Made by a program: the position numbers and the translations under genes
Shown: piece by piece, positions 1-64,000 of the stretch
Numbering within the stretch: position 1 is the first letter of the stretch
Layout of the letters: each line of letters opens with the position of its first letter
The notes under the pieces: model-generated
The model's input: the letters and a program-made list of their open reading frames with translations, nothing else
Database searches by the model: none
Told to the model about the DNA's origin: nothing
From: Lacibacter sediminis
GTDB lineage: Bacteria > Bacteroidota > Bacteroidia > Chitinophagales > Chitinophagaceae
Direction of reading: 5' to 3'
Assembly (NCBI RefSeq): GCF_014168535.1
Contig: NZ_CP060007.1
Span: 434,001-498,000 of the forward strand
Length of the DNA: 64,000 bases

Positions 1-1302
1 ACTGTGTTGGTATCGGCGTGGATAGGCGTTACAGGTTGGCTTAAACTTTATCGTCGTTTTCAATTCAACGAAAAAGTGGTTTTATATGCAGGGTTACTTA
101 TCATTTTTTCCAGATATCTTTTTTCTGCTTTCCAGATTTACCCCGGTGCAAATATTCTTGAGTTTGCGGCTGCCCCCTGGCTGCTTTTGCTTTGGTTTAA
201 ATTGGAACAGAAACCTGTGTTGATCCGGGCATTGTGTTTATTACCGATGTTGATCGGTTCTTATTTTATAAAAAGCAGCATGCTTATTTTCTGGCTGGGA
301 GTTATTGGCAGTTGTGTATCTGTTTTTCAATTAAAACAACTATCAATCTTTCGCCTTGCAGTGCTGGCGATTGTTTTTTTTACCGGAAAATATTGCTGCG
401 ATCTTTTGTTTACCGGGGGCGGTCTCACTCCGTTTAATTCGGACTCAACATGGATTGAGCTGGGAGCGAATAATATGATTCTTCTTCAACGATTCCTGTT
501 TACTTTAAATGGACCCCTGCTTGCATCTATCGGGCTCGATGATTACGTTAACTATTTTTTGCAGAAACCAGGCAGCGTTATTTTTCCTGATGGTCATATC
601 GCCATGCTGCTTATTTATGTTGGAGTACTTTTCTTTTTTGTTTTACTGATCCGTTATTTCCTGCAACAGCGGTTTAAGCTGAATGAGCGCTACCGAGACA
701 TTGTTGTTGCTGTTGCCGGAGTATTTATTGCATTTTTTCTTTACACGTTTGTCAGTGGTAAAAATATTAATGCCTACGAGGAGTCGAGACATTTCCGGCT
801 GGCAGGGTTATTTTTATTGCCATTGGTTGTGCAATATGTTGAACAAAGGGTAAAGAAGTTTTTCATCGTGATACCGGTATTGATGTTTGTGTATGCCGGT
901 TTATCATCGGCCAATAAACTTAACAGCACCAAAGTACTTTCGCCGAAATACAGAGTGCCGCTTGGTGAGATCAATTCGCAGGCCGACCTGGAAATTTTTC
1001 ATGCTGCTGAAAAAAAAAGTGATTTTACCTATGTTATTCATTCCGGGTTGAAATATGATCTGGATCATTGTAAAACGATCTATAACCAGGATGATTTCAT
1101 TTCGCTTGAAGTTATCAGAGCGAGACCTAAATCAGTTGTTAACAATAAAACAATTGTGTTTCTGTTGCCCGAACGTTTTGCCGGTAATGGCAAACGGGAT
1201 GCAATACTGGCCAATTTTACTGCAGGTAATAAACAACAGGCCCCGGTTGCTGAGATCCGGAAGCTCAATAACTGGGAACTGATCACTGTTAAGTATTTTT
1301 AA
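1..1302 (+). CDS. Multi-pass membrane protein, 5' end cut by the window edge
   Basis: The reading frame is open to the first base of the window, so the N-terminus is missing; the GTG at 4 is only the first in-window start codon. About 430 residues remain, mostly hydrophobic helices, with a soluble C-terminal tail of about 130 residues. This resembles the large membrane proteins of polysaccharide loci (GT-C glycosyltransferase or polymerase type), but I see no diagnostic catalytic motif. The next gene, a GT2 enzyme, follows after 7 nt, so it is probably co-transcribed with the glycan locus. Function not recognised. Confidence 0.7.
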   Translation, partial: TVLVSAWIGVTGWLKLYRRFQFNEKVVLYAGLLIIFSRYLFSAFQIYPGANILEFAAAPWLLLLWFKLEQKPVLIRALCLLPMLIGSYFIKSSMLIFWLGVIGSCVSVFQLKQLSIFRLAVLAIVFFTGKYCCDLLFTGGGLTPFNSDSTWIELGANNMILLQRFLFTLNGPLLASIGLDDYVNYFLQKPGSVIFPDGHIAMLLIYVGVLFFFVLLIRYFLQQRFKLNERYRDIVVAVAGVFIAFFLYTFVSGKNINAYEESRHFRLAGLFLLPLVVQYVEQRVKKFFIVIPVLMFVYAGLSSANKLNSTKVLSPKYRVPLGEINSQADLEIFHAAEKKSDFTYVIHSGLKYDLDHCKTIYNQDDFISLEVIRARPKSVVNNKTIVFLLPERFAGNGKRDAILANFTAGNKQQAPVAEIRKLNNWELITVKYF

Positions 1303-1309
1303 AAAAGTA

Positions 1310-2359
1310 ATGGCTACACCCAAAATATCCATCATTATCCCTGTTTATAATGCCGCAGGGTATATTGAACAATGTATCCGTTCGGTTATGACGCAAACCA
1401 TAAAGGATATCGAGATCATAGCCGTGAACGATGGATCAACCGATGAGAGTAAAGAAATGCTCGATAGACTTGCAGCAACTGATGAGCGCTTGCTTGTGTT
1501 TCATCAAAGCAACAAAGGCGTAAGTGCCACCCGCAATTTTGGCTTGCAACAGGCAACAGGGAGTTATATTGGTTTTTGTGATGCTGATGACTGGATGGAA
1601 CCCGACATGCTCCAAGAATTATACAACGCCATCACCCTGCAAAACTGCGAGTGGGCCATTTGTAATGTAAACATGCATAAAGAAGGTCAGCCATTAAAAG
1701 TGCGTTTGCAGTTGAAGGATGAGGTGATGGATGTGGCTGATGACCGTACAGGGTTATTACATGGTCTTATGCGTTTTTACTATGATTATGCTAACTGGAA
1801 CAAACTGTTCAGCGCTGCGATTATCCGTAAATATCAACTTGGTTTCCGTGAGGATATGAGTATTTGGGAAGACCTGCTCTTTAACCTGCAATACCTGCAT
1901 TATGTAAACAGAGTAGCAGTAGTGGCAAAGCCGCTATACAATTACCGCATTCTTCCCACATCTCTTTACAGCGGGCAGTCGAAAGACAGGGTGCCGCAAT
2001 TCAACCTTTTGTACCGGCATTTTATTGACTTATCATCGGATTACACATCAACAGATGAACAGGAAGCATTCAGAAAGGAGATGGCCAGGCTTACTTATAA
2101 TCATCTTTTGTACGAAGCTGAGGTGAGAGTAAGAAAAAAAACTAACCATTTCCTAGGCGTATGGAGAGGTTGTACCCTTGAACTGAATCGGTTTGATACA
2201 GGGGTGTTTTATTATTCAACCGATGAATTAAAAGGAATACAGGGTATTAAGAAAAACTTACTCCTCAAGAAGCAGTTCAATCTCTTTGCACTCATCATCG
2301 CCGTAAAGCCCTTGTTTAAGAAGCCGGCCAAATTCGTATTGAAGTTTTTAAGACGCTAA
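1310..2359 (+). CDS. Family 2 glycosyltransferase
   Basis: This is a 349-residue GT-A fold enzyme expected to transfer a sugar from a nucleotide-sugar donor in the cytoplasm. The N-terminus has the GT2 opening SIIIPVYNAAGYI, the NDGSTD nucleotide-binding motif near residue 40, and a metal-binding DADD (GFCDADDW) near residue 90. The C-terminal half is the variable acceptor part and ends in basic residues that may touch the membrane. It starts with ATG 7 nt after the previous stop. Donor and acceptor cannot be read from the sequence. Confidence 0.9.
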   Translation: MATPKISIIIPVYNAAGYIEQCIRSVMTQTIKDIEIIAVNDGSTDESKEMLDRLAATDERLLVFHQSNKGVSATRNFGLQQATGSYIGFCDADDWMEPDMLQELYNAITLQNCEWAICNVNMHKEGQPLKVRLQLKDEVMDVADDRTGLLHGLMRFYYDYANWNKLFSAAIIRKYQLGFREDMSIWEDLLFNLQYLHYVNRVAVVAKPLYNYRILPTSLYSGQSKDRVPQFNLLYRHFIDLSSDYTSTDEQEAFRKEMARLTYNHLLYEAEVRVRKKTNHFLGVWRGCTLELNRFDTGVFYYSTDELKGIQGIKKNLLLKKQFNLFALIIAVKPLFKKPAKFVLKFLRR

Positions 2360-2386
2360 ACCATTCTGCTCACCATCTCTGTAAGT

Positions 2387-3334
2387 ATGCAAACCATTAA
2401 AGTAAAGTTTGGTTATTTCTGGCCCGATTTTAATGTGGTCGATAATTATTTTACCCGTGTTCTTTCAAAGAAATATAAGGTAGAATTGAGTGATGATCCT
2501 GACCTGTTCTTTTTTACACATGCCTATAACGGGAAACGTGATTACCTGAATTATAAATGCCACCGGGTGTTTCTTGGCTGGGAAAATGCAAGGGCCGACT
2601 GGAACTGTTGTGATTATGTGCTGGATTCTGATTTTTATACCGATAATCCACGACATAAACGCTGGCCTATCTGGGCAGCATGGGATACCACTAAATTGGT
2701 ACAACCAAAAAGCCCTGAATTGTTTTTACAGAAAAAGAAATTTGCCTGTATGGTAGTGAGTAATGCAAAGGCAAAAGAACGAATTGCTTTTTTTCATGAG
2801 CTGTCGAAATACAAGCAGGTTGACTCAGGTGGCCGGCATCTTAATAATGTGGGCGGACCTGTTGCCAACAAAATGGATTTTATAAAAGATTACAAGTTTG
2901 TGATCTCTTTCGAAAACTCTAATTACCCGGGTTATACTACCGAGAAACTCATTGAACCGATGCTGGTAAACAGTATTCCTATTTACTGGGGTAATACAGA
3001 AGTGGGGAAGGATTTTAATACCAGGAGTTTTATCCATGTAAATGAATACGGATCTTACAAAGAAGCGATTGAACGCATCATTGAGCTTGACCGTGATGAA
3101 GAAAAATGTTTACAGATGGCAGCAGAACCCTGGTTTAAACAAAACGTAGTGCCTGCTGCTTTTACCCATGAAAGCCTAGAAGCCTTTTTCGATTTTGTGA
3201 TCAGTGACATGAAAACAAAACCACCTGCTGCTACATCGTTTATTAAAAGCAACCTGCACAAAGCAGATCTGTTTAAGAACCGTATGCAGTCTGCTGTGTA
3301 TGCACGCTTGGGTGTAACAAAAGGTTTCAGATAA
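2387..3334 (+). CDS. GT10-type (alpha-1,3/4) fucosyltransferase
   Basis: A 315-residue protein with the GT10 C-terminal signature: FVISFENSNYPGYTTEK, then KLIEPMLVNSIPIYWGN (about residues 172-205), which binds the GDP-fucose donor in this family. The N-terminal part contains VFLGWENARADW, in line with the family acceptor domain. GT10 enzymes move L-fucose from GDP-fucose to a GlcNAc or glucose residue. The donor could be supplied by gmd and fcl about 24 kb downstream. It is followed after 17 nt by a second fucosyltransferase-like gene. Linkage is not determinable here. Confidence 0.88.
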   Translation: MQTIKVKFGYFWPDFNVVDNYFTRVLSKKYKVELSDDPDLFFFTHAYNGKRDYLNYKCHRVFLGWENARADWNCCDYVLDSDFYTDNPRHKRWPIWAAWDTTKLVQPKSPELFLQKKKFACMVVSNAKAKERIAFFHELSKYKQVDSGGRHLNNVGGPVANKMDFIKDYKFVISFENSNYPGYTTEKLIEPMLVNSIPIYWGNTEVGKDFNTRSFIHVNEYGSYKEAIERIIELDRDEEKCLQMAAEPWFKQNVVPAAFTHESLEAFFDFVISDMKTKPPAATSFIKSNLHKADLFKNRMQSAVYARLGVTKGFR

Positions 3335-3351
3335 TGACAACTGTTTAAATA

Positions 3352-4383
3352 ATGACAGGTTCTACATTGAATATCGATAATGAAATAGCACGACAGGAGT
3401 ATCAAAAGTTAAATGCTTCGTTCAGTAAAAAACTGGTTTTCCATTTAGGTGCGGAAGCTGGTTTTTTTTCGGAGTATAACAATATGATCTTTGCAATGCT
3501 GTATTGTTTGCAGGAGAAGATCAGGTTCGTTTTGTATTCAGAAGATGCAAACTTTGGTTACAGGAAAGGATGGACAGATTATTTCATTCCCTTTTGCGAA
3601 GAAGATGTAAATCCACATCACTCAACTTATAATAAACGCAGACCTTATACTTATAAGCGGCGAACCGGTAAAAAAACAGTTGATGCAGCTTATAATACAA
3701 TGGTAGCTCCACTGGTAAAGCAACGCAACAGTTTAAGAGACCAGCTTGCCAAAGTTGTTTATTTCAAAGAAACAGGTCCTTTTTATTATACCCATGAGTT
3801 ATGGGAAGATTTTCATTCCCGTGAAATGGAAAACAAAACATTTCATTTTCCGGATTTACAGATCTATGGAGACCTTCGTTCCGCAAGCAGAAGACTTACG
3901 GAGCTTACGTGGATATACAATCATGAAGTAAAGTCGGAAATTGACGGGATCATTTCTTCCTTGAATCTTCCGGATGAATACGTTGGTCTGCATATCCGTG
4001 GTGGCGATAAGTTCGTTGAATTCGACTTGCATGAAATTGACACCTATATCAATAAGGCAACATCATTGAGTAACTGTAGAAATGCTTTTGTACTCACAGA
4101 CGATTACAGGATCATTGAACAACTCAATCAGAAGTATCCCGACTGGCATATCTATACACTTTGTGATAAAGAAAGCAGGGGCTACTTCCATTGGGATTTC
4201 ATCAAGCTGGATAAAACACATATTCGTAACCAGCATGTACGTTTATTTGCTTCTACTGATGTTTTGAATAAGGCTGCCTTTTTTGTTGGAACATTTAATT
4301 CAAATGTTGGCGCTTACCTGGGTGTTCGTATGGACCGGGACAAATGTTTTGGCGTTGACTTTGATGACTGGCGCATTTTTTAA
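3352..4383 (+). CDS. GT23/NodZ-like fucosyltransferase (alpha-1,6 or O-fucosyltransferase fold)
   Basis: A 343-residue protein with VGLHIRGGDK (residues 211-220), the counterpart of the HxRRGDK donor-binding loop of FUT8, NodZ and O-fucosyltransferases. Further on are AFVLTDDYRII and FFVGTFNSNVGAYLG, which resemble the TFSSNV segment of the same fold. This places it in the GDP-fucose-using GT-B superfamily rather than GT11, but the match is by motif only. HIRGGDK has Gly where many homologues have Arg. Its position directly after the GT10 gene makes a fucosylation pair plausible. Confidence 0.72.
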   Translation: MTGSTLNIDNEIARQEYQKLNASFSKKLVFHLGAEAGFFSEYNNMIFAMLYCLQEKIRFVLYSEDANFGYRKGWTDYFIPFCEEDVNPHHSTYNKRRPYTYKRRTGKKTVDAAYNTMVAPLVKQRNSLRDQLAKVVYFKETGPFYYTHELWEDFHSREMENKTFHFPDLQIYGDLRSASRRLTELTWIYNHEVKSEIDGIISSLNLPDEYVGLHIRGGDKFVEFDLHEIDTYINKATSLSNCRNAFVLTDDYRIIEQLNQKYPDWHIYTLCDKESRGYFHWDFIKLDKTHIRNQHVRLFASTDVLNKAAFFVGTFNSNVGAYLGVRMDRDKCFGVDFDDWRIF

Positions 4384-4430
4384 TCAGCAACACTTTTTAT
4401 TTCCCTTGTATAAGTATTAAATAACTGAAC

Positions 4431-5075
4431 ATGAAATCTGTATTAAAACGTATAACACCTTTATTGAGCCTTTACCGTTTCCTTTGGAAGAAAAAGAATG
4501 AATTCCACAATTGGTACAATATACCGAGTTATAAAACAAAGCGTGAAACAATTCTGAGCGTAGCAAGAAAGTATAACCAACATACAGTGTTTATTGAAAC
4601 AGGTACTTATATGGGTGATACGGTTGAGTATGTGAAAAATCAATTCTCAAAAGTTTTCTCCATTGAACTGAGCCAGGAGCTCGCAGAAAAAGCAAGACAA
4701 CGTTTTTCTGCCGAAAGTAAAATTTCCATTGTACAAGGCGATAGTGAAACACAACTGGGAAACATTCTTCATTCGGTAAATGCTCCCTGTTTGCTTTGGC
4801 TTGATGGACATTATTCTTCTGAGTTTTGGGTTGGCGATAAGTATGTAGTTACAGCAAAGGGAGAAAAGGAAACACCGATCCTGGAAGAGTTAAGACAGGT
4901 GGCAAATCATTCCATTAAAAATCATGTGATCCTGATCGATGATGCAAGATTGTTTGTTGGTAAGAACGATTATCCTCCTATGAGTGAGTTGCGTTTGTTC
5001 GTAGCTGCTAATTTCCCGGGATATACCCTTGCTGTTAAGAATGATATTATTCGAATACTTCCTAAACACGGCTGA
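4431..5075 (+). CDS. Class I SAM-dependent methyltransferase-like protein
   Basis: A 214-residue protein with a Rossmann-type core: VFIETGTYMGDTVEYV (around residues 50-65, motif I in the variant E-T-G-T/S), then VFSIELSQELAEKA (acidic residue after strand 2), LLWLDGHYSS and HVILIDDARLF. The LDGHYS and IDDAR strings are typical of small sugar- or glycan-linked methyltransferase-like proteins in polysaccharide clusters. The substrate is unknown. It starts with ATG 47 nt after the previous gene. Confidence 0.75.
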   Translation: MKSVLKRITPLLSLYRFLWKKKNEFHNWYNIPSYKTKRETILSVARKYNQHTVFIETGTYMGDTVEYVKNQFSKVFSIELSQELAEKARQRFSAESKISIVQGDSETQLGNILHSVNAPCLLWLDGHYSSEFWVGDKYVVTAKGEKETPILEELRQVANHSIKNHVILIDDARLFVGKNDYPPMSELRLFVAANFPGYTLAVKNDIIRILPKHG

Positions 5076-5112
5076 GCAATAAATAGCGTGACAATTTTTC
5101 CAAACTGATTAC

Positions 5113-6993
5113 ATGACCGTTCTTACTAACCTAAAGCAAAAACTATTTTCTTTCGACACGCTCTGTTGGGGCCTGTTTCTGCTTCTTGTGCATGCATTCC
5201 GGTTTTTATCCTTACCAGAAAACGGGATTGACCCTTCGTGGCGCATTGCTATTAACCTGGCGCATCAACAGAATCTGCAATTCGGTGAAGATTTCATTTT
5301 CACTTATGGTCCGCTTGGTTATCTTGAATCTGGCTTGCCGGATCATGTATCGGTAATAACACTCATTTTGTTCCGGTTGTTTTTGATCGGTAATGCCATC
5401 TGGTTTATTCTTCAAGTTCAACGAAAGTTAAACGACCAGTTTCGCTTTTTCCTTTTATTGGCTGTTTTCGTTTTTTTCAATTTTCTTTTTTCTAACCAGG
5501 TCGATTTTCAACTTTATTTCTTTTTCCTGTTTCACCTGTTCTCTTACTTAAAGGAACGGAAGCTTGTTTCGTTGTTTTTTGTTTTAGTTATTACCGTACT
5601 CAGTTTTTATATCAAGGTGAGTACAGGTATTATTCTGAATGTTTTATTACTGGCGTCGTTGTTTTACTTAGCCATTACAAGGCTTATGAAATGGCCCCAT
5701 CTGCTTATCGGTATTTCGGCTGTAGCTGTCCTGCATTTATTACTTTCACTCATACTTCCAATTAATACGGGTTCTTATATCAAAAATGGGCTTGATCTTA
5801 TAAATTATTACAACGATGTCATGTTTTTTGGACCGCCGCCCTACGTTGTTCTTTCTGCACTGGCAGTAATAGGATTAATGCTGTTCCTATTTCTTGCGAA
5901 TCCTCTTCCAGTACTAAAGAGCAAACAGGAGCTTTTTTTATTCGGTCATGCATTCGCTTTTCTCTTTGTTGTATTCAAACAGTCGTTTGTGCGGCCGGAT
6001 ATGATTCATATCCCTGTATTTTTTTCTAGTGCCATTTGTTTGCTTCTGTTATTGTATTTGTTCACCAATATTGAAAAAACAAGGTCTTATGCCTTGAATG
6101 CGTTCCCGCTTTTACTGTTGTTATGTTGTTTGCCTGAGATTGGAAGAGCAAACTTTTTTAATAACGTGGGTAACCACATTAAACAGCTTGTTCGCTACAA
6201 CACGGAGGCAGCCCGCAATTTTGACGAACAAAAAGGAGGATTAGGCTTGCCGCAGGGAATGATTGACAGTATTGGAAAAGGTACTGTTGATGTAATTCCT
6301 TCAGAAATTTCGTTTGTATATTATAACCGGCTTAGCTACCAGCCACGGCCGGCCATTCAATCTTATGCTGCTTACACACCTAAATTGATAATGGCTAATT
6401 ACGATGCCTATTTATCTGCAAAAGCTCCTGAGTTTGTGATCTATCATCCTAATCAGTTGCAGGAAAACCGACATCCGTTTTGGGATGATATGCATACGCA
6501 ACTGGCTTTGTTGCAGAACTATCACATGATTGATTCAGTTACTATTCCCGGTAAAGAATTGCTGTTATTTAAAAAGAACAGTGTTGCAAAGCAGCTACAT
6601 AAAAAATTATTACTTGATACAGTGTTGGAGTTAAATAAGAAAATAACGATCCCTCAAACAGATAAGCTATTGTTTATGGAATGTGACTTTGCGTATACCA
6701 TGCCGGGAAAACTACGGAGGTTTTTTTATCAACCTCCGGCGATCTACCTGCAATTACAAGTGAACGATACAACCAGCTACAATGTAAAGGCGTTGTTTCC
6801 AATTGTAAAAACCGGAGTTTTGCTGAACAAATCTTTACTGAAAGATAAAGGAGCGCTTGATTTTAATAAGGTGCGTACTTTCTTCAGCAACAGCGATTCT
6901 TCTTTTAGTGATGTAAAGGCAATAGAGTTTAATGGTAATAGTAAGATGGTAAAACATTCATTCAGGGTGAAGTTCTGGGAGTACAGTTTATAG
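5113..6993 (+). CDS. Large polytopic membrane protein of the glycan locus
   Basis: A 626-residue protein with roughly ten to twelve hydrophobic helices in the first 400 residues and a soluble C-terminal domain of about 220 residues. The first periplasmic loop carries GIDPSWRIAINLAHQQ and FTYGPLGYLE, conserved-looking acidic and aromatic residues where GT-C enzymes place their catalytic loop. I therefore suspect a lipid-linked-sugar transferase, but no named family is certain. ATG start; a gap of 87 nt follows before the next gene. Confidence 0.7.
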   Translation: MTVLTNLKQKLFSFDTLCWGLFLLLVHAFRFLSLPENGIDPSWRIAINLAHQQNLQFGEDFIFTYGPLGYLESGLPDHVSVITLILFRLFLIGNAIWFILQVQRKLNDQFRFFLLLAVFVFFNFLFSNQVDFQLYFFFLFHLFSYLKERKLVSLFFVLVITVLSFYIKVSTGIILNVLLLASLFYLAITRLMKWPHLLIGISAVAVLHLLLSLILPINTGSYIKNGLDLINYYNDVMFFGPPPYVVLSALAVIGLMLFLFLANPLPVLKSKQELFLFGHAFAFLFVVFKQSFVRPDMIHIPVFFSSAICLLLLLYLFTNIEKTRSYALNAFPLLLLLCCLPEIGRANFFNNVGNHIKQLVRYNTEAARNFDEQKGGLGLPQGMIDSIGKGTVDVIPSEISFVYYNRLSYQPRPAIQSYAAYTPKLIMANYDAYLSAKAPEFVIYHPNQLQENRHPFWDDMHTQLALLQNYHMIDSVTIPGKELLLFKKNSVAKQLHKKLLLDTVLELNKKITIPQTDKLLFMECDFAYTMPGKLRRFFYQPPAIYLQLQVNDTTSYNVKALFPIVKTGVLLNKSLLKDKGALDFNKVRTFFSNSDSSFSDVKAIEFNGNSKMVKHSFRVKFWEYSL

Positions 6994-7080
6994 CCTATAT
7001 GTACCAATTTATAGATTTTACTAAATGCACGATGACTGTTTACCAGTTTATTCTGATAATTTTTATTTCATACTTTATCA

Positions 7081-8328
7081 GTGACGAGAAATAGACTTGC
7101 TTTTTTTAAAGGAAATCTTTCAAATAGAAAGATATTTTTCCTTCTACTGGCAGTTTGGTTTTTTGCTGTAATTACGTCAAGACCTGTTTCCGTGCGTGAA
7201 CCATTCCGTTACGGATCCTTTATTAAGAAAGATATTAGTCAAATTAACTCAGATGAGCTGCATGTTAATTTTTATTATTTGGTTTTTCAGAATCCATATA
7301 ATGGGCAGGCTCATTTATATGTAAAAAAGTATATTGAAACTCATCCAGAAGATGGACCTGATAAAAATGGTGGGGTATCTCATCTACTAAAACGTAATAT
7401 CCGTGTGGGTATTCCAATACTTGCAAATTTATTTCGTCTACAGGTTTGGCATTTTTATATATTACAATTTGTAGCAGCATTCGTCTTTCTAATACTACTT
7501 TATAAAACAATTTTAATAGTTAATTTAAATAAACCAGAACAAGCTTTCTGGTTCGTTCTTGCTTTTGCATGTTCAATAATTTTTAAACAGTTTTTTATTG
7601 ACCCTGGTCACTGGGACGTATATGCCTGGCTCTTTATGATGCTTACTATTTGGCTAGCGTTAAAAGGTAACCTGTTGTTTATCCTTACTTTTACTTTTGC
7701 TTTGCTAACTGATGAACGTACTTTGTTTTCAATACCCGTAATAGCAATATTGCTTTGGTGTCAGGCATTAGTACCTGAAAGAGAGAGAAAATTGATGAAA
7801 TTCATTAACGGCTGCACGGTTGCTTTAATCATTTTATTTATATGGAGGTATCATTTCATTAACACAGTCAATGACAGAGATTTTTCCGGCATCAGTGTAA
7901 GATATATTATTTACAACTTAAGAGCTATAGCAAGCTCTTTGTTTTTATCTTATGAATTTCTTTGGCTTTTGGCATATGCTGTTTTAGTATTCATTATCAA
8001 AAGCCGAATGTATAAGCAAGTGGCTATTATTGCATTTTTATTTTTGCCTTCCTTGTTAGTTACATTCATGGTGGCAGATTTGGCACGTTCTATCGGTTAT
8101 CTTTTTCCATTTTTTATTCTAATAATTCAACAATATCAGCAAAGCGCTATTGCAACTGGAGTTATTAGTATTAAACATGTCGCCATTTTGAATGCTGTTT
8201 TTCCTTCTTATTACCCTTTTCTATACAGTTCAACCATATCAGATTATCCACCGTTTTGGGGGTTTTATGAACTTGTTGTCCCAGCTTTCAATTGGGCATC
8301 AGAGTTACTCGATAAACTTTTACTTTAA
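7081..8328 (+). CDS. Polytopic membrane protein, AT-rich, unknown function
   Basis: A 415-residue protein with about ten predicted helices. The only early start in frame is GTG at 7081, because stops lie at 7033, 7054 and 7057; no ribosome-binding site is visible. An early extracytoplasmic stretch (residues about 40-100) is followed by helices, as in EpsG-like or GT-C proteins, but no motif decides. The DNA looks more AT-rich than its neighbours (many AAT, TTT and TTA codons), which may reflect separate acquisition. The next gene starts within 12 nt. Confidence 0.65.
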   Translation: MTRNRLAFFKGNLSNRKIFFLLLAVWFFAVITSRPVSVREPFRYGSFIKKDISQINSDELHVNFYYLVFQNPYNGQAHLYVKKYIETHPEDGPDKNGGVSHLLKRNIRVGIPILANLFRLQVWHFYILQFVAAFVFLILLYKTILIVNLNKPEQAFWFVLAFACSIIFKQFFIDPGHWDVYAWLFMMLTIWLALKGNLLFILTFTFALLTDERTLFSIPVIAILLWCQALVPERERKLMKFINGCTVALIILFIWRYHFINTVNDRDFSGISVRYIIYNLRAIASSLFLSYEFLWLLAYAVLVFIIKSRMYKQVAIIAFLFLPSLLVTFMVADLARSIGYLFPFFILIIQQYQQSAIATGVISIKHVAILNAVFPSYYPFLYSSTISDYPPFWGFYELVVPAFNWASELLDKLLL

Positions 8329-8339
8329 ATTTGTTGCGA

Positions 8340-9404
8340 ATGCACTGTATTTTAATAACTGGTGGTTGCGGTTTTGCAGGGTCAAACTTGGCACTTTATT
8401 TTAAGGCTGCTTATCCTGAAGCAAGGATTATTGCATTTGATAACCTCAAGCGCCGTGGCTCAGAGTTAAGTCTTGCCCGTCTAAAAGCGGCAGGTATTGA
8501 GTTTATCCACGGCGATATCCGCAACAAAGAGGATTTTGAGGAAGTGGGTAAGGTCAATTTTATTATTGAAGCGGCAGCAGAACCATCTGTGCTTGCAGGT
8601 ATTGATGGCACACCAGATTATGTGGTGAACACCAACCTGCTGGGTACCATCAATTGTTTAAATTATGCTGTAAAACAAAAAGCAGGTATTATCTTTTTAT
8701 CGACCAGCCGTGTTTATCCTTTTGGTTTGCTTGATGAAGCGGCCTATACAGAAAGCGATACACGTTTTCATTTCAGTGATCAGCAAACGATCAAAGGCGT
8801 TTCGTCAAAAGGAATCACAACGGAATTCCCACTTCACGGTGCGAGATCGCTTTATGGTGCCACAAAACTTGCTTCAGAACTTTTGATCACCGAGTATGTA
8901 GAATTTCTCGGGTTGAATGCTGTCATTAACCGATGCGGAGTACTTACAGGTCCCTGGCAAATGGGCAAGGTAGATCAAGGAGTGATCGTATTATGGATGG
9001 CCCGTCATTTCTGGAAAAGAAATCTTACATACAATGGTTATGGTGGCATGGGAAAACAGGTAAGAGATATGTTGCATATTCATGACTTGTTTCGCCTTAT
9101 TGATTGGCAAATGCAACATATTGATGCTGTGAACGGGCAGATCAATAATGTGGGTGGTGGTATTGATTGCAGTGTATCGCTAAAAGAACTCACCGCTATA
9201 TGTGAAGACCTCACAGGAAACAGCATTACTATAACGCCAGTGCCGGAAAATCGTAAAGCAGATGTACGGCTATACGTAACAGATAATACAGGTATCATGG
9301 ACAGCACAAGCTGGCAGCCTTTGTACACACCCGAAAAGATCATGCAGGAAATTTATGTATGGATCAGGGATCATGAAGAACAACTAAAACCAATTTTATA
9401 TTAA
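8340..9404 (+). CDS. NAD-dependent epimerase/dehydratase, CDP-paratose 2-epimerase-like (first of tandem pair)
   Basis: An extended short-chain dehydrogenase with an N-terminal NAD-binding glycine motif ([10 protein letters not shown]), FIHGDIRN, the STSRVYPF serine region and catalytic YGATK (in [11 protein letters not shown]). The C-terminal substrate domain has [13 protein letters not shown] and NNVGGG, typical of CDP-paratose/tyvelose 2-epimerase relatives. I prefer ATG 8340; a TTG at 8331 would add three residues. It stops 1 nt before the ATG of a second protein of the same family, so the two are surely co-translated. They may act in sequence or as a heteromer on a nucleotide-linked sugar. 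Confidence 0.82.
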
Positions 9405-9405
9405 C

Positions 9406-10467
9406 ATGTCAGTAGCTATTGTAACAGGATCGGCAGGATTGATCGGAAGTGAATCCGTAAGTTTTTTAGCGGATAAATTTGATACCGTTGTGGGAATTGA
9501 TAACAACCTGCGCCAGTATTTTTTTGGCGAAGATGGTTCTACCAAATGGAACAGGGAAAGACTTGCCAACCAGTACGACAATTATAAGCATTATACGGTC
9601 GACATCAGAGATACCACTGCTTTGCAAAAAGTATTTGAAGAGTATGGCAGCGCTGTACAACTCATCATTCATGCAGCTGCACAACCCAGTCATGATTGGG
9701 CAGCACGAGAACCACTAACCGATTTCTCTGTTAATGCAACGGGCACGTTGAATATGCTTGAAATGACAAGACAGTTTTGTCCTGAGGCTATTTTTATTTT
9801 CACTTCTACCAATAAAGTGTATGGCGATACGCCCAATTACCTGCCCTTGGTGGAAACTGAAACAAGATGGGAGATCGATTCCTCACATGCTTATTACAAG
9901 CATGGAATTGATGAACACATGAGCATTGATCATACAAAGCACTCATTGTTTGGGGCCTCTAAGGTTGCTGCTGATGTACTGGTGCAGGAATATGGTAAAT
10001 ACTTTGGTATGAAGACCGCTGTGTTTCGTGGCGGTTGTTTAACCGGCCCCAATCATTCTGGTGCACAGTTACATGGTTTCCTGGCTTATCTTATGAAGTG
10101 TGCCATTACGGGTAATCAGTACACCATCTTTGGTTATAAAGGAAAACAGGTGCGTGATAATATACACAGTAACGACCTGGTAAATATGTTCTGGCAGTTC
10201 TATCAGAACCCAAGACCAGGGGAAGTTTACAATGCAGGTGGCGGACGTTTTGCCAACTGTTCTATGCTGGAAGCAATTGCACTCTGCGAAAACATCAGCG
10301 GTAATAAAATGAATTATACTTATTCTGATACCAACCGCATTGGTGATCATATCTGGTACATCAGTGATCTTTCTAAATTTAAACAACATTATCCCGAGTG
10401 GAACTGGAAGTATGATCTCACTGTTACACTGGAAGAAATGTTCAATGCGTTGCGTTCACGTCTCTAA
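9406..10467 (+). CDS. NAD-dependent epimerase/dehydratase, CDP-paratose 2-epimerase-like (second of tandem pair)
   Basis: A 353-residue extended SDR protein: [15 protein letters not shown]-binding motif, [17 protein letters not shown], then TSTNKVYGD, and a C-terminal half with [15 protein letters not shown] and YNAGGGR. The residue expected to be the catalytic Tyr of YxxxK is Phe in [12 protein letters not shown], so it may not work as an ordinary SDR epimerase. From memory this variant occurs in a subgroup of the family. It lies 1 nt after its paralogue and 15 nt before an FkbM-type methyltransferase. Confidence 0.82.
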
Positions 10468-10482
10468 GCACCACAATTCCTT

Positions 10483-11199
10483 ATGTCATTACGTATAAAG
10501 CTTATTCAATTCCTGATCGATATTAATGAGAAGCTGATCTTTTATCCCAGGCTTTCGAACTATTACCGTAAACATGTTGAGGTGAAGAAGCCGGTCATCT
10601 TTGATGTGGGTGCTAACAAAGGACAGACCATCAGCTTCTTCCTGAAGTTATTTCCGGAGGCATCCATCTTTGCATTTGAGCCTAATCCCCGGTTGTATCA
10701 AGTGTTGAAGAAAAAATTCGGGCACTTAGAAAACGTAAAACTCATTAATAAAGGAGTCAGTAATCAAAGCGGGAAGTTGCTGTTAAAAGAAACAGTGACC
10801 GATGAGACTTCAACATTTGAAGAATTGAACTACGATTCTGATTACCTGAAAATGAAAGCTAAAGTACTTGGTGTAAAGCCAGAGGAAGTAGTTGCAGCTT
10901 CGTATGAAGTAGATGTGATTACACTAAAGACGTTTATAAAAGAAGAATCGCTTGACTTCATCGATGTTATTAAAATTGACACAGAGGGACATGAATTAAA
11001 ATGTCTCGAAGGTCTGTTTGAAGGGAACACTGCAAGCATCAACTTTATTCAACTGGAACAACACCACGATGATATGTATCTGGAAGCGGTGAAAGCTGAT
11101 GAGATCGATCTGTTGTTACAAAATAAGGGGTTTGCTGTAAGTGCAAAGATCAAACATGGTTTTGGTGACTTTGAAGAGTTGATGTTTAAACGGCTTTGA
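10483..11199 (+). CDS. FkbM-family methyltransferase
   Basis: A 238-residue SAM-dependent methyltransferase of the FkbM type. It has IFDVGANKGQTISFF (SAM motif I, near residue 40), FAFEPNPRLY, and the family hallmark DVIKIDTEGHELKCLEGL near residue 165. FkbM enzymes O-methylate sugars or polyketides; here a sugar hydroxyl of the surface glycan is the natural guess. The start ATG is 15 nt after the epimerase stop, consistent with one operon. Confidence 0.85.
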   Translation: MSLRIKLIQFLIDINEKLIFYPRLSNYYRKHVEVKKPVIFDVGANKGQTISFFLKLFPEASIFAFEPNPRLYQVLKKKFGHLENVKLINKGVSNQSGKLLLKETVTDETSTFEELNYDSDYLKMKAKVLGVKPEEVVAASYEVDVITLKTFIKEESLDFIDVIKIDTEGHELKCLEGLFEGNTASINFIQLEQHHDDMYLEAVKADEIDLLLQNKGFAVSAKIKHGFGDFEELMFKRL

Positions 11200-11221
11200 T
11201 CTTTAAAATCTTTATACAAGT

Positions 11222-11986
11222 ATGCTCAAACTTTCCATCGTAATACCTGCCTATAATGAAGAGGGTTCCATTGCAGAGACGGTGCAAACTCTTTATGAGG
11301 TATTGCAGAAATATAAAATTGATCATGAAATTGTTGTGATCAATGACAATTCAAAAGACAATACGATTCAGGTACTGCAAGGGTTGCAACAGCAGGTTCA
11401 CTCGTTGGTTTATTACACCAATGATGGCCCTAATGGTTTTGGCTATGCAGTACGGTATGGGTTAGAAAAATTTAGCGGTGATTGTGTGGCGGTGATGATG
11501 GCAGATCTATCAGATGATCCGGTAGATCTGGTGCGTTTTTATCATCGTATGCTTGAAGATAATGTGGATTGTGTGTTCGGGTCCCGTTTTATCAAAGGTG
11601 GTAAGCTCATTGATTATCCGTTTCACAAATTTGTGATCAACCGTATGGCGAATACGATCATCCGTATGGTGATCGGTACCCGTTATAACGATGCAACCAA
11701 CGCATTTAAATTATATAAAAAGGAAACTATTGCAGGTATACAACCGTTAATGGCACCCCATTTCAATCTTACGATTGAACTGTCATTGAAAACCATTGTG
11801 CGTGGATATACTTATACTGTTGTTCCAAACTCCTGGCGTAACAGAAAGGCTGGAGTTTCAAAATTAAAGATCAGGGAAATGGGCAGCCGTTACTTTTTTA
11901 TATTGATGTATTGCTTTATTGAAAAATTTTTCTCCAGAGGAGATTACAAAAAAAATATCCTTCACACAGATTCGAAAGTGAAGTAA
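11222..11986 (+). CDS. Family 2 glycosyltransferase, dolichyl-phosphate-mannose synthase-like
   Basis: A 254-residue compact GT2: KLSIVIPAYNEEGSIAET, VVINDNSKDNT and MMADLSDDPVDL (the D-x-S-D-D-P metal site), with GSRFIKGGKL and the QxxRW-like region replaced by NSWRNRKAGVSK. This small single-domain layout matches polyprenyl-phosphate sugar transferases such as DPM1. No C-terminal membrane helices are obvious. It may make a lipid-phosphate sugar donor for the GT-C-like membrane proteins upstream, which is inference. Confidence 0.85.
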   Translation: MLKLSIVIPAYNEEGSIAETVQTLYEVLQKYKIDHEIVVINDNSKDNTIQVLQGLQQQVHSLVYYTNDGPNGFGYAVRYGLEKFSGDCVAVMMADLSDDPVDLVRFYHRMLEDNVDCVFGSRFIKGGKLIDYPFHKFVINRMANTIIRMVIGTRYNDATNAFKLYKKETIAGIQPLMAPHFNLTIELSLKTIVRGYTYTVVPNSWRNRKAGVSKLKIREMGSRYFFILMYCFIEKFFSRGDYKKNILHTDSKVK

Positions 11987-11995
11987 GTTCTATTG

Positions 11996-12862
11996 ATGGA
12001 ATTACCATTGCTGAGTGTTTTAATGACTTCCTATGACCGGGAGCAGTATATTCCTGAAGCCATTGAAAGTGTATTAGCTTCAACTTATACCAATTTCGAG
12101 CTGATCATTGTAGATGATGGATCGAAAGACATGACTGTGGAGATCGCACGATCGTATGCAGCCAATGATCCCCGGATCAAAGTATATGTAAATGAAGTGA
12201 ACCTCGGCGATTACCGGAACCGTAACAAAGCGGCTTCGTATGCCAAAGGCGAGTTCATCATGTATGTTGACAGTGATGATAAAATTTTGACAGATGGGTT
12301 TGAACGATGCATTGCAGTCATGCAGCAGTTTCCGCAAGCAGGTTTTGGAATGCAATTCAACGAAACAGGCAAAAGCCCTTTTATGCTTTCACCAAAACTA
12401 GCCATTCAGCAACATTTTTTTAAAAAACCCTGTTTAATGATCGGTCCCGGTGGTACTATTCTTCGCCGGAGTTTTTTTGAAAAGATCGGACGTTACCCGG
12501 AAAAGTATGGTCCTGCCAACGATATGTATTTTAATTTGAAAGCCGCAGCAGCAGGTCCAATACTGATGTTGCCATTTACGTTTAATTATTATCGTATTCA
12601 CGAAGGACAGGAACTGAACAACAAATACAGTTATCTCTATAACAATTTCAATTACCTGCGTGATGCCTTGCAGGAACTCGATCTGCCATTAACAGAAAAT
12701 GAAAAAAGCTGGTTAATGAATAAGAACAGACGCAGGTTCCTCGTGAACTTTTTGAACTACTGCCTGCAAACAAAAAATTTTTCAAAGGCATTTGCTGCAC
12801 GGAAGCTGGCAAAGTTTGGAGTAGCGGATACTTGGAAAGCGTTGGTACATCCTTCACTATAA
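11996..12862 (+). CDS. Family 2 glycosyltransferase
   Basis: A 288-residue GT2 enzyme with LSVLMTSYDREQYIPEAIESVL, IVDDGSKD and MYVDSDDKI (the DxD-type metal site near residue 90). The second half has GPGGTILRRSFFEKIGRYPE, which usually contacts the acceptor. A TTG at 11993 is an alternative start one codon upstream. It runs 9 nt after the previous gene and is followed closely by another GT2 gene, so it belongs to the same transcription unit. Confidence 0.87.
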   Translation: MELPLLSVLMTSYDREQYIPEAIESVLASTYTNFELIIVDDGSKDMTVEIARSYAANDPRIKVYVNEVNLGDYRNRNKAASYAKGEFIMYVDSDDKILTDGFERCIAVMQQFPQAGFGMQFNETGKSPFMLSPKLAIQQHFFKKPCLMIGPGGTILRRSFFEKIGRYPEKYGPANDMYFNLKAAAAGPILMLPFTFNYYRIHEGQELNNKYSYLYNNFNYLRDALQELDLPLTENEKSWLMNKNRRRFLVNFLNYCLQTKNFSKAFAARKLAKFGVADTWKALVHPSL

Positions 12863-12870
12863 GTTATTGT

Positions 12871-13839
12871 TTGCTGGTTTCTGTTATCATACCTGTTTAT
12901 AATTGTGGCCAATCATTGCACCGAACTATGCAATCGGTGTTGGCACAAACCCATCAATCAATCGAAATCATTCTTGTTGATGATGGCTCAACAGATAATA
13001 GCTATCTGCTGGCAAAACAATACGAAAGCAACGGTGTACAGGTGATGCAACAAAAAAATGCAGGCGCTGCTGTTGCACGCAACACGGGGTTGGCTGTTGC
13101 AACAGGAGATTATATCCAGTTTCTGGATGCAGGTGATGTACTGGATAAAGCAAAGATCGCTGCACAGGTAAGTGCTTTGCAAAACCAACGGGATAAAGTA
13201 GCAGTATGTAACTACAAACAGTTTACAACAGAAGTAGAATTAACAGATCGTGTTTATCCCGATCAGTCAGCCTTTATTTATTCAAGCGATGATCCACAGG
13301 ATTTTTTGATTGATCTCTGGGGTGGAAAAGGGAACCTGAATTTTATTCAAACCAATTGCTGGCTGGCAGCAAAACAGCTGATTGAAAAAGCAGGTGGCTG
13401 GCGGGCTTACCGTTGTCCCGATGATGATGGAGAGTTTTTTGCAAGGCTGTTACTGGCAAGTGAAGGAGTTGTGTATGTGCCGGGTGTTTACAATTATTAT
13501 CATATTGAGCCGGGTGCTGCAAACCAGTTAAGCCAAAGCAAGAATAAAAAATACTTGCAGAATACATTACTTACGATTGATCTCAAACACCAATACCTGA
13601 TAAAGAAAGGAAAGCATCCACTCATTAACAAAGCCATCGCAGCACAATACCTGCGGTTTGCGGTTGATCAGTTTCCGGCACAAAAAAATTTATCGGCTAT
13701 TGCCTACAAGCGTTATCAATCGCTTGGAGAAAACGTACAGTTACCTGTGTTGGGTGGGCGTATGATTGAACTAATAAAAAATATTTTCGGCTGGCGTGTT
13801 GCCCGGCTTACCCGTTATTACCTGCGCCGTTCCAGATGA
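12871..13839 (+). CDS. Family 2 glycosyltransferase (TTG start likely)
   Basis: A GT2 enzyme: LVSVIIPVYNCGQSLHRTM, LVDDGSTDNS and QFLDAGDVLD (metal site with Gly, D-A-G-D). The frame is open upstream to TTG 12832, but that would overlap the previous gene by 31 nt and add residues unlike the family. TTG 12871, 8 nt after the previous stop, begins just before the conserved VSVIIPVYN and is preferred (322 residues). The stop overlaps the next ATG by 4 nt, which indicates translational coupling. Confidence 0.82.
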   Translation: MLVSVIIPVYNCGQSLHRTMQSVLAQTHQSIEIILVDDGSTDNSYLLAKQYESNGVQVMQQKNAGAAVARNTGLAVATGDYIQFLDAGDVLDKAKIAAQVSALQNQRDKVAVCNYKQFTTEVELTDRVYPDQSAFIYSSDDPQDFLIDLWGGKGNLNFIQTNCWLAAKQLIEKAGGWRAYRCPDDDGEFFARLLLASEGVVYVPGVYNYYHIEPGAANQLSQSKNKKYLQNTLLTIDLKHQYLIKKGKHPLINKAIAAQYLRFAVDQFPAQKNLSAIAYKRYQSLGENVQLPVLGGRMIELIKNIFGWRVARLTRYYLRRSR

Positions 13840-15020
13840 AACGAATGTTGTTTATTACTTCCACCAATCTTGCTGCCAATCCCCGTTTGGTAAAAGAACT
13901 TAGTTTGGCCATTGATGCAGGTTACGATACAACAGTTGTGCAATTCAGCGTGGGTAACTGGAGCGATGGTTTAACTACTGCTTTACAGCAGCGGTTTCAA
14001 AACACTGCGTTTATTTCTTTATCTGCGTTACGGTCGCCCTTTTTTCCATGGTTATGGAGTTCGTTGTTACAAAAATTTTACAATTCCTTACCAGTTTCTT
14101 TCTTAACAACCGAAATGTTATCGATTGTGACAGGAAAGCGTTCGTGGATTCTGTTGCGGTTCTTAAAAAAAGTAAGTCAATCGTATGATTGGGTAATTGC
14201 ACACAACCCCGGCGCATTTTATCCTGCTTATGTATATTCGCAACGTTCGGGTGCAAAGCTTGGTATTGATGTGGAAGATTATCATCCGGGAGAAACAACA
14301 TTTCCCAAACAACAGCAGCAAATGTTGCGGTTAATGCAGCTACTACTACCAAAGGCAACGTATTGCTCTTATGCTGCGCCCTTAATTGCTGCTGAAGTAC
14401 AAAAAAATATTCCCGGCATGTTAAATAAACAACTGGTGCTCCTTAATGGTTTTTTAGCGAGTGAGTTTATTGCGCCGGAATTGCAAACGGGTAATCGTTT
14501 AAAGCTCGTTTGGTTTTCGCAAAATATTGATTCAGGAAGAGGATTGGAAGAAGTGATTCCTGCAGTGAACGAATTACATTCTTTGGTTGAATTACACCTG
14601 ATCGGCTATCTGCAACCACAGTTTGCAGAAATGCACTTAAAAAACAGGAACGGGATTGTGTTGCATGATCCCATGCCGCAACACGAGCTTCATACTTTTT
14701 TAGCTACCTGCGATGTTGGACTTGCAACAGATGTACCTGTAAACAAAAACAGGGAGTTGGCATTAACCAATAAAATACTGGCGTATGCACAGGCAGGGTT
14801 GTATATTCTCAGCTTTCCCGTGCAAGCACAGCTCGATTTTTTAAAAACATATCAACTGCATTACAGCATCATGAATAATAGTTGTGCTGCAATTGTTCCG
14901 GTTTTAACGTCGCTCAACAAAGATTTTATTAACGCTGCAAAAGCCGAACAGTTTACTATAGGAATGCAGTTTGACTGGAAAAAACTGGGAAGACCTTTGG
15001 TTGAAACCTGGCAGCAGTAG
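13836..15020 (+). CDS. GT4-like (GT-B fold) glycosyltransferase
   Basis: A 394-residue protein with an N-terminal Rossmann half (RMLFITSTNLAANPRLVKEL) and a C-terminal half with KLVWFSQNIDSGRGLEEV and TNKILAYAQAGLYIL. The last segment matches the donor-binding helix of GT4 enzymes, except that the first glutamate of the E-x7-E motif appears to be Ala (KILAYAQAG). It overlaps the preceding GT2 gene by ATGA. Specificity is unknown, and activity is less certain than for the other GT4 genes here. Confidence 0.78.
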   Translation: MKRMLFITSTNLAANPRLVKELSLAIDAGYDTTVVQFSVGNWSDGLTTALQQRFQNTAFISLSALRSPFFPWLWSSLLQKFYNSLPVSFLTTEMLSIVTGKRSWILLRFLKKVSQSYDWVIAHNPGAFYPAYVYSQRSGAKLGIDVEDYHPGETTFPKQQQQMLRLMQLLLPKATYCSYAAPLIAAEVQKNIPGMLNKQLVLLNGFLASEFIAPELQTGNRLKLVWFSQNIDSGRGLEEVIPAVNELHSLVELHLIGYLQPQFAEMHLKNRNGIVLHDPMPQHELHTFLATCDVGLATDVPVNKNRELALTNKILAYAQAGLYILSFPVQAQLDFLKTYQLHYSIMNNSCAAIVPVLTSLNKDFINAAKAEQFTIGMQFDWKKLGRPLVETWQQ

Positions 15021-15049
15021 ATACAGCATTCTTTTTATTCAAATACGAG

Positions 15050-15883
15050 ATGGAATTAATCCGCACATTTAAAGAGTTTAACAGTAATGAATCACTTGTA
15101 GAAAAAGCGAGGAGTACAGTTCGTGAGCTGGCAATCTTAGCTTTATCACAAAAAAGCTCCATTGCTGCTTCAAGTAACTGGATAAGGTTCCCTTATTATC
15201 ATCATGTGTTTGATGATGAGCGAAGAGATTTTGAGCGGCAATTAAAGTACCTGCGCAATTTCGGTGAATTTATTTCGATAGATGATGTGTGCAATATGAT
15301 GAATGATAAAGCAGCGATTGATGGCCGCTATTTTTGTGTAAGTTTTGATGACGGGTATCGTTGCCTGCATCACAATATGATGCCGATAACAGCGGAAATG
15401 AATATCCCTGTTATTATTTACCTGCCAACAATTTATACAGGGTTGAGTGAAACAAATGAAGAAGACCTTGTTCTCATCAAAAATAATTTACCCGGTAATT
15501 CTAAATTACTTTCTTTCTTAAACTGGGAGCAGTGCAGGGAAATGCTGGATCATAAGATCAGCTTTGGATCGCATACAAAAACACATGCGCATCTCGCACG
15601 GTTATTACCTGCAGAAATAGAACATGAGTTACTGGAATCGAAAATAGTGATCGAAGAAAAACTGCAGCAAGTATGTAAGCATTTTGCCTGTCCGTGGGGA
15701 AGAGTGAATATTAACTTTGATCCTGCAATAACAACACCCATTGCGCAAAAGTTGGGTTACCAGACTTTTTGCACAACAGACAGAGGTAAAACCCAGAAAG
15801 GCGATGATTTATTTCAGATCAGGAGAGATCATTTGCTGGCGAATTGGAGTAATTATCAATTGAAGTATTTTTTTTCCAAATAA
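15050..15883 (+). CDS. Polysaccharide deacetylase (CE4/NodB-like)
   Basis: A 277-residue protein with the NodB core: CVSFDDGYR (residues 96-104, catalytic base and metal Asp), SFGSHTKTHAHL (residues 171-182, metal-binding H175 and H179) and a late FACPWGRVN segment in place of the usual RxPY/W motif 3. CE4 enzymes remove N- or O-acetyl groups from a sugar polymer or lipid-linked intermediate. No signal peptide is evident, which argues for a cytoplasmic substrate. The next gene is an acetyltransferase, so the pair may swap acyl groups on one sugar. Confidence 0.85.
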   Translation: MELIRTFKEFNSNESLVEKARSTVRELAILALSQKSSIAASSNWIRFPYYHHVFDDERRDFERQLKYLRNFGEFISIDDVCNMMNDKAAIDGRYFCVSFDDGYRCLHHNMMPITAEMNIPVIIYLPTIYTGLSETNEEDLVLIKNNLPGNSKLLSFLNWEQCREMLDHKISFGSHTKTHAHLARLLPAEIEHELLESKIVIEEKLQQVCKHFACPWGRVNINFDPAITTPIAQKLGYQTFCTTDRGKTQKGDDLFQIRRDHLLANWSNYQLKYFFSK

Positions 15884-15913
15884 GCAAACAATCAATCAAA
15901 AATCAATTTCACA

Positions 15914-16867
15914 ATGGAAATTAAGTTGTATGAAGACTGGATGAAGCCACAAGTAACAAAGCTTTTCAGTATGCAGTACGAACGGCCTGAAGAAGAGGTG
16001 GCCGTTACAATGGAAAATTTTTATGAGCATCCTTTTCAAAAAGACAAATGCATTCGCATCGTATCAATGGACGGAGATAAAGTAACCGGGTTTCAATCGC
16101 TGTTTTACTGGCCTTATCAAAAAAACGGGCAAGTTTATAATTCGTTTCAATCCGGTAATTCACTGGTTCATCCTGATTACAGGGGTAAGGGAATTTTTCA
16201 AAAGCTACTGAACTATCTTGATGAATATAACAAAGATTTGAAAATTGATTTTTTGATGGGATTTCCGGTACAGATGTCTTATGGCAGCTTTATGAAAAAC
16301 AAGTGGGCGAATCCATTAAATATTGTTTGGCATGTAAAATTTCTGAATCCATTTGCTTTTCTTTTTTCTGTTGATGGAGTCATATCAAAGTTTGATAAAC
16401 AAATGAAGCCCGTTGATCAAAAAATACCGGCAAACAGTTACCGGCTGGCAAAGGATGCTGCATTTGAGAAATGGATCAATGCATCAAGAGATCAGCAACC
16501 CTATTGTTTCTTTCATTACAGTGAAGGACAAAATGCTATCAGTTTTTCTTTAAAAACAAATAAACGGAGCCGCTGGTTTAATGAACTTATTATTGGTGAC
16601 ATCAGAACAAACAGCAGCGATGAAGTATTTATCAAAAAAGCGTTTTCAAAACTTTCCCGAAAAGCCTTTGCGAGTTTACGGGTTACGGCATTGACTATTG
16701 CATTAAATGAAGACTCCGCACTTCCTGTTTTCTCAGTGATAAAATCAATGGGATATGTGAGTACTAAAAAATCAATTTATTTCATTACAAAATCATACGG
16801 CAATAATAAAGATATTGAGGATAAACAATGCTGGGTGTTATATCGCAGTGATGTAGACACCTGGTAA
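15914..16867 (+). CDS. GNAT-family N-acetyltransferase
   Basis: A 317-residue protein with a GNAT fold in the first half. The acetyl-CoA pyrophosphate loop is seen in SLVHPDYRGKGIFQKLL (about residues 81-97), preceded by the strand GFQSLFYW and followed by FLMGFPVQMSYGSF. The C-terminal half may be a second, degenerate GNAT-like or acceptor domain. In glycan loci such proteins acylate amino sugars. It sits 30 nt after the deacetylase gene. Confidence 0.8.
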   Translation: MEIKLYEDWMKPQVTKLFSMQYERPEEEVAVTMENFYEHPFQKDKCIRIVSMDGDKVTGFQSLFYWPYQKNGQVYNSFQSGNSLVHPDYRGKGIFQKLLNYLDEYNKDLKIDFLMGFPVQMSYGSFMKNKWANPLNIVWHVKFLNPFAFLFSVDGVISKFDKQMKPVDQKIPANSYRLAKDAAFEKWINASRDQQPYCFFHYSEGQNAISFSLKTNKRSRWFNELIIGDIRTNSSDEVFIKKAFSKLSRKAFASLRVTALTIALNEDSALPVFSVIKSMGYVSTKKSIYFITKSYGNNKDIEDKQCWVLYRSDVDTW

Positions 16868-16898
16868 TTTCAAACTTGCAAGTATAAATCGGTTCTTT

Positions 16899-18179
16899 TT
16901 GAAGAAAATTCTCATCATAACGCCACACTATCCTCCATCAAACCTTGCGGCTGTTCATCGGAGCCGTTTGTTTGCAGAACATTTACCTGCTTTCGGTTGG
17001 CAACCCATACTCTTAACTGTGCATGAAGATTTTTATGAAGAAGAACTGGATTGGAATCTTCAGCAACTTTTACCTGCAAAACAGCGTATTGAAAAAGTAA
17101 ATGCATTCAACGTCACTAAGCCCAGATTGGTAGGTGATGTTGGCCTGCGTGGTTTTTTTCAACTCCGTAAACGGGCTTTAGAACTGTTACGTCAGGAGCA
17201 AATCGATTTTGTGTACATTCCTATCCCTTCGTTTTATGTTTCATTGATCGGGCCTTACCTTCACCGTAAAACAGGTGTAAAGTATGGGATTGATTATATT
17301 GATCCATGGGTGCATCAATTTCCCGGCTCAGATCGGTTCTTCTCCCGCCATTGGTTCAGTACGAAGCTTGCAAAGTGGCTTGAACCCAAAGCAGTGAAAC
17401 ATGCATCTCTTATAACAGGGGTGGCTGAAGGTTATTATAAAGCTGTTTTAGAGCGTAATCCTTATTTAAAAAACAGTTGTTTAACCGGTGCTATGCCTTA
17501 TGGCGGTGAGCAACTTGATCACAAACGTTTGAAAGAATTGGAATTGCAGCCGTATTTATTCCGCAAGAATAACAAACTGCAATTGGTTTATGCAGGCGCC
17601 ATGCTTCCCAAAGCCTACGGGCCTTTAGAAATGATTTTCCGGTGTATGGCAGAATACAAAGATTCATTTTCGGATGTGGAATTCCATTTTATCGGGACGG
17701 GTAAGTTGTCGAATGATCCAAACAGTAATTCAATTAAACCACTTGCAGAACAATATGGTTTGTGGCAAACGGTAATATTTGAATATCCAAAACGTATTCC
17801 TTATCTGGATGTGCTGGTTCATTTAGAAGCAGCAGATGCTGTATTTATTTTAGGAAGTACTGAACCACATTATACCCCAAGTAAATCATATCAAGGAGTT
17901 TTAAGCGGCAAGCCTATTCTTGCTGTTTTACACTGTGCAAGTTCGGCAGTACGGGTATTGGAAGACTCACATGCCGGAATTGTTTTTGAGTTTAATGGAG
18001 AAACTGACATTGAGAAAATTTATACTGGCTGGGTAGAAGTGTGGAACAGATTTTTGAGTTTCAGAAAAACTTTTAAAAGCGAAAGCGTAAGTCAAAATGT
18101 GTTTGAACAGTATACAGCAAAAGCAGTTACAAGTCAACTGGCATCATTATTAGATAAAGTAGTTACGAAAATGAAATGA
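16899..18179 (+). CDS. GT4-like glycosyltransferase
   Basis: A 426-residue GT-B protein. The N-terminal domain begins KKILIITPHYPPSNLAAVHRS and has GVKYGIDYIDPWVHQFPGS, a pattern common to WbuB-like and WsaE-like GT4 relatives. The C-terminal domain has LVYAGAMLPKAYGPLEMI and FIGTGKLS, and its donor helix reads YTPSKSYQGVLSGKPILAV, with the usual Glu replaced. The start is TTG 16899 (no ATG precedes KKILII). It is 31 nt after the GNAT gene. Sugar specificity unknown. Confidence 0.82.
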   Translation: MKKILIITPHYPPSNLAAVHRSRLFAEHLPAFGWQPILLTVHEDFYEEELDWNLQQLLPAKQRIEKVNAFNVTKPRLVGDVGLRGFFQLRKRALELLRQEQIDFVYIPIPSFYVSLIGPYLHRKTGVKYGIDYIDPWVHQFPGSDRFFSRHWFSTKLAKWLEPKAVKHASLITGVAEGYYKAVLERNPYLKNSCLTGAMPYGGEQLDHKRLKELELQPYLFRKNNKLQLVYAGAMLPKAYGPLEMIFRCMAEYKDSFSDVEFHFIGTGKLSNDPNSNSIKPLAEQYGLWQTVIFEYPKRIPYLDVLVHLEAADAVFILGSTEPHYTPSKSYQGVLSGKPILAVLHCASSAVRVLEDSHAGIVFEFNGETDIEKIYTGWVEVWNRFLSFRKTFKSESVSQNVFEQYTAKAVTSQLASLLDKVVTKMK

Positions 18180-18216
18180 GAGCTAACCATGTTCAACATT
18201 TAATCATTAAACTTTC

Positions 18217-18963
18217 ATGACAAACAGAAACATTCTAAGAGATTTTGTTGTTTACAGTATAACCTCAATCCGTTATTTGTTATTTAAGGGTTACCTGAAC
18301 CTGTTTCTTCAAGATATGGCCAAATTCCAGCAATGGCGCATGTACCGTGTGTCATCGAAAGGAACGCTGGATTATCGAATACCCTGGTTGGTCTTCAGCA
18401 GCATTTCATTTCTCGAAAGCTGGGTAAAAAAAAATATGCAGGTATTTGAATATGGATCGGGAGGGTCCACATTATATTTTGCTGAAAAAACGGAACATGT
18501 GATTTCTGTTGAGCATGATAAGAGTTGGTATGATCACGCAAAAAAAGTAATTCTTGATCGGGGGGTTGGCAATATCCATTACACATTGCTTGAGCCACAA
18601 CCCTTAACTGATTCTATGGAACGAAATTGTGCTGATCCTCAACAATACGTTTCCTGTTTCAAAGAATACAAAGGGTATGAATTTTCTGCCTATGCCAATG
18701 CGATTACGCATTATCCAGATGACTCATTCGATCTGGTAGTTATTGACGGAAGGGTGAGGCATTCCTGTATTGCACATGCCATGCAAAAAGTTAAAAAGAA
18801 TGGTGCTTTGTTACTCGATAATGCTGACAGGGCGTATTATTTAAAACCTTTTCCTCAATTACACGAGCAGGATAAGTGGAAACTGGTAAATTTCATAGGC
18901 CATTTCCCTTACGGGCCAGCTTCAGTGGTTAATACAACCAAACTGTTCATTAAAATTGCGTGA
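18217..18963 (+). CDS. SAM-dependent methyltransferase-like protein
   Basis: A 248-residue protein with VFEYGSGGSTLYFAEK (SAM-binding motif I near residue 75), VISVEHDKSWYDHA (acidic residue of motif II), FDLVVIDGRVRHSC and GALLLDNADRAYY. This arrangement is shared by small class I methyltransferase-like proteins of O-antigen loci. The target is unknown. ATG start, 37 nt after the previous gene. Confidence 0.78.
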   Translation: MTNRNILRDFVVYSITSIRYLLFKGYLNLFLQDMAKFQQWRMYRVSSKGTLDYRIPWLVFSSISFLESWVKKNMQVFEYGSGGSTLYFAEKTEHVISVEHDKSWYDHAKKVILDRGVGNIHYTLLEPQPLTDSMERNCADPQQYVSCFKEYKGYEFSAYANAITHYPDDSFDLVVIDGRVRHSCIAHAMQKVKKNGALLLDNADRAYYLKPFPQLHEQDKWKLVNFIGHFPYGPASVVNTTKLFIKIA

Positions 18964-19055
18964 AATTAAGATCAGAAATAAAACAAGACAGAAAGGCAAA
19001 AAATGGTTAATTGGTTAGTTGTTCTTCAATTAACATTAAGCGAAGCATCGGCACT

Positions 19056-19865
19056 ATGATTAAATTCTCGATTATTATTCCCTTCCGACCAAAGTCTGAA
19101 TCGGTCGACTGGGCTAACGAAAGCAGATTGTTAAAACAAACTTTAGCGTCTGTTTTGAAACAAGACTATGTACATTTCAAGGTATTTGTTTTATACACAG
19201 ATTTTCCTTGTGATTTTATTGAACACCCTCAAGTTACGTATGTAGAGTTTCCGTTTGGGCATCAGTCCTATGATGAAATACCCATACGGGAAGAGCTGCG
19301 TATAAAGTTTAAATCAGAGAAAATGGTGGTACGCCGGTGGGATAAGGCACGAAAACTCACTTATGGGTCCAAATTAGCTAAGGAAGAGGGGTTTAATTAT
19401 CTTATGGCACTTGATGCAGACGACCTTCTTTCGAGATATTTTTTTGCAAGACTCGCCGCTAATTCGGATAAAGGCGAATGCCCGGGATGGTATATGCACA
19501 AAGGGTATATCTATAAGCCAGGAACCAACTATTTAATGCTTGTGCCTAAATTGATGCGTTTTCTTAATGGCTCTACCCATGTTTTGCGTGCCGACCTTGT
19601 GCCAATACCAGATTTTCAATCTACTGACTGGCTTGATTACAGTTTGTTTACTGATCATGGCTGGATCAAGGACCGGCTAAAAACATATTTGAATATTGAC
19701 CTCCAGCCAATTATGCAACCTATGTTGGTTTATGTAGTGCATGGTTCCAATATTTCAAAAGTAAATGCTAAAGAATACGGATTGTCTTTCAAAAACATCA
19801 TCAAGCGTTTTTTAAGAGGCCGACTACTCACTCGTAAACGTAAAGAGGAGTTTGGCATTCACTGA
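19056..19865 (+). CDS. Glycosyltransferase, GT2-like fold
   Basis: From ATG 19056 (269 residues) the protein opens with KFSIIIPFRPKSESVDWANE and has LMALDADDLLSRYF near residue 130, which fits a GT-A nucleotide-diphospho-sugar transferase with a DADD metal site. A TTG at 19011 would add 15 residues with no family likeness and is rejected. The middle differs from standard GT2 (no clear DDGS), so the family call is softer. It lies between a methyltransferase gene and a tandem GT4 pair. Confidence 0.72.
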   Translation: MIKFSIIIPFRPKSESVDWANESRLLKQTLASVLKQDYVHFKVFVLYTDFPCDFIEHPQVTYVEFPFGHQSYDEIPIREELRIKFKSEKMVVRRWDKARKLTYGSKLAKEEGFNYLMALDADDLLSRYFFARLAANSDKGECPGWYMHKGYIYKPGTNYLMLVPKLMRFLNGSTHVLRADLVPIPDFQSTDWLDYSLFTDHGWIKDRLKTYLNIDLQPIMQPMLVYVVHGSNISKVNAKEYGLSFKNIIKRFLRGRLLTRKRKEEFGIH

Positions 19866-19921
19866 TTTTTTTTACCGTTTCTTTTTTCGGTTATACATGG
19901 CCGTAAAATAGTCTGAATTGA

Positions 19922-21091
19922 ATGAAAAAGATCGCCATTATCACCACTCACCCTATTCAATATCATGCCCCGTTATTTCGTTTATTAACCGAACGTAAAC
20001 GAATTGCTTTAAAAGTCTTTTATACCTGGGGGCAGTCGCAAGATGCTGTGTTTGATGTGCGATTTGGAATGAAACGTAGTTGGGATATTCCATTATTGGA
20101 TGGATATGAATACGAGTTTGTAAAAAATATTTCTAAGCATCCGGATTCGAACAGGTTTTTTGGAGTCAGAAACCCGGGATTGATAAATCAACTGAAACAG
20201 GAGAAATTTGATGTGATAATAGTATATCGCTGGAGCCTCTTTAGTCATTTGCGTATCCTTCGTTCATTTGGTAGTGGCACAAAATTGTTTTTTCGAGGAG
20301 ACTCGCATTTGCAAAAATCGGAGAAATGGTTTAAGAGACTATTGAAAACCATCCTGCTTCGGTATGTGTATAAGAAGGTAGATTATGCATTTTATGTAGG
20401 TGAACAGAATAGGGCCTATTATTTGCAAGTTGGACTAACTGAAAAACAGCTGCGTTATACACCTCATGCAATCGATAATGAGCGGTTTGCAATTGACGCA
20501 GACGAGTGGGAATTAAAAGCAAATATTGAACGAGCAGCGCTTTCCATTCCACAAAACAGTGTTGTTTTTCTCTATGCAGGTAAATTTTATGAAATAAAAC
20601 AACTTGAGCTGTTGATCAATGCATTTCGACAATTGAAAGCTGATGATTACCGATTACTCCTTATAGGTAATGGTGAACAGGAAAAGCAATTGATTACATT
20701 GGCGGCTAATGATCATCGAATCCATTTTCAACCTTTTCGTAATCAAAGTGAAATGCCATTGGTTTATCGTATGGGTGACGTGTTTATTTTGCCCAGCAAA
20801 AGTGAAACATGGGGGCTTGCTGTAAACGAAGCAATGGCATGCGGAAGACCTGCTATTGTGAGTGATGCCTGTGGTTGTGCACCTGAATTAATCATTGAAG
20901 GGGAAACCGGTTTTGTTTTTCGAAGTGGCGATAGCAATGATCTTCTACAACAAATGATAAAATTCAGCAGTATTGCTGTTGCAAGAAGGCAAGGCAACAA
21001 TGCATTGTTACATATTCAGCATTTTTCGTTAGAGCGGGTGGCAGAGGTAATTGAACAAGCGGTTTTGGAAACTACAACTCAAGAGAAGTAA
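19922..21091 (+). CDS. Family 4 glycosyltransferase (tandem paralogue A)
   Basis: A 389-residue GT-B enzyme: KIAIITTHPIQYHAPLFRLL at the N-terminus, FLYAGKFYEIKQLELLI at the start of the second Rossmann domain, and the retaining GT4 signature SETWGLAVNEAMACGRP (E-x7-E) near residue 300. It is closely similar along its full length to the gene at 21164, including the shared opening and a TWGQ segment, so the two arose by tandem duplication. The acceptor is unknown. Confidence 0.88.
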   Translation: MKKIAIITTHPIQYHAPLFRLLTERKRIALKVFYTWGQSQDAVFDVRFGMKRSWDIPLLDGYEYEFVKNISKHPDSNRFFGVRNPGLINQLKQEKFDVIIVYRWSLFSHLRILRSFGSGTKLFFRGDSHLQKSEKWFKRLLKTILLRYVYKKVDYAFYVGEQNRAYYLQVGLTEKQLRYTPHAIDNERFAIDADEWELKANIERAALSIPQNSVVFLYAGKFYEIKQLELLINAFRQLKADDYRLLLIGNGEQEKQLITLAANDHRIHFQPFRNQSEMPLVYRMGDVFILPSKSETWGLAVNEAMACGRPAIVSDACGCAPELIIEGETGFVFRSGDSNDLLQQMIKFSSIAVARRQGNNALLHIQHFSLERVAEVIEQAVLETTTQEK

Positions 21092-21163
21092 AATTCAAAA
21101 TGCAAGGCAGAAGCAATACAACAAGCAAAATCAAACAGCTTAATAAAAGTAAGTAAGACAGAC

Positions 21164-22321
21164 ATGAAAAGATTAGCGATAATCACGTCACATCCCATAC
21201 AATATAATGCACCGCTGTTCCGATTGTTAACTGAACGTAAGAGAATTGCCATAAAAGTATTTTATACCTGGGGGCAAACTGAACAAGGCTTTGTTTATGA
21301 TCCGGATTTTAAAAAGGAATTTAAATGGGATATTCCATTGCTGGAGGGTTATGAAGCAATTTTTGTAGAGAATATTTCTGTTCATCCCGGTGCCGGACAT
21401 TTCACGGGTATTAAAAATAAAGATTTGATTCGTCAAATTGATCTTTATAATCCTGATGCTTTAATGGTTATTGGTTGGAGTTTTCAGAGTCATTTACAAG
21501 TTTTAAGGCATTATAAAGGAAGAACGAAAATTATTTTCAGAGGGGATTCTAATCTTTTAGATGAAGCACCCGGTTTTTCAATAAAGAAATCACTACGAAG
21601 ACTGGTACTTAAGTGGGTGTTGATGCATATAGATGTTGCACTTTACACCGGAGAACATAACCGGCAGTATTACATTAAACACGGCGTGAAGCAGCACCAA
21701 TTAGTATACGCACCGAATGCAGTTGAAAATCAGCGCTTCGCAGATGGAGATGCTGAAGCTATCATTAACGCAAAGGTCTGGAGAAGGGAATTGGGTATTC
21801 CGGAATCATCACTTGTATTTTTATTTGCGGGAAAGTTAGAATCAAAAAAGGATCCCTTGCTATTAATTAACGCTTTTAAGTCCCTGCCGCAGATAGATAT
21901 ACGTTTACTGCTGGTGGGTAACGGAGTTCTTGAAAAAGATGCAAAGCAGCTGGCTGCGAATGATAACAGAATACTGTTTTTAGATTTTCAAAACCAGCAG
22001 CAAATGCCCATTGTTTACCGTTTGGGCGATGTTTTTGTGTTGCCTTCTAAGGGGCCCGGCGAAACTTGGGGATTAAGTGTAAATGAAGCAATGGCCTGTG
22101 GGCGAGCAGTGATTGTGAGTGATAAATGCGGATGTGCTGCAGACGTTGTTTGTGGCAACGGAATTGTTTTTGAAGCAGAAAATAAGCAAGATTTACAGCG
22201 AGCATTGCTTTATTTTGCAGAGAACAGCATTGCAACTTCTATACTGGGAAATAAAAGTTCCCAGGTAATAAAGCAGTTTTCACATGAACAAGTGGCTACA
22301 GCCATTGAACAATCTATATGA
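21164..22321 (+). CDS. Family 4 glycosyltransferase (tandem paralogue B)
   Basis: A 385-residue GT4 protein: RLAIITSHPIQYNAPLFRLL, VFLFAGKLESKKDPLLLI and GETWGLSVNEAMACGRA with the E-x7-E pair. It is the duplicate of the preceding gene. The donor-site helix is almost identical, while the N-terminal acceptor half differs more, as expected for two successive transfers using the same kind of donor. Its stop overlaps the ATG of the polymerase-like gene by 4 nt. Confidence 0.88.
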   Translation: MKRLAIITSHPIQYNAPLFRLLTERKRIAIKVFYTWGQTEQGFVYDPDFKKEFKWDIPLLEGYEAIFVENISVHPGAGHFTGIKNKDLIRQIDLYNPDALMVIGWSFQSHLQVLRHYKGRTKIIFRGDSNLLDEAPGFSIKKSLRRLVLKWVLMHIDVALYTGEHNRQYYIKHGVKQHQLVYAPNAVENQRFADGDAEAIINAKVWRRELGIPESSLVFLFAGKLESKKDPLLLINAFKSLPQIDIRLLLVGNGVLEKDAKQLAANDNRILFLDFQNQQQMPIVYRLGDVFVLPSKGPGETWGLSVNEAMACGRAVIVSDKCGCAADVVCGNGIVFEAENKQDLQRALLYFAENSIATSILGNKSSQVIKQFSHEQVATAIEQSI

Positions 22322-23697
22322 ATTTAAACAAAGTTGTTTTTGCGTTGATCGCTTTTCTTACCGCTGCATTTTTTACTACGGTTGATAAAATGCGTATGGA
22401 AGAGATCATGGCCATTGGTCTCTTTGTTTATTTTCTTCTCGATTTTATTGATTCTATCGGTAAGAATTACAACATTCTTGATATACCAATTCTGCTTGCT
22501 CTGTTTCAATGTATGTTGATGCCGATTGTTGTGTATCATATTTATAATGATGATACGCTAGTGATAGCGTTAAAGTATGATATGGGTATAACAGCAGAAC
22601 GCTATTATGGGTTTATGTTTCCCGCTATTGTGATGATGATTATTGGCATGAAATTACCTCCTCTATTACAGGTTTCTTATCAACAAAAATTTCTTCAAGC
22701 CATACATTCGGTAAAGCATTACCTGGTTGGTAAAGGCAATATGGGTGTTCTACTCATAGTAATTGGTATAGTGGCTAATGTGATGCGTGATTTTATCGGT
22801 GGGTCTATGCAATACATTGCCTACCTCATCAGTATGTTATTATATGTTGGGGTTTTGTACACTTACTTTTCTGATCACAAGCAACGTTTCTGGTACCTGG
22901 TGTCAGGTGCTGTGGTCATATTTTTACAGGCTCTTCGAAAAGGGGTGTTTGGCGAACTCGTTTATGTCTTATTGCTCGCAGGACTCTTGATGCTCCTTGG
23001 TAAAAAAATCAGCAATCTTCAAAAATACGGGCTTGCCTTCGTTGGTTTTTTTGCAATACTAATACTCCAGAGCGTAAAGGCAGATTACCGGGCTATTACC
23101 TGGAGGGGGCAAGGCAACCAAGAGCAAAGTAATACAGGAGCGTTCGTAACGCTTATAGCCGACAGGATTGCCGAGCCCGGCCGTTTTTTTGATCTTGACC
23201 TGATGTTCCCTACAGTTAACAGGTTTAACCAAGGAATGATCGTTGCAAAAGTATTGGATCATGTACCAAACCGTGCTCCTTACGCTGAAGGGGAAACCAT
23301 CTTTAAATCACTTGCGGCAACGTTTGTCCCCAGATTATTGTGGCCTGATAAACCAATGTCGGGCGGACATGAGAATATGTTGCGTTTTACTGGTTTCGTA
23401 ATAGAGGGGTACAGTATGAATATCAGCCCGATGGGGGAAGCATATGGTAACTATGGTGTAGAAGGAGGGATTTTTTTTATGCTGTTTTATGGATTATTGT
23501 TCTCGCTCCTGATTGTGGTACTGATGAATTATGTCAAGAAACGACCAACCATTATTTTGTGGTTTCCTATATTATTTCTTAACTCTATACAAATAGAAAC
23601 TGATATTTTGATGTGCCTTAATTCCCTGATTAAGAACATGATTTTTGTGGCTGTTGTTTTTTGGGCTGCAGACCGTTTTCTTCGTTTAAAACTTTAG
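22318..23697 (+). CDS. Wzy-like O-antigen/polysaccharide polymerase
   Basis: A 459-residue integral membrane protein with about twelve hydrophobic helices and one longer hydrophilic loop (about residues 235-345) holding KADYRAITWRGQG and RLLWPDKPMSGGHE. Such a large periplasmic loop between helices is the layout of Wzy polymerases, which join undecaprenyl-linked repeat units at the periplasmic face. Wzy sequences are too variable for motif proof; the position among glycosyltransferases supports the call. It is translationally coupled (ATGA) to the GT4 gene upstream. Confidence 0.72.
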   Translation: MNLNKVVFALIAFLTAAFFTTVDKMRMEEIMAIGLFVYFLLDFIDSIGKNYNILDIPILLALFQCMLMPIVVYHIYNDDTLVIALKYDMGITAERYYGFMFPAIVMMIIGMKLPPLLQVSYQQKFLQAIHSVKHYLVGKGNMGVLLIVIGIVANVMRDFIGGSMQYIAYLISMLLYVGVLYTYFSDHKQRFWYLVSGAVVIFLQALRKGVFGELVYVLLLAGLLMLLGKKISNLQKYGLAFVGFFAILILQSVKADYRAITWRGQGNQEQSNTGAFVTLIADRIAEPGRFFDLDLMFPTVNRFNQGMIVAKVLDHVPNRAPYAEGETIFKSLAATFVPRLLWPDKPMSGGHENMLRFTGFVIEGYSMNISPMGEAYGNYGVEGGIFFMLFYGLLFSLLIVVLMNYVKKRPTIILWFPILFLNSIQIETDILMCLNSLIKNMIFVAVVFWAADRFLRLKL

Positions 23698-23777
23698 GAG
23701 AAAAATCCAAGGCATAACGACAAAATACAGGACAGAAACAGAAGAAATCAAGTTTGAAAGATTAATTCCAATATTTT

Positions 23778-24941
23778 TTGAAGCAACGCATCCTCATTTT
23801 TTACGATCATTTTTATCCATCTTACAAAGCAGGCGGTCCCACACAATCACTGGTAAATCTAGTACGGGAGCTTTATGAGGTGTATGATTTTTATGTGGTG
23901 TGCAAACCACATGAAATGGGCGATGTTGCTTTGCTGGAAAATATCATAGCAGATCATTGGAATAATTGGGAGGGGAAAGCAAACGTGTTTTACTGGCAAT
24001 ACGGTTGGTCAAAAAAAAGGGTATTGCAAAAACTGATACAGGATATTTCTCCTGATGTGATTTATGTGAATGGCCTGTATTCGCTTTATTTCAATTTTTT
24101 GCCGCTTTATTATGCAAAGCAATTAAAAAGTAAACGTAAGGCACTTAACATTGTTCTTTCCACAAGAGGTATGCTGCATCCCGGCGCCTTATCACAAAAA
24201 GCCGGTAAGAAAAAAATCTACCTGGCCTTATTTCGGATGTTAAGTATTCACAGAATAGTGACATGGCATGCAACGGATGATAATGAACGGAATTTTATAA
24301 AAATGACCATGGGTGAGAAGATGCATGTAAATGTTGCTGCAAATTTTCCAAACCTTCAGTCGATGAGCGGCAGCCCGGATAAGCAGCCCGGAAAGTTGTT
24401 GTTAGGTACCATTGCATTGATCAGTCCGATGAAAAATCACCTGGAAGTTTTACGGGCATTGAGTCAGGTGAGTACAATTATTGAATGGCATATTTTCGGC
24501 CCAGTGAAAGATGATGTATACTGGAGTAATTGTCAAGCAATGATTCGTCAATTACCCCCTAATATAAAGGTGTTTTATCATGGTGAACTTCCGCCGCATT
24601 TACTTGCAAAGGCAATGGAACGATTTCAAGTATTTATTATGCCGAGCAAGAGTGAGAATTTTGGACATGCCATTGTTGAAGCATTGAGTGCAGGGAAGCC
24701 TGTGATTACAACAACTACCACGCCCTTTGCTGATCTTGATTTATTTGGTTGTGGCTTTGCCTTACAACCAGAAAAATTATCAGAAGGTTTGCAGGAATCA
24801 ATTGGTAAGTTTGCCGCCATGAATGAAAGCGAATTCAGCAATGCTGTATCGGCAACTCAAAAATATATTGATCAGAAGATCGAAAAAGTAAGTTTAAAAA
24901 AAGCGTATTATTCTCTTTTTAATAATAGTGTGCATCAGTAA
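23778..24941 (+). CDS. Family 4 glycosyltransferase
   Basis: A 387-residue GT4 protein: QRILIFYDHFYPSYKAGGPTQ (the glycine-rich GGP loop of the first domain), LLGTIALISPMKNHLEVLRAL, and SENFGHAIVEALSAGKPV (E-x7-E) near residue 295. The likely start is TTG 23778. The stop shares one base with the ATG of the WcaF-like gene, so these and the following genes form a tight unit ending in gmd-fcl. Confidence 0.86.
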   Translation: MKQRILIFYDHFYPSYKAGGPTQSLVNLVRELYEVYDFYVVCKPHEMGDVALLENIIADHWNNWEGKANVFYWQYGWSKKRVLQKLIQDISPDVIYVNGLYSLYFNFLPLYYAKQLKSKRKALNIVLSTRGMLHPGALSQKAGKKKIYLALFRMLSIHRIVTWHATDDNERNFIKMTMGEKMHVNVAANFPNLQSMSGSPDKQPGKLLLGTIALISPMKNHLEVLRALSQVSTIIEWHIFGPVKDDVYWSNCQAMIRQLPPNIKVFYHGELPPHLLAKAMERFQVFIMPSKSENFGHAIVEALSAGKPVITTTTTPFADLDLFGCGFALQPEKLSEGLQESIGKFAAMNESEFSNAVSATQKYIDQKIEKVSLKKAYYSLFNNSVHQ

Positions 24942-25495
24942 TGAATACACGTCTGGATAAATATGATAATAGCTGGTATGATCCGGGTCGATCTGCAATC
25001 GTTCGCTTTGCATGGTTTTTTATAAGTGTGTTATTTGTTCAATGCAGTTGGAATCCTTTGGCATCATTACGAATATTTTTACTTCGATTGTTCGGAGCTA
25101 AAATCGGAAATGACGTCACTATCAAGCCCGGGGTTTATATCAAATATCCCTGGCTGTTAACAATCGGCAACTCTGTATGGATCGGGGAGAATGTCTGGAT
25201 CGATAATCTTGCGCCTGTAACAATAGCTGATCATGTTTGCATTTCACAAGGTGCTTACTTGCTGACAGGTAATCATGATTATACCAAATCAACTTTTGAT
25301 TTAATGGTGAAGCCGATTGAATTAAAAGAAGGTGTATGGATAGGAGCAAAATCAATCGTATGTCCCGGGGTTACCTGTCAATCTCATTCCGTTTTATCTG
25401 TTGGTTCAGTTGCACGATTTGAATTGGCTGCTTACAAAATTTACAGCGGTAATCCTGCAGTAGAAGTCAAAGAAAGGGTTATAAAGTCTTCATGA
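24941..25495 (+). CDS. wcaF: WcaF-type colanic-acid-like acetyltransferase (left-handed beta-helix)
   Basis: A 184-residue hexapeptide-repeat acetyltransferase. After an N-terminal amphipathic segment, imperfect hexapeptides run from GAKIGNDVTIKPGV through IGNSVWIGENVWIDN to GVWIGAKSIVCPGV, with the catalytic-site region LLTGNHDYTK (histidine in TGNHD). WcaF enzymes O-acetylate sugars of colanic-acid-like polymers with acetyl-CoA. The order wcaF, GT2, gmd, fcl echoes the enterobacterial colanic acid locus. It overlaps both neighbours by 1 and 4 nt. Confidence 0.87.
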   Translation: MNTRLDKYDNSWYDPGRSAIVRFAWFFISVLFVQCSWNPLASLRIFLLRLFGAKIGNDVTIKPGVYIKYPWLLTIGNSVWIGENVWIDNLAPVTIADHVCISQGAYLLTGNHDYTKSTFDLMVKPIELKEGVWIGAKSIVCPGVTCQSHSVLSVGSVARFELAAYKIYSGNPAVEVKERVIKSS

Positions 25496-26259
25496 AAGTA
25501 TCCATCATCACCGTTGTTTATAACCGGGCCGCAACCATTGAACGGGCCATTCGTTCTGTGCTCAATCAATCGTACACTAACATCGAGTATGTGATCGTTG
25601 ACGGCCATTCGAATGATGGAACAATGGCTGTGGTTGATCAATACAGAGATAAGATCGCAACCGTTATTTCTGAGAAGGACCATGGTATGTATGATGCATT
25701 GAATAAAGGCATCAAAGCAGCCACCGGTGATATCGTTGGTATTCTGCATGCAGATGATGAGTTTACCAATGAAACGATCATTCAGCAGATCGTTGAGAAA
25801 TTTGAGAGTAACCCGGTGATCGATGCGATCTATGGTGATGTAGGGTTTGTGCAACCTGGCCAGGAACATAAGATCATACGTTATTATTCTTCGGCTATCT
25901 TCAGAACCAACCTGTTCAAATTTGGTTTTATGCCGGCGCATCCAACGTTCTTCTGTTACCGCCGCTTCTATGAACAATTTGGTTACTACCGTACTGATTT
26001 GGAAATTGCAGCCGATTTTGATCTGCTCTTACGTTTTTTACGAAAGCACCAGTTGTTTACCGTGTACATTCCTGAAATGCTGGTGCGGATGAATATGGGA
26101 GGCAAGAGTACAAACGGCATCAGCAGTACCATCAAGATCAACAAAGAATTGAAGCTGATACTTTCTGAACACAAATTACCATCGAGTTACATACGGTTGT
26201 ACTCAAGATATTTTATTAAAGTGAGCGAGTTTTTGAGGAAAGGCAAGGCTAAGAGGTAA
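25492..26259 (+). CDS. WcaE-like family 2 glycosyltransferase
   Basis: A 255-residue GT2: KVSIITVVYNRAATIERAI, VIVDGHSNDGT, SEKDHGMYDALNKGI and ILHADDEF, then MPAHPTFFCYRRFYEQFG and AADFDLLLRFL. The combination DGxSNDGT, DxGMYDAxNKGI and HPTFF is characteristic of the WcaE-like branch found beside gmd/fcl. It is coupled to wcaF by ATGA. About 75 nt of purine-rich sequence separates it from gmd. Confidence 0.86.
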   Translation: MKVSIITVVYNRAATIERAIRSVLNQSYTNIEYVIVDGHSNDGTMAVVDQYRDKIATVISEKDHGMYDALNKGIKAATGDIVGILHADDEFTNETIIQQIVEKFESNPVIDAIYGDVGFVQPGQEHKIIRYYSSAIFRTNLFKFGFMPAHPTFFCYRRFYEQFGYYRTDLEIAADFDLLLRFLRKHQLFTVYIPEMLVRMNMGGKSTNGISSTIKINKELKLILSEHKLPSSYIRLYSRYFIKVSEFLRKGKAKR

Positions 26260-26333
26260 AAGAGGAAAGAAGGAAAAGAGTTTAAGTAGAAAAGTAAAAC
26301 ATTACGACTATTATAAATCACGAATAGCAATCA

Positions 26334-27446
26334 ATGAAAAAAGCATTAATTACAGGTATTACAGGACAGGATGGTGCATACCTTTCTGATCTTTTGTTGA
26401 AGAAAGGTTATGAAGTACATGGTATCAAACGCAGAACATCTTTGTTCAATACTGATCGTATCGATCATTTGTACGAAGATCCGCATATCAACAACCGGCA
26501 TTTTGTGTTGCATTATGGTGATTTGACCGACAGCACCAATCTCATCCGTATTATACAGGAAGTGCAGCCGGATGAAATTTACAACCTCGGTGCCATGAGT
26601 CATGTAAAAGTGAGTTTTGATATTCCGGAATACACTGCTAATACCGATGCCGTTGGCACACTTCGTATTTTAGAAGCCGTACGTTTACTTGGCTTAACGG
26701 AGAAGACAAGAATTTACCAGGCATCAACTTCTGAATTATATGGATTGGTACAGGAAGTTCCGCAAAGTGAACGCACGCCTTTCTATCCCCGTTCACCTTA
26801 TGCTGTTGCAAAAATGTATGGCTTCTGGATCACAGTGAATTATCGTGAAGCCTACAACATGTACGCATGTAATGGTATTCTCTTCAATCATGAATCACCT
26901 TTGCGTGGTGAAACATTCGTCACAAGAAAGATCACCCGTGCCGTTGCAAAAATTGCATTAGGTATGCAGGATAAATTGTGGCTTGGTAATCTTAATGCAC
27001 AGCGTGACTGGGGCCATGCAAAAGATTATGTGGAAGCCATGTGGCTGATGTTGCAACAAGATACGCCTGAAGATTTTGTTATTGCTACCGGTGTAACAAC
27101 TCCTGTTCGTGAGTTTGTGCGTTTGGCATTTGCTGAAGTAGGCATCGAAATTGAATTTAAAGGTGAGGGCGTTGAAGAGAAGGGAATTGTGAAAAGTTGT
27201 TCGAATGCTGACTATCAATTAAACATTGGTACGGAAGTAGTAGCTGTTGATCCAAGGTATTTCCGTCCAACAGAAGTAGAATTGTTGATCGGTGATCCAA
27301 CAAAAGCAAATACAAAGTTGGGTTGGAAACCAAAATACGATCTTAATGGTTTGGTGCAGGAGATGGTAGCGGCCGATCTTGATATCTTCAAGCGTGAAAA
27401 ATTATTGCACGAAAGTGGTTATAAGATCAAAAATCAATTTGAATAA
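26334..27446 (+). CDS. gmd: GDP-mannose 4,6-dehydratase
   Basis: A 370-residue SDR enzyme converting GDP-D-mannose to GDP-4-keto-6-deoxy-D-mannose, the first step to GDP-L-fucose. It has NAD(P)-binding [11 protein letters not shown] at residues 7-17, [20 protein letters not shown], catalytic [10 protein letters not shown] (Y-x3-K), [15 protein letters not shown] and the C-terminal [15 protein letters not shown]. Length is that of the family. Its stop shares one base with the ATG of fcl, so the two steps are made together. Confidence 0.96.
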
Positions 27447-28375
27447 TGGAGAAGAAAGATAAAATATTTGTAGCCGGTCATCGTGGTATGGTTGGTTCAG
27501 CTATTGTGCGTAAGCTGCAGCAGGAAGGGTTTGACAATTTAGTCGTACGTACTTCTGCAGAACTTGATCTGCGTAACCAGGAGTCGGTTGATGTGTTCTT
27601 TAAAGAATACAAACCCGATTATGTGTTTATGGCAGCAGCAAAAGTAGGTGGCATTGTTGCCAACAATACTTACCGTGCTGAGTTTTTATATGATAACCTG
27701 ATGATCCAGAATAATGTGATCCATTCATCTTACAAACACAGCGTATCAAAATTGTTATTCCTTGGTTCATCCTGCATTTATCCAAAATTTGCAGAACAAC
27801 CTATCAAGGAAGAATACCTTCTTACAGGAACGTTAGAGCAAACAAATGAACCATACGCAATAGCAAAAATTGCCGGTTTGAAATTGTGTGAAGCATACCG
27901 CAGCCAGTACGGCAGTAATTTTATTTCGGCCATGCCTACGAATCTGTATGGTCCGAATGATAATTATGATCTGCAGAATTCGCATGTATTACCTGCCCTG
28001 CTTCGCAAAATGATTGTAGCGAAACGCACCCAACAACCTGCTGTTGAAATCTGGGGTTCGGGTACGCCACGACGTGAGTTTTTGCATGTGGATGATTTGG
28101 CAGATGCCTGTTTCTTTTTAATGCAGGAGTATGATGGAACGGAGTGGATGAATATTGGTGTGGGTGAAGATGTGTCGATTAAAGAACTGGCAGAACTCAT
28201 TAAAGATATTGTTGGTTATGAAGGTGAATTGCAGTTCAATACATCAAAACCCGATGGTACACCACGTAAGCTGCTGGATGTTTCCAAACTGCAGAACCGT
28301 GGCTGGAAAGCAAAGATCGGGTTGCGGGAAGGAATTCAGCATGTGTATGAAGAAGTAAAGTCGTTACCTTTTTAA
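27446..28375 (+). CDS. fcl: GDP-L-fucose synthase
   Basis: A 309-residue SDR epimerase/reductase that turns the Gmd product into GDP-L-fucose with NADPH. Visible are [10 protein letters not shown] (residues 11-20), [10 protein letters not shown] (serine and cysteine of the active site), [15 protein letters not shown] (Y-x3-K) and [20 protein letters not shown], all typical of Fcl/WcaG. It provides donor for the GT10- and GT23-like genes in this locus. A 79-nt purine-rich spacer follows before the phosphatase gene. Confidence 0.96.
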
Positions 28376-28454
28376 GGAAAGAAGATCCAAAGAACAAAAG
28401 CCAAAATCCAAAAAAGAAAAGGCTGAAGGAAACGAGTAAGTAGTACGAAGAAGT

Positions 28455-29207
28455 ATGTTTGGTTTATTTAAAAAGAAGAAAGAAGAACAACCTGTTAGCC
28501 TGGCGATCGATTACAGTGCGTTGGGGATTGATATGCATTCGCATCTCCTTCCCGGTATTGATGATGGATCGCCTGATGCTGCAACTTCTGTGAGCTACAT
28601 AAAAAAAATGATGGAGCTGGGTTATCGTAAGTTCATTACAACACCCCATATTTACCCCGACCTGTATCCAAACAACAGGGAAACAATTACAGCAGCACTG
28701 CAGATATTAAAAGCGAAGCTGAAAGAAGAGCAGATTGATGTGGAAGTACATGCGGCTGCAGAATATTTCATTGATGATCTCTTTGCTGATCGTTTGAATA
28801 ATGATGAACAACTGCTCACTCTGCACAAAAATTTTGTGTTGGTGGAGATTTCGTTCATGCAGGCGCCTTCCGATCTGAAGAATGTATTGTTCGACTTAAT
28901 TGTAAAGGGTTATCAACCTGTGCTGGCACATCCTGAGCGGTATAATTATTATCATTCACGCAAAGAAGTATATCATCGCTTTAAGGATCAGGGTTGCCTG
29001 TTGCAGGTAAATCTTCTTTCGTTAAGCGGCTATTATGGAAAGGGTGTGCAGGAAGCAGCACACTACCTTGTAGATCAAAAACTGGTTGATCTTATCGGTA
29101 CAGATCTTCATCACGAACGCCATCTTGAAGCCATGCAACATCCGCTGTTAATGGCCGATGTGCAAAAAGCTTTGGACACAAATCATCTTCTCAACGCTAC
29201 CCTTTAA
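28455..29207 (+). CDS. CpsB/YwqE-type PHP-domain tyrosine-protein phosphatase
   Basis: A 250-residue PHP metallo-phosphatase. The metal-binding motif GIDMHSHLLPGIDDG (residues 24-38, H28 and H30) opens the domain. It is followed by KFITTPHIYPDLY, PVLAHPERYNYY and a late LIGTDLHHERH, the four PHP motifs. CpsB/YwqE proteins dephosphorylate the Wzc-like tyrosine kinase that sets capsule chain length. No such kinase is in the window, so it should lie elsewhere. The lysine-rich N-terminus is not part of the catalytic core. Confidence 0.9.
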   Translation: MFGLFKKKKEEQPVSLAIDYSALGIDMHSHLLPGIDDGSPDAATSVSYIKKMMELGYRKFITTPHIYPDLYPNNRETITAALQILKAKLKEEQIDVEVHAAAEYFIDDLFADRLNNDEQLLTLHKNFVLVEISFMQAPSDLKNVLFDLIVKGYQPVLAHPERYNYYHSRKEVYHRFKDQGCLLQVNLLSLSGYYGKGVQEAAHYLVDQKLVDLIGTDLHHERHLEAMQHPLLMADVQKALDTNHLLNATL

Positions 29208-29212
29208 CCTGT

Positions 29213-30412
29213 TTGAACAAGCCACGATTATTAATTATTCTTAACCGTTTAGCTATTGGTGGTCCTGCATTTAATGTTATCAGCGGTGCCGCAGCATTAA
29301 GTAATGAGTTTGAAATTCTGTTGCTTGCAGGCGCTCCTGACGCTGATGAACAGGCGGCTGATTATTTACTTGAGCAATACAAAGGGTTCCAATTTCAGAA
29401 AATTAATTCGCTAAAACGTTCTGTATTGCCGGGAACAGATTGGCGTGCGTATAAAGACATCACACAGGCGATCAAAAAATTCAAACCACAAATTGTACAT
29501 ACGCATGGCGCCAAGCCTGGTGTACTTGGAAGGCTTGCGGCATATCGTTTACAAGTGCCGGTTATTGTTCATACGTTTCATGGCCATGTGTTCCATTCCT
29601 ATTTTTCAGGCTTCACATCTAAAATTATTATTCGTATTGAACAATGGCTTGCCGGTTTTTCATCAGCCATCATTGCCATCAGTGAAACGTTGAAGGATGA
29701 ACTGGCAAATAAATACAACATCGCATCAGCCAATAACATAAAACTTATCAGGCTTGGTATTGATACAACGCAGTTTTGTGATGAAGACGGAAGCAAACGA
29801 ACTAGCTTCAGAAATGAATTCAATTTATCGAATGATACCATCGCCATCGGTATCGTTGGCCGATTAGTGCCTGTAAAAAATCATCGTCTCTTTATTGAGA
29901 CAGCAGCACAGGTTTTAAAAGTGAAAGAAAGTAATCATAAACTTCAGTTTTTTATTGTGGGTGATGGAACCGGCCGGACCTCCTTACAGCAACTCATCAG
30001 TTCAAAGCAACTGAAATTTGCACATGCAGGTTCAGCTGAAGAAGGCAATGCACACTTCATATTCACATCGTGGCGAAAAGATATGGATGCAGTGTATGCC
30101 GGTCTGGACATCATCATGCTTACTTCCTTAAATGAGGGAACACCTGTATCCATCATGGAAGCAATGGCAGCAGGCAAGCCTGTACTCTCAACAAATGTGG
30201 GGGGCATATCTGAATTGATCAGCAGCGGCGAAACCGGTTTACTGGCTTCAACCGAACATGAACTGGTAGCCGGCTTGTCATCACTTATTGCGAACGCCTG
30301 GCTACGTGAACAGCTTTCTGCTGCAGCCGCAAAAGATGCTGCCCGGTTTTCCAAGTCGGCGGAGTTGGCGGCATTGTCCTCACTTTATCATTCACTGCCT
30401 GGTTCTGCCTGA
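29213..30412 (+). CDS. Family 4 glycosyltransferase
   Basis: A 399-residue GT4 enzyme starting with TTG 29213, 5 nt after the phosphatase. RLLIILNRLAIGGPAFNVI (the GGP acceptor loop), VHTHGAKPGVLGRLAA, VHTFHGHVFHSYF, GIVGRLVPVKNHRLFI and SLNEGTPVSIMEAMAAGKPVL (E-x7-E) are all intact. The THGAKPG and HTFHGH pattern is that of EPS-biosynthesis GT4 enzymes of the EpsD/EpsF type. It is the last gene of the glycan locus before the carotenoid region. Confidence 0.9.
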   Translation: MNKPRLLIILNRLAIGGPAFNVISGAAALSNEFEILLLAGAPDADEQAADYLLEQYKGFQFQKINSLKRSVLPGTDWRAYKDITQAIKKFKPQIVHTHGAKPGVLGRLAAYRLQVPVIVHTFHGHVFHSYFSGFTSKIIIRIEQWLAGFSSAIIAISETLKDELANKYNIASANNIKLIRLGIDTTQFCDEDGSKRTSFRNEFNLSNDTIAIGIVGRLVPVKNHRLFIETAAQVLKVKESNHKLQFFIVGDGTGRTSLQQLISSKQLKFAHAGSAEEGNAHFIFTSWRKDMDAVYAGLDIIMLTSLNEGTPVSIMEAMAAGKPVLSTNVGGISELISSGETGLLASTEHELVAGLSSLIANAWLREQLSAAAAKDAARFSKSAELAALSSLYHSLPGSA

Positions 30413-30496
30413 TTTTGGGCCATTTCAGGCAACAATATTGTTCTTTCCTGAACTTTTTTGATTTGGATTTGTAGTTTGCAGGGAGAGTAAATCAAG

Positions 30497-31381
30497 ATGA
30501 ACAAGTTTACCATCAAAGACCTAGAAAATTTAAGTGGCATTAAAGCCCACACGATCCGTATTTGGGAGCAACGTTATTCGTTCCTCAAACCACAACGTAC
30601 GGCTACGAATATCCGCTATTACAGCAACCTTGAATTGAAGATGTTGCTGAATATCTCATTACTCAATAAATACGGGTTTAAGATCTCACATATCAACCGT
30701 ATGAGTAATGACGAGTTGCGTGAAAAAACGCTTACACTCACGAGTGCTGAGGCACAGCAGGAGCGGATTGTAAATGAACTCATCCAGCACATGGTTGATG
30801 TGGAACTGGATGGATTTGAAAAAGTGCTTGATCAGTACATTCAGTTAAGAGGCGTTGAAAAAACCATCACTTATATCATCTTTCCTTTTTTGGAACGAAT
30901 TGGTATACTGTGGCTCACTGATCATATTAATCCTGCTCAGGAGCACCTCATCACAAATATCATCAGGCAAAAGCTGATCGTGGGTATTGACAATGCAATT
31001 ACTCCACTTTCACTTAAAACAAAAATGCTTCTTTTCTTACCTGAGAATGAGCATCATGAACTTGGCTTACTATTTCTTCAGTATATGCTTAAGAGCCGTG
31101 GAGTGAAAGTAATTTACCTCGGGGCAAATGTTCCGGTTAAAGACCTGGAGTATATTGTTGAGTTGAAGAAACCTGATTTCGTTTATACCCACCTCACAAC
31201 AGTGATCAAGGAATTTAATTTCGATAAATTCATTAATAACCTGAAAATCCGGTTGCCTCATCAGCAGATCATCATTTCAGGTCTGATGGCCCAAACTTTT
31301 CAGAAAAAACCGATCCCTTCCAACTTCCGTTTTCTGAAGTCGTTTTCTGAAGTAAACGAATTCCTTGGCAGTTTGACATAA
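30497..31381 (+). CDS. MerR-family regulator with cobalamin-binding domain (CarH/LitR-like photoreceptor)
   Basis: A 294-residue protein. Residues 4-70 are a MerR winged helix (FTIKDLENLSGIKAHTIRIWEQRY). The middle is a B12 cap helical bundle. Residues 175-290 are a cobalamin-binding Rossmann domain. Decisive motifs are W139-x9-E149-H150, the CarH/LitR signature that caps the adenosyl group of AdoCbl, and E185-x-H187-x-x-G190, where H187 sits as the lower-axial ligand (classically D-x-H-x-x-G). In known homologues dark AdoCbl-bound tetramers repress carotenoid genes and light releases them. The adjacent ECF sigma and crt genes fit that role. Confidence 0.9.
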   Translation: MNKFTIKDLENLSGIKAHTIRIWEQRYSFLKPQRTATNIRYYSNLELKMLLNISLLNKYGFKISHINRMSNDELREKTLTLTSAEAQQERIVNELIQHMVDVELDGFEKVLDQYIQLRGVEKTITYIIFPFLERIGILWLTDHINPAQEHLITNIIRQKLIVGIDNAITPLSLKTKMLLFLPENEHHELGLLFLQYMLKSRGVKVIYLGANVPVKDLEYIVELKKPDFVYTHLTTVIKEFNFDKFINNLKIRLPHQQIIISGLMAQTFQKKPIPSNFRFLKSFSEVNEFLGSLT

Positions 31382-31406
31382 TCTAAACAACAGAATTTAT
31401 ACGTAG

Positions 31407-31433
31407 ATCCCTCCATACAGGAGGGATTTTTTT
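31407..31433 (+). terminator. Rho-independent terminator after the MerR-B12 gene
   Basis: A perfect 8-bp stem, ATCCCTCC with GGAGGGAT, and a 5-nt loop (ATACA), followed at once by a T run. It lies 26 nt after the regulator stop, so the regulator and the sigma/crt operon are probably separate transcripts. Confidence 0.85.
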
Positions 31434-31453
31434 GTAACTGCCTGAACCAATGC

Positions 31454-31484
31454 TGTTTAACTTTTCATGTATAATTCTTAAACA
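31454..31484. promoter_or_regulatory. Palindromic site 1, TGTTTAA-N17-TTAAACA (candidate operator)
   Basis: A 31-bp site with perfect 7-bp inverted arms. Its spacer begins CTTT and contains GTATAA, as in the second copy 56 bp downstream. It lies between the terminator of the MerR-B12 gene and the sigma gene, just upstream of the putative -33 TTTG at 31489. Binding by the CarH-like protein is inferred, not shown. Confidence 0.6.
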
Positions 31485-31488
31485 AAAA

Positions 31489-31521
31489 TTTGGCAGACTC
31501 ATGATTGTTTGTTTAACTTTA
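31489..31521 (+). promoter_or_regulatory. Candidate promoter of the sigma/crt operon
   Basis: TTTG at 31489-31492 and TAACTTTA at 31514-31521 (one base off the Bacteroidota -7 consensus TAnnTTTG) are 21 nt apart, which is within the reported spacing range. Transcription would begin near 31526, giving a leader of about 22 nt before ATG 31548. The -7 box lies inside palindromic site 2. Confidence 0.45.
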
Positions 31522-31540
31522 CGGTATAAATAATTAAACA
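31510..31540. promoter_or_regulatory. Palindromic site 2, TGTTTAA-N17-TTAAACA (candidate operator over the promoter)
   Basis: The second 31-bp copy has the same 7-bp arms and the same 17-nt spacer length as site 1, with CTTT and GTATAA again in the spacer. It covers the putative -7 element and start point of the ECF sigma gene and ends 7 nt before its ATG. This is where a repressor would block transcription. Confidence 0.6.
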
Positions 31541-31547
31541 GAATGTT

Positions 31548-32048
31548 ATGTCAACTGTAGAATTCAACCAAATGCTTTTGAACAACACTGATTTCCTGAA
31601 GCCCTTTGCGTTTACGCTCACAAGGGATAATGAGACAGCTAAGGATTTGTTGCAGGAGACCATGTACCGGGCTTTATCAAACCGGGAAAAATATAATGTG
31701 GGCACAAATGTTAAGGCATGGTTGTACACCATTATGCGTAACATTTTTATCAATAATTATCGCAGAAAGGTGAAGCAGAATACCATTTTTGACTCCACAC
31801 CAAACGATTTTTTTATCGATTACCAGCAGGCTACAGTGTCAAATGATGCTGAATCTGCTTTAAAGATGAAAGAGATACAGGCTGCTGTTCACCAGCTTCC
31901 CGATATTTTCAAAAGCCCCTTCATGCTGTATTTTGAAGGGTTCAAATACCACGAGATCGCACATGTTCTCAATGAGCCTTTAGGAACAATCAAGAGCCGT
32001 ATTCATTTTGCACGTAAATTGTTGAAGGAACAGATCAGCAGAAATTAA
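31548..32048 (+). CDS. ECF-type RNA polymerase sigma factor (LitS/CarQ-like position)
   Basis: A 166-residue sigma-70 family protein. Region 2 runs about residues 15-75 (AKDLLQETMYRALSNREKY, then KAWLYTIMRNIFINNYRRK). Region 4 is near residues 108-160 (LPDIFKSPFMLYFEGFKYHEIAHVL and GTIKSRIHFARKLLKEQ). No anti-sigma gene is beside it. It lies 11 nt before crtI and just after the MerR-B12 gene. The pairing resembles Streptomyces LitR-LitS, where the B12 regulator controls the sigma factor that drives crt genes; that role is inferred here. Confidence 0.88.
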   Translation: MSTVEFNQMLLNNTDFLKPFAFTLTRDNETAKDLLQETMYRALSNREKYNVGTNVKAWLYTIMRNIFINNYRRKVKQNTIFDSTPNDFFIDYQQATVSNDAESALKMKEIQAAVHQLPDIFKSPFMLYFEGFKYHEIAHVLNEPLGTIKSRIHFARKLLKEQISRN

Positions 32049-32059
32049 ATCTTCACAAC

Positions 32060-33550
32060 TTGGCTCAACAAGCAATCGTTATTGGCAGCGGCTTTGCCGG
32101 CATGTCTGTGGCTACTTTTCTTGCACATGCAGGATGGGATGTTACTGTATTAGAAAAGCATGATCAACCGGGGGGCAGGGCACGCCAACTGAAGGCTGAT
32201 GGGTTTACATTTGATATGGGCCCGAGTTGGTACTGGATGCCCGATGTGTTTGAACACTACTTCAACCAGTTTGGAAAAAAAGTAAGCGATTATTACGAGT
32301 TGAAAAGACTCGACCCTTCTTATCGCATCTATTATCCTAATGAGATTATTGATATTCCTGCAGATTATGATGGAATGAAGGCCTTGTTCGAAACGATTGA
32401 ACCTGGCGCAGGCAAGAGGCTCGATCAGTTTATGGATGAAGCAGCCTATAAATATGAAGTTGGAATAAATAAACTCGTGTACAAACCCGGGTTATCAATA
32501 ACAGAGTTTGCAGACATGGAACTTGTGAAGGGCATTTTTAAGTTAGATGTCTTTGCCTCTATGAAAACGCATGTTCGAAAATATTTTTCTGATCCACGCT
32601 TGCGTGAGCTGATGGAATTTCCCGTTCTTTTCTTAGGCGCTTTGCCCGAAAAAATTCCAGCTCTTTACAGTCTCATGAATTATGCTGATGTAAAACTGGG
32701 AACATGGTATCCGATGGGTGGCATGCACGAGATCGTTAAAGCAATGCATCAACTGGCCGAAGAAAAAGGGGTAAAATTCTTATTCAACCATAATGTTGAA
32801 AGCATCAGCATCGCCGGTGAAGAAGCAACCGGGGTTGTGGCAAACGATACCTATTTTGAAGCTGATGTGGTGATCAGTGGGGCAGACTATCATTTTACTG
32901 ATACAAAATTGTTACACCATCACGAGCAGTCATATTCAGAAGCATACTGGGAGAACAGAGTAATGGCGCCTTCTTGTTTATTGTATTATGTCGGGATCAA
33001 CAAACGGCTGACCAATGTGCCGCATCACAGTCTGTTCTTCGATACAGATTTTGAACAGCACGGGAAAGAGATTTATGATGATCCGAAATGGCCATCTGAT
33101 CCGTTGTTTTATGTGAGCGCAACAACTGTTACCGATCCATCAGGTGCACCGTCAGGTTGCGAAAACCTTTTCTTCCTTATTCCTGTCGCATCGGGTTTAA
33201 CTGGGGATACTGAGGAAATAAGAGAACAATATTTCCAGCAAATTATTCATCGTTTTGAGCAGCGGATCGGTGAACCAATTCTTGATTCCATTGTTTATAA
33301 AAAGTCATACTCTGTAAGCGATTTCGTATCGGATTACAACGCATTCAGGGGAAATGCTTACGGATTGGCAAATACCTTGATGCAAACGGCTATTTTAAAA
33401 CCAACTTGCCGCAGCAGAAAAGTAGCCAACTTGTATTATACAGGTCAATTAACAGTGCCCGGGCCGGGAGTGCCGCCAAGCCTGATCAGTGGAGAAGTGG
33501 TGGCCAAACTGGTAAATAAACAATTCGCAAAAAAAAAGCAACACAGTTGA
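32060..33550 (+). CDS. crtI: Phytoene desaturase
   Basis: A 496-residue FAD-dependent desaturase converting phytoene stepwise to lycopene. It has the dinucleotide-binding VIGSGFAGMSVATFL at residues 7-21, GGRARQLKADGFTFDMGPSWYW, and the C-terminal carotenoid-desaturase signature NLYYTGQLTVPGPGVPPSLISG. The start is TTG 32060, 11 nt after the sigma gene. The gap to crtB is 4 nt, so sigma, crtI and crtB form one operon. A second desaturase of the same superfamily is encoded at 34939. Confidence 0.94.
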   Translation: MAQQAIVIGSGFAGMSVATFLAHAGWDVTVLEKHDQPGGRARQLKADGFTFDMGPSWYWMPDVFEHYFNQFGKKVSDYYELKRLDPSYRIYYPNEIIDIPADYDGMKALFETIEPGAGKRLDQFMDEAAYKYEVGINKLVYKPGLSITEFADMELVKGIFKLDVFASMKTHVRKYFSDPRLRELMEFPVLFLGALPEKIPALYSLMNYADVKLGTWYPMGGMHEIVKAMHQLAEEKGVKFLFNHNVESISIAGEEATGVVANDTYFEADVVISGADYHFTDTKLLHHHEQSYSEAYWENRVMAPSCLLYYVGINKRLTNVPHHSLFFDTDFEQHGKEIYDDPKWPSDPLFYVSATTVTDPSGAPSGCENLFFLIPVASGLTGDTEEIREQYFQQIIHRFEQRIGEPILDSIVYKKSYSVSDFVSDYNAFRGNAYGLANTLMQTAILKPTCRSRKVANLYYTGQLTVPGPGVPPSLISGEVVAKLVNKQFAKKKQHS

Positions 33551-33554
33551 GCTT

Positions 33555-34391
33555 ATGATGCATGTTTTTCATGAAGTATCTCAGTTATGCAGTCGCAACA
33601 CTACGGAGCGATACAGTACTTCGTTTTCATCAGCCATCCGTCTGTTGCACCAGGATTTACGTCAGCCGATCTATAATATTTACGGGCTGGTACGTTTTGC
33701 TGATGAGATCGTTGATACATTTCATGAGCACGATAAAGCCACACTTATCAAAGATTTTCGCCAGCAAACCTTTGAAGCTATTGAACGTGGCATCAGTTTA
33801 AACCCTATTCTCCATAGTTTTCAACTCACGGTTAACCAGTATGCTATTGATCATGAATTGATCCATGCTTTTTTCAACAGTATGGAAATGGATCTTGAAA
33901 GAACACAATACAATCACAAAACCTATAATGATTATATCTACGGCAGTGCAGAAGTTGTGGGGCTGATGTGCCTGTATGTTTTTCTTGAAGGTGATAAAGT
34001 GCAGTACGAAAAACTGAAACCATCTGCCCGTTCGTTAGGAGCAGCATTTCAGAAAGTGAATTTTCTTCGTGATGTGAAAGCGGATTATAACCAACTCGAC
34101 CGAACTTATTTTCCCGGTCTCGATTTTTCGAATTTTACCGAGCGGCAAAAAAGGGAAATTGAAGAAGATATCCAGAAAGATTTTGATGATGCTTACGAAG
34201 GCATCATGCAACTTCCTTCCAAAGCACGTTTTGGCGTGTACGTAGCCTATAAATATTATCTCTCACTTTTCCGTAAGATCAAACGACTGCAGCCCGCCAC
34301 CATCATGCATGAGCGGGTGCGTATCCCCGATTATCACAAGGTGATGATCCTGTTAAGAGCCGGTGTTCGCAACCAGCTTAACATTATGTAA
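33555..34391 (+). CDS. crtB: Phytoene synthase
   Basis: A 278-residue trans-isoprenyl diphosphate synthase joining two geranylgeranyl diphosphates to phytoene. The two aspartate-rich regions are RFADEIVDTF (D-E-I-V-D, near residue 50) and FLRDVKADYNQLDRTYFP (near residue 180). YSTSFSSAIRLL near residue 20 is the usual N-terminal substrate motif. Two ATG codons are adjacent (33555 and 33558); the first is chosen. Geranylgeranyl diphosphate synthase is not in the window. Confidence 0.94.
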   Translation: MMHVFHEVSQLCSRNTTERYSTSFSSAIRLLHQDLRQPIYNIYGLVRFADEIVDTFHEHDKATLIKDFRQQTFEAIERGISLNPILHSFQLTVNQYAIDHELIHAFFNSMEMDLERTQYNHKTYNDYIYGSAEVVGLMCLYVFLEGDKVQYEKLKPSARSLGAAFQKVNFLRDVKADYNQLDRTYFPGLDFSNFTERQKREIEEDIQKDFDDAYEGIMQLPSKARFGVYVAYKYYLSLFRKIKRLQPATIMHERVRIPDYHKVMILLRAGVRNQLNIM

Positions 34392-34415
34392 TTTCTAATC
34401 ACTTATTTTTGACGG

Positions 34416-34952
34416 ATGCAGGAAGTAATTCTCGTAAACGAGTTGGATGAAGCTATTGGTTCCATGGAAAAAATGGAGGCGCATGAAAAGGCATTGCTTC
34501 ACCGTGCGTTCAGTGTATTCCTGTTCAATAAAAAAGGAGAGATGCTGCTGCAAAAAAGAGCAGCATCAAAATACCACAGTCCTTCGTTATGGACCAACGC
34601 CTGCTGCAGTCATCCTATGCCCGAAGAAGAAACTAAAAAAGCGGCACTTCGCCGGCTGGAAGAAGAATTAGGATTTACTACTTCCATCAACAAAGCATTT
34701 CACTTTACTTATAAAGCAGTTTTTGATAATGGATTAACAGAACATGAATTTGACCATGTATTTGTTGGCGAGTATGAAGGTGAGATGCAATTGAATAACG
34801 AAGAGGTAAGTGAAGTGTGCTATAAACAAATGGCAGATATAAAAGCTGAAATAGAGCATAGCGCAGGTGATTATACTGAATGGTTCAAGATCGCTTTTCC
34901 TTTACTGGAAGAATGGTTACAACAAAACAAATCCACTCATGCAACGGCTTAA
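34416..34952 (+). CDS. idi: Isopentenyl-diphosphate delta-isomerase (type I)
   Basis: A 178-residue Nudix-fold enzyme interconverting isopentenyl and dimethylallyl diphosphate. Visible are LHRAFSVFLFNKKGEMLLQKR, the catalytic cysteine in WTNACCSHP (near residue 67), the Nudix-like AALRRLEEELGF and the metal/acid-base region TEHEFDHVF. Its place in the crt operon raises precursor supply for carotenoids. The 3' end overlaps the next gene by 14 nt. Confidence 0.94.
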   Translation: MQEVILVNELDEAIGSMEKMEAHEKALLHRAFSVFLFNKKGEMLLQKRAASKYHSPSLWTNACCSHPMPEEETKKAALRRLEEELGFTTSINKAFHFTYKAVFDNGLTEHEFDHVFVGEYEGEMQLNNEEVSEVCYKQMADIKAEIEHSAGDYTEWFKIAFPLLEEWLQQNKSTHATA

Positions 34953-36432
34953 AGCAGTTGTGATCGGCAGCGGTGTTGCTGGTTTAGCGGGTGCTATCCG
35001 TCTCGCTGTAATGGGTTATGAAGTAGATGTGTTTGAACGCAATGCTTATGCGGGTGGTAAACTTTCTTTTTTTGAAAAAGATGGTTTTTTGTTTGATGCC
35101 GGGCCATCATTATTTACCCAGCCACAAAATATTGAAGAACTGTTTGCTTTTGCAGGTGAGCCGATCGAAGATTATTTTCAGTACCGCAAAGTTGATCTTT
35201 CCTGCAACTATTTTTTTGAGAATGGCAAACGTGTAAAAGCATGGACTGATGCTGAGCGCTTGGCTGATGAACTGCACATGCAACTGGGAGAAGACAAAGC
35301 CGCTGTGCTGAACTATCTCCGAAAAAGCGAAACGCTCTACAATAATATCGGCAGTGTATTTCTAAATCATTCGCTCCATAAAAGGAAAACCTGGTTTAAC
35401 AAATCAATTTTAAAGGCATTGCAAACAGTTCGTCTGCCGCATTTAACAGGCACCTTGCATGGCTTTAATCAATCAGCATTTAAAAAGCCTGAAACCATTC
35501 AGTTGTTTGATCGCTTCGCTACTTATAATGGCAGCAATCCTTATCAAACACCGGGTATGATGAGTTTGATTCCTCATCTTGAATTAAACGAAGGAACATT
35601 TTATCCGGAAGGTGGAATGATCAGCATCACGAATGCGTTGGTAAAACTGGCAGAGAAGAAAGGCGTTCGTTTTCATTTCAATTCGGCAGTGCAACGTATT
35701 ATACAATTCCAGGGAGAAGCGAAAGGCGTAGTGGTGAATGATGAAAATGTTTTTGCTGATGTGGTCTTGAGCAATGCAGATATTTATTTCACCTATCATC
35801 AATTGCTTGCCGATCCTGTTCAAACTAACAATGTACTGAAACAGGAACGCAGTTGCAGCGGCATGATCTTTTACTGGGGGATGAAGAGGGAGTTTCCCGA
35901 ACTGCATTTGCACAATATCTTCTTCAGTAAAAATTATGCTGCAGAGTTTAATACATTGTTTCAACAGAAACGCTTGTACAACGATCCGACAGTTTATGTT
36001 AACATCACTTCTAAAATGGAAGAAGGACTTGCGCCGAAAGGAAAGGAGAATTGGTTCCTGCTTATTAATGCACCATCAAATGTTGGTCAGAATTGGGAGC
36101 AGATGCGGATACAGTTGCGCCAACAGGTAATTGATAAACTCAGTCGCTCGCTGCAAACAGATATTGCATCGGCTATTGAAACAGAAGAGTATCTTGATCC
36201 TATTCGTATTGAAGAGCGCACGGGTTCATTTATGGGTTCACTATACGGAACCAGCAGTAACAGTAAGATGGCGGCGTTTCTTCGTCATCCCAACTTTACC
36301 AATAAAATCGAAGGGTTGTATTTCTGTGGTGGCAGTGTGCATCCCGGTGGCGGCATTCCGCTTTGTTTCAAGAGTGCTAAAATTGCAACAGAACTTATTC
36401 ATCAGGATCAAACAAAACATGCTTATCATTAA
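34939..36432 (+). CDS. CrtD-like carotenoid 3,4-desaturase (phytoene desaturase family)
   Basis: Counted from ATG 34939 this is a 497-residue FAD flavoprotein. It has VVIGSGVAGLAGAIRL at residues 6-21, AYAGGKLSFFEKDGFLFDAGPS and C-terminal GLYFCGGSVHPGGGIPLCFKSAKIA. Upstream codons back to 34867 lie inside idi and add nothing family-like. As a second desaturase beside cruF it most likely introduces the 3',4' double bond of 1'-hydroxy-gamma-carotene (CrtD). The exact substrate cannot be read from sequence alone. Confidence 0.84.
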   Translation: MQRLKAVVIGSGVAGLAGAIRLAVMGYEVDVFERNAYAGGKLSFFEKDGFLFDAGPSLFTQPQNIEELFAFAGEPIEDYFQYRKVDLSCNYFFENGKRVKAWTDAERLADELHMQLGEDKAAVLNYLRKSETLYNNIGSVFLNHSLHKRKTWFNKSILKALQTVRLPHLTGTLHGFNQSAFKKPETIQLFDRFATYNGSNPYQTPGMMSLIPHLELNEGTFYPEGGMISITNALVKLAEKKGVRFHFNSAVQRIIQFQGEAKGVVVNDENVFADVVLSNADIYFTYHQLLADPVQTNNVLKQERSCSGMIFYWGMKREFPELHLHNIFFSKNYAAEFNTLFQQKRLYNDPTVYVNITSKMEEGLAPKGKENWFLLINAPSNVGQNWEQMRIQLRQQVIDKLSRSLQTDIASAIETEEYLDPIRIEERTGSFMGSLYGTSSNSKMAAFLRHPNFTNKIEGLYFCGGSVHPGGGIPLCFKSAKIATELIHQDQTKHAYH

Positions 36433-37121
36433 TGCTGCAACAATACAGTAAACAACAGATCGCTACCGCAATTGCCGTGTTATTTCACAGCATTGGATTG
36501 GCTGGTATTTTGTTTTACGACGCAGCTTTGTTTGCTTCGCTCACGCCAATGAATTTGTTGCTATCTGCCGGTTTACTCATCTACACACAAAAAGAAAAAA
36601 ACAGTCACTTCTTTTTATTTGTTGCGGTTTGTTATGTGGTTGGTTACCTGGTTGAATATCTCGGAGTCAATCATCAGTTATTGTTTGGTGAGTACCGTTA
36701 CCTGCCGGCAATGGGTTGGCAATGGAAAAATGTTCCGCTGGTAATTGGTGTTAACTGGTTTATTATGATGTATTGCTGTGGAGTGACCATTCAACATTTC
36801 CTCAACTTTATGTGGAATAAACTGAAAGATGAAGATGAGCCACGCCGTGCCAATGTTGGCTTCTTTGCAATCATCATTGACGGTGCTTTACTCGCCACTT
36901 TTTTCGATTGGATCATGGAGCCAATTGCAGTGAAGTTGGGCTACTGGCAATGGCTGGGTGATGGATCGATACCCATGTTTAATTACGCCTGTTGGTTCGT
37001 TATCAGTGCATTGCTGATGCTTCTGTTCAGGCTTTTATCTTTTCCTAAACAAAACCAATTCGCCGTAAATTTGTTATTGATCCAGTTCATGTTCTTTTTA
37101 ATCTTACGCACCGTATTATGA
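36432..37121 (+). CDS. cruF: CruF-type carotenoid 1',2'-hydratase, membrane protein
   Basis: A 229-residue protein with about seven membrane helices and the DUF422/CruF pattern: VGYLVEYLGVNHQLLFGEYRY near residue 75, VPLVIGVNWFIMMYC, then ATFFDWIMEPIAVKLGYWQW near residue 160 with conserved acidic and aromatic residues. CruF adds water across the 1',2' bond of an acyclic psi end, giving the tertiary 1'-OH of saproxanthin, myxol and flexixanthin. It shares one base with the crtD-like stop and overlaps crtZ by ATGA. Confidence 0.87.
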   Translation: MLQQYSKQQIATAIAVLFHSIGLAGILFYDAALFASLTPMNLLLSAGLLIYTQKEKNSHFFLFVAVCYVVGYLVEYLGVNHQLLFGEYRYLPAMGWQWKNVPLVIGVNWFIMMYCCGVTIQHFLNFMWNKLKDEDEPRRANVGFFAIIIDGALLATFFDWIMEPIAVKLGYWQWLGDGSIPMFNYACWFVISALLMLLFRLLSFPKQNQFAVNLLLIQFMFFLILRTVL

Positions 37122-37600
37122 GTTTGATTTTATACATATTGCTGGCATTTGTTGTGTTTTTTTCCATGGAAGGAATCACGTGGCTAACGCATCGTTTTGT
37201 GATGCATGGTTTTTTATGGTACCTGCACGAAGATCATCATCAGCCACGTGGCCGTTTCTTTGAAAAGAACGATGCGTTCTTCCTCATCTTTGCTATTCCA
37301 AGCTGGTTGTGCATTATGCTTGGTTTAATGAATCAGGTGTATTGGGTGGTGAGTATTGGTGCAGGCATTGCCATGTATGGAGCAGCTTATTTTATTGTAC
37401 ACGATATTATCATTCACCAACGCTTCAAAATTTTCAGCCGCTGGAATAGTACCTATGTGCGTGCAATTCGTTGGGCGCATAAAATGCACCACAAGCATAT
37501 GGATAAAGAAGATGGTGAAAGTTTTGGAATGCTCTTCGTGCACAAAAAATATTGGGAAAAGGTGAGGAAGGAAAAACAACTGAATCCAAACATTAAGTAA
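37118..37600 (+). CDS. crtZ: Beta-carotene hydroxylase
   Basis: A 160-residue integral-membrane di-iron hydroxylase that adds the 3-OH to a beta-ionone ring. The histidine clusters are all present: THRFVMHG (near 25), HEDHHQ (near 38), HDIIIHQRF (near 97) and HKMHHKHM (near 124). Length and order agree with the bacterial CrtZ family. It is translationally coupled to cruF by ATGA. A 92-nt gap carrying a long inverted repeat follows. Confidence 0.94.
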   Translation: MSLILYILLAFVVFFSMEGITWLTHRFVMHGFLWYLHEDHHQPRGRFFEKNDAFFLIFAIPSWLCIMLGLMNQVYWVVSIGAGIAMYGAAYFIVHDIIIHQRFKIFSRWNSTYVRAIRWAHKMHHKHMDKEDGESFGMLFVHKKYWEKVRKEKQLNPNIK

Positions 37601-37608
37601 GGGTTGGA

Positions 37609-37674
37609 TAGGTATGCCATATCTCAGGCATACGGATGAAATACTATGAACCCGGTGTAGATATGGCATACCTA
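37609..37674. repeat. Long-armed inverted repeat (REP/BIME-like element 3)
   Basis: Perfect 16-bp arms, TAGGTATGCCATATCT and its complement, with a 34-nt loop. Each arm is itself partly palindromic (TATG-C-CATA), and a third inverted copy (GGCATAC) sits in the loop at 37628-37634. There is no T tract, so it is not a plain terminator. The size and layout match the elements at 40699 and 44367, although the arm sequence differs. It lies between crtZ and the lycopene cyclase gene. Confidence 0.7.
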
Positions 37675-37691
37675 AAACAATTCAACTAAAT

Positions 37692-38405
37692 TTGAACTAT
37701 CATTACACTTACTTTTTAATTCTTGCAGCTTCATTGGCAGGACCATTGTTGTTGAGCTTCGATAAAAAAGTGGCGTTCTATAAAAAGTGGAAATATCTTT
37801 TTCCGGCAATGCTGTTGCCGGCTTTGTTTTTTTTAGTGTGGGACGAATTTAAAACGAAAGCCGGTGTGTGGAGTTTCAGCGATGACTATATTACGGGAAT
37901 TAAATTATCCTCTCTTCCGTTAGAAGAAGTACTGTTTTTTTTTGTTGTGCCTTATTGCTGCGTGTTTATTTATGAATGTATTGTTTGTTATTTCCCATCG
38001 GTAAAGCAAAAAAACCGGGGAAGACCTGTATTGATGATGATGGGTGTTTTGTTTCTTATTGCAGCAACACTCACTTACGGCAAGGCTTACACGTTTTATA
38101 CTTCTTTGTTTAATGCATTGTTTATTGCTGCGTTATTCCTTTTTCAGAAATGGTTCAGAGGGTTCAATGCAACTGCTTTTCTTATTTCTTATTTAGTGGT
38201 AGTGATACCATTCCTGATCGTCAACGGTTTGCTCACGGGTATTCCCGTGGTGTTGTATAACGATACAGAAAATCTCGGCTTTCGTATTTTCTCCTTTCTT
38301 CCCTGGCCGCTGAACAATATTCCCGTCGAAGATATCTTCTATGGTATGCTGCTTATCTTAATGAACGTGGCGTTATTCGAACGGCTGCGTACGAAAGCGG
38401 CATAA
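37692..38405 (+). CDS. Lycopene beta-cyclase, fused CrtYc-CrtYd type
   Basis: A 237-residue membrane protein with two tandem lycopene-cyclase domains. The first has KVAFYKKWKYLFPAMLLP and LPLEEVLFFFVVPYC (P-L-E-E); the second has IPVEDIFYGMLLI (P-V-E-D). Such fused heterodimeric cyclases replace CrtY in many Bacteroidota. With CruF acting on the other end, it would close one ring to give gamma-carotene. The only start ahead of the conserved N-terminus is TTG 37692, and this overlaps a perfect TAAATTTG box, so either the start or the box is misleading. Confidence 0.86.
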   Translation: MNYHYTYFLILAASLAGPLLLSFDKKVAFYKKWKYLFPAMLLPALFFLVWDEFKTKAGVWSFSDDYITGIKLSSLPLEEVLFFFVVPYCCVFIYECIVCYFPSVKQKNRGRPVLMMMGVLFLIAATLTYGKAYTFYTSLFNALFIAALFLFQKWFRGFNATAFLISYLVVVIPFLIVNGLLTGIPVVLYNDTENLGFRIFSFLPWPLNNIPVEDIFYGMLLILMNVALFERLRTKAA

Positions 38406-38450
38406 CTGATTTGCAGTATTGTTGCTAAAATAATTTCACCAGCAAGTCAA

Positions 38451-38478
38451 TTGCATTTCACCGAACGTTGTAATTTTG
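38451..38478 (+). promoter_or_regulatory. Bacteroidota-type promoter for 38509 and the prohibitin gene
   Basis: TTG at 38451-38453, a 17-nt spacer and a perfect TAATTTTG (TAnnTTTG) at 38471-38478. The predicted start point is about 25 nt before ATG 38509. This also argues against the TTG at 38476 as a translation start. Confidence 0.6.
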
Positions 38479-38508
38479 CTCTATAAAATACTGTTCTATA
38501 CAGTCAGC

Positions 38509-38709
38509 ATGAACAACGCCTCATTTCGGATCTTAGCTTTACTCTTACACATCTTAGCTTCTCTTCTCATTTTATTTTATGTGCTCGACTTTGATTTGTC
38601 GGGAGGCTGGATCAGGTTTTTCCTGTTCATAGCACTTTGCATGGTATTGCTTGTGTTGTTGATTACCCACTTTGTTTCATTCATCCGTTTTTTTAAAACC
38701 AAATCATAA
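38509..38709 (+). CDS. Small two-helix membrane protein
   Basis: A 66-residue peptide with two hydrophobic helices separated by a short DFDLSGGW turn and ending in basic residues (FKTKS). No known family is recognised. It is 3 nt before the prohibitin gene and shares its promoter, so it may be a partner or regulator of the SPFH complex in the membrane, which is inference. ATG 38509 is preferred to TTG 38476. Confidence 0.62.
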   Translation: MNNASFRILALLLHILASLLILFYVLDFDLSGGWIRFFLFIALCMVLLVLLITHFVSFIRFFKTKS

Positions 38710-38712
38710 ATT

Positions 38713-39657
38713 ATGATCTCCTTAATTGTGTTCGTTCTTGCCGTGATCGTTGCAGGATTGTTTTTCGGTATCCTCAAAAAATCGACTTATGTAAATGAAG
38801 ACGGACGCTTCAAGCCCGTTTCTCTCGTTCGTGTGGTAGCAGTTGTTCTTATCGCATTTGTTACGGTTGCCATCAATCCCATTAATGTTGAGCGGATCGA
38901 TGCGGGTCATGTTGGTATTAAAGTAAGTAACGTAGGTGATAATCGTGGAGTTGGTCGTACGGAGTATGTAACAGGCTGGGTGTTTTACAATTCATGGATC
39001 TCCCGTATTTATGAATTCCCCATTCACCAGCAGCATATCGATTACGAAGCTGCTGATATTGTAACCAAAGGTGGTTTCCGTGCAACCATCAAACCTTCAT
39101 TCAACTATTCTATCAACGCCGGAAATGTGGCGGATATGTTTCAAAACCTGCGTGTTGGTGTAAATGAAATGGAGCAAGGCTGGTTGAAGAATGCAATTGT
39201 TGGTTCAGTGAATGATGTTGCTAACCGTTACACAGTTGATTCTATTTTCAATCACCGTGAAGAATTTGAATCGGATATTGTGAAAGAGTGTAATAAGCGT
39301 GTGGCAAAGTGGTTCAACGTATCACAATTGCGTACCAACATTGTTCCGCCTGCTGAAATTTCTGAATCGATCGTTGCAAAAACAAGAGCTATCCAGGAAG
39401 TGCAGGTGGCAGAGAACAGAAGACAGGTTGCGGTAGCAGAAGCTGAAAGGAAAATTGCAGAAGCAAGAGGTGACTCAGCACAAGCAGTTATCCAGGCTGC
39501 CGGTCGTGCTGAAGCGATCAAGAGAGAACAGTTGTCGTTAACGTCACTCTACATCGATTATATCAAAGTGCAAAAATGGAGCGGACAGGTGCCAACAACA
39601 GTAGCAGGTGGTAACAGCAGCTTTTTAATTCAGTTGCCGAAAGATGGGAAAGAGTAA
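38713..39657 (+). CDS. Prohibitin/SPFH (band 7) family protein
   Basis: A 314-residue protein with an N-terminal helix (residues 1-22), a second hydrophobic stretch near residue 45 and then the SPFH domain (VERIDAGHVGIKVSN near residue 58, FRATIKPSFNYSINAGN). A long alanine- and glutamate-rich coiled coil (VAVAEAERKIAEARGDSAQAV) follows. Such proteins form large membrane-bound rings that organise proteases or membrane domains. It follows the small membrane protein by 3 nt and ends at a strong terminator. Confidence 0.88.
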   Translation: MISLIVFVLAVIVAGLFFGILKKSTYVNEDGRFKPVSLVRVVAVVLIAFVTVAINPINVERIDAGHVGIKVSNVGDNRGVGRTEYVTGWVFYNSWISRIYEFPIHQQHIDYEAADIVTKGGFRATIKPSFNYSINAGNVADMFQNLRVGVNEMEQGWLKNAIVGSVNDVANRYTVDSIFNHREEFESDIVKECNKRVAKWFNVSQLRTNIVPPAEISESIVAKTRAIQEVQVAENRRQVAVAEAERKIAEARGDSAQAVIQAAGRAEAIKREQLSLTSLYIDYIKVQKWSGQVPTTVAGGNSSFLIQLPKDGKE

Positions 39658-39690
39658 TTAAGATGTAAGTAGAAAAGTAAACAGGTATAA

Positions 39691-39722
39691 AAAATGCGGA
39701 GTGATTAGCTCCGCATTTTTTT
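39691..39722. terminator. Bidirectional terminator between the prohibitin and DUF6089-like genes
   Basis: A perfect 11-bp stem (AAAATGCGGAG with CTCCGCATTTT) and a 7-nt loop, followed by T runs on both strands. It serves the + strand prohibitin gene ending at 39657 and the - strand gene ending at 39773. Confidence 0.85.
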
Positions 39723-39772
39723 ATGTCATGTATTCATCAATATCATCATTCAACTCATTTCATCAACGTTTA

Positions 39773-40624
39773 TCAGCCTTTCTGCCTTACTCCGGGGCAA
39801 CCAACTTTCTTATCTTTCTTAAACGATGCTAAACCTGATGTTCGTTTGTACCAATCAACAAAAGGTCGCCATGTAACAGTGAGTTGTACAAAATAATAAG
39901 CGTCTTTATTTTTTTCGCTTCCACGTAAACTGCCGCCTGCTGGATAAGTGCCGTTACCACGATAAGCAAGATCAACTGCAGTTTGTCCTCTTGCGGCCAG
40001 CAACGTTGCCTGATCAACGTACTTCGAACTCACATCATCAATATAATCAGTGAATGTTTTGCGATAGCCTAATTCCAAACCAACACGCAAGTCTTCCGTC
40101 AATAAATACTCAGCACCAATACCAAACGGAATAGAGAACTGAGTTGATTTGTACACTTTCTTTCCGGGAAGAAAACCTTGTCCCTCGGTGCTCAGCGGTT
40201 GCAGAAAAACTTTTGTTCCGTTATTATCAGCAGTAAACGGTTTAATGCGATACAACGCACCGCCGGCAAAAACATACGGCGTCCACCATTTATAATTCAG
40301 GTTGAAAATATTGTATTGCGCACCCAGTTCCCATTCAAACAATTTGGTTTGAAAACTGAGATTACGACTTTGCAATGATGTGCTTTTGCTTTTCGCATCT
40401 GCCGCACGCAACGTACCAAAACTCAAATGTGTTCGTGCAAGCAAATGTTCCGTCAAATCATAACGGGCACCAATACTGCCAACAAATTTTGATTGGTTAA
40501 AGGTAAAACCCCTTTGTTGAAGATCACCCTGGTAATTGGCTAACCCACCACGAAAGGATAAGTGAAAGTCCTGTGCAATCAGTACAAATGGAGAAAAACA
40601 AAACAAGAAGATGAGTTTTTTCAT
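39773..40624 (-). CDS. DUF6089-like outer-membrane beta-barrel protein
   Basis: A 283-residue protein beginning MKKLIFLFCFSPFVLIAQD, a signal peptide with cleavage after IAQ. Alternating aromatic strands typical of small OmpA/OmpW-size barrels follow: HLSFRGGLANYQGDL, SIGARYDLTEHLLARTHLSFG, WELGAQYNIFNLNY, FGIGAEYLLTEDLRVGLELGYRKTF and FVQLTVTWRP. It is close to the DUF6089 family common in Bacteroidota; the function is unknown. ATG 40624 is chosen over an upstream codon because it begins the signal peptide. Confidence 0.8.
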   Translation of the reverse strand: MKKLIFLFCFSPFVLIAQDFHLSFRGGLANYQGDLQQRGFTFNQSKFVGSIGARYDLTEHLLARTHLSFGTLRAADAKSKSTSLQSRNLSFQTKLFEWELGAQYNIFNLNYKWWTPYVFAGGALYRIKPFTADNNGTKVFLQPLSTEGQGFLPGKKVYKSTQFSIPFGIGAEYLLTEDLRVGLELGYRKTFTDYIDDVSSKYVDQATLLAARGQTAVDLAYRGNGTYPAGGSLRGSEKNKDAYYFVQLTVTWRPFVDWYKRTSGLASFKKDKKVGCPGVRQKG

Positions 40625-40698
40625 AAATCGATCATTGGATTGAGGTCTAAAGATAGCATCCAAAGCAAAAACGTAAAAAAGAACGGGAAAGTATGATC

Positions 40699-40762
40699 AG
40701 GGTTGACAACCTTTCATTCGTCTGCTTTTGGTTTATCAATTTACATAAAGGTTGTCAACCCT
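40699..40762. repeat. Long-armed inverted repeat (REP/BIME-like element 1)
   Basis: Perfect 16-bp arms, AGGGTTGACAACCTTT and its complement, separated by 32 nt. Each arm contains the odd palindrome GGTTG-A-CAACC. It lies between two divergently transcribed genes (DUF6089-like and serC), so it cannot be a terminator for either. A close relative is at 44367-44429. Confidence 0.75.
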
Positions 40763-40781
40763 TTCCTTGGCCTCCTAACAA

Positions 40782-40808
40782 TTGTTCCTTTCAAATGATT
40801 TAAATTCG
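40782..40808 (+). promoter_or_regulatory. Candidate promoter of serC
   Basis: TTG at 40782-40784, a 16-nt spacer and TAAATTCG at 40801-40808 (TAnnTTYG), followed by CAGC. The ATG at 40816 is only 7 nt beyond the box, so the leader would be almost absent. Confidence 0.45.
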
Positions 40809-40815
40809 CAGCCTT

Positions 40816-41886
40816 ATGATGCATAATTTCAACGCAGGTCCTTCTGTGTTACCGAAAGAAGTTTTTCAGCAAGCAAGTGAAGCCATTCTGAATTTCAATA
40901 ACAGTGGCTTATCCATTCTTGAAATTGGTCACCGCACACCGTTGTTTGAAGATGTGATGAATGAAGCACGATCATTGGTGAAAGAATTAATGCAACTGGA
41001 TGATGATCATGAAGTGCTCTTTTTGCATGGAGGTGCCACCACCCAGTTCATGCAAGTGCCCATGAACCTGCTCAACGAACAGGATGTGGCTGCATATACT
41101 GAAACAGGAACATGGGCCGGTAAAGCCATTAAGGAAGCGAAGCTGTTCGGTCATGTAGAGATCGTTGGTTCATCGAAAGATACCAATTACACTACCATGC
41201 CGCATGACCTGGCAGTGCCAGGTACCGCAGCTTATTTACACATCACCACGAACGAAACTATTGCCGGTACGCAATGGCACCATATGCCTTATGATTGTGG
41301 TGTACCTATTGTGGCTGATATGAGTAGTGATATCCTGAGTCGTGTACTTGACTTCAACAAATTCGATCTTATTTATGCCGGTGCACAAAAGAACATGGGT
41401 GCGGCTGGTGTAAATCTCGTGATCGTTAATAAAAACATTCTTGGTAAAGTCAACCGCAGCATACCGACTATTCTCGATTACCGCAATCATATCAAAGAAG
41501 GCAGTATGCTCAATACGCCACCTGTGTTTGCAGTGTATGTGGCCATGCTCACACTCCGCTGGTTAAAGGCACAGGGTGGAGTTGCAGCCATTGAGGCGAT
41601 CAATAACAAGAAAGCTGAAGTGTTGTACAACGCATTGGAAGCAATTCCTTTCATCAAGCTGCCGATAGCAAAAGAGGACAGGAGTAAGATGAACGTAGTA
41701 TTTACGATGGATGATCCGCAGAAAGAAGCAATTTTCATGCAATTATGTAAAGAAAACGGTATGTATGGAGTGAAAGGGCACCGCAGTGTGGGAGGTTTCC
41801 GTATTAGTCTGTACAATGCACTTACCATGAGCAGTGTTGAAGCAATGTTGAGTTTGTTAAATGAGTTTGCACAGAAGAACGGGTAA
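40816..41886 (+). CDS. serC: Phosphoserine aminotransferase
   Basis: A 356-residue PLP enzyme converting 3-phosphohydroxypyruvate and glutamate to O-phosphoserine (serine and pyridoxal phosphate pathways). It has HNFNAGPSVLPKEV at the start, EIGHRTPLFEDV, LHGGATTQFMQVPMN, the PLP lysine in YAGAQKNMGAAG and a C-terminal HRSVGGFRISLYNA, all typical of SerC. Two ATGs are adjacent. A DUF1015 gene follows after 76 nt, a pairing seen with serine-pathway genes in this phylum. serA is not adjacent. Confidence 0.95.
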   Translation: MMHNFNAGPSVLPKEVFQQASEAILNFNNSGLSILEIGHRTPLFEDVMNEARSLVKELMQLDDDHEVLFLHGGATTQFMQVPMNLLNEQDVAAYTETGTWAGKAIKEAKLFGHVEIVGSSKDTNYTTMPHDLAVPGTAAYLHITTNETIAGTQWHHMPYDCGVPIVADMSSDILSRVLDFNKFDLIYAGAQKNMGAAGVNLVIVNKNILGKVNRSIPTILDYRNHIKEGSMLNTPPVFAVYVAMLTLRWLKAQGGVAAIEAINNKKAEVLYNALEAIPFIKLPIAKEDRSKMNVVFTMDDPQKEAIFMQLCKENGMYGVKGHRSVGGFRISLYNALTMSSVEAMLSLLNEFAQKNG

Positions 41887-41962
41887 GTACAGGCGGCGGA
41901 TTTATCTGTTAGCCACCTAAAAAATCCTTTTCTTTGCAGCCGGTTAGTAAGTATAAAAATCT

Positions 41963-43204
41963 ATGGCTATAATCGTTCCGTTCAAGGCGCTGCGTCCGCA
42001 GGCCCAGTTCGCTAAGCAGGTGGCAGCACGTCCTTACGATGTGCTTAACAGTAAAGAGGCAAAGGAAGAAGCGCAAGGCAATCCTTATTCATTTTTGCAT
42101 ATCACCAAACCGGAGATCGATCTTCCTGAAGAGACAGATCATTACGCTCCGGAAGTGTATCTAAAAGCAAAAGATAATCTCGCTGCATTTATGCAACGTG
42201 ATGTGTTGTTTCGTGAAAGCAAACCCTGCTATTACATTTATCGTTTGATCATGAATGGCCGCAGCCAAACAGGTTTGGTATGTGGCAGTGCAGTGGTGGA
42301 TTATGAAAATGATGTGATCAAGAAACACGAGTTCACCCGACCTGAAAAAGAGAACGATCGTATCAATCATATCAAAATCAGCGGTGCACAAACAGGTAAT
42401 GTATTTTTAGCATACCGTGATGTGCAGGAGTTGAATGATCTCATTGCAAAATGGCAGGAAGATAAAAGTCCTATTTACGATTTTACTGCTGATGATGATA
42501 TTCAGCATACCATTTGGGTAGTGAATGATGATGCCACGATCAAAACCATCAGCAGCATTTTTGAACAACAGGTGCCGCAAACTTATATTGCCGATGGTCA
42601 CCATCGTGCAGCATCAGCAGCAAAAGTGCGTGCGGCATTGTGGGATGCAGCAACGGAAGAAAGCGATTATTTCTTAACAACTTTGTTTCCTGCAAGTGAA
42701 CTGCAGATCCTCGATTATAACCGTGTGGTAAAAGATCTCAACGGTTTATCTGCTGAAGAACTTATTGAAAAGATCAAAGCTGATTTCGATGTAAAGTTGG
42801 TTGGTTCGGAAGCAGTAAAACCTTCGCAACTGCACACATTTGGAATGTATCTCGATGGCAAATGGTATCAACTCACTGCCAAAGAAGGAACCTATAAAAC
42901 AGACCCGATTGGTGTACTGGATGTAACCATTCTTTCAGATAACATTTTAGATAAACATCTTGGTATTAAAGACCAGCGTACTGACAAACGCATCGATTTT
43001 GTTGGCGGTATTCGTGGGTTAGGTGAATTGCAAAAACGTGTTGACAGCGGTGAAATGAAAGTTGCTTTCAGTCTTTATCCTGTTACCATGGATCAGCTGT
43101 TTGATATTGCCGACAGCGGTAATGTAATGCCACCAAAGAGCACCTGGTTTGAACCAAAGTTGAGAGACGGGCTGCTTACGCATCTTATTTACAACGAATC
43201 ATAA
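41963..43204 (+). CDS. DUF1015 domain-containing protein
   Basis: A 413-residue soluble protein of the DUF1015 family: PFKALRPQAQFAKQVAARPYDV at the start, NPYSFLHITKPEIDLP, KKHEFTRPEKENDRINHI, then YIADGHHRAASA and FVGGIRGLGEL. The biochemical function is not established. In many bacteria it travels with serine-biosynthesis genes, here immediately after serC, so a link to serine metabolism is a reasonable but unproved guess. It ends at a terminator hairpin. Confidence 0.87.
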   Translation: MAIIVPFKALRPQAQFAKQVAARPYDVLNSKEAKEEAQGNPYSFLHITKPEIDLPEETDHYAPEVYLKAKDNLAAFMQRDVLFRESKPCYYIYRLIMNGRSQTGLVCGSAVVDYENDVIKKHEFTRPEKENDRINHIKISGAQTGNVFLAYRDVQELNDLIAKWQEDKSPIYDFTADDDIQHTIWVVNDDATIKTISSIFEQQVPQTYIADGHHRAASAAKVRAALWDAATEESDYFLTTLFPASELQILDYNRVVKDLNGLSAEELIEKIKADFDVKLVGSEAVKPSQLHTFGMYLDGKWYQLTAKEGTYKTDPIGVLDVTILSDNILDKHLGIKDQRTDKRIDFVGGIRGLGELQKRVDSGEMKVAFSLYPVTMDQLFDIADSGNVMPPKSTWFEPKLRDGLLTHLIYNES

Positions 43205-43222
43205 TAAAAACCGAATATCAGG

Positions 43223-43250
43223 GAGGCGATTCAAACAATCGCCTCTTTTG
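43223..43250 (+). terminator. Terminator after the DUF1015 gene
   Basis: A 9-bp perfect stem, GAGGCGATT with AATCGCCTC, and a 5-nt loop (CAAAC), followed by TTTTG. It lies 19 nt after the stop codon. Confidence 0.75.
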
Positions 43251-43311
43251 ATTTATTTTTGAAGCTGGTACGCTATTTGGCAGCTAGGTATTGGAAAATA
43301 TTAATGAACAC

Positions 43312-44328
43312 ATGAAAAAACTTCTGAACTTAATTTGTTTTCTTACGATTGGTATTGCGTCTTTCGCCCAGGATCCTGATGCTTCACAACTCCATGAAAC
43401 GGCCAAGCAGTTTATGCGGGGCGGCGATTGGACTAATGCCGTGTTGGTCTTGAATAAGGCGTTGGCAAAAGATCCGCAAAATATTTCTATTCAAAAAGAC
43501 ATTGCACTTACTTACTATTATCAACGTGATTTTGCAAAAGCAAGAGAAACAGTAAAACCTTTGGTTGAACGTGAAGATGCTGATGTGCCTACCTACCAGA
43601 TTGCAGGTAATATTTACAAAGCATTAGCTGAACGCAAGGATGCTGAGAAGATGTACAAAAAAGCGCTGAAGAAATATCCCAACAGTGGTCCTTTGTATGC
43701 TGAGTATGGTGAATTGTTGTGGATGATGAATGAAAACTTCACCAGCATTGAGCAATGGGAACTCGGTATTAAAAGTGATCCCGGTTATGCAGGCAACTAT
43801 TATTTTGCTGCACGTTATTATTATTTCACCACCGATAAAGTGTGGGCATTGGTATATGGTGAAATTTTTGTGAACATGGAAAGCTATACCAGTCGTACAG
43901 CCGAAGTAAAAAATCTGTTGCTTGATAGTTATAAAAAATTCTTTGTGATTGATCCAAAAGCAAAACCTGCAAAACAGGATAATGATTTTACAAAAGCATT
44001 CACTGCCGTTATGAACCAGAACAGCAGCGTGATCAACAGCGGTATTACAACTGAATCGCTCACCATGCTGCGTACACGTTTTCTGCTCGACTGGAATAAA
44101 GATTATGCGGCAAAATTTCCCTTCCGTTTGTTTGATCACCAAAAACAATTGCTGCAGGAAGGTATGTTTGAGGCATACAACCAATGGATCTTTGAAGCAG
44201 CAGGAGACTTAGCCAAATACGAAAGCTGGACAAAACTCAATACCGAACAATACAATGAGTTTACCCGTTTCCAGAAATCAAAACTATTTAAAGTGCCGGC
44301 CGGGCAATATTATAAAAGCACAAATTAA
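43312..44328 (+). CDS. Secreted TPR-repeat protein
   Basis: A 338-residue protein. It begins with a signal peptide (MKKLLNLICFLTIGIASFAQ) and then a TPR array from about residue 30 to 170: SQLHETAKQFMRGGDWTNAV, ALAKDPQNISIQKDIAL, QIAGNIYKALAERKDA and ALKKYPNSGPLYAEYGEL. The C-terminal 150 residues are not recognised. ATG 43312 is chosen because it opens the signal peptide. It is probably a periplasmic scaffold and ends at its own terminator. Confidence 0.78.
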   Translation: MKKLLNLICFLTIGIASFAQDPDASQLHETAKQFMRGGDWTNAVLVLNKALAKDPQNISIQKDIALTYYYQRDFAKARETVKPLVEREDADVPTYQIAGNIYKALAERKDAEKMYKKALKKYPNSGPLYAEYGELLWMMNENFTSIEQWELGIKSDPGYAGNYYFAARYYYFTTDKVWALVYGEIFVNMESYTSRTAEVKNLLLDSYKKFFVIDPKAKPAKQDNDFTKAFTAVMNQNSSVINSGITTESLTMLRTRFLLDWNKDYAAKFPFRLFDHQKQLLQEGMFEAYNQWIFEAAGDLAKYESWTKLNTEQYNEFTRFQKSKLFKVPAGQYYKSTN

Positions 44329-44334
44329 CTGATG

Positions 44335-44362
44335 AAATCCTCCGCACCACGGAGGATTTTTT
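44335..44362 (+). terminator. Terminator after the TPR protein gene
   Basis: A 10-bp perfect stem, AAATCCTCCG with CGGAGGATTT, a 5-nt loop and a T run. It lies 7 nt after the stop and 5 nt before inverted-repeat element 2. Confidence 0.85.
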
Positions 44363-44366
44363 ATAA

Positions 44367-44429
44367 AGGGTTGCCAACCTTCATGCTACAGAAAAAATGA
44401 AATGGGCGACTTAAAAGGTTGGCAACCCT
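44367..44429. repeat. Long-armed inverted repeat (REP/BIME-like element 2)
   Basis: Perfect 15-bp arms, AGGGTTGCCAACCTT and its complement, with a 33-nt loop. The arm differs from element 1 at one central base of the GGTTG-N-CAACC palindrome, and the change is mirrored in the opposite arm. It follows a genuine terminator, so termination is not its job here. Confidence 0.75.
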
Positions 44430-44531
44430 CGGCTCCATTTTTTATGCAAGCATTACTTATTTCTGCTTAACTTACTTCAACCAAAAACAGGAGTTGCCTG
44501 TTTGTATTTCGTACACTTAATTGCATGCTAT

Positions 44532-46322
44532 ATGAACCCCACAAGATTATTTGATTGTATTGATGTACAGTTAGCAAGATTTCCGCAGGAAGCCATGTTT
44601 GCCGCCAAAGAAGAAGGAGGTATCTGGCGCAAATACAGCACAGCCGAAGTAAAGGAGTTGGTTGACAGACTTGCAGCTGGTTTACTTCATCTCGGTATTT
44701 CGGGAAACGATATGAGTGTGGAGAAACGTGATAAGATCGCACTCATCAGTAATAACCGTCCTGAGTGGATGATGCTTGATCTGGCGGTGCAGAAGACAGG
44801 TGCAGTTTTAGTACCGATCTATCCAACCCTGGCTGCCAATGAACTGGAGTTTGTATTGAACGATGCCGAGGTTAAGCTTGTGTTTGTAAGTGATACGGAA
44901 CTCTATCAGAAAGTGCAAAGCGTTCGTGATAAAGTGCCCAGCATTAAAGCTGTTTTCACTTTCGATTATATTCAACCTTCGCTGCATTGGAAAGAGATCA
45001 TGAGCAAAGCAGGCGAAGAGGATCTGAAAAAACTGGCAATTGCTGCAAGCAGTATCCGTTACGAAGATATGGTGACGATCATTTACACATCCGGTACCAC
45101 CGGTACACCCAAAGGTGTAATGCTGAGTCATAAAAATATCCTGAGTAATGTAATCTCCAGCACCGAAGTGTTTGCTGAGTTTTGCGCACCGGGCGACAGA
45201 GCGTTGAGTTTTCTACCGCTCAACCATATTTTCGAACGCATGGTGACATACATCTATCTCTTCAATGGCGTATCGGTTTGGTATGCAGAAAGTTTGGAAA
45301 AAATCGGCGATAACTTAAAAGAAGTACAGCCATCTTTATTTACAACCGTTCCGAGATTACTCGAGAAAGTGTACGAACGCATCATGGGTCGTGGACAGGA
45401 ATTGACTGGTCTCAAGAAAAAATTATTCTTCTGGGCTGTGGATGTGGGCAGCAAATTTGAGGCGGGCACTAACCAGGGATTTCTTTACAATACGCAACTC
45501 GCTATTGCCAATAAACTCATCTTCAATAAATGGCGTGAAGGCTTGGGTGGAAAAGTGAAAGCCATTGTAACAGGTGCTGCTGCTTGCCAGGTTCGTTTGT
45601 TGCGTGTATTCACTGCCGGTAAAATGAATATCCTGGAAGGCTATGGTTTAACGGAGACATCACCCGTAATCGCAGTGAATCGTTTCAGTGAATCGGGACG
45701 ACGGTTTGGAACAGTAGGTCCGGTTATAAAGGGAGTGGAAGTAAAGCTTGAAGAAGATGGAGAGATCTGTTGCAAAGGCGATAATGTGATGATGGGTTAT
45801 TATAAACGTCCTGATCTTACGGCCGAAGTAATTGATAAAAACGGTTATTTCCATACCGGCGATATTGGTGTAATGCAGGAAGGTAAATTTTTAAAGATCA
45901 CAGACCGAAAGAAAGAGATCTTTAAAACAAGTGGTGGTAAATATGTTGCACCGCAGCCCATTGAAAACAAAATGAAGGAAAGCAAGTTTATTGAGCAGAT
46001 GATTGTGGTGGGTCCTGAACGGAAATTTGCCGGTGCATTAATTGTTCCTTCCTTTGAAAACCTGAAAGTATGGGCTGGGCAAAATAACATCAGCTATGGA
46101 ACAGTGCATGATCTTATCCGCAACCCTGCGGTATTGGAAATGTATAAAAACATTGTGGAAGAATTCAATACACAATTTAATCATGTGGAGCAGATTAAAA
46201 AATTTGAACTCTGCGCCAATGAATGGACGGTGGATGGTGGTGAGCTTACTCCAACGTTGAAGTTGAAACGCAAAGTGATCATGGAGAAGTATAGAGATGC
46301 GATTGAGAGGATTTATTTGTAA
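44532..46322 (+). CDS. Long-chain acyl-CoA synthetase (AMP-forming)
   Basis: A 596-residue adenylate-forming enzyme that activates fatty acids to acyl-CoA. It has the P-loop motif TIIYTSGTTGTPKGVMLSHK near residue 180, FLPLNHIFERM, the A5 motif GYGLTETSPVIA, GYFHTGDIG and TDRKKEIFKTSGGKYVAPQPIE, the fatty-acid-binding linker region of the ACSL/FAA type. ATG 44532 is preferred over an upstream in-frame codon at 44502, since FadD-like homology starts at NPTRLFD. No other fatty-acid genes are nearby. Confidence 0.92.
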   Translation: MNPTRLFDCIDVQLARFPQEAMFAAKEEGGIWRKYSTAEVKELVDRLAAGLLHLGISGNDMSVEKRDKIALISNNRPEWMMLDLAVQKTGAVLVPIYPTLAANELEFVLNDAEVKLVFVSDTELYQKVQSVRDKVPSIKAVFTFDYIQPSLHWKEIMSKAGEEDLKKLAIAASSIRYEDMVTIIYTSGTTGTPKGVMLSHKNILSNVISSTEVFAEFCAPGDRALSFLPLNHIFERMVTYIYLFNGVSVWYAESLEKIGDNLKEVQPSLFTTVPRLLEKVYERIMGRGQELTGLKKKLFFWAVDVGSKFEAGTNQGFLYNTQLAIANKLIFNKWREGLGGKVKAIVTGAAACQVRLLRVFTAGKMNILEGYGLTETSPVIAVNRFSESGRRFGTVGPVIKGVEVKLEEDGEICCKGDNVMMGYYKRPDLTAEVIDKNGYFHTGDIGVMQEGKFLKITDRKKEIFKTSGGKYVAPQPIENKMKESKFIEQMIVVGPERKFAGALIVPSFENLKVWAGQNNISYGTVHDLIRNPAVLEMYKNIVEEFNTQFNHVEQIKKFELCANEWTVDGGELTPTLKLKRKVIMEKYRDAIERIYL

Positions 46323-46348
46323 GAAATTAGCTCTGCTAACCTTGTTCA

Positions 46349-46648
46349 ATGCAACGTGGCGGTTCGGTATATATCATGACAAATAATATACGCACTACGC
46401 TTTATATTGGCGTTACTTCTGATTTGCGTACAAGGGTGATTCAACACAAAGAACATTTTTTTAAAGACAGCTTCACTGATCACTACAATTGTACTATCTG
46501 TGTTTATTATGAACATTTTGGTCGAATAGAAGAAGCTATTGCAAGAGAAAAAGAAATCAAGAAATGGAGACGGGATAAAAAAGATCGATTAATTTCTGTA
46601 ATGAATCCCGATTGGGAGGATTTATGGAAAGATATTGAGACTTGGTAA
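46349..46648 (+). CDS. Stand-alone GIY-YIG nuclease-family protein
   Basis: A 99-residue single-domain protein. GSVYIMTN (GIY counterpart, residues 5-12) is followed by TLYIGVTSDLRTRVIQHK (YIG counterpart with the catalytic Arg) and EEAIAREKEIKKWRR with the metal-binding Glu. This is the UvrC-N-like small family that is multicopy in Bacteroidota. The fold cuts DNA, but the role of these small proteins is unclear. Its stop is followed at once by a tail like those of the repeats at 46680-47072, which suggests it belongs to that element. Confidence 0.86.
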   Translation: MQRGGSVYIMTNNIRTTLYIGVTSDLRTRVIQHKEHFFKDSFTDHYNCTICVYYEHFGRIEEAIAREKEIKKWRRDKKDRLISVMNPDWEDLWKDIETW

Positions 46649-46649
46649 A

Positions 46650-47072
46650 TCACGCATTCCGATTTGTTACGAGCTTGCAATTACTCAAACTCTTACATCG
46701 TTATGTCGACGATAGGAGACATCTCTACGATTGAAGAGATTTAATTTTTCTTGGCCTTTCGCCTGAATAGTAACAGTATAATTGTATAGAGATTTCTCAC
46801 CCCGCCACAATCATCAAGAAAGTTGAAATGTAAACTGGCGGAGTTCGAAATGACGTACTCCGATTAAATGCTAGTTTAAGATTACTCAAACTCTAACACC
46901 GTCATGTCGACGATAGGAGACATCTCTACGATTGAGGAGCTTTAATTTTAGTTGAACTTTTGCTCGGATAGTAACAGTAAAATTGTTTAGAGATTTCTCA
47001 CCCCGCCGCAATTACCAAGGAAGTTGAACATTGAAATTGGCTGGGTTCGAAATGACGCCCTCCAATTAATAG
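46650..47072. repeat. Two tandem ~200-bp MITE-like repeats plus a partial tail (also the 579-bp gene-free stretch 46649-47227)
   Basis: Copy 1 is 46680-46870 and copy 2 is 46881-47072, offset 201-202 bp, with roughly four of five bases identical and a fully identical block around GTCGACGATAGGAGACATCT. A tail resembling both ends lies at 46650-46664, directly after the GIY-YIG stop. Each copy carries nested imperfect inverted repeats: TCATGTCGA with TCGAAATGA, and GAGACATCTCT with AGAGATTTCTC. I see no coding sequence inside. From 47073 to the pyrH promoter there is nothing else recognisable. Confidence 0.78.
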
Positions 47073-47215
47073 GTGCCCAGTATTCAGTCATCAAGTTCAA
47101 AAAATTGCTGCGATTTGCATTGCAGCACAAGTGTGCGACGCAACCAAGGCTTCATAGCAGCACTACCGCCCGTCCCCAAAACCGCATTCATTTTTTCCCG
47201 TCACTGCAAATCTTT

Positions 47216-47223
47216 TATCTTCG
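47216..47223 (+). promoter_or_regulatory. Candidate pyrH -7 box
   Basis: TATCTTCG (TAnnTTYG) followed by CAGC and then ATG 47228, only 4 nt after the box. If it is used, the pyrH message would be leaderless or nearly so. A -33 element is not clear. Confidence 0.4.
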
Positions 47224-47227
47224 CAGC

Positions 47228-47944
47228 ATGCTTCCAAAATACAAACGCATTCTCCTCAAACTTTCCGGTGAGTCATTAATGGGTGATAAAAATTTCGGGA
47301 TGGATTCAACCGTTATTTCCCAATATGCCAAAAGCATTAAATCAATTGTTGAACTGGGTGTGCAGGTGGCCATTGTGATTGGCGGCGGAAATATTTACAG
47401 GGGAATGAATGAAGCAGAAACAGGGATCGAACGTGCACACGGCGATTATATGGGTATGCTGGCAACAGTGATCAATGGAATGGCGCTGCAGGCCGGTTTG
47501 GAAAAAGCAGGCGTGTACACCCGTTTGCAAAGTGCCATTAAAATGGAACAGATCGCTGAACCATATATCCGTCGTCGAGCTATCCGTCATTTGGAAAAAG
47601 GTCGTGTGGTGATCTTTGGTGCAGGCACAGGCAATCCATACTTCACAACTGATACAGCAGGTTCGCTCCGTGCGATTGAAATAAATGCCGATGTTATTCT
47701 GAAAGGAACAAGGGTTGATGGTATTTACACAGCCGATCCCGAAAAAGATCCTACTGCTACGAAATACGAAACCATCACATTCCAGGAATGCCTGAGCAAA
47801 AATCTACGGGTGATGGACATGACAGCTTTTACACTCTGCATGGAAAATAATCTTCCCATCATTGTATTTGATATGAACAAGCCAAACAACCTCAAACGTG
47901 TTGTTACCGGCGAAAATGTTGGAACCATTGTAAACAAGGGCTAA
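47228..47944 (+). CDS. pyrH: UMP kinase
   Basis: A 238-residue amino-acid-kinase-fold enzyme phosphorylating UMP to UDP in pyrimidine nucleotide synthesis. [16 protein letters not shown] is at residues 4-19, [11 protein letters not shown]-like [11 protein letters not shown] near 55, then [13 protein letters not shown], the [21 protein letters not shown] segment and [17 protein letters not shown]. The frame is open upstream to 47024 inside a repeat, but the family starts at ATG 47228, which gives the usual length. Confidence 0.96.
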
Positions 47945-48065
47945 CGCTTTTCACAACAGGAAAGGTTTTGGGGATAAAATTATCAATAGGGCAGTAGCTC
48001 CCTTCTGTTATTGCTGGTAACTTTCCTGTGTAATAATTTTCCTGCTGTACCTAAAACAACCATTC

Positions 48066-49076
48066 ATGCTACTTGCTATCCAGATCTCTGTTTTTGAAAT
48101 TGTGATGTTCCAGATCGGAGCCTTAGTGCTCGGCTTTGTGATCCATTACTTCTGGAACATACGCAACGGCAGCCAGTTCGACCAGGATATTGATGTAGAG
48201 AAGTATGAAAAGGAAGCACACGACTGGCGCATGAAATATTACAATGTGCTCGAACAACAAAAAGAATCCGGCGAACATCTCAGTAAAGATCTGTTGCAGG
48301 CAAGAGAGAATGAACAACTCTTGGTTGACGAAATAGAAGAGTTGAAGGAATTGATCAAAGAATTAAAGCAACGTCCGCCACAGCAGGTGATCGTTGAATC
48401 TTCCACTTCTGTTATTGCAACTGATGTTAGTCCGGCTGAATATCTTGCTCAACTTAAATCAGCACAGGATCACTTACTGCAACACAATCAAAATATTTCC
48501 AAACTGTTGAACCAGGTTGATCTGCTTGAGAAAGTAGAACAGAAGCATCAGGATACCTTACAACAGAATCAATACCTCACCGAACAATTACAATTATTAC
48601 GTCGCTCATTGACAGAGAAAGAAAGTGAATTGAATAACATCCGCCAGCAAACGGTGCTTACACAGGAAATGAAGAACCGTTTGGAAACAGCTTACGATGA
48701 GTTCAATGAAATTCAATCGAAGTTGTTGAAAGTGGAGCAGCAATTAACATCACCCCAAACACATTCGTTGCACAACGATGAACTGGAAGAAGCCAATCAC
48801 ATGTTGTCGGTTGAGTTAAATGACATGCGCATCAAACAGCGTGAGCTGGTGGAAGAAAATTCACGTCTATCCCAGCATGTGATTGAAATGGAAAGCAAGT
48901 TGAAAGAATCAAATCTGCAGCGCCAGCAATTAAGCAAACGCAATGATTTCCTTGAAGAGTTGAACAAAGATCTGCAGCAGGTATCGGATCATAATAAGAA
49001 ACTGGAATCGCAACTCTCCCGTCTTTCAGAAATTGAAGCGATGCTGGCAAGAATTTCTGCCGGACAAAATCAGTAA
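48066..49076 (+). CDS. Membrane-anchored coiled-coil protein, unknown function
   Basis: A 336-residue protein with one N-terminal membrane helix (about residues 5-28, ending HYFWNIRN). A short acidic and basic linker and long heptad-rich coiled coils then run from about residue 45 to the end, dense in Glu, Gln, Leu and Lys with no other domain visible. It lies between pyrH and pdxH. It may be a structural or division-linked tether, but no family was recognised. Confidence 0.75.
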   Translation: MLLAIQISVFEIVMFQIGALVLGFVIHYFWNIRNGSQFDQDIDVEKYEKEAHDWRMKYYNVLEQQKESGEHLSKDLLQARENEQLLVDEIEELKELIKELKQRPPQQVIVESSTSVIATDVSPAEYLAQLKSAQDHLLQHNQNISKLLNQVDLLEKVEQKHQDTLQQNQYLTEQLQLLRRSLTEKESELNNIRQQTVLTQEMKNRLETAYDEFNEIQSKLLKVEQQLTSPQTHSLHNDELEEANHMLSVELNDMRIKQRELVEENSRLSQHVIEMESKLKESNLQRQQLSKRNDFLEELNKDLQQVSDHNKKLESQLSRLSEIEAMLARISAGQNQ

Positions 49077-49083
49077 ATCAGCG

Positions 49084-49111
49084 GTTGGTAAATTTTCCTT
49101 CATTAGATTTG
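49084..49111 (+). promoter_or_regulatory. Candidate promoter of pdxH
   Basis: TTG at 49085-49087 and a perfect TAGATTTG at 49104-49111 with a 16-nt spacer. The predicted start point is about 20 nt before ATG 49136. Confidence 0.5.
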
Positions 49112-49135
49112 GCGCTTCATTAAAACAATCGTTTT

Positions 49136-49777
49136 ATGTCGTCCATTGCAGACATCCGTCGTGATTATTCCTTAAAAACATTAAATGAAACTGAAATAAC
49201 TGAGAATCCTTTTCAGCAATTTGCTGATTGGTGGCAACAAGCCATTGAATCGGAAATTGATGAAGTGAATGCGATGACGCTGGCAACAGCATCGCTGGAA
49301 GGAGTTCCTTCGGCACGTATCGTTTTATTAAAAGGGTATGATGAAAATGGGTTTGTGTTTTACACCAACTATGAAAGTGCAAAGGGGCAGGAGTTGGCCG
49401 AAAACCCGAGAGCAAGCTTGTTATTCTTCTGGAGAGAACTGGAGCGCCAGGTGCGTATTACGGGGTTGGTTGAAAAAGTGAGTTCAACAGAAAGCGACGA
49501 CTATTTTTTATCACGACCAACAGGTTCACAAATTGGTGCATGGGCATCACCACAAAGTCATGTAATTGAAAACAGAAGTTGGCTGGAGAATAAGGTGAAA
49601 GAGTTAGAGACGAAGTTTAGTACAGAACCATTAACACGACCGTCTCATTGGGGAGGTTACAGGGTAAAACCGGTGATCATTGAATTCTGGCAGGGAAGAA
49701 GCAGTCGTTTACACGATCGTATTCAATATACCTTGCAGGAGAATAATAGCTGGAAGATCGAACGGTTAGCGCCATAA
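49136..49777 (+). CDS. pdxH: Pyridoxamine/pyridoxine 5'-phosphate oxidase
   Basis: A 213-residue FMN enzyme that oxidises pyridoxamine or pyridoxine 5'-phosphate to PLP. It has DIRRDYSLKTLNE at the N-terminus, MTLATASLEGVPSARIVLLKGYDENGFVFYTNYESAKGQEL (FMN- and substrate-binding core), ASLLFFWRELERQVRITG, GSQIGAWASPQS and the family-typical C-terminus WKIERLAP. PLP is the cofactor of SerC encoded upstream, though the genes are separate. Confidence 0.95.
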   Translation: MSSIADIRRDYSLKTLNETEITENPFQQFADWWQQAIESEIDEVNAMTLATASLEGVPSARIVLLKGYDENGFVFYTNYESAKGQELAENPRASLLFFWRELERQVRITGLVEKVSSTESDDYFLSRPTGSQIGAWASPQSHVIENRSWLENKVKELETKFSTEPLTRPSHWGGYRVKPVIIEFWQGRSSRLHDRIQYTLQENNSWKIERLAP

Positions 49778-49848
49778 AAATGAAGTACGAGGCAACAAGA
49801 TCATTCGCTTAGCAAACAATTTATGCCTCGTACTTCTTAAATAAGTTA

Positions 49849-49968
49849 TTAGTCTTTCTTTTCAGCTTTTTTAGGAGCTGCTTTTTTAACGACTTTCGCA
49901 GGACGGCTTTTGCCGAATGATCCTAAAAAGCGTTTTCCTTTTGCGGTTTTTTTATCACCTCTGCCCAT
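49849..49968 (-). CDS. THX-like small ribosomal protein (39 residues)
   Basis: A 39-residue, very basic peptide, translated by hand from the complement of 49968 to 49849. It starts MGRGDKKTAKGKRFLGSFGK and ends in alternating Lys, Ala and Pro. The MGxGDKKxxxGKRxxGSxGxSRP pattern is that of the 30S THX family of Bacteroidota and Thermus, which sits in the small-subunit head. It is too short for ordinary gene prediction. It is flanked by pdxH (convergent) and HU. Confidence 0.85.
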   Translation of the reverse strand: MGRGDKKTAKGKRFLGSFGKSRPAKVVKKAAPKKAEKKD

Positions 49969-50027
49969 AGTAATTTATTTGAATTGTAAAAGTAACGATG
50001 ATGGAGCAATAGTTGCTCTGTGAAAAT

Positions 50028-50060
50028 AAAAAAGCAAGAAACGGTTAGTTCCTTGCTTTT
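50028..50060 (-). terminator. Terminator of the HU gene
   Basis: Stem AAAAGCAAG with CTTGCTTTT, extended by AAC/GTT across one mismatch. On the - strand it is followed by a T-rich run. It lies 17 nt beyond the HU stop. Confidence 0.75.
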
Positions 50061-50076
50061 CCAGTAAGGTCAAGCA

Positions 50077-50346
50077 TTAGAGTTTTGCAGCTAATTCTTT
50101 ACCTGCTTTAAACTTAGCAACTTTTTTCGCTTTGATTTTGATGGTAGCACCCGTTTGTGGGTTACGACCTGTACGTGCAGCACGTTTTGTAACAGAGAAA
50201 GTACCGAAACCAACCAATGTTACTTTACCACCACTTTTCAATGTTTTGGTAACAGCTTCTACGAAAGAATCCAATACAGCATTTGCCTGTGTCTTTGAAA
50301 GTTCTGCATCTTCGGAAAGTTTTGCAACTAATTCAGCTTTGTTCAT
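50077..50346 (-). CDS. HU-family DNA-binding protein
   Basis: An 89-residue histone-like protein: [20 protein letters not shown] at the N-terminus, [21 protein letters not shown] and [11 protein letters not shown] (the DNA-binding arm with the intercalating Pro in RNPQTG), ending [14 protein letters not shown]. The length is standard for HU. It has a near-consensus promoter 20 nt upstream and an array of alternative hairpins further upstream, which may belong to its control. Confidence 0.96.
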
Positions 50347-50368
50347 AGTGAGAATTTTTTAAGTGGAG

Positions 50369-50398
50369 CAAATATAGACGGTTTTGCTTTCCAACAAA
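50369..50398 (-). promoter_or_regulatory. Strong Bacteroidota-type promoter of HU
   Basis: On the - strand, TTTG (50395-50398) is followed by an 18-nt spacer and a perfect TATATTTG (50369-50376). The start codon at 50346 is about 20 nt downstream. This is the best match to the TTTG-N-TAnnTTTG consensus in the window. Confidence 0.75.
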
Positions 50399-50500
50399 AT
50401 TTTTTTAGCTACTTCAAAATATGTAGGAAACCGCTCAAATCCGCACGGGGAAAGGATTCTGCAGCAGTTAAAAAATCTAACAGATGTATGCAAATGACTG

Positions 50501-50577
50501 CATTCTGCTGAAACTATTGACAGACAAGGGTTTCAGCAGAATGATTCTGAAACCCTTGCCAGATAAGGGTTTCAGAA
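50501..50577. repeat. Nest of three overlapping inverted repeats (alternative hairpins)
   Basis: Stem A is 50501-50514 with 50530-50543 (14 bp, perfect). Stem B is 50525-50536 with 50547-50558 (12 bp). Stem C is 50545-50557 with 50565-50577 (13 bp). A and C can form together; B excludes both. The shared word is AAGGGTTTCAG in both orientations. It lies between HU and the DUF4286 gene, where no coding sequence is visible. Confidence 0.75.
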
Positions 50578-50617
50578 GGTGGATAAAGAAATGTCAAGAG
50601 CTGATGTTTTTGCACAA

Positions 50618-50923
50618 TTACTGCACAACTTCCATGATACTGCGAAACGCAATGATACGATTGCCCCATTTGTCGAATACTTTTTGACGAAGTGCTGCTG
50701 CATGTTGCTGCACATATTCTTCCTGTTGTTGTTTTGTTTCTGCAAAATATTGCGCAGTATAAGTTGGTCCGTCTTCTTCATCGATCTCCAATAGTTTCAG
50801 CAACAGTCCGCTTTTGAAACAACCTGTTGCTACAACTTCAGGAATATGTTCTTCCAGCATCCATTTCACCCAGGCATCATGAATACTCCAATCGAGTTTT
50901 GAGGTAACATTATAGACGATCAT
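50618..50923 (-). CDS. DUF4286 family protein
   Basis: A 101-residue soluble protein: MIVYNVTSKLDWSIHDAWVKW at the start, MLEEHIPEVVATGCF, TYTAQYFAETKQQQEEY and a C-terminal ALRQKVFDKWGNRIIAFRSIM. This ferredoxin-like, monooxygenase-resembling small family (DUF4286) is common in Bacteroidota with no known reaction. Its stop is 40 nt from the hairpin nest, and it starts 1 nt after the exonuclease gene ends, so the two are co-transcribed. Confidence 0.83.
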   Translation of the reverse strand: MIVYNVTSKLDWSIHDAWVKWMLEEHIPEVVATGCFKSGLLLKLLEIDEEDGPTYTAQYFAETKQQQEEYVQQHAAALRQKVFDKWGNRIIAFRSIMEVVQ

Positions 50924-50924
50924 A

Positions 50925-51695
50925 TTATTTCATTTTTAATTCAAGATAAACAGGACAATGATCGCTGTGTTTTACATCAGGATAAATTTCAGCATCCTGC
51001 AAATTCTTTTTTAATGGTTCCGTTACACTGATGTAATCAATGCGCCAGCCTTTATTTTGCAAACGTACACTTGGGAAACGTTGGCTCCACCAACTGTAAC
51101 GGTGTGGTTCGGGATGAAATTCACGAAAGCTATCCACCCATCCGTTCTCAAAAAACTTTGTCATCCATTCACGTTCGGCTGGTAAAAATCCACTTGAGTT
51201 TTTATTGCCTTTCGGATCATGAATATCAATTTCTTTATGTGCAATATTATAATCGCCGCAAAGAATAAGCTTTGGATGTTTCTTTTTTAACTCGTTCAGC
51301 CATTTATAGTATTCATCAAGCCATTGATATTTAAATTCCTGACGAACATCACCACTGGTGCCACTTGGGAAGTAGGTATTGATAAGGCGGATATCACCGA
51401 ACTGTAATTGTATTACACGACCTTCATCATCACTAGGTCCATGACCATTACCCACTTCAACAGCATCAGGTTTTATTTTGGTGAATACGGCCACACCACT
51501 GTAGCCTTTTTTTTGTGCACTGAACCAATAATCGTGGTAACCAAGATCATTGAATAGTGTATGATCAACGTTCTCTTTCTGTGCTTTTGTTTCCTGCACA
51601 CAAATAATATCAGCAGGGTCTGTTTTGAGCCAGTCAATAAAACCTTTCTTAATGGCAGCACGAATACCGTTTACATTATAGGAAATGATGCGCAT
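50925..51695 (-). CDS. xth: Exodeoxyribonuclease III / AP endonuclease
   Basis: A 256-residue EEP-fold nuclease that cuts at abasic sites and removes 3' blocks in base-excision repair. MRIISYNVNGIRAAIKKGF is at the start. Then come the metal-binding VQETKAQ (Glu near 37), GDYNIAHKEIDIHDP, WWSQRFPSVRLQNKGWRIDYI and the catalytic KHSDHCPV at the C-terminus. All motifs are intact. Confidence 0.95.
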   Translation of the reverse strand: MRIISYNVNGIRAAIKKGFIDWLKTDPADIICVQETKAQKENVDHTLFNDLGYHDYWFSAQKKGYSGVAVFTKIKPDAVEVGNGHGPSDDEGRVIQLQFGDIRLINTYFPSGTSGDVRQEFKYQWLDEYYKWLNELKKKHPKLILCGDYNIAHKEIDIHDPKGNKNSSGFLPAEREWMTKFFENGWVDSFREFHPEPHRYSWWSQRFPSVRLQNKGWRIDYISVTEPLKKNLQDAEIYPDVKHSDHCPVYLELKMK

Positions 51696-51714
51696 GATGA
51701 TTTATTCTGCGGCG

Positions 51715-51757
51715 AAAATAAGAAAGGCGAACTGTTTCTGTTCGCCTTTCTTATTTT
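51715..51757 (-). terminator. Strong terminator of the cytochrome c gene
   Basis: Perfect 18-bp stem, AAAATAAGAAAGGCGAAC with its complement, and a 7-nt loop; A/T-rich outer ends give T runs on both strands. It begins 1 nt beyond the cytochrome stop and ends 20 nt before the exonuclease ATG, so it insulates the two - strand genes. Confidence 0.88.
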
Positions 51758-51758
51758 G

Positions 51759-52730
51759 TTATGATTTCTTCTCGTAAACGGTTAGTTCTACTTTATTATG
51801 AACCGGCTTTACAGTTTGCAAAAATTTGTAGATCGCTTTTAATTCAAGATCACTCATACGGCTGAAAGGCCCCCATGGCATGGGGCTATGTTTAATGATC
51901 TTACCTTGCCTGATACGTTTGACGAACATTTCTTCTGTCCAGCCATAAATACGCCCGGTTTCTTTATCGGGTGTTAGGTTGGGACTTTCACATTCGTAAT
52001 GTTCGGGATCAACCACTGATTCCATTTTAAAACCACCGGCAAATGGTTCGCCGATAAATGCACCTGTTTTTAAATCACGCATCGTGTGGCAACCAACACA
52101 ATTGGCAACACTCATGGCCATATATCTTCCGTAGTCAACAGTAGTATCCGGCTGTACAGATTTTGGTGGGGTGCCTGTTGGACCAACAGGTTTTAACATA
52201 AATGCTTTTATCACCATTCCCAATACATTCATGTTGTTTTTTGGAATAACATTCTTTACCGGTTTAATTGTTCTGATATAAGAAATGATAGCAGTAAGAT
52301 CAGCATCGCTGATATTATAGAACGGCATAAAATCAAATATTGCACGTCCGTCGTGACCCACACCATAACGTAAGGAACGTGCAATAGTTTCATCAGATAA
52401 ATTCCCGATGCCGGTTTCTTTATCTGGTGTGATATTTTTTGGATATATATGCCCGATTGGTAGTGCAAAATCCCGGCCTCCCGGTAAGTCAACTTCCTGT
52501 CCTTTATCTACCAATTCTTCGGTACCGGGTTTAGAATGGCAATCGGCGCAATGCGCAGGTCCATACACCAGGTATTTACCTCTTGCAAGCACTGCACTGT
52601 CTGTTGATGCTTTAATGGCTGGATAAGGAGCTTCAAATTTTTTGTTCTGATTGAGTAATACAATTACGGAAACTCCCACGATAATGAACAAAAGGATAAG
52701 TCCTGTCCATTTAAGGATTTTTTTAAGCAT
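51759..52730 (-). CDS. Dihaem c-type cytochrome, membrane-anchored
   Basis: A 323-residue protein. The N-terminal helix (LKKILKWTGLILLFIIVGVS) is an uncleaved anchor or signal. Two cytochrome c domains follow, with haem motifs CADCH (near residue 65) and CVGCH (near residue 212). MPFYNIS and MPWGPFSRMSD are likely to supply methionine axial ligands. This two-haem layout is that of periplasmic electron carriers linked to alcohol or gluconate dehydrogenases. The partner dehydrogenase is not here. ATG 52730 begins the anchor; an upstream in-frame ATG at 52760 is less likely. Confidence 0.88.
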   Translation of the reverse strand: MLKKILKWTGLILLFIIVGVSVIVLLNQNKKFEAPYPAIKASTDSAVLARGKYLVYGPAHCADCHSKPGTEELVDKGQEVDLPGGRDFALPIGHIYPKNITPDKETGIGNLSDETIARSLRYGVGHDGRAIFDFMPFYNISDADLTAIISYIRTIKPVKNVIPKNNMNVLGMVIKAFMLKPVGPTGTPPKSVQPDTTVDYGRYMAMSVANCVGCHTMRDLKTGAFIGEPFAGGFKMESVVDPEHYECESPNLTPDKETGRIYGWTEEMFVKRIRQGKIIKHSPMPWGPFSRMSDLELKAIYKFLQTVKPVHNKVELTVYEKKS

Positions 52731-52866
52731 GATGGTTGGTTTTGGGTTATGACTAAACAATCTAAGAAGGTATAAAAGGTAAAAACAATTTTAAGAAAAT
52801 GCAAGAGGCTAAGAAAAAGAATGTGGCCAATATCTGCACTTTAAAAAAACCGGTATTATTGTACAA

Positions 52867-53379
52867 ATGATCAATATGGAGAATAACCCAATTTCTGATG
52901 CTATGGAAAACCCATCACAGACATCTGTGCTTTCCGATATTCAAACATTAAACTATAATTATGCAAGCACGGGCCAGCGGTTTTTTAATTGGCTGATCGA
53001 TAATTTGCTCATGCGTTTTGGCGTCAGTTATCTTACAGGCTCTGTAGTCGGCGTTCTGCTGCAATTGATCTCTCCTGAAATATTATTTGAACTGGCATCA
53101 GGAGAGCGTGGTTTTGTTTTCTGGGGCGTGAGTTATTTTATTGCTATTTGTAACTATCTCTTTTATTATACACTTTGTGAAAAACTGTTCAGAGGTTATA
53201 CGCTTGGTAAATTAATAACAGGCACGAGAGCCATTAGAGAAGATGATGGGGAACTGACATTTAAAGATGCTTTTATGCGTTCACTATGCCGTATTGTTCC
53301 CTTTGAAGCATTGAGCGCTTTGGCCGGGTTCCCATGGCATGATACATGGACAAAAACAAAAGTGGTAAAGACAAGATAA
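52867..53379 (+). CDS. RDD-family membrane protein
   Basis: A 170-residue protein with the RDD domain: STGQRFFNWLIDNLLMRFG (helix 1 with the Arg-Asp pair, near residues 37-56), a second helix, YFIAICNYLFYYTLCEKLF, and the basic GYTLGKLITGTRAIREDDG segment that closes the family pattern. Function is unknown; RDD proteins may act in transport. It is convergent with the TonB-dependent receptor gene, 12 nt apart. Confidence 0.85.
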   Translation: MINMENNPISDAMENPSQTSVLSDIQTLNYNYASTGQRFFNWLIDNLLMRFGVSYLTGSVVGVLLQLISPEILFELASGERGFVFWGVSYFIAICNYLFYYTLCEKLFRGYTLGKLITGTRAIREDDGELTFKDAFMRSLCRIVPFEALSALAGFPWHDTWTKTKVVKTR

Positions 53380-53391
53380 AGTTGAATGGCA

Positions 53392-55605
53392 TTAGAAATG
53401 AAAAGCCAGCTTCAATTTTATAAAGAATGGATTGCCCGGTGTGTAATGTAATTCAGTAACAGGATTTGTTTCGTTTCTTAATCTTGATTCAGTAGCAAAC
53501 TGTGCTTCGTTCCATTGTGTATTGAATATATTCTCCACAACGGTTCCCAGTTCAAACTTGTTGAACGCATAACTGAGCGAAGCATCTGTAACAAAATATC
53601 CCTTTGCAGTAATACTGTAATCTTCATTAGCAGCACGGTTGGCTAAATACCGATAGCGGATACTTGCGTTCCAGCTGTTGTATTGATAATTGATACCGCC
53701 GGTGCTTGTAACAGTTGGCGCAAGCGGAATATAATTTTCGCCTTTTGCATCTTCAATACTTCTTGCATGTGCAAAGTTGATATTGGCATCGGCTGTTAAC
53801 GCTTTCAGCGGTTGCCAGCGAACAGAAACATCCGCACCAACTCTTCTTGTTTTACCACCCGGTTCAACAATACCTTCGTCACCCACATATACAAACTCCT
53901 GCTCAAGAAATAAATGCCAGGCTGCTGCATTAATGAGCAGGCTCTTGAATGGCTTCCAGATAAAACCAAGATCAGAACCGTACGACGCAGGTAAAACTCG
54001 TTGACCGGTTTGCGGTAACACTACACGTGTATCGTTACTGTGAAAACCTTTGCCGTTTTTCAGGTAGAATTGGAATGATTTATTTACTGTGTAGAATATA
54101 TTCAGCTTCGGACTTATAATTGCTTTTTGTTGTGATGCTAAAGATGGATTCAACTTGTCATTGTAGTCAAAATGAAAATAATCAACTCTTGCGCCAATGT
54201 TGAACAGCCAGTTGCCCCGTTCAATTTTTTCATCGGCATACAGCCATGCATTTGCTTCTTTTACATTACCCAATGCAACCGCATCAAGGATTTCTGTTTT
54301 ATTTTTTGTGCGTGACAGTTCAGAATTGTGTGTAGCATCGAATCTTGCTCCACTGCCGATACTGCTGGTGAAAGCAGTATTGCCTTTGAATTTTTTCGAT
54401 TGCCAGTTTGATTGCCAGCCATAAATATCTCTTTCTTCCTGTTGCCTGATCTGGTCACCATTCACAGGGTCATTCAGGAAGAAGGTGAAGTTTGAGATAA
54501 GGTTGAAATGATAGCGTGAATAGTATAGCTGATGTTCTATCAGATCATCATTATGTAAACGTTGTTGGAGTTTTGTGCTGATGTTAATGCGGCCGGTGTA
54601 ACCACCTTCAGTATTATCAATAGCACCGAAGCGTGAGATAGTCCCATCGTTCACTGCACGTTCAGGAATTTGTCCGGAGGCATCCCAACGGCTGTTAAAA
54701 ACATTTGCCTGCAGAAATAATTTGTTACGTTCATTCATCTGCACATTGTATTTACCCCAGATATTCAAACGGTTAAAATTTTGCGGACTTTCAAACGCAC
54801 CGTCAGAGTAAATAAATTCGGAAGCGATATAGGCACTTTGTTTCTGATTTGTTGCAGGCAATAAATTTACCATGGCTAAAGCTCTGTAGCTATTAAATGA
54901 ACCAACTTCAGTTTGCACAGTGTTTTGTGAAAGGCGATTAGCCGTCTGCAGTTCAACATAGCCTGCTGTATTGAAGTTACCTTGCTCTGCATAATAACTG
55001 CCTTTTCCATAGTCAATTGTTTTTACCAACTCAGGAATAACGAAATGCATATCAGCATAACCTTGCCCGTGTGCATGCGAAGGCATATTTACCGGCATGC
55101 CATCAACAGTGATGCGTACATCGGTTCCGTGATCTACATCAAAGCCACGTAAAAATATTTGCTCGGCTTTGCCACCACCCTGGTGTTGTGCTATAAACAA
55201 ACCGGGAACATAGCGCAAAAATTCCTGTGCTGAATTAACAGGGCGTTGATTGAGATCGATCTTGCTGATGGTTGAATATACTTTTGTGATATCACCTGCA
55301 GCGATCACAACTTCTTTCAGGTTGAAAGCAGCACGTGTTAATAAAACATTACCGGTGTTAGCTGTATTGATCTCTTGTGTGGCATATCCAATTGCAGAAA
55401 TGGTAACGATTGTTTCGCTATTTTCTAAGGTAATACTGAAGCGACCGTCCTTTGCCGCAGTTGTTACTTTGTTTTTGCTTTGTACTACTGCGCCTTCAAC
55501 AGGTTCGTTTGTAACGGCATCTATGATGCGGCTGCTGTAAGTTGTTTGCGCTGTTAAAAGCAACACATGCAATGAAAAAATGAAAAGCAGTAAAGTTGTT
55601 TTCAT
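53392..55605 (-). CDS. TonB-dependent receptor with carboxypeptidase-like regulatory domain
   Basis: A 737-residue outer-membrane transporter: signal peptide (residues 1-19, ending LLTAQ), a CarboxypepD_reg-like domain (residues 20-100, ITVSAIGYA-like TISAIGYATQEI), a plug (FLRYVPGLFIAQHQGGGKAE, DVRITVDGMPVNMPSHAHG, GYADMHFVIPELVKTIDYGKG) and a 22-stranded barrel ending in FFIKLKLAFHF. The plug's HAHGQGYAD is histidine-rich, which could suit a metal ligand. It is 16 nt downstream of the TPR lipoprotein gene and so shares its transcript. Confidence 0.93.
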   Translation of the reverse strand: MKTTLLLFIFSLHVLLLTAQTTYSSRIIDAVTNEPVEGAVVQSKNKVTTAAKDGRFSITLENSETIVTISAIGYATQEINTANTGNVLLTRAAFNLKEVVIAAGDITKVYSTISKIDLNQRPVNSAQEFLRYVPGLFIAQHQGGGKAEQIFLRGFDVDHGTDVRITVDGMPVNMPSHAHGQGYADMHFVIPELVKTIDYGKGSYYAEQGNFNTAGYVELQTANRLSQNTVQTEVGSFNSYRALAMVNLLPATNQKQSAYIASEFIYSDGAFESPQNFNRLNIWGKYNVQMNERNKLFLQANVFNSRWDASGQIPERAVNDGTISRFGAIDNTEGGYTGRINISTKLQQRLHNDDLIEHQLYYSRYHFNLISNFTFFLNDPVNGDQIRQQEERDIYGWQSNWQSKKFKGNTAFTSSIGSGARFDATHNSELSRTKNKTEILDAVALGNVKEANAWLYADEKIERGNWLFNIGARVDYFHFDYNDKLNPSLASQQKAIISPKLNIFYTVNKSFQFYLKNGKGFHSNDTRVVLPQTGQRVLPASYGSDLGFIWKPFKSLLINAAAWHLFLEQEFVYVGDEGIVEPGGKTRRVGADVSVRWQPLKALTADANINFAHARSIEDAKGENYIPLAPTVTSTGGINYQYNSWNASIRYRYLANRAANEDYSITAKGYFVTDASLSYAFNKFELGTVVENIFNTQWNEAQFATESRLRNETNPVTELHYTPGNPFFIKLKLAFHF

Positions 55606-55621
55606 GACAGTTAGTTGGCAG

Positions 55622-56923
55622 TTACAAGGTTTTTAATTCCTCTTTTATTTCATTGGCAGTAACAGGACCTAACTCAAAGCTGCTTTCCAATGCTTCTGTC
55701 AGGTACTGTTTTGCCAATTTCGGTTGGCCGCTTTTTTTCAGCAGCATTCCTATATGGTAAAGGGCGTCGGGTTCAAATGTTTTATTGATGATACGGCTCT
55801 CTGCAATTTTTACAGCTTCCTCAACTTGTCCACTCTTATATAACGACCATGCAAAGAGCTCATATGATTGTGGAGTAGGGCGGTTACTGATCTCTTTTTT
55901 TGCAATAGCCATAGCGGTTGATTGATTGTTCAACTCATCGCTCATAATGGTGAACAGATATTTGTTATACATATCGCCGTAAACAGGGTCACTTACTTTG
56001 TCAATAAATGAGGCGAGGTATTGATTCCTGGCCTGGTTGTTTTGTTCAAATGCTGCAATCTCACTAAGCATCAGATCGTAATCAGGAACAGGATGCTGCT
56101 CCTGTAACCAAGTCAATATTTTTTTAGCAAACGTTGTGTTCTTATCGTTAGAGTAAGCGATCCATGCAATCCCCTTCCATGCGTGATAATAATCAGGATG
56201 GTCGTTTACTACTTCTGTATATAATTTGTAGGATTCGCTGATGCGGTTGTTGTGGCCATACATATCGGCCAGGTTTGTCTTTACCCAAGGCAGCAGTTGA
56301 TCTTTCTTTGATTCTTTAATATCAGCATATGCTTTTTCCATAAAGCTGATACTTGCTTCGCTGTTGCCCTTGTGGTCTTCGAGTTTAGAAGCACGTGTGT
56401 AGTAGTCGAAATTATTTTTGTGACGGAAGGCGTTGAGTATTGCTTCTGCCTGTCTGTAATCGCCCAGTTCAAGTTTTACATCAAACTGTTGCAAACGGGT
56501 CAGATACAGATCATCACCCATTGTTGCAGCGGTATCAAGATAACGATCTGCTTGTATAAACTGATGTTGAGTAACACAGTTTGATGCCAATGAACGATAA
56601 ATGCCTGATGAAAATTTTTTTTGCAGTTGATTAGCGACATGATATAAGCTATCACTTTTATGTATGTCACTTATCTGGCCGCTGTATTGAAAACGCTGAT
56701 TGTACAATGATGCCAGTTTGATCTGACTGCTCATATCATCAGCAGTAATTGCAAGACGATCACTCCAGAATTTCATATCAGCCGCAATTGTTGCTACAGA
56801 ATTGGCAGATTTGTTTTGTTGCAGCAGTACCATGATTTTTTCTTCCTGCACAACAGGCTTGCTGTTTTTTGAACAGGCCGCCAGCAACACGGTGCAGCAA
56901 AGAATGATGAAAGACTTATACAT
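55622..56923 (-). CDS. TPR-containing lipoprotein
   Basis: A 433-residue protein with a lipoprotein signal (MYKSFIILCCTVLLAACSK, lipobox LAAC with Cys17). TPR-like helical repeats run along the rest: LRQFDVKLELGDYRQAEAIL-like segments, SEASISFMEKAYADI, YKLYTEVVNDHPDYYHAW and LYHIGMLLKKSGQPKLAKQYL. It probably sits in the outer membrane or periplasm and works with the TonB-dependent receptor encoded 16 nt further on. Specific role unknown. Confidence 0.84.
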   Translation of the reverse strand: MYKSFIILCCTVLLAACSKNSKPVVQEEKIMVLLQQNKSANSVATIAADMKFWSDRLAITADDMSSQIKLASLYNQRFQYSGQISDIHKSDSLYHVANQLQKKFSSGIYRSLASNCVTQHQFIQADRYLDTAATMGDDLYLTRLQQFDVKLELGDYRQAEAILNAFRHKNNFDYYTRASKLEDHKGNSEASISFMEKAYADIKESKKDQLLPWVKTNLADMYGHNNRISESYKLYTEVVNDHPDYYHAWKGIAWIAYSNDKNTTFAKKILTWLQEQHPVPDYDLMLSEIAAFEQNNQARNQYLASFIDKVSDPVYGDMYNKYLFTIMSDELNNQSTAMAIAKKEISNRPTPQSYELFAWSLYKSGQVEEAVKIAESRIINKTFEPDALYHIGMLLKKSGQPKLAKQYLTEALESSFELGPVTANEIKEELKTL

Positions 56924-56951
56924 AAAAATGGTTTGTAGTTTATGGTAGTGG

Positions 56952-56985
56952 TTTTAAAAAGGCGAAGGCTTTAACCTTCGCCTTT
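56952..56985 (-). terminator. Terminator of the DUF4331 pair
   Basis: A perfect 11-bp stem (AAAGGCGAAGG with CCTTCGCCTTT) and a 6-nt loop, with a T run on the - strand. It lies 30 nt beyond the DUF4331-C stop and upstream of the TPR lipoprotein gene, so these are separate transcripts. Confidence 0.82.
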
Positions 56986-57014
56986 ACTTGCTTCTCTTGG
57001 TTCGCTTATGATTA

Positions 57015-57536
57015 TTAATGAGGCGTAGCTAAATAAGGGAATGAAGTGAGGAACGCTTTGTCGTTTGTATCTACGTTGTCACTTGTAAGGCCGGGATTTG
57101 CACTGCCATCAGGACCACCGAATAACAGTAACAGTTCCACATCGATCACATCATCACCAAGTGCACGACCGGTTAAAACATTTGTACCATCAAAGAATGT
57201 TGTCTTTTTAGTTGTTGATACATTCAGTACATCCGTTACCAGTAACCCGATCAACTGATCAACATTCTGACCTAATGCATTGGTCGTATAACCAGGGTTA
57301 AGACCAAGGAAATTTGTTTTGAACTTTGTGAAGAAGGCCGCATTCATTGCAGATGGAGCTGTTATATTGAATGCATCCTTATCAGCCGGCGCATTGAATA
57401 CAGTATTAATAGCAGGGCGAGCCATCTGATCCTGAATTTCATAAACCTGTTGTGTAGCAGGAGTGTTTTCTTTCTTACATGCAACAAAGAACATTGTGCC
57501 GGCAAGAACTGTGTATAAACCTATTTTGAGTTTCAT
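57015..57536 (-). CDS. DUF4331 C-terminal-half lipoprotein
   Basis: A 173-residue protein with a lipoprotein signal (MKLKIGLYTVLAGTMFFVAC, lipobox with Cys20). The mature part has MARPAINTVFNAPADKDAFN, VLTGRALGDDVIDVELLL and a final LTSFPYLATPH, which correspond to the second half of DUF4331 proteins (the GRxLxDDVIDxxL and FPYL region). The first half is a separate gene 35 nt upstream. A frameshift is unlikely, because this gene has its own signal sequence. Function unknown. Confidence 0.8.
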   Translation of the reverse strand: MKLKIGLYTVLAGTMFFVACKKENTPATQQVYEIQDQMARPAINTVFNAPADKDAFNITAPSAMNAAFFTKFKTNFLGLNPGYTTNALGQNVDQLIGLLVTDVLNVSTTKKTTFFDGTNVLTGRALGDDVIDVELLLLFGGPDGSANPGLTSDNVDTNDKAFLTSFPYLATPH

Positions 57537-57571
57537 CTGATTAAAATTTTGTAATTAGAAATTTAGTTTGA

Positions 57572-58231
57572 TTAGTTGATCGCTTTTTTAGATTCAGCCC
57601 ATACGTTTAAAGTGCCGCTTCCGCCTAATTTTGATTTAGGAACTTCAACAACAATGCTCATTACGTTTGTGCCTTTGAATGCATCAACACCCGGATCATT
57701 AAAGCCGGGAGCCATACCACCAACTACTTTCTTGAATTGATTGAGATCAAAAAAGAAAGGATCATCACGTGGGCCTGCAAAAACTTTAATACCATTTTCA
57801 TCACCAACAATTGGTGCCTGGCCATACGGAGTTACTTTTGCCTGCACACTAAATGCACCGGGAGTAATTGTGCTTTTTGAACCGGTAGCAGCAGGTTTGT
57901 AAGGACCATATACTCTCATATTACCGTTCATTACAATTGCCTGGATAACGAGATCTTCAACATTATCGCCTGTGTTATCGATGTTAAATTCAATAAGTGT
58001 TTTCTCATCAAATTTTGCAGCGCCTGTTGCAGATGGTGAAAGTAAACCTTGAGTGTTAGCAACGAATACAAGGTTGCTTGTGTTTTCGCCCTGGAAAACA
58101 TACACGTCAGTAATGTCTGTCGCCTGGTTAGATACAGCAGGTGCATCGAGGTGATCCGCAGCATAGATAATGCCTCCGGTTAACGCTACTGCTGCTGCAA
58201 GAACAGTCAGTAAAACTTTTCTCTTTTTCAT
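57572..58231 (-). CDS. DUF4331 N-terminal-half protein, exported
   Basis: A 219-residue protein with a signal peptide (KVLLTVLAAAVALTGGIIYA). The mature start AADHLDAPAVSNQATDITDVYVF is the DUF4331 N-terminal signature, followed by FDEKTLIEFNIDNTGDNVEDLVI and a C-terminal TNVMSIVVEVPKSKLGG. The family's second half is missing here and is encoded just downstream. Such proteins are secreted, and their substrate is not known. The gene lies 246 nt after the fasciclin gene, which has its own terminator. Confidence 0.85.
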   Translation of the reverse strand: MKKRKVLLTVLAAAVALTGGIIYAADHLDAPAVSNQATDITDVYVFQGENTSNLVFVANTQGLLSPSATGAAKFDEKTLIEFNIDNTGDNVEDLVIQAIVMNGNMRVYGPYKPAATGSKSTITPGAFSVQAKVTPYGQAPIVGDENGIKVFAGPRDDPFFFDLNQFKKVVGGMAPGFNDPGVDAFKGTNVMSIVVEVPKSKLGGSGTLNVWAESKKAIN

Positions 58232-58352
58232 TGTTTGATTTTTTTTGATTAAAAATTTTTTGATTGATGATTCGTCTTCACAATACTCACAGGGAAATGA
58301 GTTGGTACAGATATGATAGAGATACGTTGAAGTGATGCGGGTTGGATTTTAT

Positions 58353-58371
58353 TCTGAAAAATATTTTCAGA
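58353..58371. promoter_or_regulatory. Palindrome upstream of the DUF4331 pair
   Basis: TCTGAAAA and TTTTCAGA flank ATA: two perfect 8-bp arms. It lies about 120 nt upstream of the DUF4331 start and could be an operator, but AT richness makes chance likely. Confidence 0.25.
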
Positions 58372-58419
58372 TTTCGTTCTTTATTGCTGCAAATAAATTT
58401 CTGTTGCCTGATGAATGAC

Positions 58420-58452
58420 AAAAAGAAAGCGGATGGTGGAAACCATCCGCTT
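58420..58452 (-). terminator. Terminator of the fasciclin gene
   Basis: A perfect 11-bp stem (AAGCGGATGGT with ACCATCCGCTT), a GNRA-like loop (GGAA on the + strand) and a T-rich run on the - strand, 26 nt beyond the stop. Confidence 0.85.
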
Positions 58453-58477
58453 GTAAACCAAAACCAGGACTACATAT

Positions 58478-59059
58478 TTAGCCTTTCGGCAAAACAACGG
58501 CGTCGATAACATGAATAACGCCATTACTTTGATAAACATCTTTGATTGTTACAGAAGCCATTCCACCTTTCTCATCTTTGATCCAGAGTGTTTTGTCTTT
58601 CATCCATAACCATAATTTTCCACCTTGTACAGTTGTTAGCTCAGTTTTGCCATTTCCTTCTTTAATAAGGCGTGCAATTTCTTTTGCATCTAAACGGCCT
58701 GCTACAACATGATACGTAAGTATTGCTGTAAGCGTTGCTTTGTTTTCAGGCTTCACCAATGTTTCAACTGTACCTGCAGGTAATTTTTCAAAAGCAGCAT
58801 TTGTAGGAGCGAATACGGTAAACGGGCCAGCACTCATTAATGTTTCAACAAGACCTGCTGCTTTTACAGCCGCAACCAATGTGGTATGATCTTTTGAATT
58901 AACTGCATTTTCAACAATGTTTTTTGAAGGATACATTGGTGCGCCACCAACTTCTACTGTTTTTTCATTCATCTTGTTAGATGTTGATGTTTGTGCGTTC
59001 AATGTACCTACAGCAACAACAGCTGCAATTGACAAGGCTAACAATTTTACTTTTTTCAT
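58478..59059 (-). CDS. Fasciclin (FAS1) domain secreted protein
   Basis: A 193-residue protein with a signal peptide (MKKVKLLALSIAAVVAVGTLNAQ) and one FAS1 domain: IVENAVNSKDHTTLVAAVKAAGLVETL, then GPFTVFAPTNAAFEKLPAGTVETL (H1 box), ILTYHVVAGRL (YH motif) and GVIHVIDAVVLPKG (H2 box). FAS1 proteins mediate adhesion or bind extracellular ligands. It lies between two terminators and so is a single-gene unit, in the same orientation as its DUF4331 and haloperoxidase neighbours. Confidence 0.93.
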   Translation of the reverse strand: MKKVKLLALSIAAVVAVGTLNAQTSTSNKMNEKTVEVGGAPMYPSKNIVENAVNSKDHTTLVAAVKAAGLVETLMSAGPFTVFAPTNAAFEKLPAGTVETLVKPENKATLTAILTYHVVAGRLDAKEIARLIKEGNGKTELTTVQGGKLWLWMKDKTLWIKDEKGGMASVTIKDVYQSNGVIHVIDAVVLPKG

Positions 59060-59204
59060 TTTTCTTTAGTTTATAAATTGATGATTGATATACGGGGTTA
59101 TCTGATATGCAGTTGTTGGTTTCTACTGCTTTTGTTTATTCAGATTCAAGTACAGTTACGGAGCAGCAGTAATTGCGGATTTAAAAACAAAATATTTTTT
59201 AAAG

Positions 59205-59231
59205 AAAAGCCCCCGATACACCGGGGGCTTT
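59205..59231 (-). terminator. Terminator of the haloperoxidase-like gene
   Basis: A perfect 10-bp GC-rich stem (AAAGCCCCCG with CGGGGGCTTT), a 6-nt loop and a T run on the - strand. It lies about 83 nt beyond the stop at 59314, the only recognisable signal in the 254-bp gap to the fasciclin gene. Confidence 0.83.
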
Positions 59232-59313
59232 GTTAACTGTATATTTTTTCGGGTGGTTTTCTTGCTGCTGATTAAACAAGGCACCTGACCATAAAAGAAG
59301 AAGAATATCGTTT

Positions 59314-60681
59314 TTACTCTTTCAAAAATTTTATTGTGCTCAAAATATTCTCTGCCACTTTTTTACCTTGCATAATGCTTCGTTCACAAGTAAGGCGATA
59401 GTGAATACCTCCATATATCCTGCTATTAGCAATATCTAGTCCCATTTGTGTAAATGTACTGTAGCTACGTGGAGCATAACCCAGGTAATCGTACGTATGA
59501 AGTGTCATAGGAAATTTTTCGCCAAACACATTGCTCATCATGGTTAGTGCACCACCTGTTATTGTTGCATGACCCGAAGGAAATTCCGGATGATTAGGTG
59601 TAGGAATATAAGTTGACCATGCAGGATCAATGTACAGCCTAATGTATGTTACGGGACGCATAATATTATAAATATATTTCCTCACAAATAGTATGATTGT
59701 AGCATCATGCTGTGCTAAACCAATTTTTGCGTAAGCAAGAGCTGCTTTATCGAGCGAAAAATCTACAATGTTGAGCGCTTGCACAAAAGCAGCAACATAG
59801 GTTCCGCCTGCTCCATAACCCGGAGCGTCTTTAAAGTAATCAGCCATCGCTTTTTGTTCAGCAGTGAGTGTTTTTGACACATCGTATATTTCTTTCACTA
59901 TTGCATAAAAAGCCGAAGTTGGATCGGTGGAGAAAGTTGGCAGCAACTCAATGTCGGTATTATTTGAAGAACCAGGTACGAGCAGTCTGCGCTGATAAGC
60001 ATATGGGTTAACAGGAGGCGTTGCTGCTGTAGGAACCCAAAGACCCCAACCAACCGGAGGAACATAAGGGGGGTTGACATTTGCTGAACCATCGGTTGCT
60101 GCCCATGCAAAAACTCTTGTCGCCACTTCTTTACCAAAAGCAATGGAACGTTGCAGTGTGGCATCATTCACTTCAGTTGCATACGTGGCATTTAATGAGC
60201 TTTCAAGATTATCCATTGCAGTTTTATTAGCTGCTGCAGTAGTTGGGAAAAGTTTTCGACTCATTTCAGCCAATGCTGCATTGGCACTAGCTGCCCAATG
60301 ATAAGCCTTACCTGGTTCAGTTTTGGGCATTTCAGGAAAATCAGTGAGTTGACCTTCGAGTGATTGATAAGCGGGCATACCATTTACCACCGCTTCGTAA
60401 GCCGCAATGCCGCAATAAGCCATTGCCCGATCGGTTGCTTGTGTTCCGGTGCCTGCAGGCAATGGTATGCGAAACATTGCTAATTGCATGTCCAGCCATT
60501 TGGTAATTACTTCCGAAGAAAATGTTTTGGTTTGCTGCAGATGTCCGTTTACACCGGCCTTGTTTGCTGTGGCGGCATTTTTTTCCTGTAAGAGATCTTC
60601 ACTTACTTCTTTCTGACAGGAAAAATTTGCGATCGAAAGGAACAGAAACAGAAAAAATGCTCCTTGAATTTTCTTGCTCAT
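59314..60681 (-). CDS. Vanadium-haloperoxidase-like / PAP2 superfamily lipoprotein
   Basis: A 455-residue protein. A lipoprotein-type signal (FLSIANFSC, Cys22) precedes a helical region. The metal/phosphate site is complete: K335-x6-R342-P343, P368-S-G-H371 and S420-R421-x3-G-x-H427, the K-x6-RP, PSGH, SR-x5-H triad of vanadium haloperoxidases and PAP2 phosphatases. In this family vanadate or phosphate sits in the same pocket, so activity could be halide oxidation or phosphatase. It is divergent from a PAS-LuxR gene about 320 nt away. Confidence 0.88.
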   Translation of the reverse strand: MSKKIQGAFFLFLFLSIANFSCQKEVSEDLLQEKNAATANKAGVNGHLQQTKTFSSEVITKWLDMQLAMFRIPLPAGTGTQATDRAMAYCGIAAYEAVVNGMPAYQSLEGQLTDFPEMPKTEPGKAYHWAASANAALAEMSRKLFPTTAAANKTAMDNLESSLNATYATEVNDATLQRSIAFGKEVATRVFAWAATDGSANVNPPYVPPVGWGLWVPTAATPPVNPYAYQRRLLVPGSSNNTDIELLPTFSTDPTSAFYAIVKEIYDVSKTLTAEQKAMADYFKDAPGYGAGGTYVAAFVQALNIVDFSLDKAALAYAKIGLAQHDATIILFVRKYIYNIMRPVTYIRLYIDPAWSTYIPTPNHPEFPSGHATITGGALTMMSNVFGEKFPMTLHTYDYLGYAPRSYSTFTQMGLDIANSRIYGGIHYRLTCERSIMQGKKVAENILSTIKFLKE

Positions 60682-61000
60682 AGATTTAAGTTTTAATGGT
60701 GATGACTATTGATTTTCACCAGGCTGACGGGTATTAAAATCCGGTTAAGCAGTTTTAGAAAGTAAACCGTATAAGCTACTTCTTCATGAAGGAAAGGGAT
60801 TGCAGATTCGCAGGGAAGTAAGTACTGTTTTTCCGGGAATAACATATAAATGTAGTGTTGATAAAAACTAGAAAAAATACCGATTTATAGGTAGTTTTGT
60901 CTTCCACACCGGTTTACTCCACTCCCCCTGATCACCTCCACACTCTGTGAAAGAAAAGTAATAACCCGACTCTTTTCAATCATCCACTAATGCATTATTT
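60682..61000. other. 319-bp divergent intergenic region
   Basis: It separates the haloperoxidase-like gene and the PAS-LuxR gene, transcribed away from each other. The only clear signal is a perfect TAGTTTTG (TAnnTTTG) at 60892-60899 on the + strand, about 100 nt before the LuxR ATG, without an obvious -33 partner. No open reading frame or repeat was seen. Confidence 0.4.
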
Positions 61001-61768
61001 ATGAAACAGGAGCCTTTTGATCTTGAGTTTAACCGGATCTTCAAGTGGCTTGGAAATGATTCAGCACCCAGTCAATTGAAATTTGAACTTGATCTGTATA
61101 AAAAACTTTGGAATTTTTTTCTGATAGGCGATTCGTATTATTTTATCATCAATCACCACAACCTGCAATTCGAGTTTGTAAGTAAAGAAGTGGAAGAGGT
61201 GATGGGATATCTGCCATCTGAATTTGACATTCGGTTCATGAACGACAAACTTCATCCTGATGATCGTTCCTGGTTTTTAGCTATCGGAACCTGCATCGTT
61301 GATTTTTTTTCACAGTTGCCGGTGGATAAGCTATTGAAGTATAAGGTGAGATATGATATTCGGTTCAAAAAGAAGAACGGTGATTATGCACGCATACTTT
61401 ACCAGGGTGTTCTACTGGAGCATGATGCTTCAGGAAAGTTTTTAAGAACACTTAGTGTGCATAGCGACATAACCTATCTTAAGCAAGAAGGCAACCCTGT
61501 ATTGTCATTTATAGGTAGTGAAGGAGAGCCGTCTTACTTAGACGTTGTCTCTAACAAGCCGTTTGTTGAAAGCAAAGAAGAGTTTACGAAGCGTGAAAAG
61601 CAGGTGTTGAAGTTGTTGATCGAAGGAAAACCAAGTAAAGAGATCAGCGGGTTGTTGAAGATCAGTAAACAGACAGTAGATACACATCGCAAGAACATGC
61701 TGCACAAAAAACATTTGAGCAATACAGGCGAGTTGATCGGTAAAGCGATCAGAAGTGGGTGGATATGA
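61001..61768 (+). CDS. PAS-domain LuxR-type transcriptional regulator
   Basis: A 255-residue regulator. Residues about 45-160 form a PAS domain: YYFIINHHNLQFEFVSKEVEEVMGY, NDKLHPDDRSWFLAI and the PAC region RFKKKNGDYARILYQGVLLEHDASG. Residues about 195-255 are a LuxR/GerE helix-turn-helix (FTKREKQVLKLLIEGKPSKEI, SKQTVDTHRKNML). No receiver domain is present, so this is a one-component sensor with an unknown ligand. It may control the divergent haloperoxidase set. It ends at a bidirectional terminator shared with metH. Confidence 0.88.
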   Translation: MKQEPFDLEFNRIFKWLGNDSAPSQLKFELDLYKKLWNFFLIGDSYYFIINHHNLQFEFVSKEVEEVMGYLPSEFDIRFMNDKLHPDDRSWFLAIGTCIVDFFSQLPVDKLLKYKVRYDIRFKKKNGDYARILYQGVLLEHDASGKFLRTLSVHSDITYLKQEGNPVLSFIGSEGEPSYLDVVSNKPFVESKEEFTKREKQVLKLLIEGKPSKEISGLLKISKQTVDTHRKNMLHKKHLSNTGELIGKAIRSGWI

Positions 61769-61770
61769 AA

Positions 61771-61795
61771 AACCCTCACTTGAAAAGTGAGGGTT
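61771..61795. terminator. Bidirectional terminator between the LuxR gene and metH
   Basis: Perfect 11-bp stem (AACCCTCACTT with AAGTGAGGGTT) with a 3-nt loop. A T run follows on the - strand (metH side), with a weaker AT-rich tail on the + strand. Confidence 0.8.
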
Positions 61796-61814
61796 AATAC
61801 AATTATTTATTTCA

Positions 61815-64000
61815 TCATTCCAAAATCGGCCTCAACCACCTCGTCACTTCCTCCAGGCTCATTCCTTTGCGTTTGGTATAATCATTCAACTGATCCTTTT
61901 CAATTTTACCTACACCAAAATATTTTGATTCAGGATGAGCGAAATACCAACCGCAAACAGATGATGCGGGATACATCGCCAGTGATTCTGTCAAGTGGAT
62001 ACCGGTTGCTTCTTCGCCACCAAGTAAAGAGAACAATTTGTATTTCTCTGTATGATCAGGGCAGGCAGGATAGCCCGGTGCCGGACGGATACCCAAGTAT
62101 TGTTCTTTAATGAGATCTTCGTTGCTCAATGTTTCATCTTTTGCATAACCCCAGAATTCTTTCCGTGTACGTTGATGCAATACTTCTGCAAAAGCTTCCG
62201 CTAAACGGTCGGCCAATGCCTGTAACATGATCTTGTTATAATCATCATGTGCTGCTTCAAAGCGTTTGATGTGTTCTTCAATACCATGAATGGTAACTGC
62301 AAATGCACCAATGTGATCTTGTGCTTTTGTATCTGTGGGTGCAATAAAATCTGCTAAGGATATATTCGGTTGTCCTTCAGTTTTCTTGATCTGCTGACGA
62401 AGGAATTGAAGATGTACCACTTCATCCGGTCCTGCCTGTTCATGTAATACAGACACAGAATCTTTTCCATCACTATTTGCGAGCCAGAAGCCAATCGTTC
62501 CTTTTGCAGTCAACCATTTTTCTTTTATAATCTTATCCAGTAATGCATTCGCATCATTGTAAAGCTTGGTTGCTTCAACACCTACCACGCTATCGCTTAA
62601 GATAGCCGGGAATTTGCCATGCAGCTCCCACGCAATAAAGAAGGGCTGCCAATCAATATAACTCCTGATCTCTTCAAGATCATATGCGTCAAATTGCTTT
62701 GCGCCGGTAAAGGTTGGTGGAACAGGCGTGAAATTATTCCAGTCGATTTTTACTTTGTTGTTCTGCGCTTCTTCAAAACGTAAGAACTGTTTAACAACTT
62801 TCTTATTATTAAAATCATCACGAAGTTTTTCATATTCTGCCTGGATGCCTTGCAGGAAAGCAGGTTTCTGCTCAGGGCTTAATAAGTTGCCGGCAACAGT
62901 TACACTACGGCTTGCATCCAATACATGGATCACACCCTCTTCGTACTGCGGATTAATTTTTACTGCGGTATGCATACGTGAAGTAGTTGCACCACCAATG
63001 AGCAATGGTTGCTTCATGCCCCTGCGTTTCATTTCATGTGCCACATGCACCATTTCATCCAACGAAGGAGTGATCAATCCACTCAGACCGATGATATCTA
63101 CATTTTCTTTTTGTGCAGTATCTAAAATTTTATCGGTTGATACCATTACACCCAGATCAATTACATCATAACCATTACAACCGAGCACAACACCAACAAT
63201 ATTTTTACCAATATCATGCACATCGCCTTTTACTGTAGCCAATAAGATTTTTGCAGCACCTGCACTTTCTTCATTCACTGTTCCTGCTGCAAGATGTGCC
63301 TGTTTACGATCTTCTTTTTCCTGTTCGATGTATGGGGTAAGAATAGCCACGCTCTTCTTCATCACCCTTGCACTCTTTACTACCTGTGGCAAAAACATTT
63401 TACCTGCACCAAACAGGTCACCCACTACATCCATGCCCGCCATAAGTGGTCCTTCAATCACCTCAAGCGGTGCACTGTATTTCTGTCTCGCTTCTTCAGT
63501 ATCAATATCAATATAATCGGTGATGCCGTTGACCAATGAATGCTTCAAGCGTTCTTCAACCGAACTGTTACGCCATGCTTCATCTTTTACAATTTCTTTT
63601 CCTTTTGCTTTAACTGTTTCAGCAAAGTTGATGAGTTTTTCGGTGGCTTCGTTGTTATCGTTGTTACGGTTGAGTATTACATCTTCACAGAGGTTGCGAA
63701 GGTTCGGTTCAATTTCATCATACACTACCAGCTGACCTGCGTTTACGATGCCCATGTCCATCCCTGCTTTGATAGCATAGTAGAGAAACACACTGTGCAT
63801 GGCTTCACGCACATGTTCATTACCACGGAAGGAGAACGAAAGATTACTTACACCACCACTTACTTTGGTTAGTGGCATCAGTGCTTTGATTTCTTTGGTT
63901 GCTTCAACAAAATCAACACCGTAGTTATTATGTTCTTCCAAACCGGTTGCAATAGCAAAAATGTTTGGATCGAAAATGATATCCTGTGGTGCAAAACCAA
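61815..64000 (-). CDS. metH: Cobalamin-dependent methionine synthase, C-terminal portion (cut by window edge)
   Basis: The frame stays open to the right edge; the residues just before the TTG at 63941 read [19 protein letters not shown], the normal MetH pterin-domain sequence, so that TTG is not the start. The 728 residues seen include the end of the folate domain, the B12 cap ([20 protein letters not shown]), the cobalamin site DVHDIGKN (D-x-H-x-x-G, His as lower ligand) and the AdoMet activation domain ([33 protein letters not shown]). Homocysteine is methylated with 5-methyl-THF. The homocysteine-binding domain would lie outside the window. Confidence 0.95.

Follow-up and report, generated by a model that had tools for sequence, protein, structure and literature searches.

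Two copies of a 31-bp palindrome, TGTTTAA-N17-TTAAACA, lie at the promoter of a carotenoid-linked ECF sigma factor gene in Lacibacter sediminis, and across the Chitinophagaceae the presence of this site follows the presence of a gene for a MerR-type, B12-binding regulator homologous to CarH. We consider it likely that the palindromes are operators of this regulator, which in its AdoCbl-bound form would occlude the sigma-crt promoter in the dark and vacate it in the light. The site contains the half-site of known CarH operators in an inverted arrangement, and the sequence comparisons point to a previously undescribed DNA-site geometry for B12 photoreceptors of this class.

Paired palindromes at a sigma factor promoter

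The window analyzed is a stretch of 64,000 nucleotides of the L. sediminis genome, and coordinates are those of the window unless a contig or locus is named. The region of interest contains the following features.

30497..31381, + strand: MerR-B12 regulator, CarH homologue and proposed operator binder (Pfam MerR_1, B12-binding_2 and B12-binding)
31405..31429, + strand: hairpin and T run resembling an intrinsic terminator, 3' of the regulator gene and 5' of the operators (the region has two such hairpins, versus 1.3 expected by chance)
31454..31484, no strand assigned: putative distal operator, TGTTTAA-N17-TTAAACA, with inverted TnnACA half-sites (exact match)
31489..31492, + strand: putative -33 element TTTG, read from the sequence, 21 nt before the -7 box
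31510..31540, no strand assigned: putative proximal operator, TGTTTAA-N17-TTAAACA, which includes the -7 box and predicted start (exact match)
31514..31521, + strand: putative -7 element TAACTTTA (consensus TAnnTTTG), read from the sequence, coinciding in part with the proximal operator's left arm
31526, + strand: predicted transcription start, at about the center of the proximal operator (from the F. johnsoniae -7 register; PMC6847099)
31548..32048, + strand: ECF sigma factor, its gene proposed to be under operator control (Sigma70_r2 and r4_2)
32060..33550, + strand: crtI-type desaturase (NCBIfam CrtID, NF058655, above cut-off)
33555..34391, + strand: crtB-like phytoene synthase (SQS_PSY)

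An 11-bp gap separates the sigma gene from the desaturase gene, and the two are probably co-transcribed. The crtB-like gene is followed by genes for isopentenyl-diphosphate isomerase, a second desaturase and further carotenoid functions, in that order. The closest named relative of the sigma protein is from Lacibacter luteus (85%).

Both palindromes match the pattern without a mismatch, with equal spacers and 56 bp from start to start, exactly as a preliminary description of this DNA had reported. In the whole genome (one contig, 5,119,652 bp) there are three exact N17 copies, two of them in the window, and no exact N16 copy. When one mismatch was allowed, the N17 pattern occurred at 11 places, versus 3 for a backwards-read control. 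Several of the one-mismatch sites elsewhere in the genome are intragenic, and their neighbors are mixed. In 14 congeners, exact N16 or N17 copies numbered 32 in total, versus 5 for the control, and paired exact copies recur in most of these genomes. The preliminary description had named two observations that would speak against an operator, frequent occurrence at unrelated loci and lack of conservation upstream of orthologous sigma genes. The motif proved to be rare elsewhere, and it is conserved upstream of those genes (see below).

The placement of the two copies relative to the promoter also held up. The distal copy lies just 5' of the TTTG box, and the proximal copy covers the -7-like box and the likely start point; the consensus used here, TAnnTTTG, is taken from PMC6847099, which also reports the -7 register of F. 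johnsoniae. By that register, transcription would start near 31526, inside the proximal copy. The gap of 21 nt between TTTG and the -7 box is the commonest in the family, seen in 21 of the 38 cases in which TTTG stood 14-24 nt before the box. In 72 of 76 Chitinophagaceae loci, operator positions 5-12 carry a -7 box with at least five of the six consensus bases.

Other details reported for the spacers fared less well. The shared GTATAA is at operator position 16 in the distal site but 15 in the proximal site, and relatives do not keep it. Given the difference in register and the lack of conservation, it counts as incidental, has no evidential value and can be ruled out as a common functional core. 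The shared CTTT is present, but in the proximal copy it is part of the -7 box TAACTTTA rather than a separate element, which accounts for its conservation there. Equal spacers of 17 bp are found in both window sites and are not a rule, as relatives have 16 or 17 bp.

The neighboring regulator is a CarH homologue

By sequence and modeled structure, the regulator encoded upstream of the palindromes is a homologue of CarH. It contains a MerR DNA-binding domain together with four-helix-bundle and Rossmann B12-binding domains, and phmmer aligns it to CarH with an E-value of about 1e-21. An AlphaFold2 model (pLDDT 89) gave CarH as the best Foldseek match in the PDB (5c8d/5c8e). The adenosyl-capping motif Wx9EH is intact, with W139, E149 and H150 invariant in the alignment, and so is the ExHxxG motif of the lower-ligand histidine (E185-H-H187-E-L-G190). 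The protein did not reach the NCBIfam cut-off for the CarH equivalog (109.7 bits versus 400), so it counts as a relative within the CarH/LitR family and not as an equivalog by that model.

Conservation in the Chitinophagaceae

Orthologous sigma genes were located in a set of 149 family genomes, about 100 of which contain one, and the upstream DNA of 102 sigma loci was read. A proximal site with at most two mismatches was found at 80 of the 102 loci. The spacer was 17 or 16 bp in all of these sites but two. The arms are nearly invariant, whereas most spacer columns are near random, those of the -7 box excepted. A distal copy accompanies the proximal site at 50 of the 80 loci, and in 48 of the 50 it lies 53-58 bp away, center to center. 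When two bases of the -7 box were fixed as well, the pattern matched in 60 of the 149 genomes, with 5 matches in the control, and about 57 of its 69 distinct places are the sigma promoter. Several Chitinophaga loci (L223, L224, L225, L231, L234 and L237) have the sigma gene and a proximal operator without an adjacent crtI or merR; in those genomes the regulator may be encoded elsewhere.

Presence of the site depends on the MerR-B12 gene

Among family genomes encoding a close MerR-B12 homologue (E-value no higher than 1e-65), 74 of 76 had the proximal site, versus 4 of 26 among those without such a gene (Fisher p = 3e-16). Exceptions were few. Three of the four MerR-less genomes with a site are incomplete or have contigs cut near the site, and in the fourth (G036) the site is decayed, with two mismatches. 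Conversely, G086 and G113 have MerR and no good site. To allow for shared ancestry among the genomes, the test was redone on a tree of the sigma protein, leaving out incomplete genomes. All eight supported independent pairs that differ in MerR differ likewise in the site (sign test p = 0.008). In three same-genus pairs (G129/G036, G009/G110 and G108/G007), sigma was kept and MerR lost, and the site was lost or decayed. A second sample, 80 loci drawn from a different genome collection and overlapping in part with the first, gave a site in 52 of 54 loci with an adjacent MerR gene versus 10 of 26 without an adjacent one, where MerR may lie elsewhere in the genome.

Some genomes separate the site from the sigma gene. 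In G082 the sigma gene is absent, MerR is kept and the operator directly precedes crtI (L130:1501-1531). In G079, where crtI and sigma are not adjacent, a separate operator copy precedes crtI (L119:1501-1531), and in an f15 genome the site precedes merR (L254:1501-1531). These three arrangements exclude autoregulation by the sigma factor as the reason for the site. The f15 copy and one in G143 (C1:2869189-2869219) are about 30 bp upstream of the MerR-B12 gene, which suggests merR autoregulation in some lineages. In the window, no palindrome was found upstream of merR (5' of 30497), and autoregulation was rejected for this locus.

Apparent phasing of the promoter against the operator in other families

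The palindrome also occurs in at least six other families of the class, next to loci with MerR-B12, sigma and crtI genes. There it lies upstream of sigma, beside MerR and crtI, mostly with an N16 spacer, and it is absent from most sigma homologues without MerR nearby. The position of the TAnnTTTG box relative to the operator varies, being 15/16 in f19, f28 and f30, 5 in f17, and about -5 in f22, f29 and one f28 locus. Across families (L284-L304), box positions differ in steps of about one helical turn. At the level of sequence and over about 16 loci, the promoter appears to be phased against the operator in one-turn steps. That the operator stays fixed while the -7 box moves argues that the palindrome is a protein site independent of the promoter and not a promoter element.

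CarH-like half-sites in an inverted arrangement

In both window sites, each arm contains the TnnACA core, with the arms inverted and 24-25 bp apart. CarH recognizes the half-site nAnnTnnACAn, and known CarH tetramers bind it as tandem 11-bp direct repeats (PMC8156234, PMC9304148). The full half-site is present in both arms of the proximal copy; the right arm of the distal copy has only the core. Among the proximal sites of relatives, the full half-site is matched by all 76 left arms, a figure partly forced by the overlapping -7 box, and by 54 of the 76 right arms. Tandem TnnACA at 11 bp was found inside only 1 of 76 proximal and 4 of 42 distal sites, and no tandem partner at 11 bp was found outside the sites (0/236). 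With such partners absent inside and outside, a reading of the sites as tandem direct repeats was rejected. The half-site is therefore CarH-like and its arrangement is not.

The sites here share the TnnACA half-site with the CarH operators of Thermus thermophilus, Bacillus megaterium and Cystobacter, and they likewise overlap promoter elements, here the -7 box of a carotenoid-linked sigma gene. They differ in geometry, since the known operators consist of two to four tandem 11-bp direct repeats and those described here of inverted half-sites around a spacer of 16-17 bp, mostly as two copies that lie apart. The target, a sigma-first operon with a Bacteroidota-type promoter, is also unlike known CarH targets. 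Classical MerR operators are similarly palindromic, located at the promoter and bound by MerR-type DNA-binding domains, yet their half-sites are close together between -35 and -10, compared with 24-25 bp center to center here. A parallel in layout is the CarA/CarH operator at PB of Myxococcus xanthus, which is also long (about 55 bp), overlaps the promoter and is bound by two dimers, and in which inverted repeats were noted. Inverted arms were once proposed for CarA, but they are not conserved and were later reread as direct repeats (PMC9304148); in the sites described here the inverted arms are nearly invariant.

A search of the open-access literature returned no CarH/LitR operator in Bacteroidota, in keeping with the preliminary description, which knew of no such operator in the phylum. 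The same search returned no inverted-repeat CarH operator of this geometry.

Copies at other genes

The third exact copy in the L. sediminis genome (L003:1501-1531; C1:678178-678208) lies between a START-domain gene and a divergent gene for a second, RpoD-like (group 2) sigma factor, rpoD2. A terminator-like hairpin separates this copy from the RpoD-like gene. Other loci with this copy are L145, L149, L156 and L127. Among congeners it is found at rpoD2 in G084 (L145) and, judging by sequence likeness, probably also in G504 and G509; three other genera have it as well (G102, G061 with one mismatch, and G035). None of 40 further genomes had a copy at rpoD2 (chance rate, 6 per 4000 regions), and rpoD2 was rejected as a general target. 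By sequence, it is a real but lineage-limited putative second target. Separately, a one-mismatch copy was seen 10 bp upstream of a sufB-like gene (L006:1501-1531; C1:1050515-1050545). Only some congeners retain a degenerate left arm there, and we do not claim sufB as a further target.

A model for light control, and its alternatives

Repression in the dark with release by light is our best reading of the position of the sites and the homology of the regulator. In the dark, the MerR-type domains of the AdoCbl-bound regulator would hold two inverted TnnACA half-sites 24-25 bp apart. Occupancy of the proximal copy would mask both the -7 element and the point at which transcription of the sigma-crt operon starts, shutting out RNA polymerase. 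The distal copy, which ends just before the -33 region, would raise this occupancy, probably through contact between the two bound units. Light would break AdoCbl, so that the regulator lets go and the ECF sigma gene and the carotenoid genes behind it are transcribed. Physical binding, repression, release through AdoCbl and light, and cooperation of the copies are thus what we infer from the comparisons above.

Could the palindromes have arisen without function? The genome is A/T-rich, and at three mismatches the pattern is no commoner than in shuffles. Yet exact copies cluster at one promoter across genera while their spacers diverge, and this conservation refutes low-complexity coincidence, to which we assign a negligible probability. 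The site might instead be bound by some other factor or serve the ECF sigma factor as an autoregulatory element, given that it occupies a sigma promoter in nearly all cases. This we regard as very improbable, since 22 of 26 sigma orthologues in MerR-less genomes lack the site, losses of the two were coupled in every independent comparison, and crtI retains the site in a genome that lacks sigma. Moreover, an ECF sigma factor would read an asymmetric -35/-10 pair, not a 31-bp palindrome that shifts relative to the -7 box.

With the regulator accepted as the likely binder, the sign of its action and the way it spans the two copies have to be weighed. In Streptomyces, a MerR-B12 gene likewise sits beside an ECF sigma gene and carotenoid genes, forming a chain from MerR-B12 to ECF sigma to crt, and LitR is reported to promote litS transcription in the light (PMC12705666). 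The phylum is another and the likeness is one of gene arrangement, but by this precedent the sign of regulation could differ here, the same protein on the same sites acting as a light-switched activator of the sigma gene from the distal copy. A distal copy upstream of -33 is indeed common. However, many loci do without it, and conservation is strongest for the proximal copy, which spans the -7 box and start and on which a bound protein would be expected to obstruct polymerase; an activator thus seems improbable to us, and repression remains the preferred reading. Somewhat less improbable, though still unlikely, is that a single tetramer, through its four DNA-binding domains, bridges the two copies as one composite operator. 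Thermus CarH is a tetramer in the dark (PMC8156234), most congeners have pairs, and the copies in the Chitinophagaceae are spaced 55-57 bp apart. Against this, distal-copy distances in other families are 35, 44, 52 and 63-64 bp, 30 of the 80 Chitinophagaceae loci have no detected distal copy, and crtI and rpoD2 have single copies. The variable distance fits better with two separately bound, cooperating units, and it weakens the 56-bp spacing as a fixed tetramer ruler. Of the earlier suggestion that the paired sites suit a tetrameric CarH-like repressor, then, the CarH-like operator, rare and conserved at orthologous sigma promoters, stands, and the tetramer does not follow.

Significance

We give even weight, for and against, to a broader proposal, a second mode of DNA recognition by B12 photoreceptors. 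Class-wide in Bacteroidia, CarH-type proteins would bind inverted TnnACA half-sites 24-25 bp apart with two-fold symmetric DNA-binding domains, as opposed to the tandem mode in the Thermus crystal structure. The promoter would be set against the operator in one-turn steps, and the regulon of some lineages would extend to an RpoD-like sigma factor. If so, light would retune transcription via two sigma factors in those lineages. A CarH half-site in a new geometry is relevant to the way in which CarH oligomers offer their DNA-binding domains to the operator, and the 31-bp element, whose placement against the TAnnTTTG box can vary, could be put to use as a green-light switch for genetic work in Bacteroidota. 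For a phylum rich in pigmented bacteria, the site is a sharply defined, testable candidate operator for B12-based light sensing.
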